Positions 1 to 64,000 of a stretch of DNA of 64,000 bases are shown piece by piece. Source of the stretch: Cyathus striatus (lineage: Eukaryota > Basidiomycota > Agaricomycetes > Agaricales > Nidulariaceae); contig JAOVFP010000003.1 of the NCBI GenBank assembly GCA_025738555.1, forward strand, positions 992,001-1,056,000, written 5' to 3'. The translations under genes and the position numbers were made by a program. How positions within the stretch are numbered: the first letter of the stretch is position 1; every line of letters begins with the position of its first letter. A model generated the notes under the pieces. That model was not told where the DNA came from, searched no databases, and was given only the letters and a program-made list of their open reading frames with translations.

Positions 1-10
1 CATACAATAA

Positions 11-102
11 TAATATTCAATTAGAAAAATCAATGATTGTTTATGATTGCCTAACCATTTATGCTAATATTCAATTAGAAAAAATCAATGATTGTTTATG
101 AT
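11..102. repeat. two-copy tandem repeat, period about 54 bp
   Basis: The stretch starting at 11 (taatattcaattag, then a-rich, then caatgattgtttatgat) recurs at 65 with one extra A. It lies at the window edge inside the region attributed to the minus-strand Ty3 element. No function is evident. Confidence 0.7.
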
Positions 103-216
103 CCCAATCATATAGTGGCATGGCTTGTATAATTGGGGCAATCATATAACACTGCTGTTATATGATCAAATTGGCTGACACTTATGGTTAAGATCCATCT
201 GATTTCCATTTGTTCC

Positions 217-2082
217 TCAAATAAATCTTTTGGATTTTCTTAATTCTTCCAAAGTAGGAATTACCTCTTGATCTGAGAGATTATTTAATTCCATAATTGT
301 TTTCTGATTTACTTTGGGTCTTTGTTTTACATGTGTCCAGATACTTAACATGGCCAGGGCAAGTTCTGATGTTTGGTCTTTTAATCTCCATGCAACCCAA
401 TACACATTTCCAGGTTTCACTTCCTGATTAGGGAAGGTGCACTTAGATCATTCCTTTAGTTGTGATACAAACTTAGATTCCAGATCAATTGTAGGTACAG
501 CTATATCATATGGTACATAAATAGAGGCTGGCAAGTTCACACTTACTGCTGGCCTTGGGGAAAACCCAATTGAGCAATAAGTAGAGCTTGTTGGTCTTCA
601 GATAATTTAGTGACATCTGGTAATTCTACAACTCCACTAGTGGAGGCTACAGGTATTGAATTGTCCATGTTTAAATTACATTGTACATAGGGTCCACAAG
701 GTTTCTTCAGGCATGTGTTAGACATATGTCCTTTCTCCTTACAGTAAAAACATTGTCCTTCCTTTTTGAGTTGATCAAGGTCCATGTGGTTACCACCTTG
801 TATTACCATGAGGTTAGATTGGTCTGGTGTTCATTGCAGGGTTTGTCCTTGTTGTTGTCCAGGGTTTGTATTATTTTGAGGGTGTCCGAAGTTTTGGTTC
901 TGTGATTGTTGGTTTTGCTGAGTACATTCTAAATTGGCTTCTCAGTGGTTTCTTTCATATTCAGTGGCTTTGTCGATCCATGTAGTAAGTTTATCGGTGA
1001 CTTTAAGTCCTCTGACTTCCATAAGTCTTTGAGCCAACATGGGATGCATTCCTCATTGGTATCTGTCCACTAAAGCTGTATTATCAAATCCAGATAAATT
1101 TACCCATTGCATGAAATCGATCATATAATCTTCAATAGGTTGATTTCCTTGAACCACCTTGTTAATTTGTTCAATCATGTTGTTCTGGGTTTCCTGTGAT
1201 ATGAAAAAGAATTGCATGCATTCCATAAATGTGTTCCAGTCTGGGAATGGACATTGATGTTCAAATCCATCATGTTTGATGGCTGGACTTGAGTCTGTTG
1301 CTGCTATATCCACCTTTTGGGTGTCCTGGTATGTCGGTTCTGTTCCATTATGTGTTAATTTCCATCTGGATCTTTCTTCATTAAACAGAATAAGGTCTCC
1401 TAAAAATGTGTCTGCCCATCATTGAGCTCAATTGTCCTTTCCCTTTTTGACTCTTGGCAAAGCCATTGTGATCCTTTTCCAATTATTTGTTATTCCCTTT
1501 TCTTGGAAATAAAGCATCATCCATCTAAGCCAATTATTAACTGTTGCAGGATCTCCTTCATAATCTTCGGGGATCTTGACTTTGTCCTTTTTCTTGGTTG
1601 CATCCTGTTTAATTCCATTTGGATCTCTGTAATGAGACCCTGTGTCATAGCTGAAACGCTATCTGTAATAGTTTTCTTATCTCCAATGGACATATTCTGC
1701 CATCAGGTCACAACCTCATTCTTCATAAAAATAGCCACCAGGGCTGTGATGAAACCAAGAATGATTTCAGATGCAATCATTATGTGAAAGGGAGATAATT
1801 GGGTATGGGTAGATCATAGGGTTCTTCATCTCAGTTATAAATGGTATTGAGAAGGGTATCAAAATCTAATTCAGTTCTGATACAACCTCCAAAGGTGTAG
1901 TCAGGTGGTAGTGGAGTGGGGGATTGAAGTCTTCTACCATCATCATGTCTGGGTTCAGTTATGATTGTGACGATACAAGGGAGAGTGGGTTTGGGGTTAG
2001 GTTGTTGTGGGGCTGAGTGATGTATAGGGATAGAGGGATAGGTATTTGGATCCAAATCCAAGTCATCAGAGTCCACTGACAT
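217..2082 (-). pseudogene. gag: Ty3/gypsy gag remnants (broken)
   Basis: Three minus-strand pieces lie in Gag order. 2082-1831 is an acidic, proline-rich N-terminal part. 1313-1053 is a capsid-like part (motifs WNTFMECMQFFF and QPIEDYMIDFMQWV, typical of retrotransposon Gag). 809-543 carries a CCHC zinc knuckle (CFYCKEKGHMSNTC, spacing C-x2-C-x4-H-x4-C). A further open piece, 420-217, may be the following Gag/PR linker. Stops separate all pieces. Gag would package element RNA into cytoplasmic virus-like particles, but this copy cannot make it in one piece. Strand and order agree with the LTR and PBS to the right. Gag identity is firm because of the knuckle; exact limits are not. Confidence 0.75.
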
Positions 2083-2332
2083 GGCTCTCAGAGTTTGGGG
2101 ATGGGTGTAGAGTGTAGGGTGAGATCAAGGTGTGTAGATGGGTACAGATGTGGATGGAATGTGATAGGATTGGGAATGGAGGGATAAAAGGGTCTTGGAT
2201 CAGGTGATAGGTGCCAGAATGAGAAACTAGGTATCAGAAGTTCTTGAAGATGCTCAGAGACTAGCGAGACATTCTAAGTCTCATGCACACCAATTTGCAG
2301 ATAGTACCAGCTGGGGCAACACATGGTAGCCT

Positions 2333-2350
2333 CCCCAGTCACTGGCGCCA
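2333..2350 (-). other. primer-binding site (PBS)
   Basis: Minus-strand TGGCGCCAGTGACTGGGG follows the LTR end (...TTTGACA) with no gap. A PBS begins with TGG because it pairs with a tRNA 3' CCA end. The matching tRNA was not identified. Confidence 0.6.
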
Positions 2351-2954
2351 TGTCAAACTCAAGGCAGAGGGCCTAAGATGCTCAGTAATTCAGAAGTGTC
2401 AGGCTCAATGTTACACTATCCTCTTATGCTTCCAAGCACAATGAGCAAGACTATCAAATGGGGTGTATGTCTGGTCCACAGGGGTTCAAGATGGGAAATG
2501 AGGTAAGAAAGAAGTTTTGCCAGGGTTCAGTGATAGAAGAGAAGTTCAGGGTCAAGGAATAAGGTGGATTCTTGTGCTTTTGTTAGCAACAGATGAGCAA
2601 AATACTCAAAGCTAAACTTAAACACTCAAAATAGAGAAAGAAGTGAGTCTTATTGCTAATCTGGAATAAACTAGCACAAGAATAATGAACTACTAACTAG
2701 AAAGACTGTATTTATAGAAACTGTCCATGAGGGAATCACATGTAATACTACCTACACTACAATGCATGTTACTGTGCTTCTACATTAAGAACTCATGTTA
2801 TATGTATGGCCGAACTGTGCAACTGTGCCCACAGTAATGATGAGTAATGTATGTTGATATGCATGGTGTCCGCATTGTGTGTCATGTGACTGGTCACATG
2901 ACATAGATAAGATATGATTAGATGATAGATTAGATAATGAACGAAATCCTAACA
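2351..2954 (-). repeat. LTR of the minus-strand Ty3/gypsy element (604 bp)
   Basis: On the minus strand it opens with TGTTAGGATTTCG at 2954 and closes with GAGTTTGACA at 2351, giving TG...CA ends next to a PBS. A minus-strand TATAAATA (2716-2709) fits an LTR promoter. The boundary at 2954/2955 is marked by RT-coding sequence starting at once on the other side. The partner LTR is outside the window, so the limits rest on end motifs and context. Confidence 0.65.
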
Positions 2955-4933
2955 CACTGGTTTGTAGTACTTAAGAAAGACAAGTCTTCACTTTGCTTGG
3001 TACATGATCTACAGCCTCTGAATGCTGTTACAATTAAAGATTCTGGTGGTATTCTCAGCCAAAACTCGAACTTTATGGTCTGTTTCATGCTCTCAAAGCA
3101 ACAAAGATTTGGATTATAGGTGTCAAGAATTTAGTTGTTGAAGTTGACATGAAGTCAATTAAAGGTATGCTCAATAATCCTGATATCCAACCCAGAGCTT
3201 CTATCAATCAATGGATTGTGGGTATACTTCTCTTTTCATTCAAACTATGCCATGTTCCTGCTCATGAACACACTCCTGCAGATGGACTTTCTTGTCATCC
3301 TCATGCCCCAGAAGATGAAGATGAGCAAGATGATTTCGATGAATGGCTAGATACAGCCTATGGATACTCTGTTGAGGTTCTCAACTGGAACCATTCTCCC
3401 TGTCCTCACATTTCTCCTGTTTACTCAGTCACATCCCCTTCCACTCCATCAGTACCAACTTCATCTTCTAGATCTATTCACATCCTTTCTACCCATTCTG
3501 TTACCATCCCCCTCACTCCATCTGCCCTTGTCACCTCATTCTTTGGGTCAAATGTACAAATCTCTTGATCTGACAAAGCCATGTTACGAGATAATGAGCT
3601 TACAATCATGGAATCATTTCTCTGTGACCCCTAATGACCTCCCTCTATATCTGACAAAGAATTGAAGGCTTTTACATCACTGTGTTCGAAGTTTTTCTTG
3701 CATGATGGCAAATTATGGTGTTAAGATCCTCATAACAAGCATAAGCTTGTTATCCCCTCAACCAAGTGTCTTGAACTCATATGCATCACACATGACAAAC
3801 TTGGTCACAAAGGAATATTTAAAATTCGCACTCATCTCCTGGATCAATTCTGGTGGCCATACCTTGACCACAATGTAAAATGGTACATTAAAATGTGCCA
3901 TGAGTGTCAAATCCAGTCTCTGTACAAGAACCACATCCCCCCTGTTGTTGCAACACCTGCAAATCTCTTCCGCAAGTGTTACATTGACACTACATTTATG
4001 ACTTCATGTTCGAATGGCTTCAAAGGTTTAGTACATGCCTGGTGTTCAGTTTCCAGATACCCCGAGTGGTGTATGCTGCATTCTGAAAATGCACAGACAG
4101 TTGCTGCATTTATTTTCGAAGAAATTCTCTGCCACTGGGGCACCATTGAAGAGATCATTACTGACAATGGCACCACATTCTTAGCTGCAATGAATATTTT
4201 GCAAGATAAGTACCAAATACATTGGATACACATCTCACTGTATAACAAGCAAGCTAATGGTCTCGTTGAGAGACAATACTTTGACATTTGTCAAGCCCTT
4301 CTCAAAGCTGCAGAAGGTAACCTTTCAAAGTGGACAACAGTCACACACTCAGTAATTTGGGCTGAATGTGTTTCTATTCAATGTTCTACTGGATATTCCC
4401 CCTATTTCACTGCTTATGGTCTCGAACCATTGTTTCTGTTTGATATCACAGAAGCTACTTACCTATCACCTTGTCTTGAACACCCTATATCTACTGAAGA
4501 TCTTATTGCCTACTGTGCTATTCAACTTCAGAAGTGTCCTACTGACCTTGCACACATCAAGGAATGTGTCCTCAAAGCTAGATATGGCTCAGTTCGACAT
4601 TTCGAAGAAATCTTTGCTCACTCAATGACCAACTTCAATTTTAAAGCCAGTTCTCTTGTCCTTGTTCAAAATTTACACTTAGACTCAGATATTGGACACA
4701 AAATGAAGCCATGATATCTTGGTCCCATGATTGTGCTATGTCATACTCAAGATGGTTCTTATATTCTAGGTGAACTCGATGGCACACTTTCAAAGCTTCG
4801 ATATGCAGCATATTGCATTGTTCTCTATCATCCATGCAACCCCTGCTTCATTTCCATCACCAGTCTCAATGATATCCCTCCTGACAAGCTAGAGGATCTC
4901 ACACATGACAGGGAAGGTGATGTGGATGCATAA
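2955..4933 (+). pseudogene. pol: Ty3/gypsy pol remnant: RT scrap, RNase H, integrase
   Basis: Starts in the RT fingers (HWFVVLKKDKSS, LVHDLQPLNAVTIKDSG), then jumps near 3050 to RNase H. About 890 bp present in the young element's pol (from about 11230 to 12118) are missing, including the catalytic RT motif. RNase H continues as MKSIKGMLNNPDIQP (3149 on). Integrase runs 3893-4714 with MCHEC zinc cysteines, the three acidic residues in order (CYIDTTFM, IITDNG, GLVERQ) and a chromodomain-like tail to 4933. D-to-D spacing is about 59 residues, the usual size, unlike the shortened young copy. Several frame breaks. Many arginines of the young copy are Cys, His or Gln here, suggesting CpG decay. 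Confidence 0.85.
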
Positions 4934-5092
4934 TTATAGCTTTCTTCTTTCATTGTCACTCTTTCTATTTATTTCCTTTCCATATCATTTTATTCTCTAC
5001 TATGCTCACTTTTTTCCTAACTGATTTCTAGTTTATTTAAATATTCCTTTCATTTTACTCTATTATTCATTGCTATCATAGATGACATGCTC

Positions 5093-5624
5093 TCATTCGA
5101 GCCTCATTCCTTGCCTCTTCACAAAGAAGTTTATTTCTTTTCTCCTGTGCTGCTCCCATTGCCTCAGACTCATCAAATGCGCCACCATCAAGATCCCGTG
5201 GTCAATTAATGGCAAAGACCCTTTTTTGCCATCAATTTCCCATATGGTCCAGGAACACCTTGCCAAAACAGAATCATCGACCTCTACATCGAAGCCTGCA
5301 AATCCAGGCATCTCTTCTATGTCTATCTTTAGTTCCAACATTGTTATCTGTGCTATATTTCAGTACTACAGCTTGCAGTGCCATATTTACAATACCATGC
5401 ACCAAATATGTCTCCAGGGAAGTAATACTCCTGAAGATCTCTTTCCACTTCTCTAATTCTTCAGTTTCTTGGCCCTCTTCTGCATCAACGACCTTCTCTA
5501 TAATTTCGATGCAATGACTGGAGAGCTCAATGATCTTTTGACTCCATTGGGACAACATTTGCCCATGGCTAATAACCTTTTCCAAGTCGTCACCCCACAC
5601 ATTCAACAACTGATTGAGGTTCAT
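5093..5624 (-). CDS. antisense two-exon gene downstream of the older pol (unknown protein)
   Basis: Exons 5624-5391 and 5347-5093 are separated by a 43-nt intron (GTAAAT...CACAG) that keeps frame. Together they give a predicted 162-aa protein starting MNLNQLLNVW and ending VKRQGMRLE. It is rich in charged and helix-forming residues (EEGQETEELEKWKEIF) with no motif I recognise. An open stretch upstream (about 5745-5650, reading ISETDLGRCIEES) could be an extra 5' exon. It lies opposite in strand to pol and in the place where the young element also has an antisense gene, but the two proteins show no similarity by eye. That it is open inside a decayed element is notable. It may be chance or a captured host gene. 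Confidence 0.4.
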
Positions 5625-5744
5625 GGTATGAATGTGGAATACAAGACCTACTCATTATTCTTTGATTTTATGTGCTCAATGGCCTCAGTATATTCACTCT
5701 CTTCAATGCACCTGCCCAGATCTGTCTCACTTATTCTTCCCTGA

Positions 5745-7175
5745 TCTGTGATTTCCTGGACCCTGACATATCGATTTCAATGGCTTGTCTTTGGTTTTGA
5801 TATTTCTATTGCATTTGTTTTATTATTTGCAGATTGACTGGGGACAGTCAATTTCAGCCATGCCCATTAGATGTAGAGCAGGTGTTCAGCCTGCACTATG
5901 GAACAGACAATTGGACAAGTTCTGCAAACGCATTCAATCATGTGACATGTTCATGTCATTGAGCTTGAAACAGAGTGTCTATGCTATCATCTCTGCCACC
6001 TCAACACATGCCCCAATGCTCTCTGCCTCCACCCCTTTCACCACAGCACTAACTATATAGTCAACACCAAGACCACCACAAGAATGGTTATAACACAGAC
6101 TCAAGTAACTGAGAGACCACTCAACAGTGGCACCTCAAAGTCTAATCATCTCCATATCAACATCTCAATATATTCTCTTTCTCCCCTTATCTTTTAATTC
6201 ATTTTTTACATTCTATTCCAAACAGACTCGTGTTTCAGCTCCTGGAAACAATTATTCAATTCCTATCTTATCCTTGGCTTTACTTACACTCATTTCGCTC
6301 TTTTTAGGTATATTTTATCTCTTTTACATATAAACTGTATATGTTGGTATTGAGCAATCCAGTGAAGTTCACCATCTCGAGTTCTCGTCTAAACAATTTG
6401 GTTTTGTTCTCTGTCACTGTCTACAATGCTCTACATCATTCTATTCACTCTAACTTGCTGTGCAAACTCTACTCACCCAATATTCATCTCAGAGCTTCAA
6501 AACCCAAAGTTCTTATCTGTTTCCCTTCATATTCGTCACTGATCATCATATCACATCACCTTAGAATCCTTATGCTGAATGGGCATGCCAGCAACTCGCA
6601 TTTCTTTGCATAGGACCTTCAAACACAAGATCACCTCTTCAGTGTGAATGAGCATGAGTGTTGTCACAAAAACCTAGTTTGCCACACAATGCATTACAGT
6701 GCACTTTAATGCCTTAAGGCATTTGGTGCCCCCCAAGAGGATGAAATCTTAGATATCATTGAGAGACTTGCTGAGTGTCCTATAATGCCCTGTAACAAAT
6801 GCAATGACTTGTAAAGCTTACTACCGAATCTTACAACAAAATCCACATCATACAATGGCTTGTAACCCTGTGTAATATTGTTCAAAAAAAGCAACTAAAT
6901 TTGATAATATATGTGTAATTTATCGCTGAGAATTAACATTAACACACAATGTTTTCATCTAATATACATACATCGCAACCAGAACTACTATCTATGTAGT
7001 GGTAGGTATAATAAGTACTTAATGTATGTTAGTACAATGACACTGAGAACTAACAGTACTTACCAAATCAACTGAACACTTACCTTTAATTTTTGTTACT
7101 TATCTAAAAATCTTAAGCCAGCTCTTGAAGCCTTAACAAGAATGAAGCTCTTACCAGTGTTGCTCTTTTATACAC
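5745..7175. other. decayed element tail and AT-rich spacer, no gene recognised
   Basis: Short plus-strand ORFs here show no motif. The last part (about 6650-7175) may be an old LTR split by the young element. I see no RNA gene. Confidence 0.5.
7172..7175 (+). repeat. target-site duplication ACAC (left)
   Basis: ACAC precedes the 5' LTR here and follows the 3' LTR at 16373-16376, marking one insertion event. Confidence 0.6.
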
Positions 7176-8067
7176 TGTAGGGAACCCTACTGGCCTATGT
7201 ACAAAAACACCTAATATACATAGTCCATTAGTTCCTGTACTCATCCTAACCAATTATAAATTATCCTATTTACCACACCCTGATCTCGAGACACTAACAA
7301 TGTTCCACACCCTCGATTACTCCGAAGATCATTACAAATTTTGATGAAGTCCGCAATATTACTAATCAATCAATCATTACCCAGCAAGCGCTAAAGTTAA
7401 CGCGCTGAGTAGTATCTTAAAACCGACGCGCCAAAGTAAACACCGTACCGAAAGGCACGTGACTTAGCGCTGACCAATCACAACGCCCGGCAAAGCGCTC
7501 GCATCAATATTACTTTATCCGATGCCGCCGCGCGCCCTTTATACATATTCCTTCCCTCTTTTCTTTACTCCTCTACTTTTTATCTTTATTCCTTTACTAC
7601 AAATCATTCTTACCTACTGTATTATTAATCATGGTACATATTTCTACCTAGGTAGTTCCAAAAAGTATATAAACCCCTCTCATGTAGCTACATCCCTCAG
7701 TCAATTCCAGTTTGATTCACACTCACCATTCATCTGTTATTCACACTAAGCTTCTAGCTGTAGAAACTTAGTGCACTCCTGTCCTCATCTGCTTAATACT
7801 CAGTACTGCCCAGTTTTATTATTAGTTAAAGCTCTTGCACAGGCAAGAACCTTAGCTAACTTCGCATTTTCTACACTTAATTCACCAAACACACCTTCAC
7901 CACTTCTCTTAAATTCCTATACAAGTCTTAATAACTTTATAAGACTTGTATTCTACCTCAACACTTCGCAACAAACCCGACAACTCGTTTAGAACACTAG
8001 TGACAGATTGGACACTGTCACGCTCAGTACTTAATTGTACAACCTTCAGACAAGTCTTCACCTTACA
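7176..8067 (+). repeat. 5' LTR, 892 bp
   Basis: Begins TGTAGGGAACCC and ends CCTTACA. It is matched base for base, except two sites, by 15481-16372. Contains a TATATAAA box and a pyrimidine-rich stretch after it. The short ORF inside (7522-7749) is not considered coding. Confidence 0.93.
7666..7673 (+). promoter_or_regulatory. TATA box of the LTR promoter
   Basis: TATATAAA in the 5' LTR, repeated at 15971 in the 3' LTR. It lies about 530 bp before the gag start, so the transcript would start inside the LTR as in other LTR elements. Confidence 0.6.
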
Positions 8068-8070
8068 ACT

Positions 8071-8088
8071 TGGAGCCCACCGCGAGGG
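8071..8088 (+). other. primer-binding site
   Basis: TGGAGCCCACCGCGAGGG begins three bases after the LTR end and opens with TGG, as expected for pairing with a tRNA 3' end. I did not match it to a particular tRNA. Confidence 0.55.
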
Positions 8089-8194
8089 GCTTCTAAATTC
8101 AGTTGTCTCCTCGCTTTCGACTCAACAACCAATTCGAAGACATTAATAATCAACCTCATTTAATACATAGCAAGCAATTCGAAATACTTTCGCC

Positions 8195-10441
8195 ATGTCT
8201 CAACATAACGTTGACCCATCACAAATCCAACTCCCCCGTTCACCTGTACACGATTTCGTTCCATATCCACTAGGTTATGCGCCTCAAAAATGTGCCAATA
8301 ACAATCCGGCACCACAAGTAGCCTCACGCATTCCTATACCCTCTCCACAACCGAGTTCTAAACCCCCTACCTTGCACCCTGCAGACTGGACTATGAATTC
8401 AGCACTGCTAGGAGATCAGCAAAGCATCAGAAACAGTAATGCATACCGACAACGTGGAATGCCATCCCCAGGCGACAGAGGCGCACCCAAATTTGATGGG
8501 AAACCTTTGTCACTTCAACGGTTTTTCCGGAATGTAGAACGGCATGCTATTCTCTGCGAACTCGATGAAACTGAAGCGATCGAGTGGACTTATTCATATG
8601 TGTCCCAAGAAGAAGAGGATACCTGGCGCGAGAAGGCAGACGGCGTAATCCACTGGGAAGAATTCAAAGAACTAATCTCAGAATTATATCCCGGTGCAGA
8701 CGGCGACAAGAAATACTTGATCGCAGACCTTGAAGCATTAATTGCACAACAATCTACAAAGCCTATTTCCGGAAGATATCAGCTGGGTGAATACAATAGA
8801 AAATTCTATTGTATCTCCTCTTACCTGAAGCGCCGTGAAAAACTGACTGCTCGAGAAATCAGTATCTACTTCATGAATGGATTCACGCCTGAATTCCGAA
8901 AAGAAATTCAAGACCAACTCCGTATTCAGGAACCCAAGCATGATCCTGAAGATCCATGGGACTACGAAGAAATATATAAGGCTGCAATCATCCTCCTACC
9001 ACCAAACAACGGAGGACTTACTCTGGAAAACAATATGCGAAACCAAAGAAATCCGTTCCAGCCCAAAAAGACGTACAATGCAACGGCTATGGAGAAACTG
9101 TATAATGATCAGCCCCCAGCTGAAACTTATACTAACAACTGGAAAAGTGGACCAAATACCTCATATACCGCGCCATTGCCAATAAATGATCGGCCTCCAC
9201 GTCGAACCTTCCGATGCTTTTTCTGCTCGGACACGAATCATATCATTTCCTTATGTCCAGTATTAAACGAATATGTACAAAAGGGTCTGTGCAAGACAGG
9301 CGATAAAGGGCAAATCTTAATGCCAGACGGACGCCTAGTCAACAACCAAGTAGCTTTAGGACCAGATCATAAGACGCGCATTGATAACTGGTATAAAGTC
9401 AACAAGCGTCCAGAGGTAGCCTCAACCAACGTTATTGAAGCTACTCAAATTCACAGCTATAGCCAGAATGTCCCTACAGAAAAAGCAGGAGCATTCATAG
9501 AAGAAGTAGTGGATCAGGAACCACCTGTAACGCAGGAAGAAATAGACCGCCTTCCGGTACTTGAGACCCTCATGAATAACGCAAAGCGCGAACTGGAGTC
9601 CATCCAGAAGAAGATGAAGGAGAATGCCAATAACCGTAAACCGGATGGTCCAGTAACCCGCAGCAAGGCTAGGAATGAAGTACAAGTCCCCAGTACAGTC
9701 CCAGCAGAAAGCCCAAGCTTTACGAGTAACAGGGAACCTCAGTACAAGTATCAAGCACCAGTGGAATCACTGGAACTTACTAAACGCGTACTAAGAAAAG
9801 GGCTTGATAGTACAGTTACCTTGACATGCGAAGAACTCTTCGCCATAGCCCCAGAATATCGGCGCCAGATGAAAGACCTAATTTCAAGCCGTAAAGTCAC
9901 CACATTTGGTCCAGAAAACAATTCAGCTACGCAGAACGCACTGACAGTGGCGGACATCGAAGTTTTACAACAAAAAGTACTTGACGACGGAAAAATAGTG
10001 GCCAATTGTAAAGAAGACCTGCGACAGATTCCTGTCAAATTAAACAAATCGGTACCTGTCAACGCAATAATCGACAGCGGCTCGCAAATTATAGGCATAC
10101 GAAAAGAAATCTGGGAAAAGCTTGGACTGCCTTTGCGTTCAGACTATGTAATGGAAACAGAAGCTGCCAATGCTTCACGCGGACGCACCCTTGGAATGCT
10201 CACCAACTTAACAGTGTCAATTGGAGACGTAGACTTTTATGTTCAAGCCCAAGTCGTCCCAGAAGCATCATACGATATGCTCCTAGGCCTTCCATTCCTA
10301 ACGTTAACACAAGGAAGCATCCACCATTTTACTACAGGCGATGTGCACCTGGTACTTCAAGACCCAAATACTCACGCAGTTATCACGGTACCAACCCAAG
10401 CACGGCGCCGTAACCACCACATTGCCTCTCAGGATTTTTAG
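8195..10441 (+). CDS. gag: Gag-protease polyprotein of the Ty3/gypsy element (748 aa)
   Basis: Predicted 748-aa Gag with a protease at the C end. The first ATG after the PBS leader (8195) is used. The first 90 residues are proline-rich, followed by a capsid-like helical region (GAPKFDGKPLSLQRFFRNVE; DTWREKADG). A CCHC knuckle lies at residues 341-354 (CFFCSDTNHIISLC). The retropepsin-like domain has active-site DSG at about residue 627 (NAIIDSGSQ) and the later YDMLLGLPFL motif. Gag forms particles and the protease cuts the polyprotein. The frame ends in ATTTTTAG. The pol frame, one base back, is open through this point, so Pol may be made by a -1 shift. No stop or frame break is seen. Confidence 0.93.
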   Translation: MSQHNVDPSQIQLPRSPVHDFVPYPLGYAPQKCANNNPAPQVASRIPIPSPQPSSKPPTLHPADWTMNSALLGDQQSIRNSNAYRQRGMPSPGDRGAPKFDGKPLSLQRFFRNVERHAILCELDETEAIEWTYSYVSQEEEDTWREKADGVIHWEEFKELISELYPGADGDKKYLIADLEALIAQQSTKPISGRYQLGEYNRKFYCISSYLKRREKLTAREISIYFMNGFTPEFRKEIQDQLRIQEPKHDPEDPWDYEEIYKAAIILLPPNNGGLTLENNMRNQRNPFQPKKTYNATAMEKLYNDQPPAETYTNNWKSGPNTSYTAPLPINDRPPRRTFRCFFCSDTNHIISLCPVLNEYVQKGLCKTGDKGQILMPDGRLVNNQVALGPDHKTRIDNWYKVNKRPEVASTNVIEATQIHSYSQNVPTEKAGAFIEEVVDQEPPVTQEEIDRLPVLETLMNNAKRELESIQKKMKENANNRKPDGPVTRSKARNEVQVPSTVPAESPSFTSNREPQYKYQAPVESLELTKRVLRKGLDSTVTLTCEELFAIAPEYRRQMKDLISSRKVTTFGPENNSATQNALTVADIEVLQQKVLDDGKIVANCKEDLRQIPVKLNKSVPVNAIIDSGSQIIGIRKEIWEKLGLPLRSDYVMETEAANASRGRTLGMLTNLTVSIGDVDFYVQAQVVPEASYDMLLGLPFLTLTQGSIHHFTTGDVHLVLQDPNTHAVITVPTQARRRNHHIASQDF
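10434..10441 (+). promoter_or_regulatory. candidate -1 ribosomal frameshift site at the gag stop
   Basis: The gag frame reads ...GAT TTT TAG with five T in a row. A slip of one base back in the T run reads TTT TTA GGC and enters the pol frame, which has no stop from here to 13963. This is inferred from sequence only. A downstream pseudoknot was not modelled. Confidence 0.45.
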
Positions 10442-10569
10442 GCATCGATGATTCGGGAAATACCCGAGGAGATACCTCAGCATGTTCAGTTCTTAACTGT
10501 GAAACAAATAAAAGTGTTAACGACTCACTTATTCTCTTTTCCAACCCAAAACTCCAACAAAACTGCTTC

Positions 10570-13500
10570 ATGACATCACCTATTTGCTTCTCATCTACTA
10601 CTTTCTCTCCACCTGCTAAAACTCTCGAGTCTTTTGAAATCTCTCTATACAATCTAGAACACATCGTCTGTTCAAATGTGTTATCAGAAGTATTCGCGTA
10701 CAAAAAGGTAGCGGATAGAATTAAACCTGTTGCTACCACCCTACCTGAAAATTTTCGAATTGTTCGACGCATCCCTTCAGACCCTTTGGCGGAAATGCCA
10801 AAGCTCCCTACTCATCCCCCAGATTTCGTCCCAGGAAAAAGATATACTCTAGAAAGAAAGGAAGAAAATAATGTTAATAAAGACAATTTTCTCTGGCCAG
10901 AAGAAGAGAAACTTGTCCACGAGCTCATCCGGCTCCAGGAATATGCTTTTGCCTGGAACGAAGACGAAAAAGGAAAATTTTCGAATGAATACTTCGACCC
11001 AGTAACCATACCAACAATAGAACATATACCTTGGGTCTTACGAAACATTCCAATTCCCCAAGGCATATTCAATCAAGTGGTCCAAATAATAAAAGATAAA
11101 ATAGCGGCCGGAGTGTATGAACCCTCAAACGCATCGTATCGGTCCCGTTGGTTTTGTGTACTAAAGAAAGACGGAAAGTCCCTGCGATTAGTACACGACC
11201 TTCAGCCCCTAAACGCTGTTGCTATTAAAGACAGTGGCGTACCACCAATCGTTGAAACCTATGCTGAATCATTCGGTGGACGTGCCTGTTATGGCGTCTT
11301 CGATTTATTTGTCGGTTTTGACCAACGTGAATTAGCGGTTGAATCGAGGGATTTAACCACCTTCCAGACACCGTTAGGAACCTTTAGACTTACCTCCATA
11401 CCAATGGGATACACGAATTCCATGCAAATACAACATGGAGACTTGACCTTCCTGTTACAAGACGAGATACCGCACGTAGCGGCACCCTTTGTCGACGATG
11501 TACCTGTGAAAGGGCCAGTCACACGATACGAAAATAAAAACGGAACATACGAAACGATACCTGAGAATCCGGGTATACGGCGATTCGTTTGGGAACATCT
11601 CCAGAACGTTAACCGTATTATCCAACGAATTAAACACGCCGGTGGCACCTTCTCCGCTAAGAAATCACATTTCTGTGTTCCAGAAGCATTAATAGTCGGC
11701 CATAAATGCACATATGACGGACGCTTACCTGACGAAACACGAATTCAAAAAGTATTAGACTGGCCTACATGTCGAAACCTGACAGAAGTCCGCGGTTTCT
11801 TGGGAACCTGCGGAACAGTACGCGTATTCGTCAAAGACTACGCAATACACGCGAAACCACTCGTTGCACTTACCAAGAAAAACAACGAGTTTTTCTTTGG
11901 CCCAGAAGAACAAAAAGCCATGGATACTTTAAAACTGCTAGTAAAGAACTGTCCTGCCATACGCGCCATCGACTATCTCTGTGATAGAGAAGTCATTTTG
12001 GCAGTCGACTCATCTTGGATAGGCGTCGGATATGTTCTACTCCAACTCGGCACGGACAATAAGCGTTATCCATCCCGTTACGGCTCTATCACTTGGAATG
12101 AACGTGAACAACGTTATTCACAAGCTAAACTAGAACTATACGGTCTGTTCCGCGCATTAAAAGATGTTAGAATCTATATAATTGGAGTAAGGAACCTCAC
12201 CATTGAAACCGATGCCAAATACATCAAAGGCATGTTGAATAACCCGGACCTCCAACCTAGCGCCACTATAAACAGGTGGATAGCTGGAATACTGTTATTC
12301 TCGCCATTCAAATTAGTTCACATACCTGGTAAAGACCATGCTGCGGCAGACGGTCTATCACGACGACCACAAGCTCCAGAAGATCCACCCAATGTAGAGG
12401 ATTGGGAACAATGGATCGATGACGCAAATGCCTTTGCAATCGAAGTCTTGAACTGGGAACGTACACCACGCTCCTCTGTATATACACAGACGGGCAAATG
12501 TGTTACAAGCCCAACTCTGGCGTCTCAATCGTACACGTCATCTCACGGTCGTGGGACTCGACCTTCCGAATTAGTACAGACGCTTATGGGCGCCTCTCTA
12601 GAAATCCCGCGCACCGACAAGGCAGAGAAGCGCGACCTTGAACTCTTGCGCATTCAAGCCTTCCTCGAGAACCCTGTCCGGCCTCCAGATATGTCCGATA
12701 CTCAGTATACGAAGTTCATTCGTCGCTGTCTCCAATTCTTCACCAAGGACGGCCGACTCTGGAAGAAAGATCCTCATGGCAAACACAAGTTAGTCATTCC
12801 ACCACCCAAGCGTCTTGGACTTATCATGGAAGCTCATGACGAGCTAGGACACAAGGGGATCTTTACAGTACGTATTCGACTTCTCGAGCGTTTCTGGTGG
12901 CCACATTTGGAAGACGATGTCAAATGGTACATCAAGACCTGTCATGAATGTCAAGTCCGTCTTCTTCATCGACTTCATATTCCCCCATCTGTTCCTACCC
13001 CCTTCTCTCTGTTCCGTAAAGTCAACATTGACACTATGCTCATGCCCAAGTCTAACGGCTACCGATATATTGTACACGCTGAGAACACTCGCACTCTTGC
13101 TGCCTTTATATTCGAAGAAATACTTTGCCGATGGGGTGCTATTGAAGAAATTGTCTCCGACAACGCCCCTCAGTTCATCGAAGCTTGCCAGTACTTAGCC
13201 GAAAAGTACCATATTCACCATATTCGCATCTCCCCTTACAACTTGCAAGCTAACGGCGCAATCGAACGTCGACACTTTGATGTACGTGAAGCCCTTATCA
13301 AAGCAGCAGATGGAAATGAAAACCGTTGGACACAAGTTGCACCCTCCGTTATCTGGGCAGAACGAGTGAGTATCCAAAAATCTACTGGATACTCACCTTA
13401 CTATATAGCACACGGCGTCGAACCCGTTATGCCATTCGACCTGGCTGAAGCCACCTACTTGGCTCCTAAACTCGATCATCTAGTGTCTACTCAAGAACTT

Positions 13501-13965
13501 ATCACATACCGAGCCAAGCAACTTCAAAAGCGACCGGCTGACCTGGAGAAAATAAAAGAACGCGTACTTAAAGCTCGTTACGAGTCGATTCGTCAATTTG
13601 AGAAAGACATGGCTCATAAGATCCATGACTATGACTTCAAGCCCGGATCCCTAGTTCTTGTCCGAAATTCACGATACGAGCACGACATCACACGGTTCAA
13701 AACTAGACCGCGTTATCTTGGACCAATGGTCGTTCTTAAACGGACCACAGGCGGCTCGTATATCTTAGCGGAACTCGACGGCTCAGTCTCTCGTCTTCGA
13801 TTTGCCGCATTCCGTCTAATACCCTACCACCCACGCGATCCTACCAATATACCTGTTACACAATTGCCGTCTATTTCTGATGAAGAAATAGAAAATACTA
13901 CTATCCCTGATAATGACGATCCTCCTTCTCTCCAAAACATCGTATCTATAACCAACTCATACTAA
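10570..13965 (+). CDS. pol: Pol: reverse transcriptase, RNase H, integrase (1131 aa)
   Basis: Copies element RNA into DNA and inserts it. RT covers about residues 170-400, with LVHDLQPLNA and catalytic FVDD (307-310, a variant of YxDD). RNase H has D480, E522, D548 and D594 (AVDSSW, KLELYG, ETDAKY, AADGLSRRP). Integrase has an HHCC zinc finger (H756, C791, C794) and acidic triad D821, D864, E899. Spacing is D-43-D-35-E. The second gap is normal, but the first is about 16 shorter than in the older copy, which has extra residues around SRYPEW. A chromodomain-like C-terminal part follows. The first ATG in frame is 10570, but the frame is open back into gag, favouring a Gag-Pol fusion. No stop interrupts it. 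Confidence 0.93.
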   Translation: MTSPICFSSTTFSPPAKTLESFEISLYNLEHIVCSNVLSEVFAYKKVADRIKPVATTLPENFRIVRRIPSDPLAEMPKLPTHPPDFVPGKRYTLERKEENNVNKDNFLWPEEEKLVHELIRLQEYAFAWNEDEKGKFSNEYFDPVTIPTIEHIPWVLRNIPIPQGIFNQVVQIIKDKIAAGVYEPSNASYRSRWFCVLKKDGKSLRLVHDLQPLNAVAIKDSGVPPIVETYAESFGGRACYGVFDLFVGFDQRELAVESRDLTTFQTPLGTFRLTSIPMGYTNSMQIQHGDLTFLLQDEIPHVAAPFVDDVPVKGPVTRYENKNGTYETIPENPGIRRFVWEHLQNVNRIIQRIKHAGGTFSAKKSHFCVPEALIVGHKCTYDGRLPDETRIQKVLDWPTCRNLTEVRGFLGTCGTVRVFVKDYAIHAKPLVALTKKNNEFFFGPEEQKAMDTLKLLVKNCPAIRAIDYLCDREVILAVDSSWIGVGYVLLQLGTDNKRYPSRYGSITWNEREQRYSQAKLELYGLFRALKDVRIYIIGVRNLTIETDAKYIKGMLNNPDLQPSATINRWIAGILLFSPFKLVHIPGKDHAAADGLSRRPQAPEDPPNVEDWEQWIDDANAFAIEVLNWERTPRSSVYTQTGKCVTSPTLASQSYTSSHGRGTRPSELVQTLMGASLEIPRTDKAEKRDLELLRIQAFLENPVRPPDMSDTQYTKFIRRCLQFFTKDGRLWKKDPHGKHKLVIPPPKRLGLIMEAHDELGHKGIFTVRIRLLERFWWPHLEDDVKWYIKTCHECQVRLLHRLHIPPSVPTPFSLFRKVNIDTMLMPKSNGYRYIVHAENTRTLAAFIFEEILCRWGAIEEIVSDNAPQFIEACQYLAEKYHIHHIRISPYNLQANGAIERRHFDVREALIKAADGNENRWTQVAPSVIWAERVSIQKSTGYSPYYIAHGVEPVMPFDLAEATYLAPKLDHLVSTQELITYRAKQLQKRPADLEKIKERVLKARYESIRQFEKDMAHKIHDYDFKPGSLVLVRNSRYEHDITRFKTRPRYLGPMVVLKRTTGGSYILAELDGSVSRLRFAAFRLIPYHPRDPTNIPVTQLPSISDEEIENTTIPDNDDPPSLQNIVSITNSY

Positions 13966-14633
13966 CACCATTACACTCGTGTTGTGAATAGCATTTTAAT
14001 TTCACCAGAAATTTTTTTTCGGCTTCCTCTTCTCGGCTTCTCAACAGAGCGCACGGTGCGCACGATATCTATACTTTACACAATTCGCACACACGGTGTG
14101 TGCGACGGTTTATTACCATTTCCGTTATCCGAATACAGTGTATGAACAACTGATTTACATACACTATGTGCACGAGTGCACAATCTGTTCCGTTACTCTA
14201 TAACCAAGCATACGTGCACGAGTGCACTACTTATCACACAAGACATTCTACACCAGCAATTTTATTCAAATACAAGACCACACAACAGACAATGACTACG
14301 TAGTCCAGACATCGCGATATAAATACACATTACAATTACTTCTACCTACCTTTCCCCTTCCCATTCCCCCTTCTCATGTAAACCTTACAAATGCTTCCGT
14401 TTTACTGCTACCTGCACACGCGCTCCATCGGACTAAATTGAAACAAGAAATTAACACACTCTTTCCTCCATCCATCGTACCACTCACGGAAGCCGACGAA
14501 TCACTTACAGACATTAACCCTGGTACATCACTCGACGAGTCATTCTCCTCATCCACAGTATCAGGTGCTTGAACACCCACCGACGGCTGCCCCTGTGCGG
14601 TGGAAGGGACTCTGTACGGCACTGTCAGCATGC
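13966..14633 (+). other. post-pol spacer of the Ty3 element with short palindromes
   Basis: Contains repeated short palindromic words such as CACACGGTGTGTG and GTGCACGAGTGCAC (about 14050-14230). A serine-rich minus-strand frame at 14631-14374 starts directly after the stop of the antisense gene and could be a further exon or a frameshifted tail. I could not join it in frame. Confidence 0.5.
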
Positions 14634-15427
14634 CTACTCGATGACGGTTATGAAACCTACGTACCCTCCAGCTACTGGAAGTGCAAACAGCGCAGTATTA
14701 AAACCATCAGTAAATCTAGCAAGTCCGACGCGTGCCCCTGGAGTCGGCGGCAGTGTTGATCCAACAACTATATCATTAGGCACGGAACGCAACCGCCTCA
14801 TCATGTTCTGAACATGACGAATACTCGAAACGAGTGCTATGTCGTTAATATTGATAGCCCAGTGTGCCTGCTGTGTCTCGCTAAGCAGATGGGACGCGGC
14901 AGTGAGGCAGTCTTTAACAAATCCCCTTTCCCCAGCAAATGGTGCATTTACATATACTGCCCCAAGCACCTCATATATATCTCCCCAGTCTATTTCGGGG
15001 ATAAAACGATCACGAAACAATAGCTCATGACAGATCAGGGCAGTCGATTTCTAAATTAACGACGCATTAATAACCAAGAAAAAGATGCCATAACTACTGG
15101 TCACTGTACCATGAGGCTTGCGTAAAACGCCAAAGATATCACCCCATCAGCATCAACCGACTCTTGCTGATGGTTTCGTGCAGCATGAACCAAGTCTTGC
15201 ACTATCTGAACGTACCCAGTCGTATTAAACCGTGCTCGGACAACAGGATTAATATCAAGAATAGGCCCTAGTTGGAACGGCATGTTGAAAGAAGAAAATG
15301 TATCGATAAATTTTCGAGCCGGCCTTCCATCATCCCTTATATATATCATATATGACACTACATCATTTCGATCTCGATGACCTATTTGCTCCGACGTGAC
15401 ACAAATTATTTCATCGACACCAATGTC
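14634..15427 (-). CDS. antisense spliced gene between pol and 3' LTR (unknown protein)
   Basis: Minus strand. Exon A is open from 15427 to 15110 (TSEQIGHRDRNDVVSY, IYIRDDGRPARKFIDTF). A 59-nt intron follows (15109-15051, GTACAG...ATTTAG) and joins in phase to exon B, 15050-14634 (STALICHELLFRDRF, GDIYEVLGAVYVNAP), ending in TAG. About 244 residues are open. The first ATG in exon A is at 15349, but coding-like sequence before it suggests a 5' exon near or inside the 3' LTR. The protein looks globular with mixed helices; I do not recognise the family. Extra ORFs, some antisense, between pol and 3' LTR are known in certain plant Ty3 lineages (Ogre/Tat). Here an intron on the minus strand supports real antisense transcription. 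It could be captured host sequence. Confidence 0.55.
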
Positions 15428-15460
15428 TTATCATGATATTGACTTAAGTAACAGTCAATA

Positions 15461-15480
15461 TCACAAAAGTCCCCGGGTGG
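15461..15480 (+). other. presumed plus-strand priming site before the 3' LTR
   Basis: Sequence TCACAAAAGTCCCCGGGTGG directly before the 3' LTR. It is a poor polypurine tract, so the call rests on position only. Confidence 0.3.
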
Positions 15481-16372
15481 TGTAGGGAACCCTACTGGCC
15501 TATGTACAAAAACACCTAATATACATAGTCCATTAGTTCCTGTACTCATCCTAACCAATTATAAATTATCCTATTTACCACACCCTGATCTCGAGACACT
15601 AACAATGTTCCACACCCTCGATTACTCCGAAGATCATTACAAATTTTGATGAAGTCCGCAATATTACTAATCAATCAATCATTACCCAGCAAGCGCTAAA
15701 GTTAACGTGCTGAGTAGTATCTTAAAACCGACGCGCCAAAGTAAACACCGTACCGAAAGGCACGTGACTTAGCGCTGACCAATCACAACGCCCGGCAAAG
15801 CGCTCGCATCAATATTACTTTATCCGATGCCGCCGCGCGCCCTTTATACATATTCCTTCCCTCTTTTCTTTATTCCTCTACTTTTTATCTTTATTCCTTT
15901 ACTACAAATCATTCTTACCTACTGTATTATTAATCATGGTACATATTTCTACCTAGGTAGTTCCAAAAAGTATATAAACCCCTCTCATGTAGCTACATCC
16001 CTCAGTCAATTCCAGTTTGATTCACACTCACCATTCATCTGTTATTCACACTAAGCTTCTAGCTGTAGAAACTTAGTGCACTCCTGTCCTCATCTGCTTA
16101 ATACTCAGTACTGCCCAGTTTTATTATTAGTTAAAGCTCTTGCACAGGCAAGAACCTTAGCTAACTTCGCATTTTCTACACTTAATTCACCAAACACACC
16201 TTCACCACTTCTCTTAAATTCCTATACAAGTCTTAATAACTTTATAAGACTTGTATTCTACCTCAACACTTCGCAACAAACCCGACAACTCGTTTAGAAC
16301 ACTAGTGACAGATTGGACACTGTCACGCTCAGTACTTAATTGTACAACCTTCAGACAAGTCTTCACCTTACA
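15481..16372 (+). repeat. 3' LTR, 892 bp
   Basis: Same length and ends as the 5' LTR, with two C-to-T type differences (one at a CpG). Carries the same TATATAAA (15971). Followed by the ACAC duplication at 16373-16376. Confidence 0.93.
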
Positions 16373-16376
16373 ACAC

Positions 16377-17614
16377 TTCAGACAGCTGCTTTAGTCAGTG
16401 CTCAGCTGGATCTTGGATTGCCTCAGCTCTAAGTTCTGAGCTGTGTCCAGTCAAACTTAGGTGATCTAGACTTATCCTCAGTTCTGTCTAGTTCTACTTA
16501 TAAATAGGATTCAACACTTCACAATGTTTATCCATGTCACAAACCTTATAAAAGATAACCATCATAGTAATGGAATTATTTTTCAACCTTCTAAAACTTA
16601 TTTATTTCCTGGATAATGGTATGAAAGCCAAGTAAACTGAAGCCGCCAATATATATAGGGGCCACCTGAGAGCCAATAAATGCACTCATGTAATATTTAT
16701 ATCATAGGGATATTGCAATAGAATATGAGGCTAAAGTAATATTGCCATTGCCTTGCAACAGTGCCTTAATCTTAGAGTGTTCTTGTAGAACCTCCCATAC
16801 CTTACAGTGTCTTGTGTATGTATTGTAGTGTCTTCAGTAGTATCTTATAATTACCTTATGTTGCATTACTCCGATGTTAAAGGCTTAATGCCTTCCAAGA
16901 CAAACCGGACCTTCATGACAGTATATGAATGTGATGATTATCATTGTGATCTTCACACTTGCACTCACACATTACAATCTTGGCTTTGTATAGTTAGTGA
17001 GAATGCTAAACTCCTAAATTTGTATTATTAACATTGTAAAATGCAATGTAAGAGTGATGATTGAGGCAAAATCATATGCATAAGTAATTATGGCTAAGGT
17101 AGACATGGGTTTACACAGACTGTTACATAAGCTCTAACTGAAGAGCTGGAGAAGCCGAAAGTCGGAACACAATTCCATTTGATGGGATTGAGCATGGTTG
17201 TTAGGCTTTCCATAGCAAACAGCTGGTTGAAATAGCACAGTAATAACCAGCAGTACGTGTGGTCACATTCCCTCCCTTTACTCTCAGTACTAAGCTCCTG
17301 GACCCTTTAATTTCTGTCATGCAAGTAAATATTCATTAAGTAATGTCTTTCTTTCTATTTTAATATAATTCTCTATATCTAGTTCCTGGAAACCAACTGA
17401 AAATTATCCCCCTCATAGTCAGACTTAATAAAATTCCCTATCCGACACCTTAGAGCACCCAGGTCGAACAGACATTCACTGACTTGCATTACATTATTTT
17501 GTTTACCTTTACAAGAATCGCAAATCTGAACCAAAACCCATTGCTAATATACATCATCTCTACATCTAGTCCCTCCACACCAACTATAACATAAGGATGA
17601 GTAGGGATTCACCA
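16377..17614. other. spacer; first 200 bp may be a split old LTR
   Basis: 16377-16560 has alternating CAGCT and CTCAG words and a TATA-like ttataaatagg near 16500. It may continue the sequence interrupted at 7175. The rest is AT-rich with no credible ORF or RNA gene. Confidence 0.4.
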
Positions 17615-18580
17615 GTGGCTTTCATTTTGATTGATCCTTGTCGGTGAGCACTGAGGGTGTGCGATGTTTCGCACCGGGGATCAATTGATTTCAAAATACA
17701 CTGTAATGGAATCAATAATTACTATGTAGAATTTTGAAATCAATCAATTGTAGTTAATAGATTGATCAATGAATGAACAAAATCAATGGTAAATCAGTAC
17801 TATATACTAGAAAGTGCGAAATCAATGGGAGAATGGAATCATTGCAGTAGCAAAATCAGTGAAAAGTGAAATCAATTAGAAATGAAATAAATCATTGTAA
17901 TATTATGGTCCCCAACCGCGAGTGTAACACATCAGCAGGGTTTTTAACTATGTAAACATAGCCACTACACTACTAGGCCTTTTAAAACTGTTACGCTTCT
18001 CAGTACCCAACTAATACTTGCTATTGCTTCTGGGGACTTGGTGAAAATTGGCAATCTTTGGATTACTTTTAATATATCTTTATATACACATTGTGCCACC
18101 ACTACAGTGCGACGTTCATTGCATTATAACTCATAGCTTGATGTATTTTATGTCATATTTTACGAATTATCTAGTAAAATATTAAGTATAAATGATAGCG
18201 AGCTACTAGTTAAGTAGCATGACGTGCAACACTTAAAAAAGACCTAATAGTGTAGCGGCTATGCTTATATAGTTAAAAACCTTGCTGATGCGTTACACTC
18301 GCGGTTGGGGACCATAATATTACAATGATTTATTTCATTTCTAATTGATTTCATTTTTCATTGATTTTGCTACCGCAATGATTCCATTCTCCCATTGATT
18401 TCACACTTTCTACCATTGATTTCGTTCGTTCATTGATCAATCTATTAACTACAATTGATTGATTTCAAAATTCTAATTATTGATTCCATTACAGCGTATT
18501 TTGAAATCAATCGATCCCCGGTGCGAAACATCGCGCACCCTCGGTGCTTACCGACAGGGATCAATCAAAAAGAAAGCCAC
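17615..18580. mobile_element. foldback element with about 370-bp terminal inverted repeats, non-coding
   Basis: The left arm 17615 to about 17995 starts GTGGCTTTC. The right arm, about 18215-18580, ends GAAAGCCAC. The two arms are near-perfect reverse complements along their length, including GTTTCGCACCGGGGATC and GGTCCCCAACCGCGAGTGTA. A unique spacer of about 220 bp separates them. Inside the arms, words like GAAATCAATG recur every 10-25 bp. No ORF and no clear flanking duplication were found, so the superfamily is unassigned. Confidence 0.85.
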
Positions 18581-19837
18581 GACTCGGGGATTAGGTAGTA
18601 GACGATGTATGTTACATATTTGGCTTTGTCGGATGTTCCCTCCAGAGTCCAGACGGTGATTCATGCTCCTTGAGGCATCCTGTCACCATGTCTATTACTA
18701 TTAGAATAAGTACCATAATCATATGACTATGGATACAAAGAATATAACGGGGAAAGGATAGTTTTTAAATTCCTTGAAGCTAGTTGCCGGCTTGTATACA
18801 AGATGCATTTCTCCGATGCCGTCGTAAATGGATAAAACCTTTGCTTAATTCTACCCATTTAAAGTAAGTCAGGACACTCTGGTGTAAATCTGTAAAGCAC
18901 ATATGTACGTACTTGTCACCCCAAAAAGAACACCGTCGTCGTAGTCTTGAAGTGTTCATGGACATGTCCTTCTTATCTCGTGAAATATCCTTTATAGGCT
19001 TTAGCCCATTTAATTGACAGTATTATCTTAGTCCTTCATATACTACGCTACAATGCGTATGTACATCGAACAGCAATTGAAGTGATGTCTCAAAGTTCTT
19101 CTCTAATTTAGTATAATACTGCCTAGGAATAGCTTCGGGACTCCCCCTCACCAGTGCTATTTGACATAAGCATGGTTCTCTCACTTCTGTCGAAGCCAAA
19201 ATATCTGTATTACCTCAGCTTTTCCCTCCTTAGTCTTGTCGCCGGAATGCATCCCGAATTCTAACTCCCGTTCCTGAGACGCTCTATTGCTCCCATGAAT
19301 ACGCGCTTCGAATAGAACGCTTCTAACTTATTGATTTCTACTTAGTGGCTGGTTACATCAGCATTTCAGGGGGTATAGAGGGTTAGTGTTGCCCCGTAGT
19401 CCGTAGTTGTCGACAACATTCCCCATGATATATGATATGCATCTGGTTTCAAGTTGTGTCTTTCACTTCAATGCTTTAGTAATTTCATAGATTAAAACTG
19501 AATTTTTGACTGTAGCGTAAAGGGAAATATTCCATGCGCCATAGCTTCGTTTTTTAGAGTACACTAGGCTATTAAATACATCACGCTCACATCAATAAAT
19601 CATTAAAACGCCTCCTAATCTGATACGTGGAGAGTCATCAAAGAAAGATAATTTGGCAATCCTTCTCCAATTGGATTGTTTTAGCTACTTCCCATCTACT
19701 CTTCTTGCCGCGACAGCCGGTGATAAGTCTCTAGCTTCGAAGTAATTTTAGCTTTCAATGGGAATGAAAATCGTTTGTGGTATGTTGTATTCGGAGGGAA
19801 AACAATAATAATAGTCAACGGCTGCCAATTTTCACAG
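18581..19837. other. intergenic, nothing recognised
   Basis: AT-rich; only very short ORFs. The last few hundred bases would hold the promoter of the secreted-protein gene that follows. Confidence 0.5.
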
Positions 19838-19845
19838 TATAAAAG
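19838..19845 (+). promoter_or_regulatory. TATA box of the secreted-protein gene
   Basis: TATAAAAG, 80 bp before the ATG at 19925, a normal place for a fungal TATA gene. Confidence 0.6.
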
Positions 19846-19924
19846 GTAGAACGCATAAACATATTCGATAGAGAATAGCAAACGCATCACTCTACAATCT
19901 CCATAGCTCTCATATATAACAATC

Positions 19925-20581
19925 ATGTTCTCTTTCGCAAGGAGTAAGCAATGATTTTCTCTGTTTCACTGTAAATTATGCTCACCAGATGCTTCAGTCA
20001 TCGTTGCAGCCGCTGTCGGACTCTCCGTCCTCGCAGGTGTGGCTCAGGCTCAAGCCCTGAACCTTACGTCCTCGCAGTGGATCTGGACAAACGAGGCCCT
20101 AGGCAGTAGCGCCAGCGTTCCCGCTGGTAATCGTACATTCCGCAAAGACTTCGATGCCACCTTCCTCAAGTTCCCTTCCACCGCCGAGGTCCTCATTGCG
20201 GCTGACGATGGATACACTCTCTATGTTAACGGCGTACAGGCCGGGACTGCAGAGGATATCACTCAAGCACAATACTACTGCGTCGACGTGAGCTCCTTCA
20301 GAAACATTGTTATTGCTGTTAACGCTCTCAACATTAATGGTCCTACTGTAAACCCTGCTGGGCTTATTGCTACCGTAAGGGTTAACTACGAAATTGGCGA
20401 CCCCGACGTTTTCGTTACCGACTCGAGCTGGGTATTCAATCGGACTATTCCAGCTGGATTCCAGAATCCGTCCTTCGATGATAGCACCTGGCTCGAGGCG
20501 GTTGGCGAAGGACCTTATGGTGTCGCACCTTGGGGTAATATCGCTATCCCCAGTGCTAGCGGACAAGTTTGCAACGCCTGA
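19925..20581 (+). CDS. small secreted protein, galactose-binding-like fold (203 aa, 2 exons)
   Basis: Exon 1 is 19925-19943 (19 nt) and exon 2 is 19989-20581, with a 45-nt GTAAGC...CCAG intron. The join gives a short positive start (MFSFARN), a hydrophobic stretch and an Ala-rich cut region (GVAQAQA): a convincing signal peptide, lost if the intron is ignored. The mature part has SSQWIWTNEALG, NRTFRKDF, ADDGYTLYVNGV and a Trp/Asp-rich second half (PSFDDSTWLEAV, YGVAPWGN). This resembles the carbohydrate-binding beta-sandwich found near rhamnosidases and sialidases, so a sugar-binding or cell-wall role outside the cell is inferred. Two cysteines remain. The function is not proven. The TATA box at 19838 supports the start. 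Confidence 0.8.
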
Positions 20582-22861
20582 TCATATGTTAATAATTGTA
20601 AGTTTTCTATCCAATAATATGTATGCCATTTTAATCATACAATTTCCAGGAACACGGTTACGACAAGTGGTATTTTGAGAATTTAACGTTGATGTACAGA
20701 TTAGTAGCAGTAGTTTACGAGGGAATATATGTTTTACGTGGATGAAATGAATAAATGAACGAAAGTCCAATCTGGTAATGTCCCGGGTAGCTCCGATATG
20801 TCTATTTGTTTTATTCGAGCATTCCCAGCAAACAAGAGGTCAGGGCAAGCTAATTTCGCACGTCCGCTTATCGAAACCACAATCTGATGCCAATCAGCAT
20901 CGCGTTTTCGGGGCTAATTAAACCGACGGACCCTATTGTACCAAAATACGCTCGACAACTTAAGCACTCGAGGCTGTCAGCTGAGAGCAAAAACCGTAAG
21001 ATTTCTTTCTAAGTCATTTTGTCAAACCTGGGACCTATACATATATACATAGGTGGACAAGCAGGCTTTACCGTGCTCACGAGGACAAACCTTTGTTATC
21101 TGCCCTCTAACTCCCCTGTGAATATATATTTTATTTCACAGTAAAATCTTATCTGGTGATATCATGAAAGGGTCATTCAGCATAAGGACACAATAAAACG
21201 GCTTGAAGAGCTCAAATCGGCTCTAATTGCTGATTGTATTTTGAATTCTCGTGCTCCGCTACGTGGCCTTGGATCACTCTTTCCTGTATTGTTGGTTGAA
21301 ATCAGCGTGTTATAAAGCTGTTGTTTGCTGGCTGCCGGTAAGTGCCTTGCATGCAGCAAGCTTGATGATCCGGGATGCTGCTTAGGCACACGCCCGTACT
21401 AAGCCTCTAACTAGTGATGCCCCTAATCAGCCCATGTTTCGATGTTATTTTTACCGTCCATACAGGCTAGAGTGTGAAGAAGGGGTTCCTTTCAGATAAG
21501 CTCCTGCATGATGTTCAACACCCATACCTCGCGATAACCAGGAATTGTGGAGTGAACCCATTCCATAAATCCACATGTAAACAAGAAGACTATACATTAC
21601 TCTGGCGGGCGCTTGAGGCAAGCAATTCTCTTTGTTGTCGTCGCCGCTGCCTAGGCCAGCAGACGACCAGTAGCCTACAACAACGTCAGACAGCGTCACA
21701 GATCATCACTTAAGTGCGCTCTTCGGGCGATGTTTAGACGAGCGGTAATAGCCGCCTAACATCACGAGGCAAATTGGTTCCGTCAACCCATCTCTGGATT
21801 AATGGAAAGCCAACATCCGACATACATACATCTACGCTTCTGAAATATGATCGAAACGGACTACATCCTCGCGGAATGACAGCGCAGTCACGTCTTTCTC
21901 GGGCCTCACTCCCCGCATACTTAGAGATAAGCCGAAATGGAAGAAATCCCGGGACAAACAGTACAATGACCATGAACCGCTAGTTCCATTTCAAACATGC
22001 TGTATTTGAATTCACAAGGTCAGAATTCCACCATGCTGTTGTTGGCAGGTAACCACAGTGTAACCACGTAGTAAATATAACGCATCCGTTTTCGCCACAC
22101 TTCTGGGATTACACTATATCCATGCACATCAACAGATTGTTCCAGACAGGACAAGCATGGACCACTTGATACCCAGGCGATAATCTTTTCCTTCGAAGCT
22201 CGGATCAATTTCACTGACTATATTCGTCGATCTTTTCATTGATAAGCGAGTAATTTATGGAATGTCGTAATATTCCCTGGCCTTAATTATCTTTCACCAT
22301 GCGGGCATGAGCTCGTAAAATAATAAAAACCTCAGACCCTACCTCAGACCCGTATTTCGATGCTTAACAATCATCCATTCCGTAAGACAAGACAACGAGA
22401 TCGCGATGTTCCATTAGTGTATCACGCTCGAGGTAAAGACGCGAACCAATTGGCATTCATTATCTGATCTATTCTATAATAATCTCCGCATATGCTTTCT
22501 GTGGTTACACGCGTGTTTTCTCCAGTAATCGATGCGAGAGATAGCCAAGCCTGGCTCCGTCGCCTGAGACTCTGAGCCCTACGCCGCTAAGCGACGGAAT
22601 ATAGCAGATGAGGTCATGAGTTCCCAACGCTACACATGGGTCAACAGCATTTTTGCATTTTAAAGTTTTGACTTCAAGTCCTCCCGATTTGACCATCAAT
22701 GGGAATCAATTCGAAGCCGCAGGTCCAGCCAATGCCTACAGCGGCTGTAGCACAGGCGTTGCTTTCAGATACCCATTGTATCAGTTAAGTGAGCTCGGTA
22801 CGCCAGACGGTCCGGAATCGAGATTAGCATGTGCCACAAACTTGGAGTGACGTCCGCGAGG
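20582..22861. other. intergenic, nothing recognised
   Basis: No ORF with a known motif and no splice chain that yields a credible protein. A tRNA-like look near 22535-22640 was rejected. Confidence 0.5.
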
Positions 22862-22868
22862 TATAAAA
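22862..22868 (+). promoter_or_regulatory. TATA box of the cysteine-rich gene
   Basis: TATAAAA 129 bp before the ATG at 22991, followed by a CT-rich leader with repeated TCTCAGCTA-like words. Confidence 0.55.
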
Positions 22869-22990
22869 CCTCTCGTTTTTTGGTGTATGCAGCAGCCCCA
22901 GTTTATCCACCCTCTCAGCTACGTTCTCAACTACCATCTCAGCTAATACTACTACTCTCTCAACCTCCACAACAACTCTTTACTACAAAC

Positions 22991-23511
22991 ATGTGCAAGC
23001 TTCGCCAGTAAGTTTCTTCCACTGGTCGCGCATTTTCTAACCGTTTCCCCTCATAGAATAAGATACATATACGCCAGCTGCAACCACATGTACGCTCTGG
23101 TAAGTTTCTTAGCCTAGGTGATGATATCATCAACTAATGTCACTTGGAATAGCCAGACGAATTGGTTAGTTATACGGTCTTCTAGTTAATTTCAGGAGAC
23201 GTATCTAACGCTTAATAGATTGTGTGCGAAGATCGCTACTGCAAATTTAGCACTACGCATCCGGCGAACTGTGGTCCTAATTGTAGAACAACATGTTGGC
23301 AATAGTAAGCGTTAGCCTTTCAGAATGAAAGATCGATCATATACTTATACTTTCTTAGCAAACAGTTCCCAGAACAATATGGTGGGTGGCATTGGCCTGA
23401 TTATACCCGTACACGATAATTCATGTTTTAATTTCCATAGATCTCACAAAGCAATCATTATGCCCACGGTGCCTGCAACAGGGTGGCACTTCTGGCGGTG
23501 GCCAACAGTAG
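22991..23511 (+). CDS. cysteine-rich 83-aa protein in six tiny exons
   Basis: Exons 22991-23007, 23057-23099, 23153-23164 (12 nt), 23219-23304, 23359-23381 and 23441-23511. All five introns are GT-AG, 49-59 nt, and phases close exactly to 84 codons with stop. The protein starts MCKLRQIRYIYASC, continues PDELIVCEDRYCKFS, HPANCGPNCRTTCWQY and ends KQSLCPRCLQQGG. It has 9 Cys (2, 14, 27, 32, 42, 46, 50, 68, 71) and His16 and His38: a likely zinc-binding or disulfide-bonded miniprotein. I recall similar short proteins (MCK/MCR start, CKFS..HP..C, CWQY.QFPEQY, CP.C) in agaric genomes, of unknown role. No signal peptide is seen, which favours a cytosolic or nuclear zinc protein. It is invisible to simple ORF calling. 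Confidence 0.85.
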
Positions 23512-26500
23512 ACTTGGACCCAACATTAGAGTTTGATTAGAGATTAAAGCGTGTCATATATAATGTAGTCATGTATCTGCCTGTATGTCTTGTAATACGC
23601 ACCAAAATGTAATTGTTACTAATTCTGTGGAACTGAACGATGTTACTGATCATTCAACTTGACAATGGTCATTTGAGCTCCATTGATGGTGATTCGTTAA
23701 CAGCTACAGTTATCGAGATAAAGTCCTCGGAATTTGCATGATAAAACCCGATAAACGCTTCGAGGTATTGTTTATCGCGTGGGATCCACGTGTACTATAA
23801 ATGTTGCAGCCTGTCGACTGTTGAAAGGAAAGATTTTAGATCGATTATCCCTGCAAGAAAAGCTTCCGTGCCATCTAATCAGGACAAGCGTGACCATGTG
23901 ATATGAAATCTTATGAAATGCATCAAGAGTTGACCTGGTCGCGTAAAAGGTTTACGTACACGGTGCAGGCAAATGAACCTGGGATGGTGAGAGATGTGGG
24001 GTAGAAAACAGGCGCAGGAACAAAGGCGCTGTGGAGACGAAGCTGTAGGCGCGAGTCACATAGCTCGAAGGTGAGAGAAATATCCAAGGAGACCAGTTCT
24101 AAGTAACTGGGTCACACGCATTGGTTGGGGCTGTCGGTCCTAACCCCGGCATCTGCTAGTGTTTCGCGGGAAGCTTGATCCTAAATATAACTGATTAGAA
24201 GTGAAGCGGTGCTCTACAACGATCGTAAATCTTGAAGCTTGTAGATTATAATCTAAGCGATTCAGAGTGGGTGTCAGTGAACGCCCACATACTTGATACA
24301 ACTTGTGGACCCATAGTCCCTGTCTTCTGGAAGAAGAAATGGCAATAACACCAGAAAAGTGAATCTTTTAATATACGCAAAATTACCGCGATAGCACGGC
24401 AGCAGTTGTGCGCGAAGAGCCGAACCAAGTGCCACAAACATACAGCACTCGTTCCATCTTACTGACGCGCAGTTTGAAAGCGGAACACGGTCCAGGGCCA
24501 TTGATCTTGCATTTATCGCTGACACATGTCTACAGCCGCATGGATCTCACGTAAAACCTGACTCGAATTCCATCGAAATTACGCGAACGAGTAAAATATA
24601 CGAATAACACTTATACTTTGGCACCTTCGGTGATCGATGAAAGCCAGGAAGCCACGAGTCCTTGGCTAACGTTTCAATTTCGGATCAATATTGTATAACA
24701 CGGAGGTTCTAGAGAGCTATAGAAAAAAATTATGAACAAAGGAGCCGTCTATAGAGAGAATGGATTAAGCCGAAAAACTGATGGAATTTCGACGACGATA
24801 AGACAAGATTTGATGCATTAAAAATCCGATAGACAGCACTCGCTGTTTAACACTATTGATAAAAAGCGTCTAAACAGAGCCACATGAGCTTTCGAGGCGA
24901 ACGATAAATGCCTCGTGTAAAACGGTATGTGGAAACCGAAAACCGATAAGTAAATATATTCTGACCTAACTGGTTATGTAGAATGTCAGCGTATGGGTGC
25001 ATCCAAGTACATGTGTCTGTGGGCTTCGAAAGCCCGAAATAAAAGTTCCGGTCCCAATAATGTGAACGCCTCGGTTCCCTGTGCGGTGTGAAGGAGCTGA
25101 GGGAGCTCGTTAGGGGTATGTTTTCCGCCGAGAGCAAACAAATCCCATCGGAACGGAACTCCTTTAATCAAGGAGGGATTATAAGTAATTAGGCAATTGC
25201 CGGTTTGGCCTTGACAGCTTCAACCGCGTCATTAAGCACGGCCACTTGTAAGTTTATCTCCGCGAATTTCGTCGCTATTAGTAACCCAACAATGTCTCAA
25301 CTTCGCAAGACAGCACCCACCGCAAATTGCCGACGTTGTACTGACGTCGCGAATATATCCTTAATACTGATGGTTCAGTAGTAAGTAAACTAATGAGAAA
25401 CGAACACCTACAAAGTAGAAGGCTATCCTTAATAATCGGAAATGTGCGTCCATTGTGGCGGTATCGATCATCTACTATCATAATTACCAGTGTGAGCACT
25501 TGAGCTCTCAACGTTGGAGATAAGTGTATGGAGTAATCCTTATCTCGGTCAATTTACAGGTCCTTGCAATAGAAACGTTCTTACGTGGTTCCTACGTATA
25601 AATATTCGGCGCCAGAGGCAGAAATAGAAAATATATCTTCGAAACTGTTTGATGGATAATCACGTGATGGTCTCGTTCTGGAATACAACAGCCGGTAGTC
25701 AATTGATCACCGATGACTAACACAACAGCCATTAAAATTGATACCGGTGACCCATGCGCGAGAGTGATACGAGAATTGGATTACAGGAATTATCTGACGG
25801 ACTAGTTTGAGTATATTGAACCTATATCGGCCTGGGTACCATAAATAGTAATAGTTACAGAATGTAAACATTTGATAAACTGTAAATGGGAGACATAAAT
25901 GAGGTGAGGGTCGAGACTGTCTTTCATGCACAACCCTGATTCTTGGATGGTACACCGTTGACCATGAATCGTCCAATGACCAGTACACTTCGTGTAAAGA
26001 CAATTCCCCATTGACTTCATTAATTCCAACTTAATTCGAAACGAATAACTAAATTTCAGAATCTGCAGTGCGTTTCATGTAGCAGTAGTGAATTAGAAGC
26101 CGATGTAGTATAATGATGAGTTATACTGCATAAACATATGCTAAGAGCTATTACCTATCCCTATAAAGTTGACATGGTCATCATAATCATAAATAGCCCA
26201 CTGCAATAAACTCATCATACCTAAGAAGCTTGTAAGAAAGCCTAAAAAAAGTCGTTGTACCATATCCTCCAATATACATATTATATCACGCGCTCCAAAG
26301 GTGAGGTTGAAGCCTATTGAAGCCCAGCGCACAGAGTATAGCGTGAGGATCAGGCACTTGGACAGCGCAGTGGGCGCACTCAGTCACACACGATTAGTAA
26401 GCGATTGAGCGGCAGCGAGTTTATCTTGATTTAGAAGATCACTATGCGATGTGACGTCATGAGTCAATGGCTGTCGCAGCAGTATCGATCATTTAAATTG

Positions 26501-26642
26501 AGTACGTGTACTGTATTATATACATTTAGTATACATACCCAAAGTAGTGCCGAGGCCCACTCGACAATAGGTACAAATTGGATCTGACTCCCGCAGGACT
26601 CTCAGTCTTTCACTCGCTCTGTTCTTTCCATTCGACTCAATA
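23512..26642. other. intergenic, about 3.1 kb, nothing recognised
   Basis: Only short ORFs on both strands without motifs. No TIRs, no RNA gene seen. The last 200 bp are the likely promoter of the HMG-box gene (TATA-like ATTATATACA near 26513). Confidence 0.5.
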
Positions 26643-27717
26643 ATGTCATATAATCCATATAATCCTGTATTTTATTATTCTGAAGATCAATTCTATCTGG
26701 TCTCTAATGATCCTCAACCGCCGAGCAATGATAGGGAAGGTAAGAGGTGGCTTGCAGGTCTTACTTCTTATATATGTTCTCATTACATCCTATACAGACA
26801 ACACCGTTCAGCCCTCACTTATCTATCAGTCGCCCGAAGACCACTTTCCTAGGCTTTTGCTGCCTTCAAATATCACTAGTGCCTCACATTATCTGACTAG
26901 TACAAGCCAAGTCCCGCCTGTTCACGAATCAAATCATGAGACTTCAATATTTGAAAGATTGGTGGATGATGGAAATACGATGTTTCGAGATAATGGCAAT
27001 GGTAAGAGGGTAATTGTTTCGTATTGATACGTTTCTTGATTATCCAACTACAGATGATCCATATGACTCGATGATTTTCGAATCCGAATATGATATTGAG
27101 AATGACGATAACGGAAATATTGATCCAGCCCTTCTTCCATCGACATCCACCATAACAACCAGTCCACAAGTCAATAACAACAGTGAGGATGACTTCAGTG
27201 ATATTAAAATTCCACCAAGGACAGTGATAGAGCCCGGAAGCCAAGGCGAGTCTCATACATCTCTTGGCTCGAATACCCAGTAAGAGTTGTACTTTAGAGG
27301 ACAAAGACCTTATAGCCGATGTTCAAAGAAAAGTCAAGATAGGCAAGAGGCCGTCAAATTCATTCATGATTTATGCGGGCATACGCAGGAAAGAATTTAG
27401 TGCAGCCAATCAAAATTCTCTCATAACAGGCCGTGTCAGTAAGCTTCTAAGCAAAGAATGGAGCGCGCTTCCGCAAGTAAGCAATAGTTCTTCATATGTG
27501 GACAGTCATGTTATTAATTGGTTTCCAGGAGGAAAAGAATTACTACCAGAATTTGCGTAAGACTGTGGTACTTGATCAGCATAAGATTTTAAACCCTGGA
27601 TACGCATATACTCGTAAACCCAACGGCTGTGGAAAGAATTACAAGGGGAAGGGGAAAGGAAAGGGCTCTAAAGCCAAGGCTGAAGTACTTTCCAAAGAAA
27701 AGCCTAGGTCCTCTTGA
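26643..27717 (+). CDS. HMG-box transcription factor (287 aa, 5 exons)
   Basis: Exons 26643-26739, 26798-27001, 27054-27279, 27329-27476 and 27529-27717, with introns of 49-58 nt. Phases close to 288 codons. Residues 1-175 are a low-complexity Ser/Asn/Asp-rich region with acidic clusters (a possible activation region). Residues about 180-256 form an HMG box of the MATA_HMG type: GKRPSNSFMIYAG, RVSKLLSKEWSAL, EEKNYYQNLRK, LDQHKILNPGYAYTRKP. A basic tail (KGKGKGKGSKAK) follows. It should bind the DNA minor groove in the nucleus. Relatives control mating or fruiting in fungi, but this copy's target is unknown. The third intron ends in the weaker CAAAG and is the least certain join. Confidence 0.85.
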
Positions 27718-28962
27718 TTTCCTTTCAGAGTTGTATGAGATTCCTTATTCTTTAAATATTTGAGGAAATGCTTGATATTTTGTTCACAGTAGACACCATT
27801 TGCTTGGACATTTCATGGAACACTGTATTTCTCATTTTATTATTGCTGACAATACGCACATTATAAACACTATATAAATAGTTAGATATAGTATTGTACA
27901 TTTTAGGTATTGTACGATTTCAATGCAGTTGTACCTTGGTTATCCCATGTTAGTTATTTGTTCCGTGAATGTGAGTTTTGCAGCTATTGTGATATTAGCA
28001 TAACATACCTAGGTACAGGCAAGCACTTGAAGTACAGTTCGTAACGAATTGAAGCCTCGAGAGCAATTTCATTCCCCGGTCCCTGCACACCGACTGAGAT
28101 ACTCATATGGAAAGCATAGATACCATGATGGACAACGCTGGGACGTTAGCCTGCTTTGTATATCTGTAAATATATGTGAGTAATGCATAGCTGGGAATGG
28201 TGAATTGAAGAAAGAACTGCCTATCAATGCTATAAATTGCAAGTCGCAACTAAGTGTTTCCCGACTCGCTCCGACTACATGATTACATCATGTATAACTT
28301 ACAGTGACCTTCGAAAATTCTCGAAATAGGGTTCCGACACTCTGAGTGGTATAGTTGCAAATTTTCAAAGACCTATTGAATATTATACCATTTCTCATGG
28401 GTTGCATTACTTTGTCGAGACACAGCGCTTTCCGACTCGCTCCGATTACATAAGTACACAAAATAGAATAGAACACGTCAGCCATTCAAGATGGCGAGGA
28501 TGAATGTCAAGGTCAAGGTTACGGGACGTTCAACAAGGCTCAGTTGACGATGAATCAGGCGAGAAACGAGTATTCAGGACGGAATGCACGCTTTGATTCG
28601 GCTAGGAAAAATACAAGAGGTGCGTAGACTACTTAATGTAGTACTTTGGTAGTACTACTACTAGTAGGCGCTTGAATCTGCACACGTACTCATGTGACTT
28701 GACCATCACAAGGAAGACTTTGGGAAGACTGCAAGGAAGCTCAAAGTAGGAAGGAGGAGAAGGACGACACCTCTTTTAATGTCGAAGAGCTGTCTTTGAG
28801 GATGAACTTCAGAAAACAAGACTGGTTCAAGACTGAATTTCCTTGTTCCAAGTATATCGCCTAGTAAACTACGTGGTATGTATACGACGGCATTTAAGTA
28901 GCACTAAGTACATACTTAAGTATGATAATAATGCGCTTAAGCGGCGACGCGCGGCCACTAGC
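27718..28962. other. intergenic, nothing recognised
   Basis: Contains a short direct repeat (TTTCCGACTCGCTCCGA-like) at about 28258 and 28429. No gene seen. Confidence 0.5.
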
Positions 28963-31957
28963 TCTGCGGCCGGCCCGCTCGATTGCATGAGCTTGGAAAT
29001 GTTTACCATCAAGCCCCAAGTCAAACAAAGAGGTTGCAAGCCGACATTGGACGCCCCTCCCACCGCCCTCTTCTTTCATCACACGCTCTCATCAAACTCC
29101 TTATCGCCACTTTCCTTTACCCGTGCCAAACCAAAATATGAACTGATAAGCCTCTCACCGGTGCACGACCGATACGCCTAACGATTCTGAACCACTCGCT
29201 AGACAGATAGAGCATCTCCAACAATGCAAGCTCATCTACGAGGAGCAAATACGAAAAGAATCGATCAAATCTCAAGAAAACATTAGCTCGCCATAGAGAG
29301 CTACATGCTGGTGTTTTGTTTCATAGCATGATTGTAACAGTTTGGAGTGTGCTGAATCGGTGAGTTAGTTTCTTCTATGCTTCTGTTTTGGTGGGGTGGG
29401 GGTGTGGCGTGGTTTCGTATCGTCGTTTTGTGCGTGTTGGAGATGATGATAGGGGGTGCGGGGGACAGGTTTAGGTGCCAGTTGTTGTATGGCCAGGGAA
29501 TGTTGGGGATGGAGACGGAGCGAAAACGCGCTATTGGATGGTTTTACTGGATGTCGATAACTGCTTCACGATGTGTTATGGTACGACCCGAGTGGGGCGA
29601 CATAGCTGGGTGTGCTGTGCAGTGCCCGTCTACAGAATGACTTGCTTCTGCCTCCTGTCCTGTGTAGATCGATGCCTTCGGTTCCACAACCATGATCAGC
29701 GGTACCTCTGGATCGTACTTTGACCCATGCCCAAAGTCATACCTTCGTCTTTTCTTCCATCCGTCTGGAATGCGCAGCTTGGGATATGCGGTGATGCAAT
29801 GGCTCGTGGTTGGATTTGTCCCTGCGTAGGAAGCTGCGTGTTGTGGTAGAGGCGCTTGGGGGTGCTTGCTTGGCGGCGGGCGTTCAGGCCACACACGCAC
29901 TTTGTCGTTTTTGGTTACTTTGGTCCGAAGACATGTTTCCTGGGTTATGCTTTGACCTTCCTTTGTCACGCTTCCCTCTCCCTTTGCACTTCGTGCCCCT
30001 CTATCTCAATTCGCACCCTTCCTCTCCCGCTACGGTCTTGATTCATTACTTAGAGTCTGACTGGACTTTGTCGGGGCTGCTACTGGTGTGCGGGATGGAG
30101 ATTAGAAAGTTGGGATGTGCGATACTACTGCCTGTACGTACATGCACCTCGCATCTGGCGTGTTTCAGGTGCTGGTGATGGTGTGGTCCTGAAGAGGATC
30201 GGATGTTCATGGTACGGCTCGAGCCTGCTCCGCAGAGGCGTACCCCAGCTTTTGCGTACTCTGCCGGCTCTTTACCGTACAATGCTCTCCGGGCATGGTG
30301 GGTTGGCTAGTTGGCTCAGGTCCATGCCAGCTATCATGGTGATATATGCTTCAATCCTTAATTCTTCTCTAAGGCTATCTCTCTCTCTCACGTCTCTCAC
30401 TTTGCCTTTTGCACACCGTCGGAGAGGACGGTATGGATTTAGAAGTTTATCGTTCTGGTTCTGCGTTTTCGTTGAAGCTCGGGTGCTGGGATGCTGGTGC
30501 TTGTACGTGTACCTGGCACCTAGTGGACTTCCGGCAAGTGGTATTAGTGCTGGAGTTTGAATCCTCGTTTAAGTGCTGAGGAGAGTGGCTCCTGGTGCTG
30601 CTCGAGGCCTCGTAGGGTCTTACCTAGGGTTTTATCTCTGCTGGCGCTTTGTCATGGCCTTGTGCCCGCTTTTCGTTTTCTCTGCCCCTTTACCACGCAA
30701 AGCTTTCGGGCACGATGAGCTGGTCGCTTCTAGACTCTGGATGGTGTTTGGTCAGTGTGCCTCGGGCGCCGGCTGTAGGGGGGTGTGCGCTTTGGGGCCT
30801 TTTCGCCTCCGTTTCCCGTTTCACGTTGTTCTCTTCTTATGCGTGCTCCTCCCTCTCTCTCCCCTTGCTCTCCCCCTACGTGATTTTACACTTCAGCTTC
30901 GTTTTGAATGTGCTCCTTCGAAGCTCGCAGACTGTAGTTTGTGATATGCATCCCTAGCTTCGTCGTGGAGCCTGTCGTGCTTGGTAGCTGGTTGTTCGCT
31001 ATGGGCAAGAGAGCGCTTCCGAAGGGCTGGAGATGTGTTTTGACGCTTGCGCGATCGAAACGACGCTTTGAGGGTCTCAGATAGCTGGGTTCCTAATACT
31101 GAGGACGCTCAGGCTGTCGATATGCATTGTGCGCCGGTGTTCTGATACCGCTTCTGCGTGAATTGTTCGTAGAGCATCGATGGGATGGGGTTGGGCATGA
31201 GAGTACATGTACCCTATGCTGTGGAGTGTCTGTACCCCATCTACGTGATGCTACGCCTGCCGTTCTGTTCCTCGTGGTGGATGGTACCTGTTCAAAAGTT
31301 CGGGGCGAGTTACTTACCTGTTCGCGCTGGAGAACTATGTCTCACTGGATGTGTTTGCGTGCGGGTTTTGTCGGTCTCGTGGAGAACAGAGTGAAGGCTT
31401 GTGTTTTAGCAGTGACCCGACTACGCTGTAGAGTGTCTTTTATGTCCCATGTAATGCTTCTGCTCACCGTTATGTCATGTTACCAGTTCAATTCCAGAGG
31501 CTTACTGTGATTGCTGTTGTCAAACGAATTCATCCCGCATCGTGCTATCTCCAAGAGTTAAGTTGCGGTGGTGCCAGTCTGATATGTTCCACTTCGGTGC
31601 TTCAAGCTTTATCTTCGGCGCTTACACGATCTCTTAATGGGGACGTGCATACTTACATACCTGCAGCTTCGTTGCAGAATGCAACAAAACCTCGTTTGCA
31701 TTGTGTTCAGATAACACCAAGACATACTATTTCGTATTTCACTTAGCCTTCTATCTTCTATTTCTGCTCGACTCTGGGCTTCTCGGACCGACACATGAGA
31801 GTCTATTTAAAGCAGAATGGCATGGTACAGCATTTGACAAATAGGTACATTGCATCCACAGCCTTCACTGCATACACATCGACGAGCCCCAGTTGTCTCG
31901 TATTTCGTTCAACTCCTCACTACTCTTGTTTAAACATTTCATATCCATTTTGGAGAT
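28963..31957 (+). repeat. modular repeat, unit A (about 3 kb)
   Basis: Starts near AAATGTTTACCATCAAGCCC with a sequence shared with units B (36552) and C (59196), including CAAACAAAGAGGTTGCAA and AGATAGAGCATCTCCAACAATG. The plus strand is G/T-rich. Internal modules recur about every 400 bp. Their marks are GTGCTGAGGA, CTCGAGGCC..TAGGGT and GTACGTG.ACCT.GCA (two modules at about 30200-30960). It ends at the ATG of the kinase-like gene. ORFs are short and not conserved between units, so it is treated as non-coding or long dead. Confidence 0.65.
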
Positions 31958-32910
31958 ATGTTCAACGCAGCTACGAACTTTGACATACAGAATGGAGTAA
32001 TCATCGAGATGAGGGACAACACCAAGCTGTGTGAGCAGCTTAATCGTCATCCGGTAATCACTGGCTCATCGTAAGCGCTAGATGCTAAGAAACTACTAAA
32101 TCCTGCCAGAGACACTCAATTGTCCAACGTGAGGAAGCTATATATAGTATGCATATCATTACGCCAACTCTTACTCTGCTTTTCTCAAAGTATCGATGTA
32201 TTCGAAGGGGACATTCACTTGCAGGAACAAATATGGAGCATCGATAATTATGGGAGGGCTGGAGATGAGTATGTAGTTGAAGTATCAGGAGATAGCAAGA
32301 ATAAGGTGGCGAGAATATATCAGGGGCGAGATGCATATGTTGTAAGTCGATGATTGGTTACGTTATACGTTACTGAAATTGCCATAGCTGTTCAAAAGGG
32401 AACTGGAAGTTCTTTCTAAACTGTGGTATATCAGATAATATCCAGATTATGTTCCGAAGATGACAAGTATCATTTAGGCCCCATCCTAGGATTCGTCAAA
32501 TATTTGGCGTGTATGAATCGAACGACATCTTAGGCCTCGTATATCGTGATGACGGTACTAGCACACTTGTAAGTTCTGATATGAGCTGACCGCCTGACGC
32601 TATTGTAGGTATGCGTAGAAGGTACGGAGAATACGTGCTTTATCTTAACACATTACAACGCGCTGCGTTCTCTATGATATATGTGAGTGCACGTTTCTCA
32701 TCATAAAAGCAATCGATAACAATGCTCAGACATCAGGTTACGTGGTCAGGAGCTTGTATTCAAATGATATAAATATTGTCTCAACACTCCGTCTGTCAGG
32801 ATACGATTTCCTATTTAGAACCGAAAATTGGCGGCTATTTACAACATTATACCTCCCACGGAGGACTTCATGATACGCTACTTCAACCTGCACAAGGCTT
32901 TGATATATAA
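31958..32910 (+). pseudogene. truncated kinase-like gene, copy A
   Basis: Starts MFNAATNFDIQNGV, a start type I know from multigene families of agarics. Recognisable exons follow with small introns: DAKKLLNPARDTQLSN, GDIHLQEQIW..YVVEVSG, ARIYQGRDAYV, LFKRELEVLSKLW, HPRIRQIFGVYESND and RRRYGEYVLYLNTLQ. These match an N-terminal kinase-like fold (a hydrophobic strand, a conserved W.HP step). The last shared exon (DTISYLEPKIGG) runs into TAA at 32908, where copy B goes on for another 1.6 kb, so this copy is cut short. The first exon junction does not close in phase. Confidence 0.6.
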
Positions 32911-34626
32911 GCAAAATCCAAGTAATTATACTAGTACCACGCCTTCAATTGTGCAATATTATTTAGTTGGGCAACTGTACCCAAAATATGTTTATTATTA
33001 CAATGCTGATACCGAATAAGAACATTACGGGAAAATAAATGGTGCCCAAGCAATACCTACAGGTAGTAGTACCATATATAGGCGATGCATATTGATGCAT
33101 CTTGTTTTGCACACAACCAGATACCCAGATAACGGAATGACACGAAACGTTGCCACCAATAATATGAGATTTTAAAATTTACACATATTGTGTTACATGG
33201 GAAACACAATCGAATTGTATGATTAATAAAGGATGCAAATTTGAAGGAAGAGGAGGCGGAAATTATCTCCAATGCCTGGCACCACATAGGAAGATTAATA
33301 GGATAGTTTAATACATTAAAGATACATACCATAGTGTTGCATATAGTATGGCATGAGTAGAGATCTATTGAGATGAAGTATACAGAGGGAAACCCCAGAA
33401 GAAGATGTGGAAATAAAATGTGCAGCTCAGTTCCCTGTGGCAAAATTTCTGCAATTTTCTGTCATAGCACGGAGCCATATTGGGGCTACTTGGATTTAAA
33501 GTTATGGGGAAGACGGCGTCGAAATACAGGTACCACAAATGATGAACCTGTCATGGAAGAGGTGAGGGAAGTAATGCTTTTACATCGATGCCCTGTAAAG
33601 CTATTGACGCAATGCATTTTAATTAGGAATTTACGCACAATTTTATTCTGTGCCTTGACGTACGAGACGAAAGCTATAAAAGGGGTGAAGATAAGGTTAC
33701 ATAGGCAAGAGGCGCGAAATGGCGGGGTATGGAAGTAACCGACCGTTATTGTATCTAGGTACGACCTGTAAATTACACTATCCATACATCAGCTCTGAAC
33801 TGTAATTACAGGCGTCCGATATATCAAATGTACAGTATTGCCTGAAAATCTCGACTGCATCAGGCAACCTGGTATCTCCTATGCAAATGTTCTAGTCTGA
33901 GTTTGTTTTGATCCCGTTAAATATGGCATATGCGACAGCATCTTTCACACCTGAGGCCCCATGGCCTTGGATCCATCATCTGATCATATCTAATAGTAAA
34001 GAACTTCACAGTTATAGACCCATGTCTATTCACAGCCTATTTTCTTCAAAGCCAGCACCTTTCATATATTTCGTTCTTATTTGAGTTTATTGATTCTTCG
34101 TTGGGGCACTGTCCAGTGCCGATAGGGGTGGTTGGAACATCACTTTATTTCTCGCGCTTGCTTGGGCTCGTTCACTTCTTTGATCAGTCAAATTGTAGAA
34201 CCACCACGGGCATAAATTGCTGATCAGCCAACGAAAACAGTGGGAATGTTAGGACTTTTATTCTCAATCAACTCACTCGCACTGCTCTCGAGACCAAATT
34301 CGAATCAACTGTTGGTAAATTGATAAATGGTATGATAATCACACGTACCCGCATACATTGTATTGCTCGTCGATGGCCATACATTGAAGAACATCTCTAA
34401 ATGTAAGTTTTAGAATATAGCTATATATATGATCATCAAAAAATAATTTCTATTCTTGGGTTAACTTTCTCAGATTTCAGCAATCCGCAGTAGCTGAGCA
34501 GCATCCATAGAAAGATGATGGAGCTGGAAGCGAAATGATACAATAAATCAATCAGAATCTGATATTCTAACTGATATTTTGTAGGCGCGGTTCAGATGCG
34601 ACTGCATTTTGTAGTTGTATCTGCAG
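32911..34626. other. intergenic, nothing recognised
   Basis: AT-rich with short ORFs only; the end is the promoter of the seven-TM gene. Confidence 0.5.
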
Positions 34627-34634
34627 TATAAAAG
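34627..34634 (+). promoter_or_regulatory. TATA box of the seven-TM gene
   Basis: TATAAAAG 59 bp before the ATG at 34686. Confidence 0.6.
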
Positions 34635-34685
34635 TCGTTCCCCCCATCCAAGCTAGAGTGGTATTCTTAATTCATTCAAAGCATT

Positions 34686-36029
34686 ATGCCCGCAATCTTA
34701 TTCACAGCTCAGACGTCCGGTGGGCCACTGAGCTACAGCGAAGTGGTATTGGTGTCGTTGTTTGTTGAATCTGTGCTATACGGTAAGATATTTCGCTAGT
34801 ATCTCTAAGTGCTAGTAATCACTTAATATGGTTATGACCTTCAGGGTTATTCCTGTCGCTCTTTGCATGTTCAATGTACATTCTAGTCAAGAAGTTTCGA
34901 AGAAACAGCCAAAGAATAAATAAACCCCTCCTAATAGTGTCAATCATGATGTTTATTCTCGCCACTATAGTGGGTTGCCTTTTGTATGCTTGCGCTGCCA
35001 TCCATATATTTTCTTATATCTTTCAGCATATTGCTGCTGACGTTCGTCGTGTAATTGACGGGTTTATTAAGAATGGGAATTCCGGCGACGCAGCACTAGA
35101 ACTATATTTTAGTGAAGTAAACACGGTGGTATATCTTATCAATACAGTGACCTACGTGCTGCAGACCTTGGTCGGAGATGCTTTTGTCGTGAGTATACTG
35201 AACCATGCACAGTACAGCCAGCACTAAATTATGTTTGAAAAACAGCTCTACAGACTTTACCTGGTATGGGACGGAAACAAGGTGGTAGTATTGCCCACCT
35301 TCGTATGCTTCGTTGCTAGCATTGGTGAATTTATGGTTTACTGTCCGGACTCAGAAGAAAGGAAGATACTGACAGCAGCTATGATGTTGTAGGTGTGGCC
35401 ATAGGAGCTGTTCAGTCGTTATTCCGAGCATCTCCAGAGGACATTATATTCATTTATAAGATGCAGAAATGGGTTATATCCTTCATATCACTAACATTTT
35501 CGACCAACTTTATCTCAACATGTAGGTGTTGCTTTTATATTTTCCCCAAATTCTACTTCTCCTAATATATTATATTTAGTGCTCATTTCCTCACGTATTT
35601 GGTGGTCACATAGAAGAACAATAGGAATGAATGTGGAAGGGCGAAGCCTTGGTCCAGCCATAGTGATTATCATTGAATCCGGGTTGATTTACTCTGCATG
35701 CTTGGTGATCATGCTCACAGTATACCTTGTCGGTCAATTTTCACTGGAAGCAAACATAATCCACGACGCGGTGTGTTCCATCATATTATTCTTGCGAACT
35801 TGACTGAATCAAAATTTAGATAACTGATGTGATAGGAATTGTATTTTCGCTTGTTATCGTGCGTGTTGCATTGGGAATATCAAGCGAGACAGTTGCTACA
35901 CAAAGGGCTCTCCATCCACTCAAATCTCTGCATGAAATTGAAAATGGAGTCAGTGATCATACGCCTATGGCGTCAGATACTGCAGTGTACTCACTCAGGA
36001 ATAAAAAAGACGTGGACATGCAGCCCTGA
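34686..36029 (+). CDS. seven-transmembrane protein of a basidiomycete-expanded family (349 aa, 6 exons)
   Basis: Exons 34686-34782, 34845-35188, 35246-35324, 35393-35521, 35580-35770 and 35820-36029. All introns are GT-AG, 49-68 nt, and the sum is exactly 350 codons. Seven hydrophobic segments are visible: around VVLVSLFVESVLYG, LLIVSIMMFILATIVG, INTVTYVLQTLVGDAFV, VVVLPTFVCFVASIGVAIG, SFISLTFSTNFISTLLIS, AIVIIIESGLIYSACLVIM and GIVFSLVIVRVALG. Family marks are GDAFVLYRLYLVW after the third, SRIWW after the fifth, IVI.ESG.IYS in the sixth and a Ser-rich tail. It sits in a membrane, with the C-tail probably cytosolic. Ligand and role are unknown. No break seen. Confidence 0.87.
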
Positions 36030-36515
36030 CAACCTTGTTAGTAGAGGAAGGGGGAGTGAAGGGAGAAAAGGCACCTATGAAATGATACCTTGTCTCGGGA
36101 CAGTAGCCGCCTACACGGAATAGATTCATGCATCCCTGAGCTTCTCATGTGCACGTACATCACCGAGGCATATCTGCCCACCCGCATAAGTACCTCCCCT
36201 TCCCGGCGTGTAAAGGGAAAGCGTGCGGCAACTGGTGAAGCAGCGAAGTGGGCATTGCCCTCGACCATAATTTCCTTAGCTTTCAAACACAGTCTTAGGG
36301 TTGTGAGAATTTACGGGTTGTTTCCTCTGACACCCTTATTGTTACCAGTGTAGTTCGAGCATTCGAGTGCAATATAGCGGTTTAGGCCTTTCTTTTGTAC
36401 TCTCAGCTTTGATTCGTGACTATGATGGTTAAATTGCACATTTATTGTAGTGCCGCAACTTTTTCGGGGGCTTGTTCGGCGCAACTTTTTACATGAGGCC
36501 GGAGTTCTTTACGCA
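36030..36515. other. short intergenic stretch, nothing recognised
   Basis: No motif-bearing ORF on either strand and no TIR. Confidence 0.5.
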
Positions 36516-37483
36516 GATTCTAGACCGGTAAGCCCCAAGTCGAAACATGGGCTTCGGAATGTTTACCATCAATCCCCAAGCCAAACAAAGAGGTTGCAAA
36601 CCGAGCTCACTGCCCACCACGACCCCAGACGCTTCTTCTCTCATCGACATCGCTCGCTCCCTCACACTCCTTATCAATACCTCTTCTCACCTGCATCAAA
36701 ACCAAAATGACAAGCGATCTTTGATACCGGTAAGCTTCCTGCCTCACGCACGACACGTCTAGCGATTGCGAACCACTTGCCAGACAGGTAGAGCATCTTC
36801 AGCAATGCGAGTTCATCTACTAGACGAGGAGCAAACATGAACAGAATAGACCTGATTACACATAAACTTCAGCTCCCAATAGATGGATAAAGCTTGATGT
36901 GTGGGATGGATATTGAGAGGGGTGATACCTGCAAGTCATATCTGAAGCAGGACTGTATCCCTTGTCTGGGTCCCGGGTCCCGTAGGGCCTTGGCATTCAC
37001 TACCAGTGTTTTATTGTGGAACACTCCCCAAGTAGATATGTTTGCGAGCTGACTGCAGCCGGGGGTTTCTTGGGTTTGGTTCTACACTTTCGGTGAAGTT
37101 TGCGGACTGGGATGCTGGTTCCTGTACGTGCATCTGACACTTAGTGGATTTCGTTTGGGAGTGGTATGTGGTGGGGAAGTGTTCGAGTCTGTATCTACAG
37201 TTTGGCCCTCATGGGTGCTGAGGAGAATCCTCCTGGTACTGCTTGAGGTTCTGTAGGGTTGTACTCCAGCTTATAGCTTTCCCTGCTGGTGCTATACGGT
37301 GGAAGACTCCTTGAGCCGAGCACGATGGATTCATCATCTCCATGCCCTTCCTTACTCCTGGTCCTAACGTTTTCACCCTCTTTTTCTTTGTATTTCTCTC
37401 ATGCATCTCCAACTCTAGTGTCTGCACATATTTTGGTGCTTGTACAGTTTGCGACACTTAAACACTACAAATTTGTTAAGCAA

Positions 37484-38033
37484 ATTTTCTAGCAACCACA
37501 AACAACTTTCAGCTTCTGAAAATTGTCGGAATAGGATAGTTATGATGTAATCTACAATATTCCACAAGCAGATTTTCAAAATTCCGATTTTTTGATTTTT
37601 TAGCCCAAAAATTTGGCACTTGGCCATAAAAAATAGTAAAAATCATGAAAAATGTATTTTTAGTATGCTTTCATTGATAGCAATATGATTCTGCAAAAAA
37701 AAATGGCCTCTGAATCGCTTCACTGGGTGCTAAAAAATCGCTTTTCTAACCACCATAAGTGAATTTTCTAGCAACCACAAATGACTTTTAGCTTCCGAAA
37801 TCATCGGAATAGGATGGTTAAAATGTAATCTACAATATTCCATGAGCAGATTTTCGAAATTCCGATTTTTTAATTTTTTAGCCCAAAAATTTGGCACTTG
37901 GCCATAAAAAAATAGTAAAAATCATGATAAATGTATTTTTAGTATGCTTTCATCGATAGCAATATGATTCCACAAAAAAAACAGCCTCTGAATCTCTTCA
38001 CTGGGTGCTAAAGATCACTTTTCTAACCACCAT
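37484..38033. repeat. tandem duplication, two copies of about 279 bp, inside the TIR element
   Basis: ATTTTCTAGCAACCACAAA starts at 37484 and again at 37763. Both copies contain TTTAGCCCAAAAATTTGGCA and CTTCACTGGGTGCTAAA. Confidence 0.8.
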
Positions 38034-38178
38034 GCCCAGAGGTAGACCCAAGAAAAAGAGCCGAAATACTAGTGGACTTTGCAATAATCAGCCAAAAACT
38101 GATCCCCAGAGTCCCTCCCCACTACATATCACTCATATATTAAATAGTATGTATGTTTTAATAATATTACAAATTTAA
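38032..38178 (+). CDS. short AT-hook ORF inside the TIR element (48 aa)
   Basis: Starts ATG in CACCATGCC context and reads MPRGRPKKKSRNTSG, a textbook AT-hook (GRP core with basic flanks), then Pro/Ser-rich. A later open stretch in the element (about 38356-38455, GEAAEWAVRQHHQHC) could be another exon of the same broken gene. AT-hooks bind AT-rich DNA minor grooves. Such motifs occur in DNA-transposon proteins as well as chromatin proteins. It is probably a remnant of the element's own gene and is short enough that chance is possible. Confidence 0.35.
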   Translation: MPRGRPKKKSRNTSGLCNNQPKTDPQSPSPLHITHILNSMYVLIILQI

Positions 38179-40061
38179 ATTATTGAGCATACACTTTGAC
38201 AGTAATAGGGGTGGGCAAAATATCAGTATTGTGAAGAAGATAAAAGAACCTTTCAAGATGCAAAAAAGTGGTTGTGAAATATCTAGATGCTTGTTCTCTG
38301 GATGTTATTCATTGTTTTATAAACCAAACATGGTGATTTATGAGTGCATATAGGTGTGGTTTAACAGGTGAAGCAGCAGAATGGGCTGTTAGACAGCATC
38401 ATCAACACTGTCAAGTCTCAAATCATGCTATGATGGCACTCAAGGCTATTGCATCCTAAATTAAGCTATGTAACATGTCAATTTTTTTGCCAAAAAATTT
38501 GGCACAGCTATTTTATTGTGGGAATTTCACAAAAACATCATTTTTGTATGTATTTTGACCTTCTGATTCTGAATCTGTAATTAGTTTGCCCTAAAAAATT
38601 CATTTTCCTACTGTAATAAAATTTGTGGTGTTTAAGTGTCACAAACTGTACATGCATCTTGCATGTAGTCGATGTCAGGTGTGAGTGGTATGTTCAAGTC
38701 TGTATCCCCAGTTTTGGTGCTGGGTGCTAAGGATATCCTGGCACTGCTCAAGGCTTTGTAGGGTTGTGCTCTAGCTTTTTGTTTTCTCTTCTGGTGTTTT
38801 AATGTGGATAGCTCTCCTAGTGTGATGGATTGGTCGCCTCTGCATCATATTTGGCTAAGGCCCACACCATCTAACTTGTGGAGATTTATGCTCCCTTTCT
38901 TCAATAGCCTTCTTTTTCTATTCAGGTTGCTCTCTTGTGCTTCACGTTCACTACTCGTGTCACGCAGTTTACATTGTACTCTCTCCTTTCATCTCCACAC
39001 GATGAAGGAGTCTCTTCTACTCTGTGTTAACATGCATAGGGGCAAGGCTAGCGCATTGGATCATGTGATTTTCCTGTAAATGACTTTTGGCCCTGGGTTC
39101 CCCTCTCTGGTTGAAACTCGCTGGCTATGTGATATTTTGCTAGTTTTTGATCCTGGTTTTGTGGTTGATGTGAATGCTAATCAAGGTTTCAAATTTCGTC
39201 AGCTTTTTGCTTTCTCTGCCACTTTACCGTGTAAGTGCGATGAATAGTCTCAATGATGGTGATTTAGCCTTCTCTCCCTGTTTCACGGTGTTCCCTCCCG
39301 ATTCGTGGTCCTCCCCCACCCTCATACTTCTCCACTACGTGTTTTAATCCCCAGCTTCGCGATTCCCATCTCTGACGTGATCGTCCTGTTAGTAATGGTG
39401 AAGACAAGAGATTTGATCATTTTGGATGTGGTCCACCACCAGTTTTGATTGGTCCCATTTTGTATCTTTCATTTTTTGCTTTGTATCTTTTGGTAGCCCA
39501 AACTATTGGATTCGTTGAGTTTAATGGATTTTTGAGACCGAACGTTGTATTTGAATTTTTAAGGTGGGGTTTTTGTAGCTTATTGGTCGATGGAGTTTTT
39601 ACCACTGATATTTCCAGGCACCTGGACACAGTATGTATTACTGTAATGCTTTTATACTGGCATATCGTGCTCTCGTTATTGTAAGAATTCAACTCCGAGT
39701 CGGGGCTGTGGCTGTCTAATATTGGCACTTGAAGCTTTAGCATCAGCGCTAACATCTCGATATGAGATACATATAGTCATACCTAAGTTTGCACCTTCAT
39801 CCTAGATTGCAACCAAACGTCGTGTGTTCTGATGATAACAAAATGTGAATGCCTGCGTATTTCTATGCTCCACTCAACAGTGGGCTTCTCGGACTGACAA
39901 GCCAGAGTCTACTTAAAGCAGCATAGCACAGTACAGCATTTGGCAAATACATTGCATCCACAGCTTCGACAACATATATATATATCGACGAGCTCCAGTT
40001 ATCTCGTAAATTTCAACCCCTCACTACTCTTGTTTAACCATCCGATATCCATTCTGGAGAG

Positions 40062-42520
40062 ATGTTCAACGCAGCTACGAACTTCGTTATACAGAATGGA
40101 GTATTCATTGAGATGAGGGACAATCCCAAGTTGTGTGAGCTATCTTAAATGTCTTCCGGTAAACACTAGCTTATCTTGAATACTAGATGCTAAGAAGCTC
40201 TTAAATCCGCCCAGAGACACTCAGCTGTCTAACGTAAGTAAGCTCTTAGTACGCACATCACTATTACAACGCTTAGTCTGCTTTTATCAAGTATCGGCGT
40301 ATTCAAAGGGGAGACATTCACTTGCAGGAACAAATATGGGACACTGAGAATTATGAAATGATCGCAAATGTCTGGGATGAGTATGTGGTGGAAGTATCAA
40401 GAGAAAGCAAGAGTAAGGTAACACGAATATATCAGGGGCAAGATGCATATGTTGTAAGCCGATGATTTGGTACCTTACAACGTTACTAAAATTGTTATAG
40501 CTATTTAAAAAGGAGTTGGAAGTTCTTTCTAAACTGTGGTATGTCGCATAATATGCGTATTAGATTCCGAAATTTATAAATATCATCCAAGGCATCCAAG
40601 GATTCGTTAAATATTTGGCGTGCATGAATCGAATGACGTCTTCGGCCTTGTATATCATGATGATGGTACTTAACACACTTGTAAGCTCTGATATGAGCCG
40701 ATCGCCTGATGCTCTTATAGGTATGTGCAGAAGATATGGGGAATACATGCCTTATTTAAATGCATTACAGCACGCTGCCTTCTCTATCAAATATGTGAGT
40801 GCATGTTACTCACCACAAAGCAATCTAAATAGCAATATTCAGATATCAGATCGTGAGCGGCCTGTATTCGAATGATGTAAATCTTTTCTCAATGGACCTT
40901 CTATCAGGATACGATTTCCTATTTAGAACAGCAAATTATTGGCAATTTAGGATATTATACCTCCCTCGGAGGTGTTTTTGATACGCTATTTCACCATGCA
41001 AAAAATTATAGTTACGCCATGGACATTTATGTTGATCCATATGGTAGGCTTAACACAGTACTGTCTGTAAGTAACGTTGTTAGTATGAGCGCTCCTACAT
41101 TGTTAACTTTCCGTCCTAGGTTCGTGAAGGTAGTACTCCATATATTGGTGTTAGCTCTATGGGCCCACTGTCAGTTTTTTCATGGGACAGACAGAGAATA
41201 CCACAGCTATCCGAAGGCAATTTAGAACTGATCCGGCCAATAATTAATAATGCTAGGATCGACTTGAGACTACATCATGAAAGAAACAGATTGACATCTG
41301 CCTGGCATAGCACCTTAATATCAGTGAAGAAGAAAACATTATTCACAGAGAAGCAAAATGTTGAAGACATCCTGTTGTGCTGTGGTTTTCCAGTCCAGGG
41401 CTAGACAATGTCGACCATGTACTCTACATATCTGGTCATTCCGGAGGAAGCTCTAAACAAGACATCAAACCAGGTACCTCATGGCAGATCAACGAAGATA
41501 TATTTCACTCTCATGCTGTGCAGGTGAGAGAATTCACACGGTGAGTATGAGGTTCATTTCAATTGTGTTTATATAATCTTATCTTGTATATTCTTTAGTT
41601 TCCAATTAAACAAGGAAAAACTCATCTCACTGGCTGCTAAAAAAAATGTGGATAACATAACGAGATCGCTTACGGGAAGATGCAAAATATCCGACGACTT
41701 GTACTATAGCTGGCTTTCTCAAGCTTTCCAAGTATTAAGAAATTGTGGGCTACATTGTCACAACGCTCAAGTTAATATAGGGATAGGTAATAGCTCTTAT
41801 AATGTACTTATGCAGTCAAATTTGATGTTCAACAGTTTCACATGTACATATAATCATCAATATTGGTATCTTGCTCCAGCCTCTAATGCACTACATAAAA
41901 ACTAGTGAAAAATCTGAAATTTATTTATTCATTTCGAATCCTAAGGTCGACGAAGCCAATGGGGAGGTGTCTTTAGCGGACTTGTACTGGTCATTGGATA
42001 ATTCAGGAGTTGAGACATTTTCAGAATTCTGGGCTACTTCTAAAGGACTTAATATTGTCAAGATGCCTCTGGTTCCATACATTTCTTATTGGGATAAATA
42101 TTACTATGAAGCCATGCCTGACTTTTATAATGCATGTGGGGTGACATCATCCAATGTGTGCAAATTACTTGGACTTTCGGACATAAAGCTGAGAAAACCA
42201 GGTTCGCTTTACTGCTTTAATTAGTTCATATTTGAACTCACAAATACTATATAGCGAAGTTATCTCAATCAAGTTTATATATGGAAGATTTGGATGTCAG
42301 TTGTTTGATTATAAAGCAAAAAAAGATACGTATAACCCCAGTGGAAGAATTTGTTACTCTCAATAAGAACTATTTAGAGAGAGATATCGTATCACTGTCT
42401 TGGGTTGGTATAACAATCTGGAAGATTGCTTTCGAATATGACACTCCATGTATGCGACGATGGTTATGCAGAGGAAACACATCGAATTTCTCCTTTCTAT
42501 GTATAGTGACATTGATATGA
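40062..42520 (+). pseudogene. kinase-like multi-exon gene, copy B (longest copy, 5' half damaged)
   Basis: Starts MFNAATNFVIQNGVF. The 5' half matches copy A exon by exon but has TAA at 40608-40610, where A has CAA (Gln), and an extra base near 40660. The 3' half is well kept: DTISYLEQQIIG..YAMDIYVDPYGRLNTVLS, VREGSTPYIGVSSMG, ISGHSGGSSKQ, SWLSQAFQVLRNCG, CEKSEIYLFISNP, LADLYWSLDNSG and ACGVTSSNVCKLLGL. Introns of 40-76 nt are visible; that at 41859-41898 (GTATCT...ACTAG) is 40 nt. The C-terminal YLF..P...YWS.D.SG pattern is one I know from a large agaric family with an N-terminal kinase-like part. The role is unknown. Also a frame problem near 41395. Confidence 0.6.
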
Positions 42521-43973
42521 AACCCAAAAGCGCAGACGAAATTATGCCATTTCCAGTGGATATAAATGATGACTATGTATATATACTGTAAAGATGATAC
42601 TATGATTTTATTTGTCAACCGATATCATGTTAGCATTTTTTCAGACAACGTGGCAGGTAATAGCATGGGTGTGTAAATATGGAGGCGAGAGAGGAACACT
42701 TGATGCATAAAGGAGATTCATGAACTTGAAGTAGAAGAGGAACCACGTAATAATAAAGGAAAGCATGAAGCATAGAATTTCACCTCAAGACCTGTGACAG
42801 AAAATTGTAATCATTCATATCCACACCCCACTCAAGGAATAATGCATATATACGTTCCTCCCACTGTAACACACACATCGAAAACACCATGGTCCCACAT
42901 ATCTATCTGCCTCATAATGGGGATCTTGCTCGCAGTCATCAAATCACAGTACGACGACATCCTACCCGCGGCCTCGAGACTCTTCTACATTCTCGTCTCC
43001 TGAGAAGTGGCCTATGGTTAATCTAGAAATTACGATGGGAATGGCGCATTGAGGAGGAAGCAAATACCGCAAAACTACACAACCGGCACACACGCCATCA
43101 AATCTAACTGGACAAAGGTTATCAAAATCGGACTCAAACACGACAGAATACTTACCAATAGCCAAGCCTTGAGCTCTCATTAATCATACCTGGCAATCAG
43201 TGCTAGAAGCAAACCAACTTATTGAGCCACTCCAACCAATTGGCTCTCCCACGCAGTGGGTTTAGTGAGTACTTATTAAAGAGCCTACATACATGATATC
43301 ACTTACAGTCAAAAAAGTAATCATTCATACGCAACATCGCGATACCTGATCTAGAATTCCAATACTATTATATTTTCTTTCATGGTTTAGGTTAATAGAG
43401 ACGCAACAACGAGCGGTTCCCATTGTGGGTCGTGACGTTGTCACGAAAAGTCACGGACGGCTGATGTCAGCGTCTTGAGCTTCGGGTATTTTCTACTTGG
43501 TTCTATGCTCTTCCAATTGAAGCATATACTATCGTTCACCAGTTCATTAGGTCGCCCTTCAATGAGATTGTAACGCCAGTGTCACAGCAATCTCATCAAA
43601 GAATTCAATGTCTGTTAGCTTGTCGTGTCCAAGAGACTAGTTGAGGGCCAAGAAGGAAGTCGGGATTGAAGCTCCGGGCTGTGGTCCCGTTTTTATCCCG
43701 TACCAGGCCAGTGTATACTGAATATTGTAGCGCCTCGTTGCGAGTATCTCTTCTTTCCACATCGTTTCAGTTTCTAGCTTTTTGGTTACCTAACCGACAC
43801 GCACCCACCTCAGACAGGATTGAATCGGTTCGCGTTGCATATGGTACACAGTTAGAATATGGTTCTCACCCCGATGCGAAAAATAGCCTTTTTTAGAAGG
43901 TGTTAACATCGGGGTGTACCATATGTACCGTGATCCGATTCACTATTGTCTGGGGTGACCGCAGCAGCTACTA
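42521..43973. other. spacer with a foldback and one small membrane ORF candidate
   Basis: ORF 42842-43003 (MHIYVPPTVTHT, then ISICLIMGILLAVI) could be a tiny one-TM protein, but nothing supports it. Imperfect palindrome 43816-43960: CATATGGTACAC...CCCCGATG against CATCGGGGTGTACCATATG around a loop of about 31 nt. Confidence 0.45.
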
Positions 43974-44487
43974 TACTGGATCATTTCGACCAATCGTTCG
44001 GTCACGCGTCACGCAGGGCTTCCGAACAGAACAATTTCAAACATTGTCACGCATCTACAAGAGCATCGAACAAAGGTTCAGGGAAACTAAAATAGAGGTG
44101 AAATTCAACGAAAAAATTGTTCATTTATGCAATAAATGTAGATACAATAATGTACAGTATGATTCAGTGCTCATCCCAGGCTGTAGTAGAATACATAGTA
44201 TTTTTGAATTTTTTCCTCATTCCACACCTAATTTACAAGCGTCGAAGTGCACCAGCTACATTTATTTCAAGCCACTTTTCGTAAAAAAACCATTGTGAAA
44301 TGAAATAGTATATGATATATCATTGCTTTAAAATTATAGTATGTAAAACAGCTCTAGCAAGTCCCATAATTCCGCTTTGGGGCCATTGTGAGTATGAACA
44401 AATTTTATCATTGTCACGCACTAAATGAGTCTTCGAACCGAACAATGAAGTCAAAATGAGCGAACAGTCGGTCGAAATGATCCAGTA
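43974..44487. mobile_element. MITE, about 514 bp, TA-type
   Basis: Inverted ends TACTGGATCATTTCGACC at 43974 and its reverse complement to 44487, with TA outside. The inner parts also pair loosely (GTTCGGTCACG). The start CTG.A.CATT.CGA.CAA..GTTC is shared with the element at 54712, so they form one family. No coding capacity. Confidence 0.7.
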
Positions 44488-44939
44488 TATGTATATACGA
44501 CCTCTTCTTTCAACTCCATTTTCCTCTCCGATCAGCCATTGTTCTACCTTACACATTTACTACTTAGTGTACGAATAGATTTCTTGGTCGTATCGGGACA
44601 TATCACGTTGTCGGATGTTGCCTATCCATTGTGTACTGCCAGTGCTCCTAATTCATAGTAAGAGAGTCCTCAATTGGCATCGGAAATTCCCAATTACGAT
44701 ACTCTGCAATATTAAAATGAATACTACACAATAATCAGAACTAATATAATCAACACTAGAGTTTATGAAGTTTGAACTACATATGAGAGGAAGGATAGTA
44801 TTAGCATAGATAGTACAGATAGATCAAAACTGAAACAACACACCAGACATCCCGCACTGCTACTTACGTAAAAACATACGTAACCTGACACATATGATAC
44901 AACGAAATCTTCAACGACGTTCTCTCAGGCTGATACTTC

Positions 44940-45715
44940 ACCGCCTCTAAATCAATAATGCGGAACTTATGTCTCTTTTATGGATTGGGCATTCTTCCGT
45001 AGTATACCCCGGAGGCGAAGTGGGAGCGTAGAAGAGATTTTTATATCGGATGTCGTCGTGTAGGATTCGGTGTAGGACGAGGTCGCGTACCATGTCTTTT
45101 ATGTCATTTCCAGTAGAGTCAATATACATATTTCAATAAGAAAAAATGTCTTCTTCGGATTCTTTTAACTACTAGTGTTAAATGATCCCCCATCCGCTCG
45201 AGCCTCGGGGAGCAGAACCGAAAGAATATATCGCCCCTCTTCTAACTCTTCTGCTCCTTCGAATTCAAGGCCTTCATCGAGAACTAAATTGAACCATCCA
45301 TAAAACCTCGGGATGGAAATGCCACAAAGGGATTTAAGAAATCGGTAATTGCACGCTTCGTACGTTATATCTGGGAATGTGTCTTTCGTGTCGTTTGATA
45401 TTTTGATAACTAGCAGTGGAAGATACTCCATTCCGGGAGACTGAATCACCTCGGCATTTGGAGTGGATTGGTCATGGAGTGATAAGAGTGGGGTTTCGTA
45501 TACGATTCCGCATTGTCTGTATCCGAGAATATAGTTCATAGATACTGTCAATTCGTATACCCTTGCTTCGGGTTTAGGGGAAACTCTACATGCGATGAGG
45601 TCACTTTTTTTTTTTGATCGCTTCATAGAGGTTTAATGTGACTGGGACTATTTTTCCGGTGTGCGAGTTGAACACAAGGTTTGTGCACATGGTAGAGCTA
45701 TCTACGTGTTCGTTG
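44940..45715 (-). pseudogene. protein-kinase-like gene, copy 1 (frameshifted)
   Basis: Minus strand. Reads NLVFNSHTGKIVPVTLN, then an 11-A run (45605-45615) that adds one base relative to copy 2 and shifts frame. Then ACRVSPKPEARVYELTVS, GYRQCGIVYETPLLS (glycine-loop-like), LLVIKIS (strand with a lysine), YEACNYRFLKSLCGISIPRFYGWF, and after a probable intron near 45165-45085 HRILHDDIRYKNLFYAP (kinase HxD...N catalytic loop). It stops soon after the loop, shorter than a whole kinase. The order fits basidiomycete-specific kinase-like families. Substrate unknown. Confidence 0.65.
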
Positions 45716-46021
45716 TTGAGCGTTCATAGTCAAGAACAAAACACCTACCTTTGCATTGGCCACGCCAACGACATAATTCTCTGAGGACCAAGCTTTAGCT
45801 GACTTTAAGATCTGCCCTTAATTGACGCAACTGGCAGATTTTAAAAGAACAGGGTATCGTTGCTATAACTATATGCCAATCGAAAAGTCATGTTTTCAAA
45901 CGGTAAGTATCGTACAAAAAAATATCGAAAACACTGGGCATTACAAGATCTGTAAGGTTCGTAATGAGGTATCGTTCCTTCACCGCACCGAGAAGGGGTT
46001 TTCTTAGCACGTGGACCACAG

Positions 46022-47280
46022 TTAGTCAATACGCTTGGGAAAAATGCCAAGTGGTAACCGGAAAATTGCCATATCTTCAGCAGAAAGAAGCTCGCTGAGA
46101 CCAATATAATACGCAATGAGTGCGGTGATAACGCCAACGATACCACCAGCCTTCGCAGTACTGAGAGACGAAGTAACATTAGATTAAAACGTACGTGTTG
46201 AGCAAATAAATGCACATACGCAACACTTCCTGAAAATTCGCCTGCACCAAGAAGGATGAAGGTGATTGTCAGGCAGGAGAACAGAGCAATGAAGCTGACA
46301 TTCTTTCGAAGAGCGGCAATGCTAGAGAAAGTGAACGAATTAGTTAGGGGTCCTATCTTTCAAGGAAGCCAAGACAAAAGAACAAGATAGAATTCTGGTC
46401 CAATATATCTTTGACCGTGCAAAGCTATCCACTTGGCAATAGTGAAAAAATAAACTCACAGGAGGAGGAAAGTGACAATAGCCCATGTGATCAAGTAAAT
46501 ACCAAGTGCACCACTCAATTCTGCCTCACTTTCATACGCAGTAGCTACACCAGTCCCCGGAATGAGAATCATGGCGTAGGACATCCAGAAAGCACCATAG
46601 GATGTGAAAGCTGTGCGAACGGTTTGTCAACATACAATTCCAAAGTAGTTAAAAATGTGATCAAAAAAGGAAAAATAGACCACGCAGTGCAAGGTCGAGA
46701 ACAATCATGGCTAAGATAACCGGCTAACTACGACCAATTGGATGATGTCGATCTCAGGTAAAGCTGTCGCCGATAGCACGCATCTGCGGGGCAAATGTGG
46801 GGAAGTAGAATAAAACTCTTATACGAGAGCACTGTATAATAAACGGGAAAGAGTTCCGTAATCCAAGGTCCGGGATGTAAAGACATGAAGTAGAAGAAAA
46901 AAAATTACAACGGAAAGAGACATACCGGTACCACCAAAAACATTTCCACGAGGGAACTCCCACATACCAGCAAGAAGCTGAGCAAGGCCACCACAGAAGA
47001 TAGCCATGCCAAGGACAACGTTGGGATGAGAGATGCCCCGAGCTTGAGCATTGATGAGCGAGAGGATGAGAGTAGTTGAGGCGAAAGAGAATAAGCCACT
47101 ACAGGTTGTTAATGATTAGCTATTAGTGCACGTAGATTGTTTAAAGTGCGCGACTTACAGTGTACCGGGGTTGGCAATGGAGGTTGGGGAAGGCGGGTGG
47201 TGGTGGAGGCGGCCCAGAGTATCATGGGGGCTGGTTGCCTGGACTTCGGCCTTCTCGATGTCGTAGTTGTGGTGAGACAT
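46022..47280 (-). CDS. GPR1/FUN34/YaaH acetate transporter (228 aa, 5 exons)
   Basis: Minus-strand exons 47280-47159, 47098-46926, 46610-46460, 46321-46220 and 46160-46022; phases close to 229 codons. After a 36-residue polar N end comes NPGTLGLFSFASTT, a variant of the family NPxPLGL mark. Then LSLINAQARGI, VLGMAIFCGGLAQLLAGMWEF, GNVFGGTAFTSYGAFWMSYAM, LIPGTGVATAY, YLITWAIVTFLLL, SFIALFSCLTITFILLG and TAKAGGIVGVITALIAYYIGL. It is a six-TM plasma-membrane protein that imports acetate/proton, linking to growth on C2 compounds. Intron 2 is long (315 nt), the others 59-138. No damage seen. Confidence 0.92.
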
Positions 47281-47842
47281 TATTTCTATGATAAGACAAC
47301 TGCAGATACTGGAGACGAGGGGGAAGAAGAGGCAACGAGGTAGTTTGAAGCCATGGTACGAGCTATTTATTTCCTCCCGATCGTATCTTGGCTTGCTTTG
47401 CAATCGAACAGCCGCCCTCGCCTTTCCAGATTGGGTAACCAAAAGAATGAACAGATCACCCTGAGATCACGTGGAATTTCATCTTGTCGGTGGGGCTGCA
47501 TGAGCGCCGCCCACGTCATAAAGATCTATCCCGGTACAGATGGAGGAAGGGAGGCAATCTGAGATAATGCCCTGCCAAATTTACCGGATCCTCCCAAAAT
47601 TCCTAGCACACCACTCATTGTGTGGTAGTCTGACTTGGAGGGAACCGAGAGAGAGACAGAAGTCTTCGACACCAGCGGGAAGGTGACACGTGACCTTTTT
47701 TCCTTCGTGCCACCATCCCCGCTGCAACTCAAGGCCTACTCGCGCTAGACTTTCGTTGAAGTTCATTGTACAACGGAAATCAGATTAAAACGAAATAAAA
47801 TACACAGGTTATAGCAAAGAGCAACAAGGAATATTTTACAAA
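47281..47842. other. divergent spacer between the acetate transporter and the DIRS-like element
   Basis: Holds the transporter promoter (minus strand). GC-rich CATGAGCGCCGCCCACGTC at 47499-47517 could hold regulator sites, but none is named with confidence. Confidence 0.4.
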
Positions 47843-49550
47843 GTGATGGTTAGGCTTACAAGAAACCCAGCAGAGGATACGTGTCCTGACTACCAGGATG
47901 ATGCATTCCGGGCAGTTCGAGAGGCACTAATGGCTGTTCCAGACCAACAAGGAGCAACTGAAGAGCAAATAGTTCAACGACTAGAGGGGATGTGGCAGGT
48001 AGCACAGCAAAATAGGATAGAAGCTTGGGAAGCACAGGAACGCGCAGATGAAAGAGAACGGCAGAGGGATGAAGAACAGCAGCGTTTAGACGAGGAAGAA
48101 AGGGGGCAAGGAAGGAATGGGCAAAGGCGACAGGAAGAGCAAAATGAGCAGCAGGCAGACAGCGAGGTAGGGGGTGAGCGAGGAGGAGCAGCAAATACAC
48201 AGACAAAGAAGAGAAAGCAGATAGTCCATGATGCAGGAAGAGGAATCGCCACAATCTCAGCATACAGGCCATCCCAGTATGCAATAAACAAGATACGGGC
48301 TGGTGCATATGTCGAGATGGATTATTTCACGAAGCGAGGCTGTATGCGTGCGGCAGAAGGAGCAGAGAAAAGCATGACGGAAACCCTAGGCATTACAAAC
48401 GAGAATGGCCAGATAGCCCTCCAGACCATTGCTGCAGTAAAACCACTGAAAGAGGTCCGAACGGATGAACAACTGTCGTGGGGTGAGGTAAGCCAAGCCC
48501 GACACACATTGTTACGCACCATGATGAAAGCGGGTGAAGCAATTTGGGACCGGGAGGTGGTGAATTCCTTCTCAGACTTCTACTCAGGGCTAGACGAACA
48601 CCAAATGAGAGAAGAACCCTTTGGTGACGAGGCGATAGTAGAGTACCAGGCACGGGCCAGAAGAGAATGGCATGACTTGCAGCTGAGCGGAGAAGGGATG
48701 AACTTAGCGATCATCAATAACACATTGCTGAAGAACATTCAGCAAGAAATCATGATAAGAAAAGGAGCAGAAAGCATACGTGAGGTCAGTAGTCTGCACT
48801 CCCAGGTTCACAGGAAGAGACTGACGAATTCCTTGGTTCTGAAATAACACAACAACAAATCACTAATTTGGACACCCCACTGCAAACATTATGCGGATAA
48901 TGCGGATGCGGTTTTGTGCCACATAACTATGGCTCCACACTAATGTGAACACGGCCTTTGCGTCAATGCGGATATGGCATAACACCAATGGGGTTTTGCG
49001 GATTACATGGGCAAATATAATATTAACATGGACATGGCACTTCCCAAAACCAACAACACACAAACAGATAAACGACATGGCACGCAGAGCAGCACAATTG
49101 CAATTGGATACACCAAGAAAGCGGAAAGGGAGAGAGCGGTCAAGGTCGCCCTCCCCCAAAAGGGCAAGAATAACCTCAGGCCAAAGACAACGGTGGCGAC
49201 GTAGTACATCACGATCCCCAAGCAGAGAGGAACACAGAAGAGGGCGAAGGTTTTTTCAACAAGGCACAGCGGGATGACAAGGCGACTCCGTATGTGCCAT
49301 TTGCTTGGGTCGCCAGAAACACGACTATGCAAGATGCAGCGAAAAAGAGATCTGGAATGGATCCAACAGAACATGGGCAATACGAGGCGAAGACAGGAAA
49401 ATCACGAAGCCAAATGGAGAGGGATTATGCTTCCAGTGGCAATTACCAGGGGGATGCCAAAGCACAGCCCACCCGAAGAAACATCACTGCTCAGGGTGCG
49501 GAAACACAGACCATGGGGCTCAAGAATGTCCTCGAAGAGAGAAAATGTAA
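47843..49550 (+). pseudogene. DIRS-like gag with one in-frame TGA
   Basis: Exon 1 is 47843-48784: 314 codons, with a Glu/Gln/Arg-rich coiled part (residues 70-125), then a helical capsid-like part. A probable 282-nt intron (48785-49066, GTCAGT...AACAG) joins in phase to INDMARRAAQLQ and an Arg-Ser-rich stretch (RSRSPSPKRARI). TGA at 49275-49277 interrupts. Beyond it the same frame continues with zinc-finger cysteines (VCAICLGRQKHDYARC, LCFQWQLPGGC, HHCSGCGNTDHGAQECPR) to 49550, as in Gag-like proteins of fungal DIRS elements. If the intron is wrong, the first ORF ends at 48847. TGA could be a CGA decay. Confidence 0.65.
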
Positions 49551-51504
49551 ACCACTCACACCATACAAGGTGGAAGAGTGGGAAAAGGAATTACACACTC
49601 TGGGGCTGGAAAAGAAGCACCAGATGGTGGTCAAAGGACTACGAGAGGGTTTTCAGCTGGGCATCCCAACCATCACCAGAACATTCACACCGCCAAACCA
49701 CAAATCCATTCAACAATACAAAGACGCATACGAAGAGATCACTGGAAAAGAATTCCGAAGTAAAAGATATCTGGGCCCCCTATCGCAGAAGGAAGTGGAG
49801 TGCCTTATTGGCCCATTCCAAACTTCACCATTATCCCTCATACCGAAGGCAGAGAAGCCAGGAAAATACCGGGCCATACACAACTTTTCATACCCACAAA
49901 AGCCAGTCGAAGGGGTGGAGTCCATCAACAGTCAGATCAAAGCGGAAGATTTCCCATGCACATGGGGAACCTTCTCGACAATATGCTTATTGGTGGCGAG
50001 ACTACCAAAAGGATCCCAAGCATCAATCCGGGATGTCGCAGAAGCATACAGAACCATACCAGCACACCCAGATCAATGGCCAGGGTTGGTGGTCAAACTC
50101 GAAGAGGAGGATAGCTTTGCCATCAATACCAGTGACGATTTCGGAATGTCATCAGCAGGAGGAGCCTTTGGAGGAGTGGCGGATACAGCACTGGAGATTG
50201 TCAGGCACAAGGGAATGGGACCCGTATCCAAGTGGGTGGATGACCATTTCTTCATCCGGATACTGCGAAAATACCTTGATGAGTACAACCGAAAGCGGAA
50301 ACAGTGGGGAAGAGAGATCACAGAAAACGGAGGAAAAATACACGAGCGATGTCGCCTATGGTACAAAGGAAAGCCAGCACCAGGCGGTAGGGCAGAAGAA
50401 TATGATGAAGATATGTCTGCAGAATTCAAAGACCTCGCATTTGAGAAGAGGGGAACAAGTGAAGAAGTGGAACCATACTGTTATAACGATGATGACATCG
50501 AAGAACTGTCAGAAAAGTTGGGCATCGTGTGGGAGAAATCGAAAACGGTCTTATTTCAATCAGTGGTTCCATTCTTGGGCTTTAGTTGGGATCTGGATAA
50601 CAAAACGGTATCACTATTGGATACAAAACGCAAAAAATACCTACAAGCGATTAGAGAGTGGAAGGAGAGAGAGCGACACAACCTTGAACAGGTGCAGAAA
50701 CTATATGGAAAGTTATTACACACTGCACTCATTATTCCAAAAGGACGAGCGTACCTCACCAAGTTGGAGACCATGCTGGGGACATACGCCAATCGTCCTT
50801 TCATTACACACCACCCACCAAGACACACGGACCAGGACATACTATGGTGGGAACGGGTACTTGAACAGCCAGTCCTTTCCAGAAATATCCCAATACCGGC
50901 CACTGTCCTCGACATTAAGGCGTACTCGGATGCCAGCTCAGCATGGGGAATTGGAATCATGGTGGGGAAGCGTTGGAGAGCATGGAGATTGCGAGCAGGT
51001 TGGAACACAGATGGACGAGACATCGGATGGGCAGAGGCAGTGGGGTTCGAGCTCCTTGTACGCGCAATTGTCCAAAACAAAAACAAGAATAGGCACGAAA
51101 ACCACTTCTGGGTCAACGGCGATAACCAAGGAGTGGTGGAAGGGTGGTGGACTGGAAGGAGTAGAGGGTGGAGAGTCAACGAAGTATTTAGGAGGATCCA
51201 TGAAATATGCGGAGAGCAGGGCATCACAATGCACACCCGATACGTACCAAGTAAGGAGAACCCGGCAGATGACCCGTCAAGAGGAATATACCCAACAACC
51301 GACCTACTACTACCCGAAATCCCAATCCCAATCATACTACGAGCGTATGTCGTCGACTTTGACAACCCAGAAGTCAAGTCATGGCCCAAGTGGACACCCC
51401 TACGTAAACAGCAACACAGCAGTGACAAGCATAAGCAGAGAGAAGATGGGGGATACCAAAGACGAGACGAAATGTGGGCAGCAGAGCGGACTACACCAGA
51501 GTAG
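49294..51504 (+). CDS. DIRS-like reverse transcriptase-RNase H (736 aa)
   Basis: Open over its whole length, overlapping the gag 3' end in another frame; the real start may be later than 49294. RT marks: SLIPKAEKPGKYRAIHNFS, ASIRDVAEAYRTIPAH, GMSSAGGAFGGVAD, and catalytic KWVDDHFF (D316, D317; the WVDD form is usual in DIRS-like RTs), then VVPFLGFSWDL. RNase H marks: KAYSDASSAWGIG, WVNGDNQGVVEGW and ENPADDPSRG, giving the expected acidic residues. It copies element RNA to DNA in the cycle that ends with recombinase-driven joining. The opposite-strand ORF of 443 aa here is a shadow. Confidence 0.9.
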   Translation: MPFAWVARNTTMQDAAKKRSGMDPTEHGQYEAKTGKSRSQMERDYASSGNYQGDAKAQPTRRNITAQGAETQTMGLKNVLEERKCKPLTPYKVEEWEKELHTLGLEKKHQMVVKGLREGFQLGIPTITRTFTPPNHKSIQQYKDAYEEITGKEFRSKRYLGPLSQKEVECLIGPFQTSPLSLIPKAEKPGKYRAIHNFSYPQKPVEGVESINSQIKAEDFPCTWGTFSTICLLVARLPKGSQASIRDVAEAYRTIPAHPDQWPGLVVKLEEEDSFAINTSDDFGMSSAGGAFGGVADTALEIVRHKGMGPVSKWVDDHFFIRILRKYLDEYNRKRKQWGREITENGGKIHERCRLWYKGKPAPGGRAEEYDEDMSAEFKDLAFEKRGTSEEVEPYCYNDDDIEELSEKLGIVWEKSKTVLFQSVVPFLGFSWDLDNKTVSLLDTKRKKYLQAIREWKERERHNLEQVQKLYGKLLHTALIIPKGRAYLTKLETMLGTYANRPFITHHPPRHTDQDILWWERVLEQPVLSRNIPIPATVLDIKAYSDASSAWGIGIMVGKRWRAWRLRAGWNTDGRDIGWAEAVGFELLVRAIVQNKNKNRHENHFWVNGDNQGVVEGWWTGRSRGWRVNEVFRRIHEICGEQGITMHTRYVPSKENPADDPSRGIYPTTDLLLPEIPIPIILRAYVVDFDNPEVKSWPKWTPLRKQQHSSDKHKQREDGGYQRRDEMWAAERTTPE

Positions 51505-52748
51505 GGGCAGTCAACGGGGGGTAGCAGAGAGAAGAGGAGGTAGAGCGGAAGTGAGTCAGCTACCAGTGCGAAATGAGCGCCTGACAAGAACACAACGGCC
51601 AATGCCTTACCCGGTACTCCTAACACCGGCAGCATCCCACTTAAGACCGCAATGTTTAGCCAAAGACAGGTTGACGAAATGGAAACCGATATACACCAGA
51701 CCAAGCACGGAGCTGGGACTGGGAGAGGAAGATCGGAAGAGAATAGAAGAGGTGTTGGCGTTGTCATTGGAAGAGTCAACGAAGACGGCATATGCCAGTG
51801 GCCTGCTGGCATTTCATGTGTTTTGCGACAAGAGACGAATTTCGGAAGAAGATAGAGCACCAGTGAAACAAGGGGTGCTAGCGGCATTCATAGCGCACAT
51901 GGCGAATAGCTATTCTGGAAAGACGATAAGAAATTACGTTCACGGCATCAGGGCATGGCACATACTACATGGTATGAAGTACGAGGTCAACCAACTAGAA
52001 ATAGACACTCTACTCACTGGAGCAGACAAGTTAACGCCAGCATCTTCAAAAAAGAGCAAGAGAGAGCCACTCACAGTCGGATACATCACGAAAGTAAAGG
52101 ACCAGCTAAACTTGCATGAACCATTGGATGCGGCAGTATACGCGTGCCTAGCAACATGCTTCTACGCGACAGCCCGGCTGGGAGAATTCACGATGGAGCG
52201 CATTAGCGACAGAGTAGACCCGCGACGGCACATAACGACCTACCACCTGTCAAAAACACAGGACCGGGAAGGGCGAGAAGTAACTAACCTGAGGCTTCCT
52301 AGGACTAAGGTAGCGCCCAACGGAGAAGATGTGTTTTGGGCGCGACAAAACGGCCCAACAGACCCGGAAGCCGCAATGGGACAGCACCTACGGCTAAACA
52401 ACCCCCCCCCCAGAGGCCCACCTATTCGCATATCAAGATAAAAAAGGAGAGTACAGATCGCTCACCAGGAGTACATTTCTAAAACGGATAGGAGACGCCT
52501 CCAAAGCAGCCGGATTGAAGTCGATCCAGGGACACAGCATTCGGATAGGATCCACATTGGAATACCTACTGAGGGGAATGCCATTCGACGTAATGAAAAC
52601 CAAAGGGCGCTGGTCAAGCGACGCCTTCCAGCTTTATTTGAGGAAACACGCGCAGGTTGCAGCCCCGTACATTCAAGCGGCTCCGGAAATCCACTCGGAA
52701 TTCATCGGTCGTACTGTCGAAGCGGAACCAAACGAAGGTCGACCATAA
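51446..52748 (+). pseudogene. tyrosine recombinase (YR) with a frameshift at a 10-C run
   Basis: ATG 51446 overlaps the RT end by 59 nt. The N-terminal core-binding part (STKTAYASGLLAFHVFCDKR, SGKTIRNYVHGIRAWH) is followed by the catalytic part: Arg in ATARLGEF (codon 52174), then a C run at 52402-52411. Before it the frame would end at 52441; after it the frame one base on continues FAYQDKKGEYRSL, GHSIRIG (HxxR, His 52532, Arg 52541), KGRWSSDAF, and Tyr in QLYLRK (52634). All R-H-R-(W)-Y residues are present if the run were one C shorter. The enzyme would join the cDNA circle into DNA without target duplication. The C run may be a sequencing slip rather than a real mutation. Confidence 0.85.
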
Positions 52749-54711
52749 TCACGCAAGCAAGAGGCAGAGCATCCTAACGCGGTAAGCACGGCAGTCTTTC
52801 CTAAGATGTGGGAGACGAGACTCACTCGACGCGTCAAGACTAACAAGCGGGTGTCGGCGCTCGTCTCGGCCCCCCCCTAGAGGCAAAGTGTTTCAAGTTG
52901 GGAGACGTGCACTTCGTGCACGACCTCACCCACACCTGGCTAGCAATACCAATAGAAATACCCCCCCACTCAATAGATACATAGACACGCAAACAGAGAT
53001 ATACGATACACTACGACAATTGGAACTTCAATATTAATACAGGCTAATACTACTTACATGATTACTACTCTAAAGAAACTTAAAGCGCGAGTCAAAGACT
53101 ATGTTATGGTAGGTTGTGGTCCGTAGACCCGTAAGTAATATCTTGGGGATGGGTACAAAATGGGTACCAATCCTCGACTAATTCGGCCTTTGCCGCTAGC
53201 CTATCTATTTACCTCCTCGAACTTGAGACTGCCGATTTTAGCGCTAAAGATTCCAATTGATTTTGGAGGACATGAACACTGTGAACAACCGAGTTTTCGC
53301 CTCCTCCGAAGATGTCGCTGTTTTCCAATGACCCATCTTGGAAAATCATAGACTATCATGGATCAATGCGTACTAGTAGCTACGTAGAGACTACTTAGAC
53401 AGGCAGCGGAAACTAGCTAAGCCCGCGCATGTGTGTATACGTGTAATGGCGTTTTCCGTCGGATACTGCGACGAAGATTGTGGGAAGTCATACGGACGGC
53501 TCCTATCAGACCATTTTGTCCTTAGCTCTCAAAAGGTTAACTCGAGCAAGATGGCACATCCTCCTAAAAACCTTGACGGGTTTGCCTCATTCCACAATAA
53601 AAATAGAACTTATTTCCATGTACCTTTGAAACTGCCTGCAAATGTCACCAACATGGCAGCTCTAGCATAACATTGAATAGGAATGTATATAACCCTGTCA
53701 AGGGAGATTATTCTCAGCGTTTCAGCGTACTACAGTAACTGCGGGATGCATAATTTTGCCTGCATACATGTTACATATCGCAGCGCAAAAGAATGGCGAG
53801 TTAATTGAAGAATTATAGACGTGCTCCCCGGAAACTCGGAAGTCGGGTTGGTGGTTCAGCGGGAAGTGGTACCTATACGGTATGCAGTTGGTATGCAGTA
53901 CAATGATTTGTCCTTTTCCGATCGAACGCTGCTGCGATGTTCGGTTGGAGAAGGCTCGTGAATTTCGGTCCTGTGTACTTACATTAGAACGTATTTGCAC
54001 CACTTAAAGTGAATTTTCACTAAACTTTATCAGGGAATTTGGAACACAATATTCCCTGTTCAGGAAGGTAATTTCGCTCAAAGTTCGCTGAGAGTCGTTT
54101 GCAAATACGCTCTATTCATTTGACAACAGCAGGGCTTCTCTCTAGCTTTTCATCTTCATAACGCTACAATCCGCCTCCAATTTGCACTTTCATAGTAAAT
54201 GGCCACGAGATCGTGTATCATTAAGTACTAGTGTCCTGCAAGCGTACTCGCTAACGAATATTGCACCCTGCTGGTTCGATTGAACTCAACTTCTACTTAG
54301 TTAAGTACATACTATGGTGCACGGCACTTAGTCACCTCCACTTTTGTATAACCAAAATTAAGCCGTAGGAAACCATTTTTTTCCTAATTTCTCTGGCCAA
54401 AATGATCCTTTTGGAAAGAGGAACAAAGTGCTCAGACAAATTTTCGAAATTCCCAAAATCGACGGAGTTATGATTTTTGTCCGACCAAAATTCCGCCGCA
54501 TTATATAATCATTTCATATACGACAATATACTACCTAATTTGGTGATATTAATCATTAAGTGCAGCTGCAAGTGACTGCAATTGTCTCCGGAATTCGCTG
54601 GTGAGAGGCAAATGAGTGGTATAATTAATGTCTAATGTCAGTATAAAAACTGTTTTAACATCACTTGTGCTTCTTTAGCCTCCACATTAGTTCAACAGAG
54701 ACCTATTCAAG
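52749..54711. other. 3' end region of the DIRS-like element, then spacer
   Basis: 52750-53000 is GC-rich with GGGAGACG repeats (52810, 52899) and a small hairpin ACGTGCACTTCGTGCACG (52905-52922), probably the element's non-coding tail. 53000-54711 shows no credible gene. Confidence 0.45.
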
Positions 54712-54980
54712 TACTGTACCATTACGATCAACTGTTCAGTCACTTGTCACACAGGGCCGTGAACTTGAACGGAACCCGGATTTGTCACGCATCACAGCCA
54801 AGTCTGAACAGAGGTACAAGAAACTAGGTCAAATTTTGCGAGCGCTCGCTTCGCTCGCGAGCCTAAATTTGAACAGATTTGGGTTTTGTCACGCATCACA
54901 CAGGTCATTGAACACAAGGTCCAACTGAACATGGCCGTCACGCAAAAAGCTCATGAACAGTTGATCGTAATGGTACAGTA
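54712..54980. mobile_element. MITE, about 269 bp, same family as 43974-44487
   Basis: TACTGTACCATTACGATC, then AACTGTTCA, at the left; the exact reverse complement ends at 54980. TA at both ends. The inner part has a strong hairpin GCGAGCGCTCGC TTC GCTCGCGAGC (54838-54862). Confidence 0.75.
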
Positions 54981-55363
54981 CTCTCATGAGATTATTCATT
55001 CAGTGAAGTGAAAGTGTGTGTTCTCTGAGGTAAGTATCAGCAAAGCATGAGCTGGGTACCAATGTGTCAATTTACTACCCAAGTCAACAATGGAATTTTG
55101 GTAAGATGTAAATTAAGCCCACAGTTGGCACGAAAGTATCTGCGTTATCACTTAGACCTATCTGTCTTTTGAGTTTTAGGCATAGATTTAGAAGTTTAGT
55201 GACTGTAGATATATATCTTAAACTATAATTTAATTCCTATAGATTTCTTTTTTTTTTTCGACCGCCAATTCCGCCGCTGTGCAAAAGTGGGGCTGACTAA
55301 GCGCCTTGCACCGTACAGGAAAGCACTAACAGTTCTGCATACCTTGGTCCCGAGTCCCGACAT
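54981..55363. other. short spacer, nothing recognised
   Basis: AT-rich, no ORF of note; poly-T stretch near 55250. Confidence 0.5.
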
Positions 55364-56606
55364 TTACATAGAGAATCCAACGAAAATCGTAGCAATCGTT
55401 GTTACATACGTGCCAAAATTATGATGCGAGACATTTCTCCATGGGCACGAACGCCGACACTGAGATTGTGCATAACAGATGGGTGGGTTCAACTGGACAG
55501 GGGAAGTGATGGCGGTAGGAGACAGGGTTACTGACATAGGAGTATCAACGAACTTAGCCGACGCACAGATGACGGAATGTTTCATATCAACGTTGAAGGG
55601 CGGCAAGACGGTGTAGTCTGGTGTAATACAGTCGAACTTGTCCTATCCCATACCCGCAGCAGCCCATAACCGCGAACAACCCATGGGTTTTTTTGTCCAC
55701 CGAATCGGTGGGCGGGAGAAATGGGTCCGTAACCCATATTCCTATGATACCCTATAGACCATAGGTTTGGGAGAGATCTGTAACCCATACTTACGTCCTA
55801 AAAAGGAAATATGACATAATTTATGCTTCCATGTCGCGCTGTAGGTCAGGCTTGGGTCAGGTCCATCAGTGTCTGAAATGCTTACATTGCATTTTCATCA
55901 CTATCCAATCAATATCTATTATTTTATTTGATGTTTATATTTAATGTAGCGAGGCGTAATAGTAAGTGGTTTCTACCAAATATATGAAAGTAGCTACATT
56001 CTATTCTGTACTGACACTGTACTGTACCCCAGCACATTTCTATCGTTGTGCTATCACTATTATGATTTAAACCCCTCTCAAAGTCATGAGGTGGACCTTG
56101 TAAAGGCCAAAGTACCTCTTGAATGTCACTGCACCCTATACCAGAAAGGTTGAGCAGAGCCTTGCAAGCTTTGGGTGTGAATCACACAGTTCCATAAGTA
56201 GCAATTTTAATTATGTAATCAATCTTTGTATATAGCAGAAGTCATATTACGTAAGCAGCTCTGTATCGTAGCAGCCCATAACCCAGAGTAACCCATAGGT
56301 TTTTATGTCCACCGACCCCTATGGGTTAAGACAAGTTCGACTGTAGCAGTTACAGTTACAGTTCAATATAGGGAAGGTGCTTTCCCGTATTGTTCTCGTA
56401 TATGTCCAGAAAGCAGACACGAACGTTGTGGTAAGAGCGCACATCCCACCAGGAATAAATATCATGCTAGATGTGTTGAAGATATTTTTGGAATTTGGGG
56501 GAGAGGTAAAGTCGTAACATATTCTCGCAAAAGAGTGTAAGCACCAGGCGCGAGTGATTGCGAGTGAGACTTTAGTAACGTAACCCAAACAATTCTTACC
56601 CACCAT
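55364..56606 (-). pseudogene. unknown minus-strand gene split by a MITE
   Basis: Two minus-strand open pieces, 56606-56346 (SLAITRAWCLHSFARICYD, hydrophobic MIFIPGGMCALTTTFVSAFW) and about 55618-55364 (FNVDMKHSVICASAKF, QCRRSCPWRNVSHHNFGTY, VTTIATIFVGFSM), lie on either side of the TIR element 55629-56343. Removing the element does not rejoin the frames directly, so either an intron or decay is involved. The Cys-Pro-Trp, His-Phe-Gly and hydrophobic end suggest a membrane protein. I do not recognise the family with confidence. Confidence 0.35.
55629..56343. mobile_element. Tc1/mariner-pogo-type MITE, 715 bp
   Basis: Ends CAGTCGAACTTGTC (55629) and GACAAGTTCGACTG (56343), with TA on both sides. 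Besides the inverted ends it has a direct repeat near each end: AGCAGCCCATAACC..., then AACCCAT.GGTTTTT, then TGTCCACCGA (55660-55708 and 56271-56315). No transposase. CAG/TA ends group it with 37445-38649, though the sequences differ. Confidence 0.8.
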
Positions 56607-57062
56607 TGGTCAAAATCGAAGCCTAGCGCAGAAACACATACTTATGTATAGGAACAGCCTACAGGCCATGAATAGGCTTAAAGATGCCTGCCTCCTAGAT
56701 GCGTACTTACTGCGAAATGATTTTGAAGGAAAGGAGAGCTGTCAGCCTAAAAGATTCAAATCCTCTGTACTGAGCCTTGTGGATGAGATCTTTTCCCTTG
56801 GAATCTGCTGTGTGAGTCTCAAACAACTGATCCAGCCATAACCTACCATAATCTAAAATACTGGGAATGAATTCGCTTCTGGGCTAAAGCTTCGGAAGTT
56901 TCAATTTTCAACGGAGAGTCGGAGACGCAATGCTCACAAGACCCAGTGTTGATTGTTGTTTACATGACCGTCACCAATAAGTACTGATATATCGATACAT
57001 CGGAGCACGCTAAGACTTGGAAAGACACTCAAGGAAACTCAAGGTATCACAGGGTATCACCT
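56607..57062. other. spacer, nothing recognised
   Basis: One plus-strand ORF (56644-56841) has no motif and is not supported. Confidence 0.4.
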
Positions 57063-57480
57063 GAACTATCCATAAAATCTTGGGAAGGAAATGCCACAAA
57101 GGGGTTTAAGAAATCGGTAATTGTACACTTCGCGTGTTATATCTGAGAATGTGTCTTCCGAGTCATTTGATATTTTGAGAACTATGATGGAAGACACTCC
57201 ATTCCGGGAGATTGAATCACATCGGCATTTGGAGTAGATTGGTCACGGAGTGATAAGAGCGTGGTTTCGTATACGATTCCGCATCGTCCGTATCCAAGAA
57301 CATCATTCACGGATACTGTCAATTCATATACCCTTAATTCGGGTTTAGGGGAAACTCTACATGCGACGAGGTCACCTTCTTTTTTGATTGCTTCGTAGCG
57401 GTTTAATGTGACTGGGACTGTTTCTCCGTGGGCGTTGTAGACGAGGTTGGTTATGTGCAGAGAGGTTATTGAGTTCCATG
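57063..57480 (-). pseudogene. protein-kinase-like gene, copy 2 (frameshifted)
   Basis: Minus strand, clearly duplicate of 45300-45715. Reads HITNLVYNAHGETVPV, YEAIKKEGDLVACRVSPK, LGYGRCGIVYETTLLS, RDQSTPNADVIQSPGME, then loses one base at CTTCCATCATAG (copy 1 has CTTCCACTGCTAG) and stops. The rest matches out of frame to 57063. The catalytic loop region is absent. Here the A run is normal (AAAAAAGAAG), so the two copies died by different lesions. Confidence 0.7.
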
Positions 57481-57710
57481 TCTTTTGTGTTTTGGTTGGT
57501 TAGATTTTAAGGGAGGGGGGTTTTGGGGCTTACTTAATAGTCGGGTTGGTTCGGGCATTGTGGTGGTAAAGAAATAAGTATGCGATTCGCTACTATATAA
57601 GATACTATCAATTGTATAAGGATGAGTCGAAGACGAAGCGTGGGAACAATTCGAATTATTTATCACAAACCCACAGACCAAACAAAGCAGGGTTGCAAAC
57701 CGCTCACTGT

Positions 57711-57718
57711 AGTCTGTC
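57711..57718 (+). repeat. 8-bp target duplication AGTCTGTC (left)
   Basis: Same 8 bases at 59055-59062 on the far side of the element, as hAT insertions make. Confidence 0.85.
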
Positions 57719-59054
57719 TAGTGCAGCCCGAATTAGGTTTGCGAACTTCGCACAAGCTATTTCGCATGGCTAATTAGCCTGCTAATTAGCAGGTGCTCTG
57801 AGCGAACGAGAAATGACATGTGAAATAGTGCTAATTAGCTAAAACTATTTCCAATTTATTTCCAGCTGACTGCCAACTGCACCCAGTATTACAACAGTAT
57901 CTAAGCAGTCTTGTTGACCAATGAGCGAGCTCCAGTATAGTAGATAATCATCAGTAAAGGGTAATTGAACTGTATCATTGCCGTTTGTCGGTGGTTGCAT
58001 GCATGTTGCATGACTATGAGCTCAATATAAGATATTTGTCTGCCAAGCATTGGATAGTTGAACTCTAGAACACCTGTTTCCACCCATACTCGCTGTTCGT
58101 ACATTTCTTGTTGTAACTAAAGCTCTATATTCGTTATTATGAATCAGAATCAGCATACCATATCTACACTTCGAACATACCTTAAGGCTCTTCCTCCATC
58201 TCTCCCAGTGGCTAATGAAGACTTGTCTCCACTATTGCTGATCACCTAATTATTTGTCAGTACAATAAAATGGTTAGCGAGAAAGTAGACTTACTGTTGC
58301 CCCATCATATCCAATATGTCTTCTAACAAACTCGTGCCACACTTCTGAACAGGAAAACCCCAAGTATAAACCAATCTGCATGAAGTGGCATGATATAAGA
58401 TCTACTATCCAGATGTCAAAGACTAAAGAAACACTGGCCGATGTACTTATTGACAATGATGATGACGAGATTGAGTCTGGTTCTGACTCAATGTCTAAGG
58501 ACCTAGAAAGCAACGCCCTGACATGGCTCAATGAGGGTCCACCAGATGGAACAGAGATGGAGGCTGACTATACCTTTTCCCTTGCCTCCCAATTCGACAT
58601 ATCGCGTTATCGTGATATCCTTGATGATGAGGCTGTTGATGAAGATGCAGCAAGCATTTCTGCTACTTTTAGTGCTGATCTTACAGGTTTGACAGATACT
58701 ATTCCTGCTACTCAGACCATGTCAACAGTGGAGGACTGGCTAATAACATAGATAGGATAAACTAGTAATGTGGAAGCAGGGACAAGAGACATAGCACTGG
58801 CAGTAGATAGAGTAGTATGTTACCTCACTGTAGATGCGCCGCATACCCTATATGCTGACTAATGCTAATTTGCATGCGAAACAGCACCAAATTTGCTATT
58901 TCACAATGCTAATTAGCATTTTTTTCGTCAGGGGGGCGCGCCCCCTGGACCCCTGCTAATTAGCACTATTTCACAGCGTGAAATAGACCCCCTCCAGGCA
59001 GCAACCTACATCACATATGTGAACCAGCCGTGGGACCTAATTCGGGCTGCACTA
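57719..59054. mobile_element. hAT-like element, 1336 bp, with an acidic ORF as cargo
   Basis: Inverted ends TAGTGCAGCCCGAATTAGGT and ACCTAATTCGGGCTGCACTA match over 20 bp. The 8-bp duplication AGTCTGTC flanks both. Subterminal words GCTAATTAGC and CTATTTC repeat many times in both halves, as subterminal repeats of hAT elements do. No transposase domain recognised, so probably non-autonomous. Inside is a plus-strand acidic ORF. Confidence 0.85.
58353..58751 (+). CDS. acidic ORF carried by the hAT-like element (3' exon)
   Basis: After a credible splice acceptor (CTGAACAG at 58345-58352) the frame reads ENPKYKPICMKWHDIRS, DVLIDNDDDEIESGSDS, LNEGPPDGTEMEADYTF, SLASQFDISRYRDILDDEA and ends EDWLIT. 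It is strongly acidic with many Ser/Thr. The first ATG in it is 58380. A possible first exon lies at 58139-58240 (MNQNQHTISTLRTYL, LPVANEDLSPLL), but I could not fix the donor. It could be the C-terminal part of an element-coded protein or a captured host exon. Function unknown. Confidence 0.4.
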   Translation, partial: ENPKYKPICMKWHDIRSTIQMSKTKETLADVLIDNDDDEIESGSDSMSKDLESNALTWLNEGPPDGTEMEADYTFSLASQFDISRYRDILDDEAVDEDAASISATFSADLTGLTDTIPATQTMSTVEDWLIT

Positions 59055-59149
59055 AGTCTGTCAGTCCTGTCCAACACTTCCATCACACCCACCCTCCCTC
59101 TCTCCTTCCCTCTCTCCCCTGTCTACCCACCCAAAAACAAAATGCCAAA

Positions 59150-62100
59150 CAATCTAGACTGGTAAGTCCCAACAAATTATGTCGAAACATGGGCTTGGGA
59201 ATGTTTATCATCATACCCCACTGGGTCAAACAAAGAGGTTGCAAACTGAGCTTGCTGCCCACCACAATATTGGACACCTCCTCTCTCATCACTTGCTCCC
59301 TTACACTCCTTCTCAATAATCCTTCTCATCCGCATCTAAACCAAAATAACAAGTGATACCTGACACCAGTAAGCTTCCCACTGCATATGTGACATATCTG
59401 ATGATTGCAAACCATTCGCCAGACAGATAGAGCATCTCCAACAATGTGAGCCCATCTACTGGACGAGCAAACGTGAACAGAATGGACCTTCACACGCAAA
59501 TATCAGCTCCCGGTAGAGGACTACAAGCCCAGTGCTCTGTATGATAGTATGATTGTAACAGTTTGGAGCGCATTGAATTATCGTTATCGGTGAGTTTCTT
59601 CTATGCTTTTATGCTTTTTGGTTTTTTGGTTTTCTGGCATGGTGGTGGGGTGGGAGTGTGGTGTAATTTCGTATTGGTGTTTCGTGTGTGTTTGAGATAA
59701 TGATAGAGAGTACAAAGGATAGGCTAAGGTGCCAGTTGTTGTATGGCCAGGGAATGTTAGGGGTGGAGGCGGGGCGAAAGCGTGTTGTTCGCTGGCATGA
59801 TGGGATATGTACGACTTGTGTAGGACCCAAGTGGGGCGACAAAGCTAGGGGTGTCGTGTGGTGTGCATCTACAGAAAGACTTGCTTCTGCCTCCTGTCCT
59901 GTGGAGAGTCGAGATGCCGGATGCCTTTGGTTCCACAAGTATGATTAGTGGTGTCTATGGATTGTGTGTTTGCCTGGTATATCCTCATTCCTTCGCCTTC
60001 ATCTTTCATCCATCTGGAATACATGGTGTGTGGGATATGTGATGGTGACTCATTGTTGGATTTGCCCTTGTGTAGGAAGTTGTGTGTGTTGTAGTAGTAG
60101 AGATGCTTGGGAATGCTTGCCAACGGACATTCAGGCTCACAGTGCACATGTTCGAGAGAGAGCTATGCACTCTGTTCGCTTTTGGTTATTTCTTTGATTG
60201 GAAGACAGGTTTCCTGAGCATGATGAGTGGACTGTGCTTTGCTTTCTCCTTCCTGTGTTACTTCTCACCTCCCTCTCTTCCCTTCCATCCATCTTGATTC
60301 TCACTCTTCAATCCTCTCCAGATTCTGTCTTTACTTGGAGTCTGACTGGACTTTTGCAGGGGCTGCTGCTGGGGTGTGGCTCCGGGATGAAGACTGGGAA
60401 GCCAGGACATGGATTGCTGGTCCATGCCCGTCTGTACCTACATGTACCTTGCATCTGGCGTGTTTCAAGTTCCAGTGGTATTTGAAGTACAAAGTGTTTG
60501 AGTCTGGATTCTCTATCCCCCATTTGGGTGCTGGGTGCTGAGGAGGACGACTCTTGGTACTGCTATTGCTCGAGGCCCCATAGGGTCATAATCCAACTTT
60601 TCACTTTGTTTTCACTTTCTGTGCTGTATTACCATGGAAGACCTCAAGGGCCCCGTACCCCAGTATTCCTCTTTCTTTGCCGGCACTTCACTGTGAAAGA
60701 CTCCCCGAGCACCAGGGATTGACTGCCTCCAGTGGGTCGTATTTGGCCCAGGTCAGAGATTTAGGTTTATACATTCTTCCTTTCATCTAGTGGTTTCGCC
60801 TTCACCTTCCTTTCATTCACGTTTCTTACCTTTCTCTCTCACGTCTCTCACTTTGGCTTCTACACACTTGGTGCTGGTGCCTGTACGTGCACCTTGCACC
60901 TAGTGGATTTCAAATGTAAAACAAGAAATATTCAAATCTATCCATAATTGATCCACAGTTTGGGTTCTGAGGAAAATGCTCCTGCTACCGCTCGAGGCCT
61001 CATAGGGCAGTACCCTAGTTTTCCACTTTCTCCGCCAGTGCATTACCATGAAAGGCTTTCCGAGCACAGTGGATTGGCCACCTCTGGGTCATGACTTGCA
61101 TTTGGCCTGATTCCATGTTAGCTATGTATGGTTACGCATGCTTTCTTCTAGAGCTGGCTCTAACGCCCTACCCCTTTGTTACATTCAAGTTTCTGACCTT
61201 CCTTTCATATATCTCCCATTTCGCTTCTGCACACAGAGGCGTCTTACTACTCTACATTTTGCAGACAGATTCAGAAGTTTCTCGCTCACGGGCTGGGATG
61301 CTGGTTCCTGTATGTACATCTAGCACCTTTCCTCATATTACTTGAGGCTTCATGGGACTGTACCCTGGTGCTTCACTTTCTCTGCCAGCGCTTTACAGTA
61401 TGATAGATTGGAATTTGACAGTCTCTGGGTCATATTTGGTGCAAGTGCAGGTGTGGGTTCATGCCAGCTATAAAGACTCATGCTTCACCTTTCAGGTTGT
61501 TCCCTTGCACTTCATGTTCTCTAATCGTGCCACGCAGTTTCTTTTGCAGTCTCTCCTGCATCTACACACGACAAAGGAGTCTCCTCTACTCTCTGTTAAC
61601 ACGCGAGGGACCCAGACAAGTTGAAGATGATATACGATGCATTGGATCACATGAATTTCCTTGTTACCGACTTTTCGGTCCCCTCTCTTGCCCCTCTCCA
61701 GTTGAAGTTCGTGGGCTATGAGATACATTTCTAGCTTCAGGTTCTGGGTTTGAGACTGACATGAATGCTGGTCGAGGCCGAAAGCTTCTGAGTATGATGG
61801 ATTGACAACCTTCGCAAATAAGTACATTGCATCCACAGCCTCCACAGTCTATACTATCACCCATCAGTAGTTCGTGTTGATCACTGGTTCATGTTGTTAC
61901 ATGTGTGACCATTACTGAAATTCAAACTCCCTTGATTGTTTTGATGGCACATCATTCGACATTGACAATATGCTGTAACAAGTAAACCGAACAAGCGCTC
62001 TTAGCATGCTTTTCACTCATCAAAACGATCAAAATGATCACTACTTTCAGATTCCACCTTGCTGTAACATGGCCAGCATGACGACCTTCCAAAAACAGAC

Positions 62101-62335
62101 ATATAAAATCTGAGAGATTTTCAGTAATTAAATGTGATATTCGAGTTTAATAACATTACTAGATAGCAGAAGTCAAATATTGAGGGCAGAAGAGCGCAAC
62201 AATATGGAGAAATTTGCCCAACACAAACCACTGATCAACACGAACTACTGATGGGTAATAGTATACATCAACAAGCCCCAGTTGTCTCGTAATTCATTCA
62301 ATTCCTCACTACTCTTCTCTCTCCTTTCTGGGTAG
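59150..62335 (+). repeat. modular repeat, unit C (interrupted by a MITE)
   Basis: Shares the start TCTAGACTGGTAAG and GGGAATGTTTATCATC with unit B. Then AGATAGAGCATCTCCAACAATG (59427) and GATTGTAACAGTTTGGAG (59550) match unit A. Modules at about 60530-60940 and 60950-61320 repeat GTGCTGAGGA/GTTCTGAGGA, CTCGAGGCC and TGTACGTGCACCTTGCACC. The CATTGCATCCACAGCCT stretch that precedes the kinase-like ATG is cut by a MITE at 61852. It continues after 62265. Confidence 0.65.
61852..62263. mobile_element. MITE, 412 bp, TA target
   Basis: Ends TACTATCACCCATCAGTAG (then TTCGTGTTGATCA) and the reverse complement with two mismatches. TA at 61850-61851 and 62264-62265. Units A and B are uninterrupted at the same place (CATACACATCGACGAGC), confirming the insertion. 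No ORF. Confidence 0.85.
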
Positions 62336-62428
62336 ATGTTCTACACAGCTACAAAATTTGTTATATGGAATGGATTCAGAGTATTCATCGAGATGAGGGA
62401 TAACACCAAGTTGTGCGAGCTATCTTGA
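62336..62428 (+). pseudogene. first exon of the kinase-like gene, copy C
   Basis: MFYTATKFVIWNGF, then VFIEMRDNTKLCELS and TGA. Homologous to the first exon of copies A (31958) and B (40062), and nothing after about 62440 matches them, so only the 5' tip was duplicated or kept. Confidence 0.65.
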
Positions 62429-62440
62429 GCATTTCTCAGG

Positions 62441-62645
62441 AAACTATCTGAACTGTCTTATTTTAAAGGCTTCAGCTATCTATATCAACCTATTTTCTTT
62501 GTGTTATCCAATGGACAGCCAGTCATATATGTTTTGGGTGTTGACTTGTTATTTACTTTTACATTCAGACGTTGGAGCTACTAATGATTTTTGTGCATAT
62601 TATTGTGGCACTAAATATGTGAAAAAATAAAATAAGAAGTGTTAC
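62441..62645. other. short spacer, nothing recognised
   Basis: AT-rich and without features. Confidence 0.4.
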
Positions 62646-62791
62646 AGTAGGGGAGTTCAATCTTGGCCATTTTGTCGCGTCGCTACAGATCAGTCACTAC
62701 AGCAACTTGACAGCAACATTACAATCCTGCCTAGTGCATGTTACAAAACAGCTATAGCTGTGTCGTGTGTTGCCAAGAATGAACTTCCCTA
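62646..62791. mobile_element. short TIR element or half element (TAGGGGAGTTCAA ends)
   Basis: Left AGTAGGGGAGTTCAATCTTGGC; right GCCAAGAATGAACTTCCCTA is near-inverted. The next element starts in its terminal TA. Confidence 0.45.
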
Positions 62792-63391
62792 GTGTTGGGG
62801 CACTGCTTGACACACGGACACTGCTTGACACACCTTCACACATTTTATTCTCCAGCCTCATATTATTGTTGTATTGCAGTGAGAAAGCTAAGGTGGGATT
62901 GCTGCAAAGTCAGGAGAAACTGCAAGCTTTTTCCTCTTTTATTTTTCACTTTAAGAACTTCTATGCCATTCTTACATTTTGAAAAAATTGTGTTAGTAAA
63001 TAGACTATATAAAGCAACTTTCCTCCAAATTACAACTCAATAAACATATAAATGCGGTGATAAAAAATGATACAAAGATAAATCATGCAAAAGTGTGTTC
63101 TGCGTGTGACAAATGCGAATCACATGCTCTTGATCCCACTCAAAATAGCTGGTGTGAGCTAATGTAACACATGTGACACTACTGTGTCAAGTCCTGTCTG
63201 TGACCCAAAAGTGGTCCTCTAATTAATTCAACTCCTACGTTACATTCTACATCTATACCTACATTTAAACTTTGTATTTTGCATGCCAATATGTTCTAGA
63301 GTGTTTATATCAACTTTTTATAGGCGTTTTCCACTTTGTGGATGATTAAATCCCACTTTAAAAGTAGGTGTGTCAAGGAATACCCCAACAC
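62792..63391. mobile_element. TIR element, 600 bp, TA target
   Basis: Ends GTGTTGGGGCACTGCTTGACACAC and GTGTGTCAAGGAATACCCCAACAC (five mismatches). TA on both sides. Non-coding, AT-rich inside. Confidence 0.75.
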
Positions 63392-64000
63392 TAGGGGAGT
63401 TCAAACCTAGCTGTTTCATGGCGCCAAGGAAATGATAGTAGTACATCAACTTCATTTCATATCATCCTAGGCTTGACAACCCCCGATACAAATGAAGGCA
63501 GTTGATGCTTAATCGGAGTGGAGTTCAGTCAGGGAATAAATTCTGTTAACGTGAGCCTGCACTGAATGTAAAATGTTCAGTGATTGTAGATTAGATAGAG
63601 ATATCATCCACAACCATTCCTTTGAGCTATGGGTTTTGCGGAGTGTCACTGTCCTAGCATCCAGAGTGGCCCTAAGAAAGGAGAATTGTTCTTCAAGAGA
63701 CTGAAGTGGTTGATGAGTTCCAGAAGATGTGTTGACGAGAGGAAGGGGAGGTTCTGCCATGTATTAGAGACTGTAAGGCACTAGAGCAATTAAAAAACAG
63801 TAAAATTAGTGTCCATCGGTGTCAATGGGCAACACGGAATGCACAAGTGCAGCACAGTGACGGACCAATTCAAATTCCAATTGAGGGTTTACTTGGATCT
63901 CGCAACGATACAGGCATAGAACCCTTCAGCTATACCTGTGGGAAGTTATTTCATTTTGCCGTTTTTTTGTATCATATTTTTGTATCGCCAGGTTTGAACT
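63392..64000. mobile_element. TIR element cut by the window edge
   Basis: Starts TAGGGGAGTTCAAACCTAGC at 63392. The last bases GCCAGGTTTGAACT are the inverted partner, so the right end lies just past 64000. One minus-strand ORF (63760-63509) has no motif. Confidence 0.5.

What the first reader, a model, noticed from the sequence alone, without database searches (positions are those of the whole stretch)
14634..15427. Spliced antisense gene nested between pol and 3' LTR of a young Ty3/gypsy element
Two minus-strand exons join in phase across a 59-nt GT-AG intron and give about 244 open residues on the strand opposite to gag-pol. An intron on that strand cannot be a by-product of sense coding. 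If transcribed, the element carries a gene read towards pol, possibly from a promoter in the 3' LTR. Antisense extra ORFs are known in plant Ogre/Tat elements. A spliced one in a fungal Ty3 element would be new to me. The protein family is unrecognised.
Basis: partly seen in the sequence, partly recalled or inferred. Interest (0 to 1): 0.78.

Follow-up and report, generated by a model that had tools for sequence, protein, structure and literature searches.

The report
Spliced antisense gene in fungal retrotransposon
A family of fungal jumping genes carries, back to front behind its own replication genes, a four-exon protein gene that evolution has kept intact, and a relative of that gene also sits alone in the host genome.

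Summary
The 59-nt intron (15109-15051) is exact. The start is 15283, not 15427, and two more exons follow: 15283-15110, 15050-14665, 14611-14488, 14432-14385; 243 aa, intron phases 0/2/0. A diverged element on contig C9 (about 50% aa identity) and four of five modelled group-B elements share all three phases. Start and first two junctions recur in a deposited Cyathus striatus protein. Among four group-B copies dN/dS is 0.067-0.095, and every sense frame of their exon 2 holds stops. 21 of 22 pol loci at about 50% identity or more have the antisense exon beside them. A stand-alone homologue, with no credible pol match or repeat in the 5.4 kb read, shares intron 1 and joins groups A and B. No Pfam, PDB or fold match above cut-offs.

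Best reading: a small helical accessory protein regulating its element in trans. Coding is near certain; transcription and function are inferred. Antisense genes at this place are known in plant Grande/Retand and in Botrytis Boty (brtn), so this is a new variant of a known kind; the conserved introns, lineage-wide retention and stand-alone homologue are the new parts.

The parts
7176..8067 (+). 5' LTR (892 bp, TG..CA)
   Evidence: 2 mismatches to the 3' LTR; flank ACAC at 7172-7175 matches ACAC at 16373-16376
8171..10441 (+). gag-protease frame (stop to stop)
   Evidence: Pfam gag-asp_proteas E 6.7e-10
10414..13965 (+). RT-RNaseH-integrase frame, 1183 aa
   Evidence: Integrase_H2C2, RT_RNaseH; RVT_1 below cut-off; no chromodomain match
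15110..15283 (-). antisense gene exon 1 (start MPFQLG)
   Evidence: same start in C9 and in P0001
15051..15109 (-). intron 1, 59 nt, GT-AG, phase 0
   Evidence: position and phase conserved in C9, L051, L052, L054, L055, L056 and L071; junction in P0001
14665..15050 (-). exon 2 (helical domain, TLPPTPG motif)
   Evidence: open in C3, C11, C1 and C9 copies
14612..14664 (-). intron 2, 53 nt, GTACGT..TACAG, phase 2
   Evidence: P0001 carries the same junction (VAGG|VTSTAQG)
14488..14611 (-). exon 3 (acidic, SVSDSS motif)
14433..14487 (-). intron 3, 55 nt, GTGAGT..TTTAG, phase 0 (least certain; the deposited P0001 uses another third intron)
14385..14432 (-). exon 4, basic C-terminus VAVKRKHL (KRKRM in C9)
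15337..15345 (-). TATA-like motif about 62 nt upstream of the start
   Evidence: kept in C11 and C1, ATATAA in C9; motif match only, no chance control
14261..14266 (-). AATAAA about 118 nt after the stop codon
   Evidence: motif match only; C9 has TATAAA instead
15481..16372 (+). 3' LTR

Best explanation
The element carries a true third gene on the antisense strand between pol and the 3' LTR. It is transcribed towards pol, most likely from its own promoter in the 200 bp inside the 3' LTR, and spliced from four exons into a protein of about 243 aa: an alpha-helical N-terminal domain (about residues 10-121) and a probably disordered acidic/Ser-rich tail ending in a basic KRKHL-type motif. The protein most likely acts in trans as an accessory regulator of its element (nuclear control of sense transcription, silencing or copy number), as is supposed for the antisense genes of plant Grande/Retand. 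Because the gene lies antisense, its introns are not introns in the genomic sense RNA and survive each retrotransposition cycle; this orientation is what lets the element keep an intron-bearing gene. Shown: coding, conserved splice positions, purifying selection, retention across the lineage, a stand-alone homologue. Inferred: transcription, promoter, nuclear site, regulatory role. (Coding alone: about 0.95; regulatory role given coding: about 0.5.)
For: Intron phases 0/2/0 in C3, C9, L051, L052, L054, L055 (6 of 7 models; L056 fits introns 1 and 2 only). dN/dS 0.067-0.095 in 6 of 6 pairs of L051/L052/L054/L055 with dS 0.36-0.70; for exon 2 the gene frame is open in all four and each of the three sense frames holds stops in all four. 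C3 vs C9: pN 0.337, pS 0.752. Exon-2 matches at 24 loci, 21 of 24 with a pol match beside them and all 21 antisense to it. Deposited P0001 agrees with start and junctions 1 and 2 of the window gene; deposited P0002 agrees with junction 1 of L071. Stand-alone L071 matches all five group-B models and all three group-A proteins by BLASTP against those eight sequences (best E per protein 1.5e-13 to 4.5e-8; hhalign E 5.5e-10 and 6.1e-11, 0 of 60 shuffles as high). AF2: helical domain, pLDDT about 65 (P0001); 69.5 mean for P0002. TATA-like motifs in 12 of 16 upstream stretches (no chance control).
Against: No RNA data were available, so transcription and splicing are unproven. Intron 3 differs from the deposited P0001 model, and L056 does not fit it. 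Two close copies (C11, C1) are decaying. The group C pair (L057/L059) shows weaker constraint (dN/dS 0.27, L059 stopping earlier). No domain or fold match hints at function. The basic C-terminal motif is short, and nuclear targeting is a guess. An effect of the antisense RNA itself is not excluded.
Confidence: 0.5

Rival explanations
1. Captured or co-opted host gene: the antisense gene and the stand-alone gene (L071/P0002) are paralogues, one derived from the other. The host copy may be the progenitor that an ancestral element took up in reverse, introns included, or an exapted copy now acting for the host, for example as a restriction factor. (This can hold together with the best explanation.)
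For: L071 shares the phase-0 intron 1 and has no credible match to the window's gag or pol (best E 0.45) and no repeats in the 5.4 kb read around it; a 96%-identical protein is deposited from Cyathus striatus; it lies near the midpoint between groups A and B on short branches (0.15 inner, 0.01 end, against 3.29 and 2.82), 21-25% identical to both while A and B share 13-16%.
Against: Direction is not settled: the tree is unrooted and its long branches meet. Selection on L071 was not measured. LTRs further than the 5.4 kb read, or a decayed unrelated element, are not excluded.
Confidence: 0.35
2. The protein works in particle assembly or movement (a second structural protein or an env substitute) rather than in regulation.
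For: Strong conservation is what an essential structural part would show; the predicted domain is all-helical.
Against: No match at E<=0.001 in PDB or the viral library (P0002 only), none to Pfam above cut-off; an antisense message would be an odd way to make a stoichiometric particle protein.
Confidence: 0.12
3. The antisense transcript acts as RNA, making double-stranded RNA that dampens the element; the open frame is secondary.
For: A dsRNA silencing role of antisense transcripts is proposed for such elements (PMC7264820 passages).
Against: Amino-acid-level selection (dN/dS about 0.07-0.095) with stops in all sense frames of exon 2 shows that the protein matters.
Confidence: 0.05
4. Chance open frame or by-product of sense coding.
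For: Minus-strand ORFs of about 80-150 codons do occur opposite gag-pol, and the mirror sense frame also shows a low dN/dS (0.07-0.14), though with stops.
Against: The region is not sense-coding: 8, 12 and 17 stops in the three sense frames over the window gene; introns conserved; dN/dS low.
Confidence: 0.02

Closest known systems
Boty element of Botrytis cinerea, antisense gene brtn (Zhao et al. 2011, Virology; paper not held, only seen cited in PMC7264820, PMC8365987, PMC4227169)
   Same: fungal LTR element, extra gene antisense to gag-pol; [quoted passage not shown]
   Different: Boty gag-pol has a chromodomain (PMC4227169 passage) and lies in an ascomycete; no chromodomain was matched here. 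Splicing of brtn and homology to BRTN could not be tested.
Plant Grande gene23 / RIRE2 / Retand antisense ORFs (aORF-3R)
   Same: antisense, between pol and 3' LTR, kept in most copies, unknown function; gene23 product nuclear and transcribed from an upstream promoter (PMC7264820 passages)
   Different: 97% of Retand clusters encode the TRP28 domain (PMC11963269 abstract; PF04195); no such match here. Here three conserved introns and a stand-alone homologue.
HTLV-1 HBZ
   Same: antisense gene of an LTR element, product nuclear (PMC11963269 passage); its being spliced is recalled
   Different: HBZ is a bZIP protein (recalled); HTLV has its antisense promoter inside the 3' LTR (PMC7264820 passage). 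No bZIP match here; the promoter here is unknown, with motif evidence only for a place outside the LTR
Bdelloid rotifer LTR element ORF3 genes (PMC5408684, passages)
   Same: extra non-envelope genes in LTR elements
   Different: different proteins and hosts; spliced antisense genes are not mentioned in the passages seen

Membership tests
antisense accessory genes (aORF-3R) of LTR elements | gene between pol and 3' LTR, antisense to gag-pol | tested here: met
   21 of 21 exon-2 loci with a pol match beside them are antisense
antisense accessory genes (aORF-3R) of LTR elements | present in most copies of the lineage, conserved like other element proteins | tested here: met
   21 of 22 pol loci at about 50% identity or more's capped list; dN/dS 0.067-0.095 in four group-B copies. 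A direct comparison with pol dN/dS failed (1 of 6 pairs usable, dS saturated)
antisense accessory genes (aORF-3R) of LTR elements | own promoter upstream of the gene | tested here: inconclusive
   TATA-like motifs in 12 of 16 upstream stretches, no chance control; no transcript data
plant Retand antisense genes | TRP28 domain (PF04195) | tested here: not met
   no such match at E<=1
Boty/brtn | chromodomain-bearing gag-pol | tested here: not met
   Pfam scan of the 1183-aa frame; a diverged chromodomain could be missed
Boty/brtn | protein homologous to BRTN | not tested
HBZ-like | bZIP domain | tested here: not met
HBZ-like | transcript starts in the 3' LTR | not testable with these tools
   needs 5' end mapping
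env-like gene | sense orientation downstream of pol | tested here: not met
   gene is antisense

The most novel reading that the evidence does not exclude
A multi-intron host gene was taken up in reverse by an ancestral fungal Ty3 element, kept its introns because antisense introns cannot be spliced from the genomic RNA, and has been retained across the lineage as a trans-acting regulator, while a slowly evolving stand-alone copy remains in the host. Element and host would then hold matched copies of one small helical protein: a ready system for studying control of an element by its own gene and by the host's relative of it.
Probability: 0.3. Interest if true: 0.78.

Novelty: new variant of a known kind. 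Interest (0 to 1): 0.62.

Why it matters
The functions of antisense genes of LTR elements are unknown (PMC7264820, PMC11963269), and in fungi brtn is the only one I found cited, in ten answered searches of open-licence papers. Here one such gene has a defined start, conserved introns, strong purifying selection and a stand-alone homologue in the same genome, so its function can be asked directly. It also shows how an element that passes through RNA can hold an intron-bearing gene, and suggests that repeat masking and sense-only annotation hide such genes.

Tried and rejected
A further ORF starting in the 3' LTR (MSTGTNGLC...): seen by eye; its ATG is absent in C9; not counted as part of the gene. 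A three-exon model of 265 aa was replaced by the four-exon model because exon 4 (SDGARVQV / PDGRHFRV) and the basic end (C3/C9) match. The first intron-2 guess was out of phase and dropped. Structure searches gave no hit at E<=0.001: P0001 in PDB, P0002 in PDB and in the viral library. Pfam gave only sub-threshold matches for the antisense proteins; the PDB sequence search nothing credible (best E 2.1). Protein search with exon 2 alone gave none; with A1 one; with A2 two, one of them already found. Homology of groups A/B to groups C/D: suggestive only. The joint A+B+L071 profile against C, D and D2 gives E 0.011, 0.019 and 0.0022, each above 30 of 30 shuffles; against the exon-1 profile D1 it is at chance (16 of 30 shuffles as high); L071 alone against C, D, D1, D2 gives E 0.27, 0.25, 0.097, 0.49. 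Left open. Group E (L041-L048, L050): another antisense frame, copies too alike for dN/dS; not claimed. pol dN/dS for comparison: only 1 of 6 pairs had an open frame in my cut, and its dS was saturated.

Full report
What is there. The window holds a young Ty3-type element: LTRs 7176-8067 and 15481-16372 (892 bp, 2 mismatches, ACAC on both flanks), gag-protease frame 8171-10441 and RT-RNaseH-integrase frame 10414-13965.

Gene model. The same genome (107 Mb, 24 contigs) holds three more copies of the stretch: C11 and C1 (94% and 90% DNA identity) and C9 (67% over 273 nt that include exon 1). Exon 2 is open in all four, at 100, 91, 85 and 48% amino-acid identity. Comparing C3 (the window) with the C9 element fixes the model: shared start MPF.LG at 15283; intron 1 15109-15051; intron 2 14664-14612; intron 3 14487-14433; stop codon ending at 14385; 243 aa. 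The deposited Cyathus striatus protein P0001 (244 aa, 87% identity over 84% of the query) has the same start and the same first two junctions, and a different third one. The host of the window is therefore probably a Cyathus or near relative (inference).

Is it coding? Six further elements with 70-73% identical C-terminal pol (L051-L056) carry a collinear antisense gene. I modelled five of the six (L051, L052, L054, L055, L056); L053 has a 13-base gap in exon 2 and a stop and was left out, as was a seventh, interrupted group-B locus (L063). Phases are 0/2/0 in four of the five; in L056 introns 1 and 2 fit and intron 3 does not. In all 6 pairs of L051, L052, L054, L055 dN/dS is 0.067-0.095 at dS 0.36-0.70. 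For exon 2 the gene frame has no stop in any of the four and each of the three sense frames has stops in all four; dN/dS of the gene frame is 0.044-0.087; the mirror sense frame also reads low (0.07-0.14), as mirroring of third positions predicts, but it is not open. C3 vs C9 is saturated at silent sites (pN 0.337, pS 0.752). Against: the C11 and C1 copies decay, with 26 of 46 and 46 of 93 substitutions being C>T or G>A at CpG sites of C3; and the group C pair L057/L059 is under weaker constraint (dN/dS 0.27).

How widespread? Exon-2 searches with one query each from groups A, B, C and D gave 24 distinct loci; 17 of 24 have no stop in the matched stretch of their best query. 21 of 24 have a pol match within 1 kb, and in 21 of 21 the gene is antisense to it; three (C10:2510174, C7:1992059, C1:7819172) have none's list, which scored only 124 of 618 candidates; the last of them lies within 1 kb of an LTR match. 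In the other direction, 22 pol loci have about 50% identity or more (fragments of one element counted once, by hand); 21 of 22 have the antisense exon and one broken locus (C5:973-979 kb) does not. The 19 of these among the 30 loci used for a tree lie on one side of a branch with support 100/100. The pol matches at 46% identity or less had no exon match beside them in these four searches. Groups C and D are homologous to each other (hhalign probability 96-97%); their tie to A and B is only suggestive.

The stand-alone copy. L071 (C10:2509300-2511300) encodes a homologue with intron 1 at the same place and phase, without credible match to the window's gag or pol (best E 0.45) or repeats in 5.4 kb. 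It ties A and B together: BLASTP against the eight proteins 1.5e-13 to 4.5e-8, hhalign E 5.5e-10 and 6.1e-11, 0 of 60 shuffles as high in each case; A against B alone reaches E 2.7e-4 at only 42% probability, 0 of 60 column shuffles as high. A protein 96% identical over the query is deposited from Cyathus striatus (P0002). In an unrooted tree the stand-alone pair sits near the midpoint on short branches, which fits a slow host gene close to the ancestor but does not prove direction; long branches meet in that tree.

What the protein may be. No Pfam match at the cut-off, no PDB sequence relative (best E 2.1), no fold match at E<=0.001. AlphaFold on four-row alignments gives an all-helical domain (P0001 residues about 10-121, pLDDT about 65, mean of the whole model 48; P0002 mean 69.5, pTM 0.68); both models are of modest confidence. 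The tail is acidic and Ser-rich with SDSS and ends KRKHL or KRKRM in C3 and C9. TATA-like motifs are marked in 12 of 16 stretches upstream of the start, without a chance control; AATAAA lies 118 nt after the stop in C3 but not in C9.

How it works. Shown: coding, splice-site conservation, selection, retention. Inferred: an antisense mRNA with its own promoter; the protein regulates its element in trans. The antisense position also explains why introns persist: they are not introns in the sense RNA that is copied (established knowledge of splicing).

What is known. [quoted passage not shown] Retand: 97% of clusters encode TRP28 antisense, suggested regulators (PMC11963269 abstract and passages). 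brtn is mentioned in PMC8365987, PMC4227169 and PMC5987419 (passages); the original paper was not seen. A survey of fungal LTR elements (PMC3248453) has no 'antisense' in its text (one search count; passages); PMC2864245 mentions an additional ORF of unknown function, orientation not given in the passages seen, in fungal Gypsy elements.

Noticed in passing
window 4073-5624: A second, older related element (pol 55% identical) just upstream, with its own antisense exons at about 5624-5403 and 5359-5093 (stops in part of its exon-2 match); the window's young element begins at 7176.
   Followed up: partly
L071 (G000:C10:2509300-2511300): Stand-alone homologue of the antisense gene with no credible pol match or repeats in 5.4 kb; 96% identical protein deposited from Cyathus striatus.
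   Followed up: yes
L041-L048, L050 (and L067-L069, which overlap three of them): A distant Ty3 lineage (pol about 38%) also shows a shared antisense frame downstream of pol (EMLLEYAEVF...): 12 of 16 entries, which are 9 distinct loci, one of them partial; not in L040, L049, L066, L070. Copies too alike to test selection.
   Followed up: partly
L017, L018: Close copies on C11 and C1 decay largely at CpG sites (26 of 46 and 46 of 93 substitutions), as expected from cytosine methylation.
   Followed up: partly
window 15431-15481: A block of about 50 bp next to the 3' LTR, holding an inverted repeat (ATATTGAC...GTCAATAT), is 82-86% identical in six diverged elements, beside the expected plus-strand primer site.
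   Followed up: no
window 14150-14240: Two copies of the near-palindrome GTGCACGAGTGCAC between the convergent pol and antisense genes, also seen twice in the C9 element.
   Followed up: no
window 17717-18485: Long inverted repeats (75- and 209-nt arms, 92% and 89% complementary), perhaps a small DNA element or fold-back unit.
   Followed up: no
window 10414-10441: gag and pol stop-to-stop frames overlap by 28 nt, with pol in the -1 frame relative to gag (coordinates).
   Followed up: no
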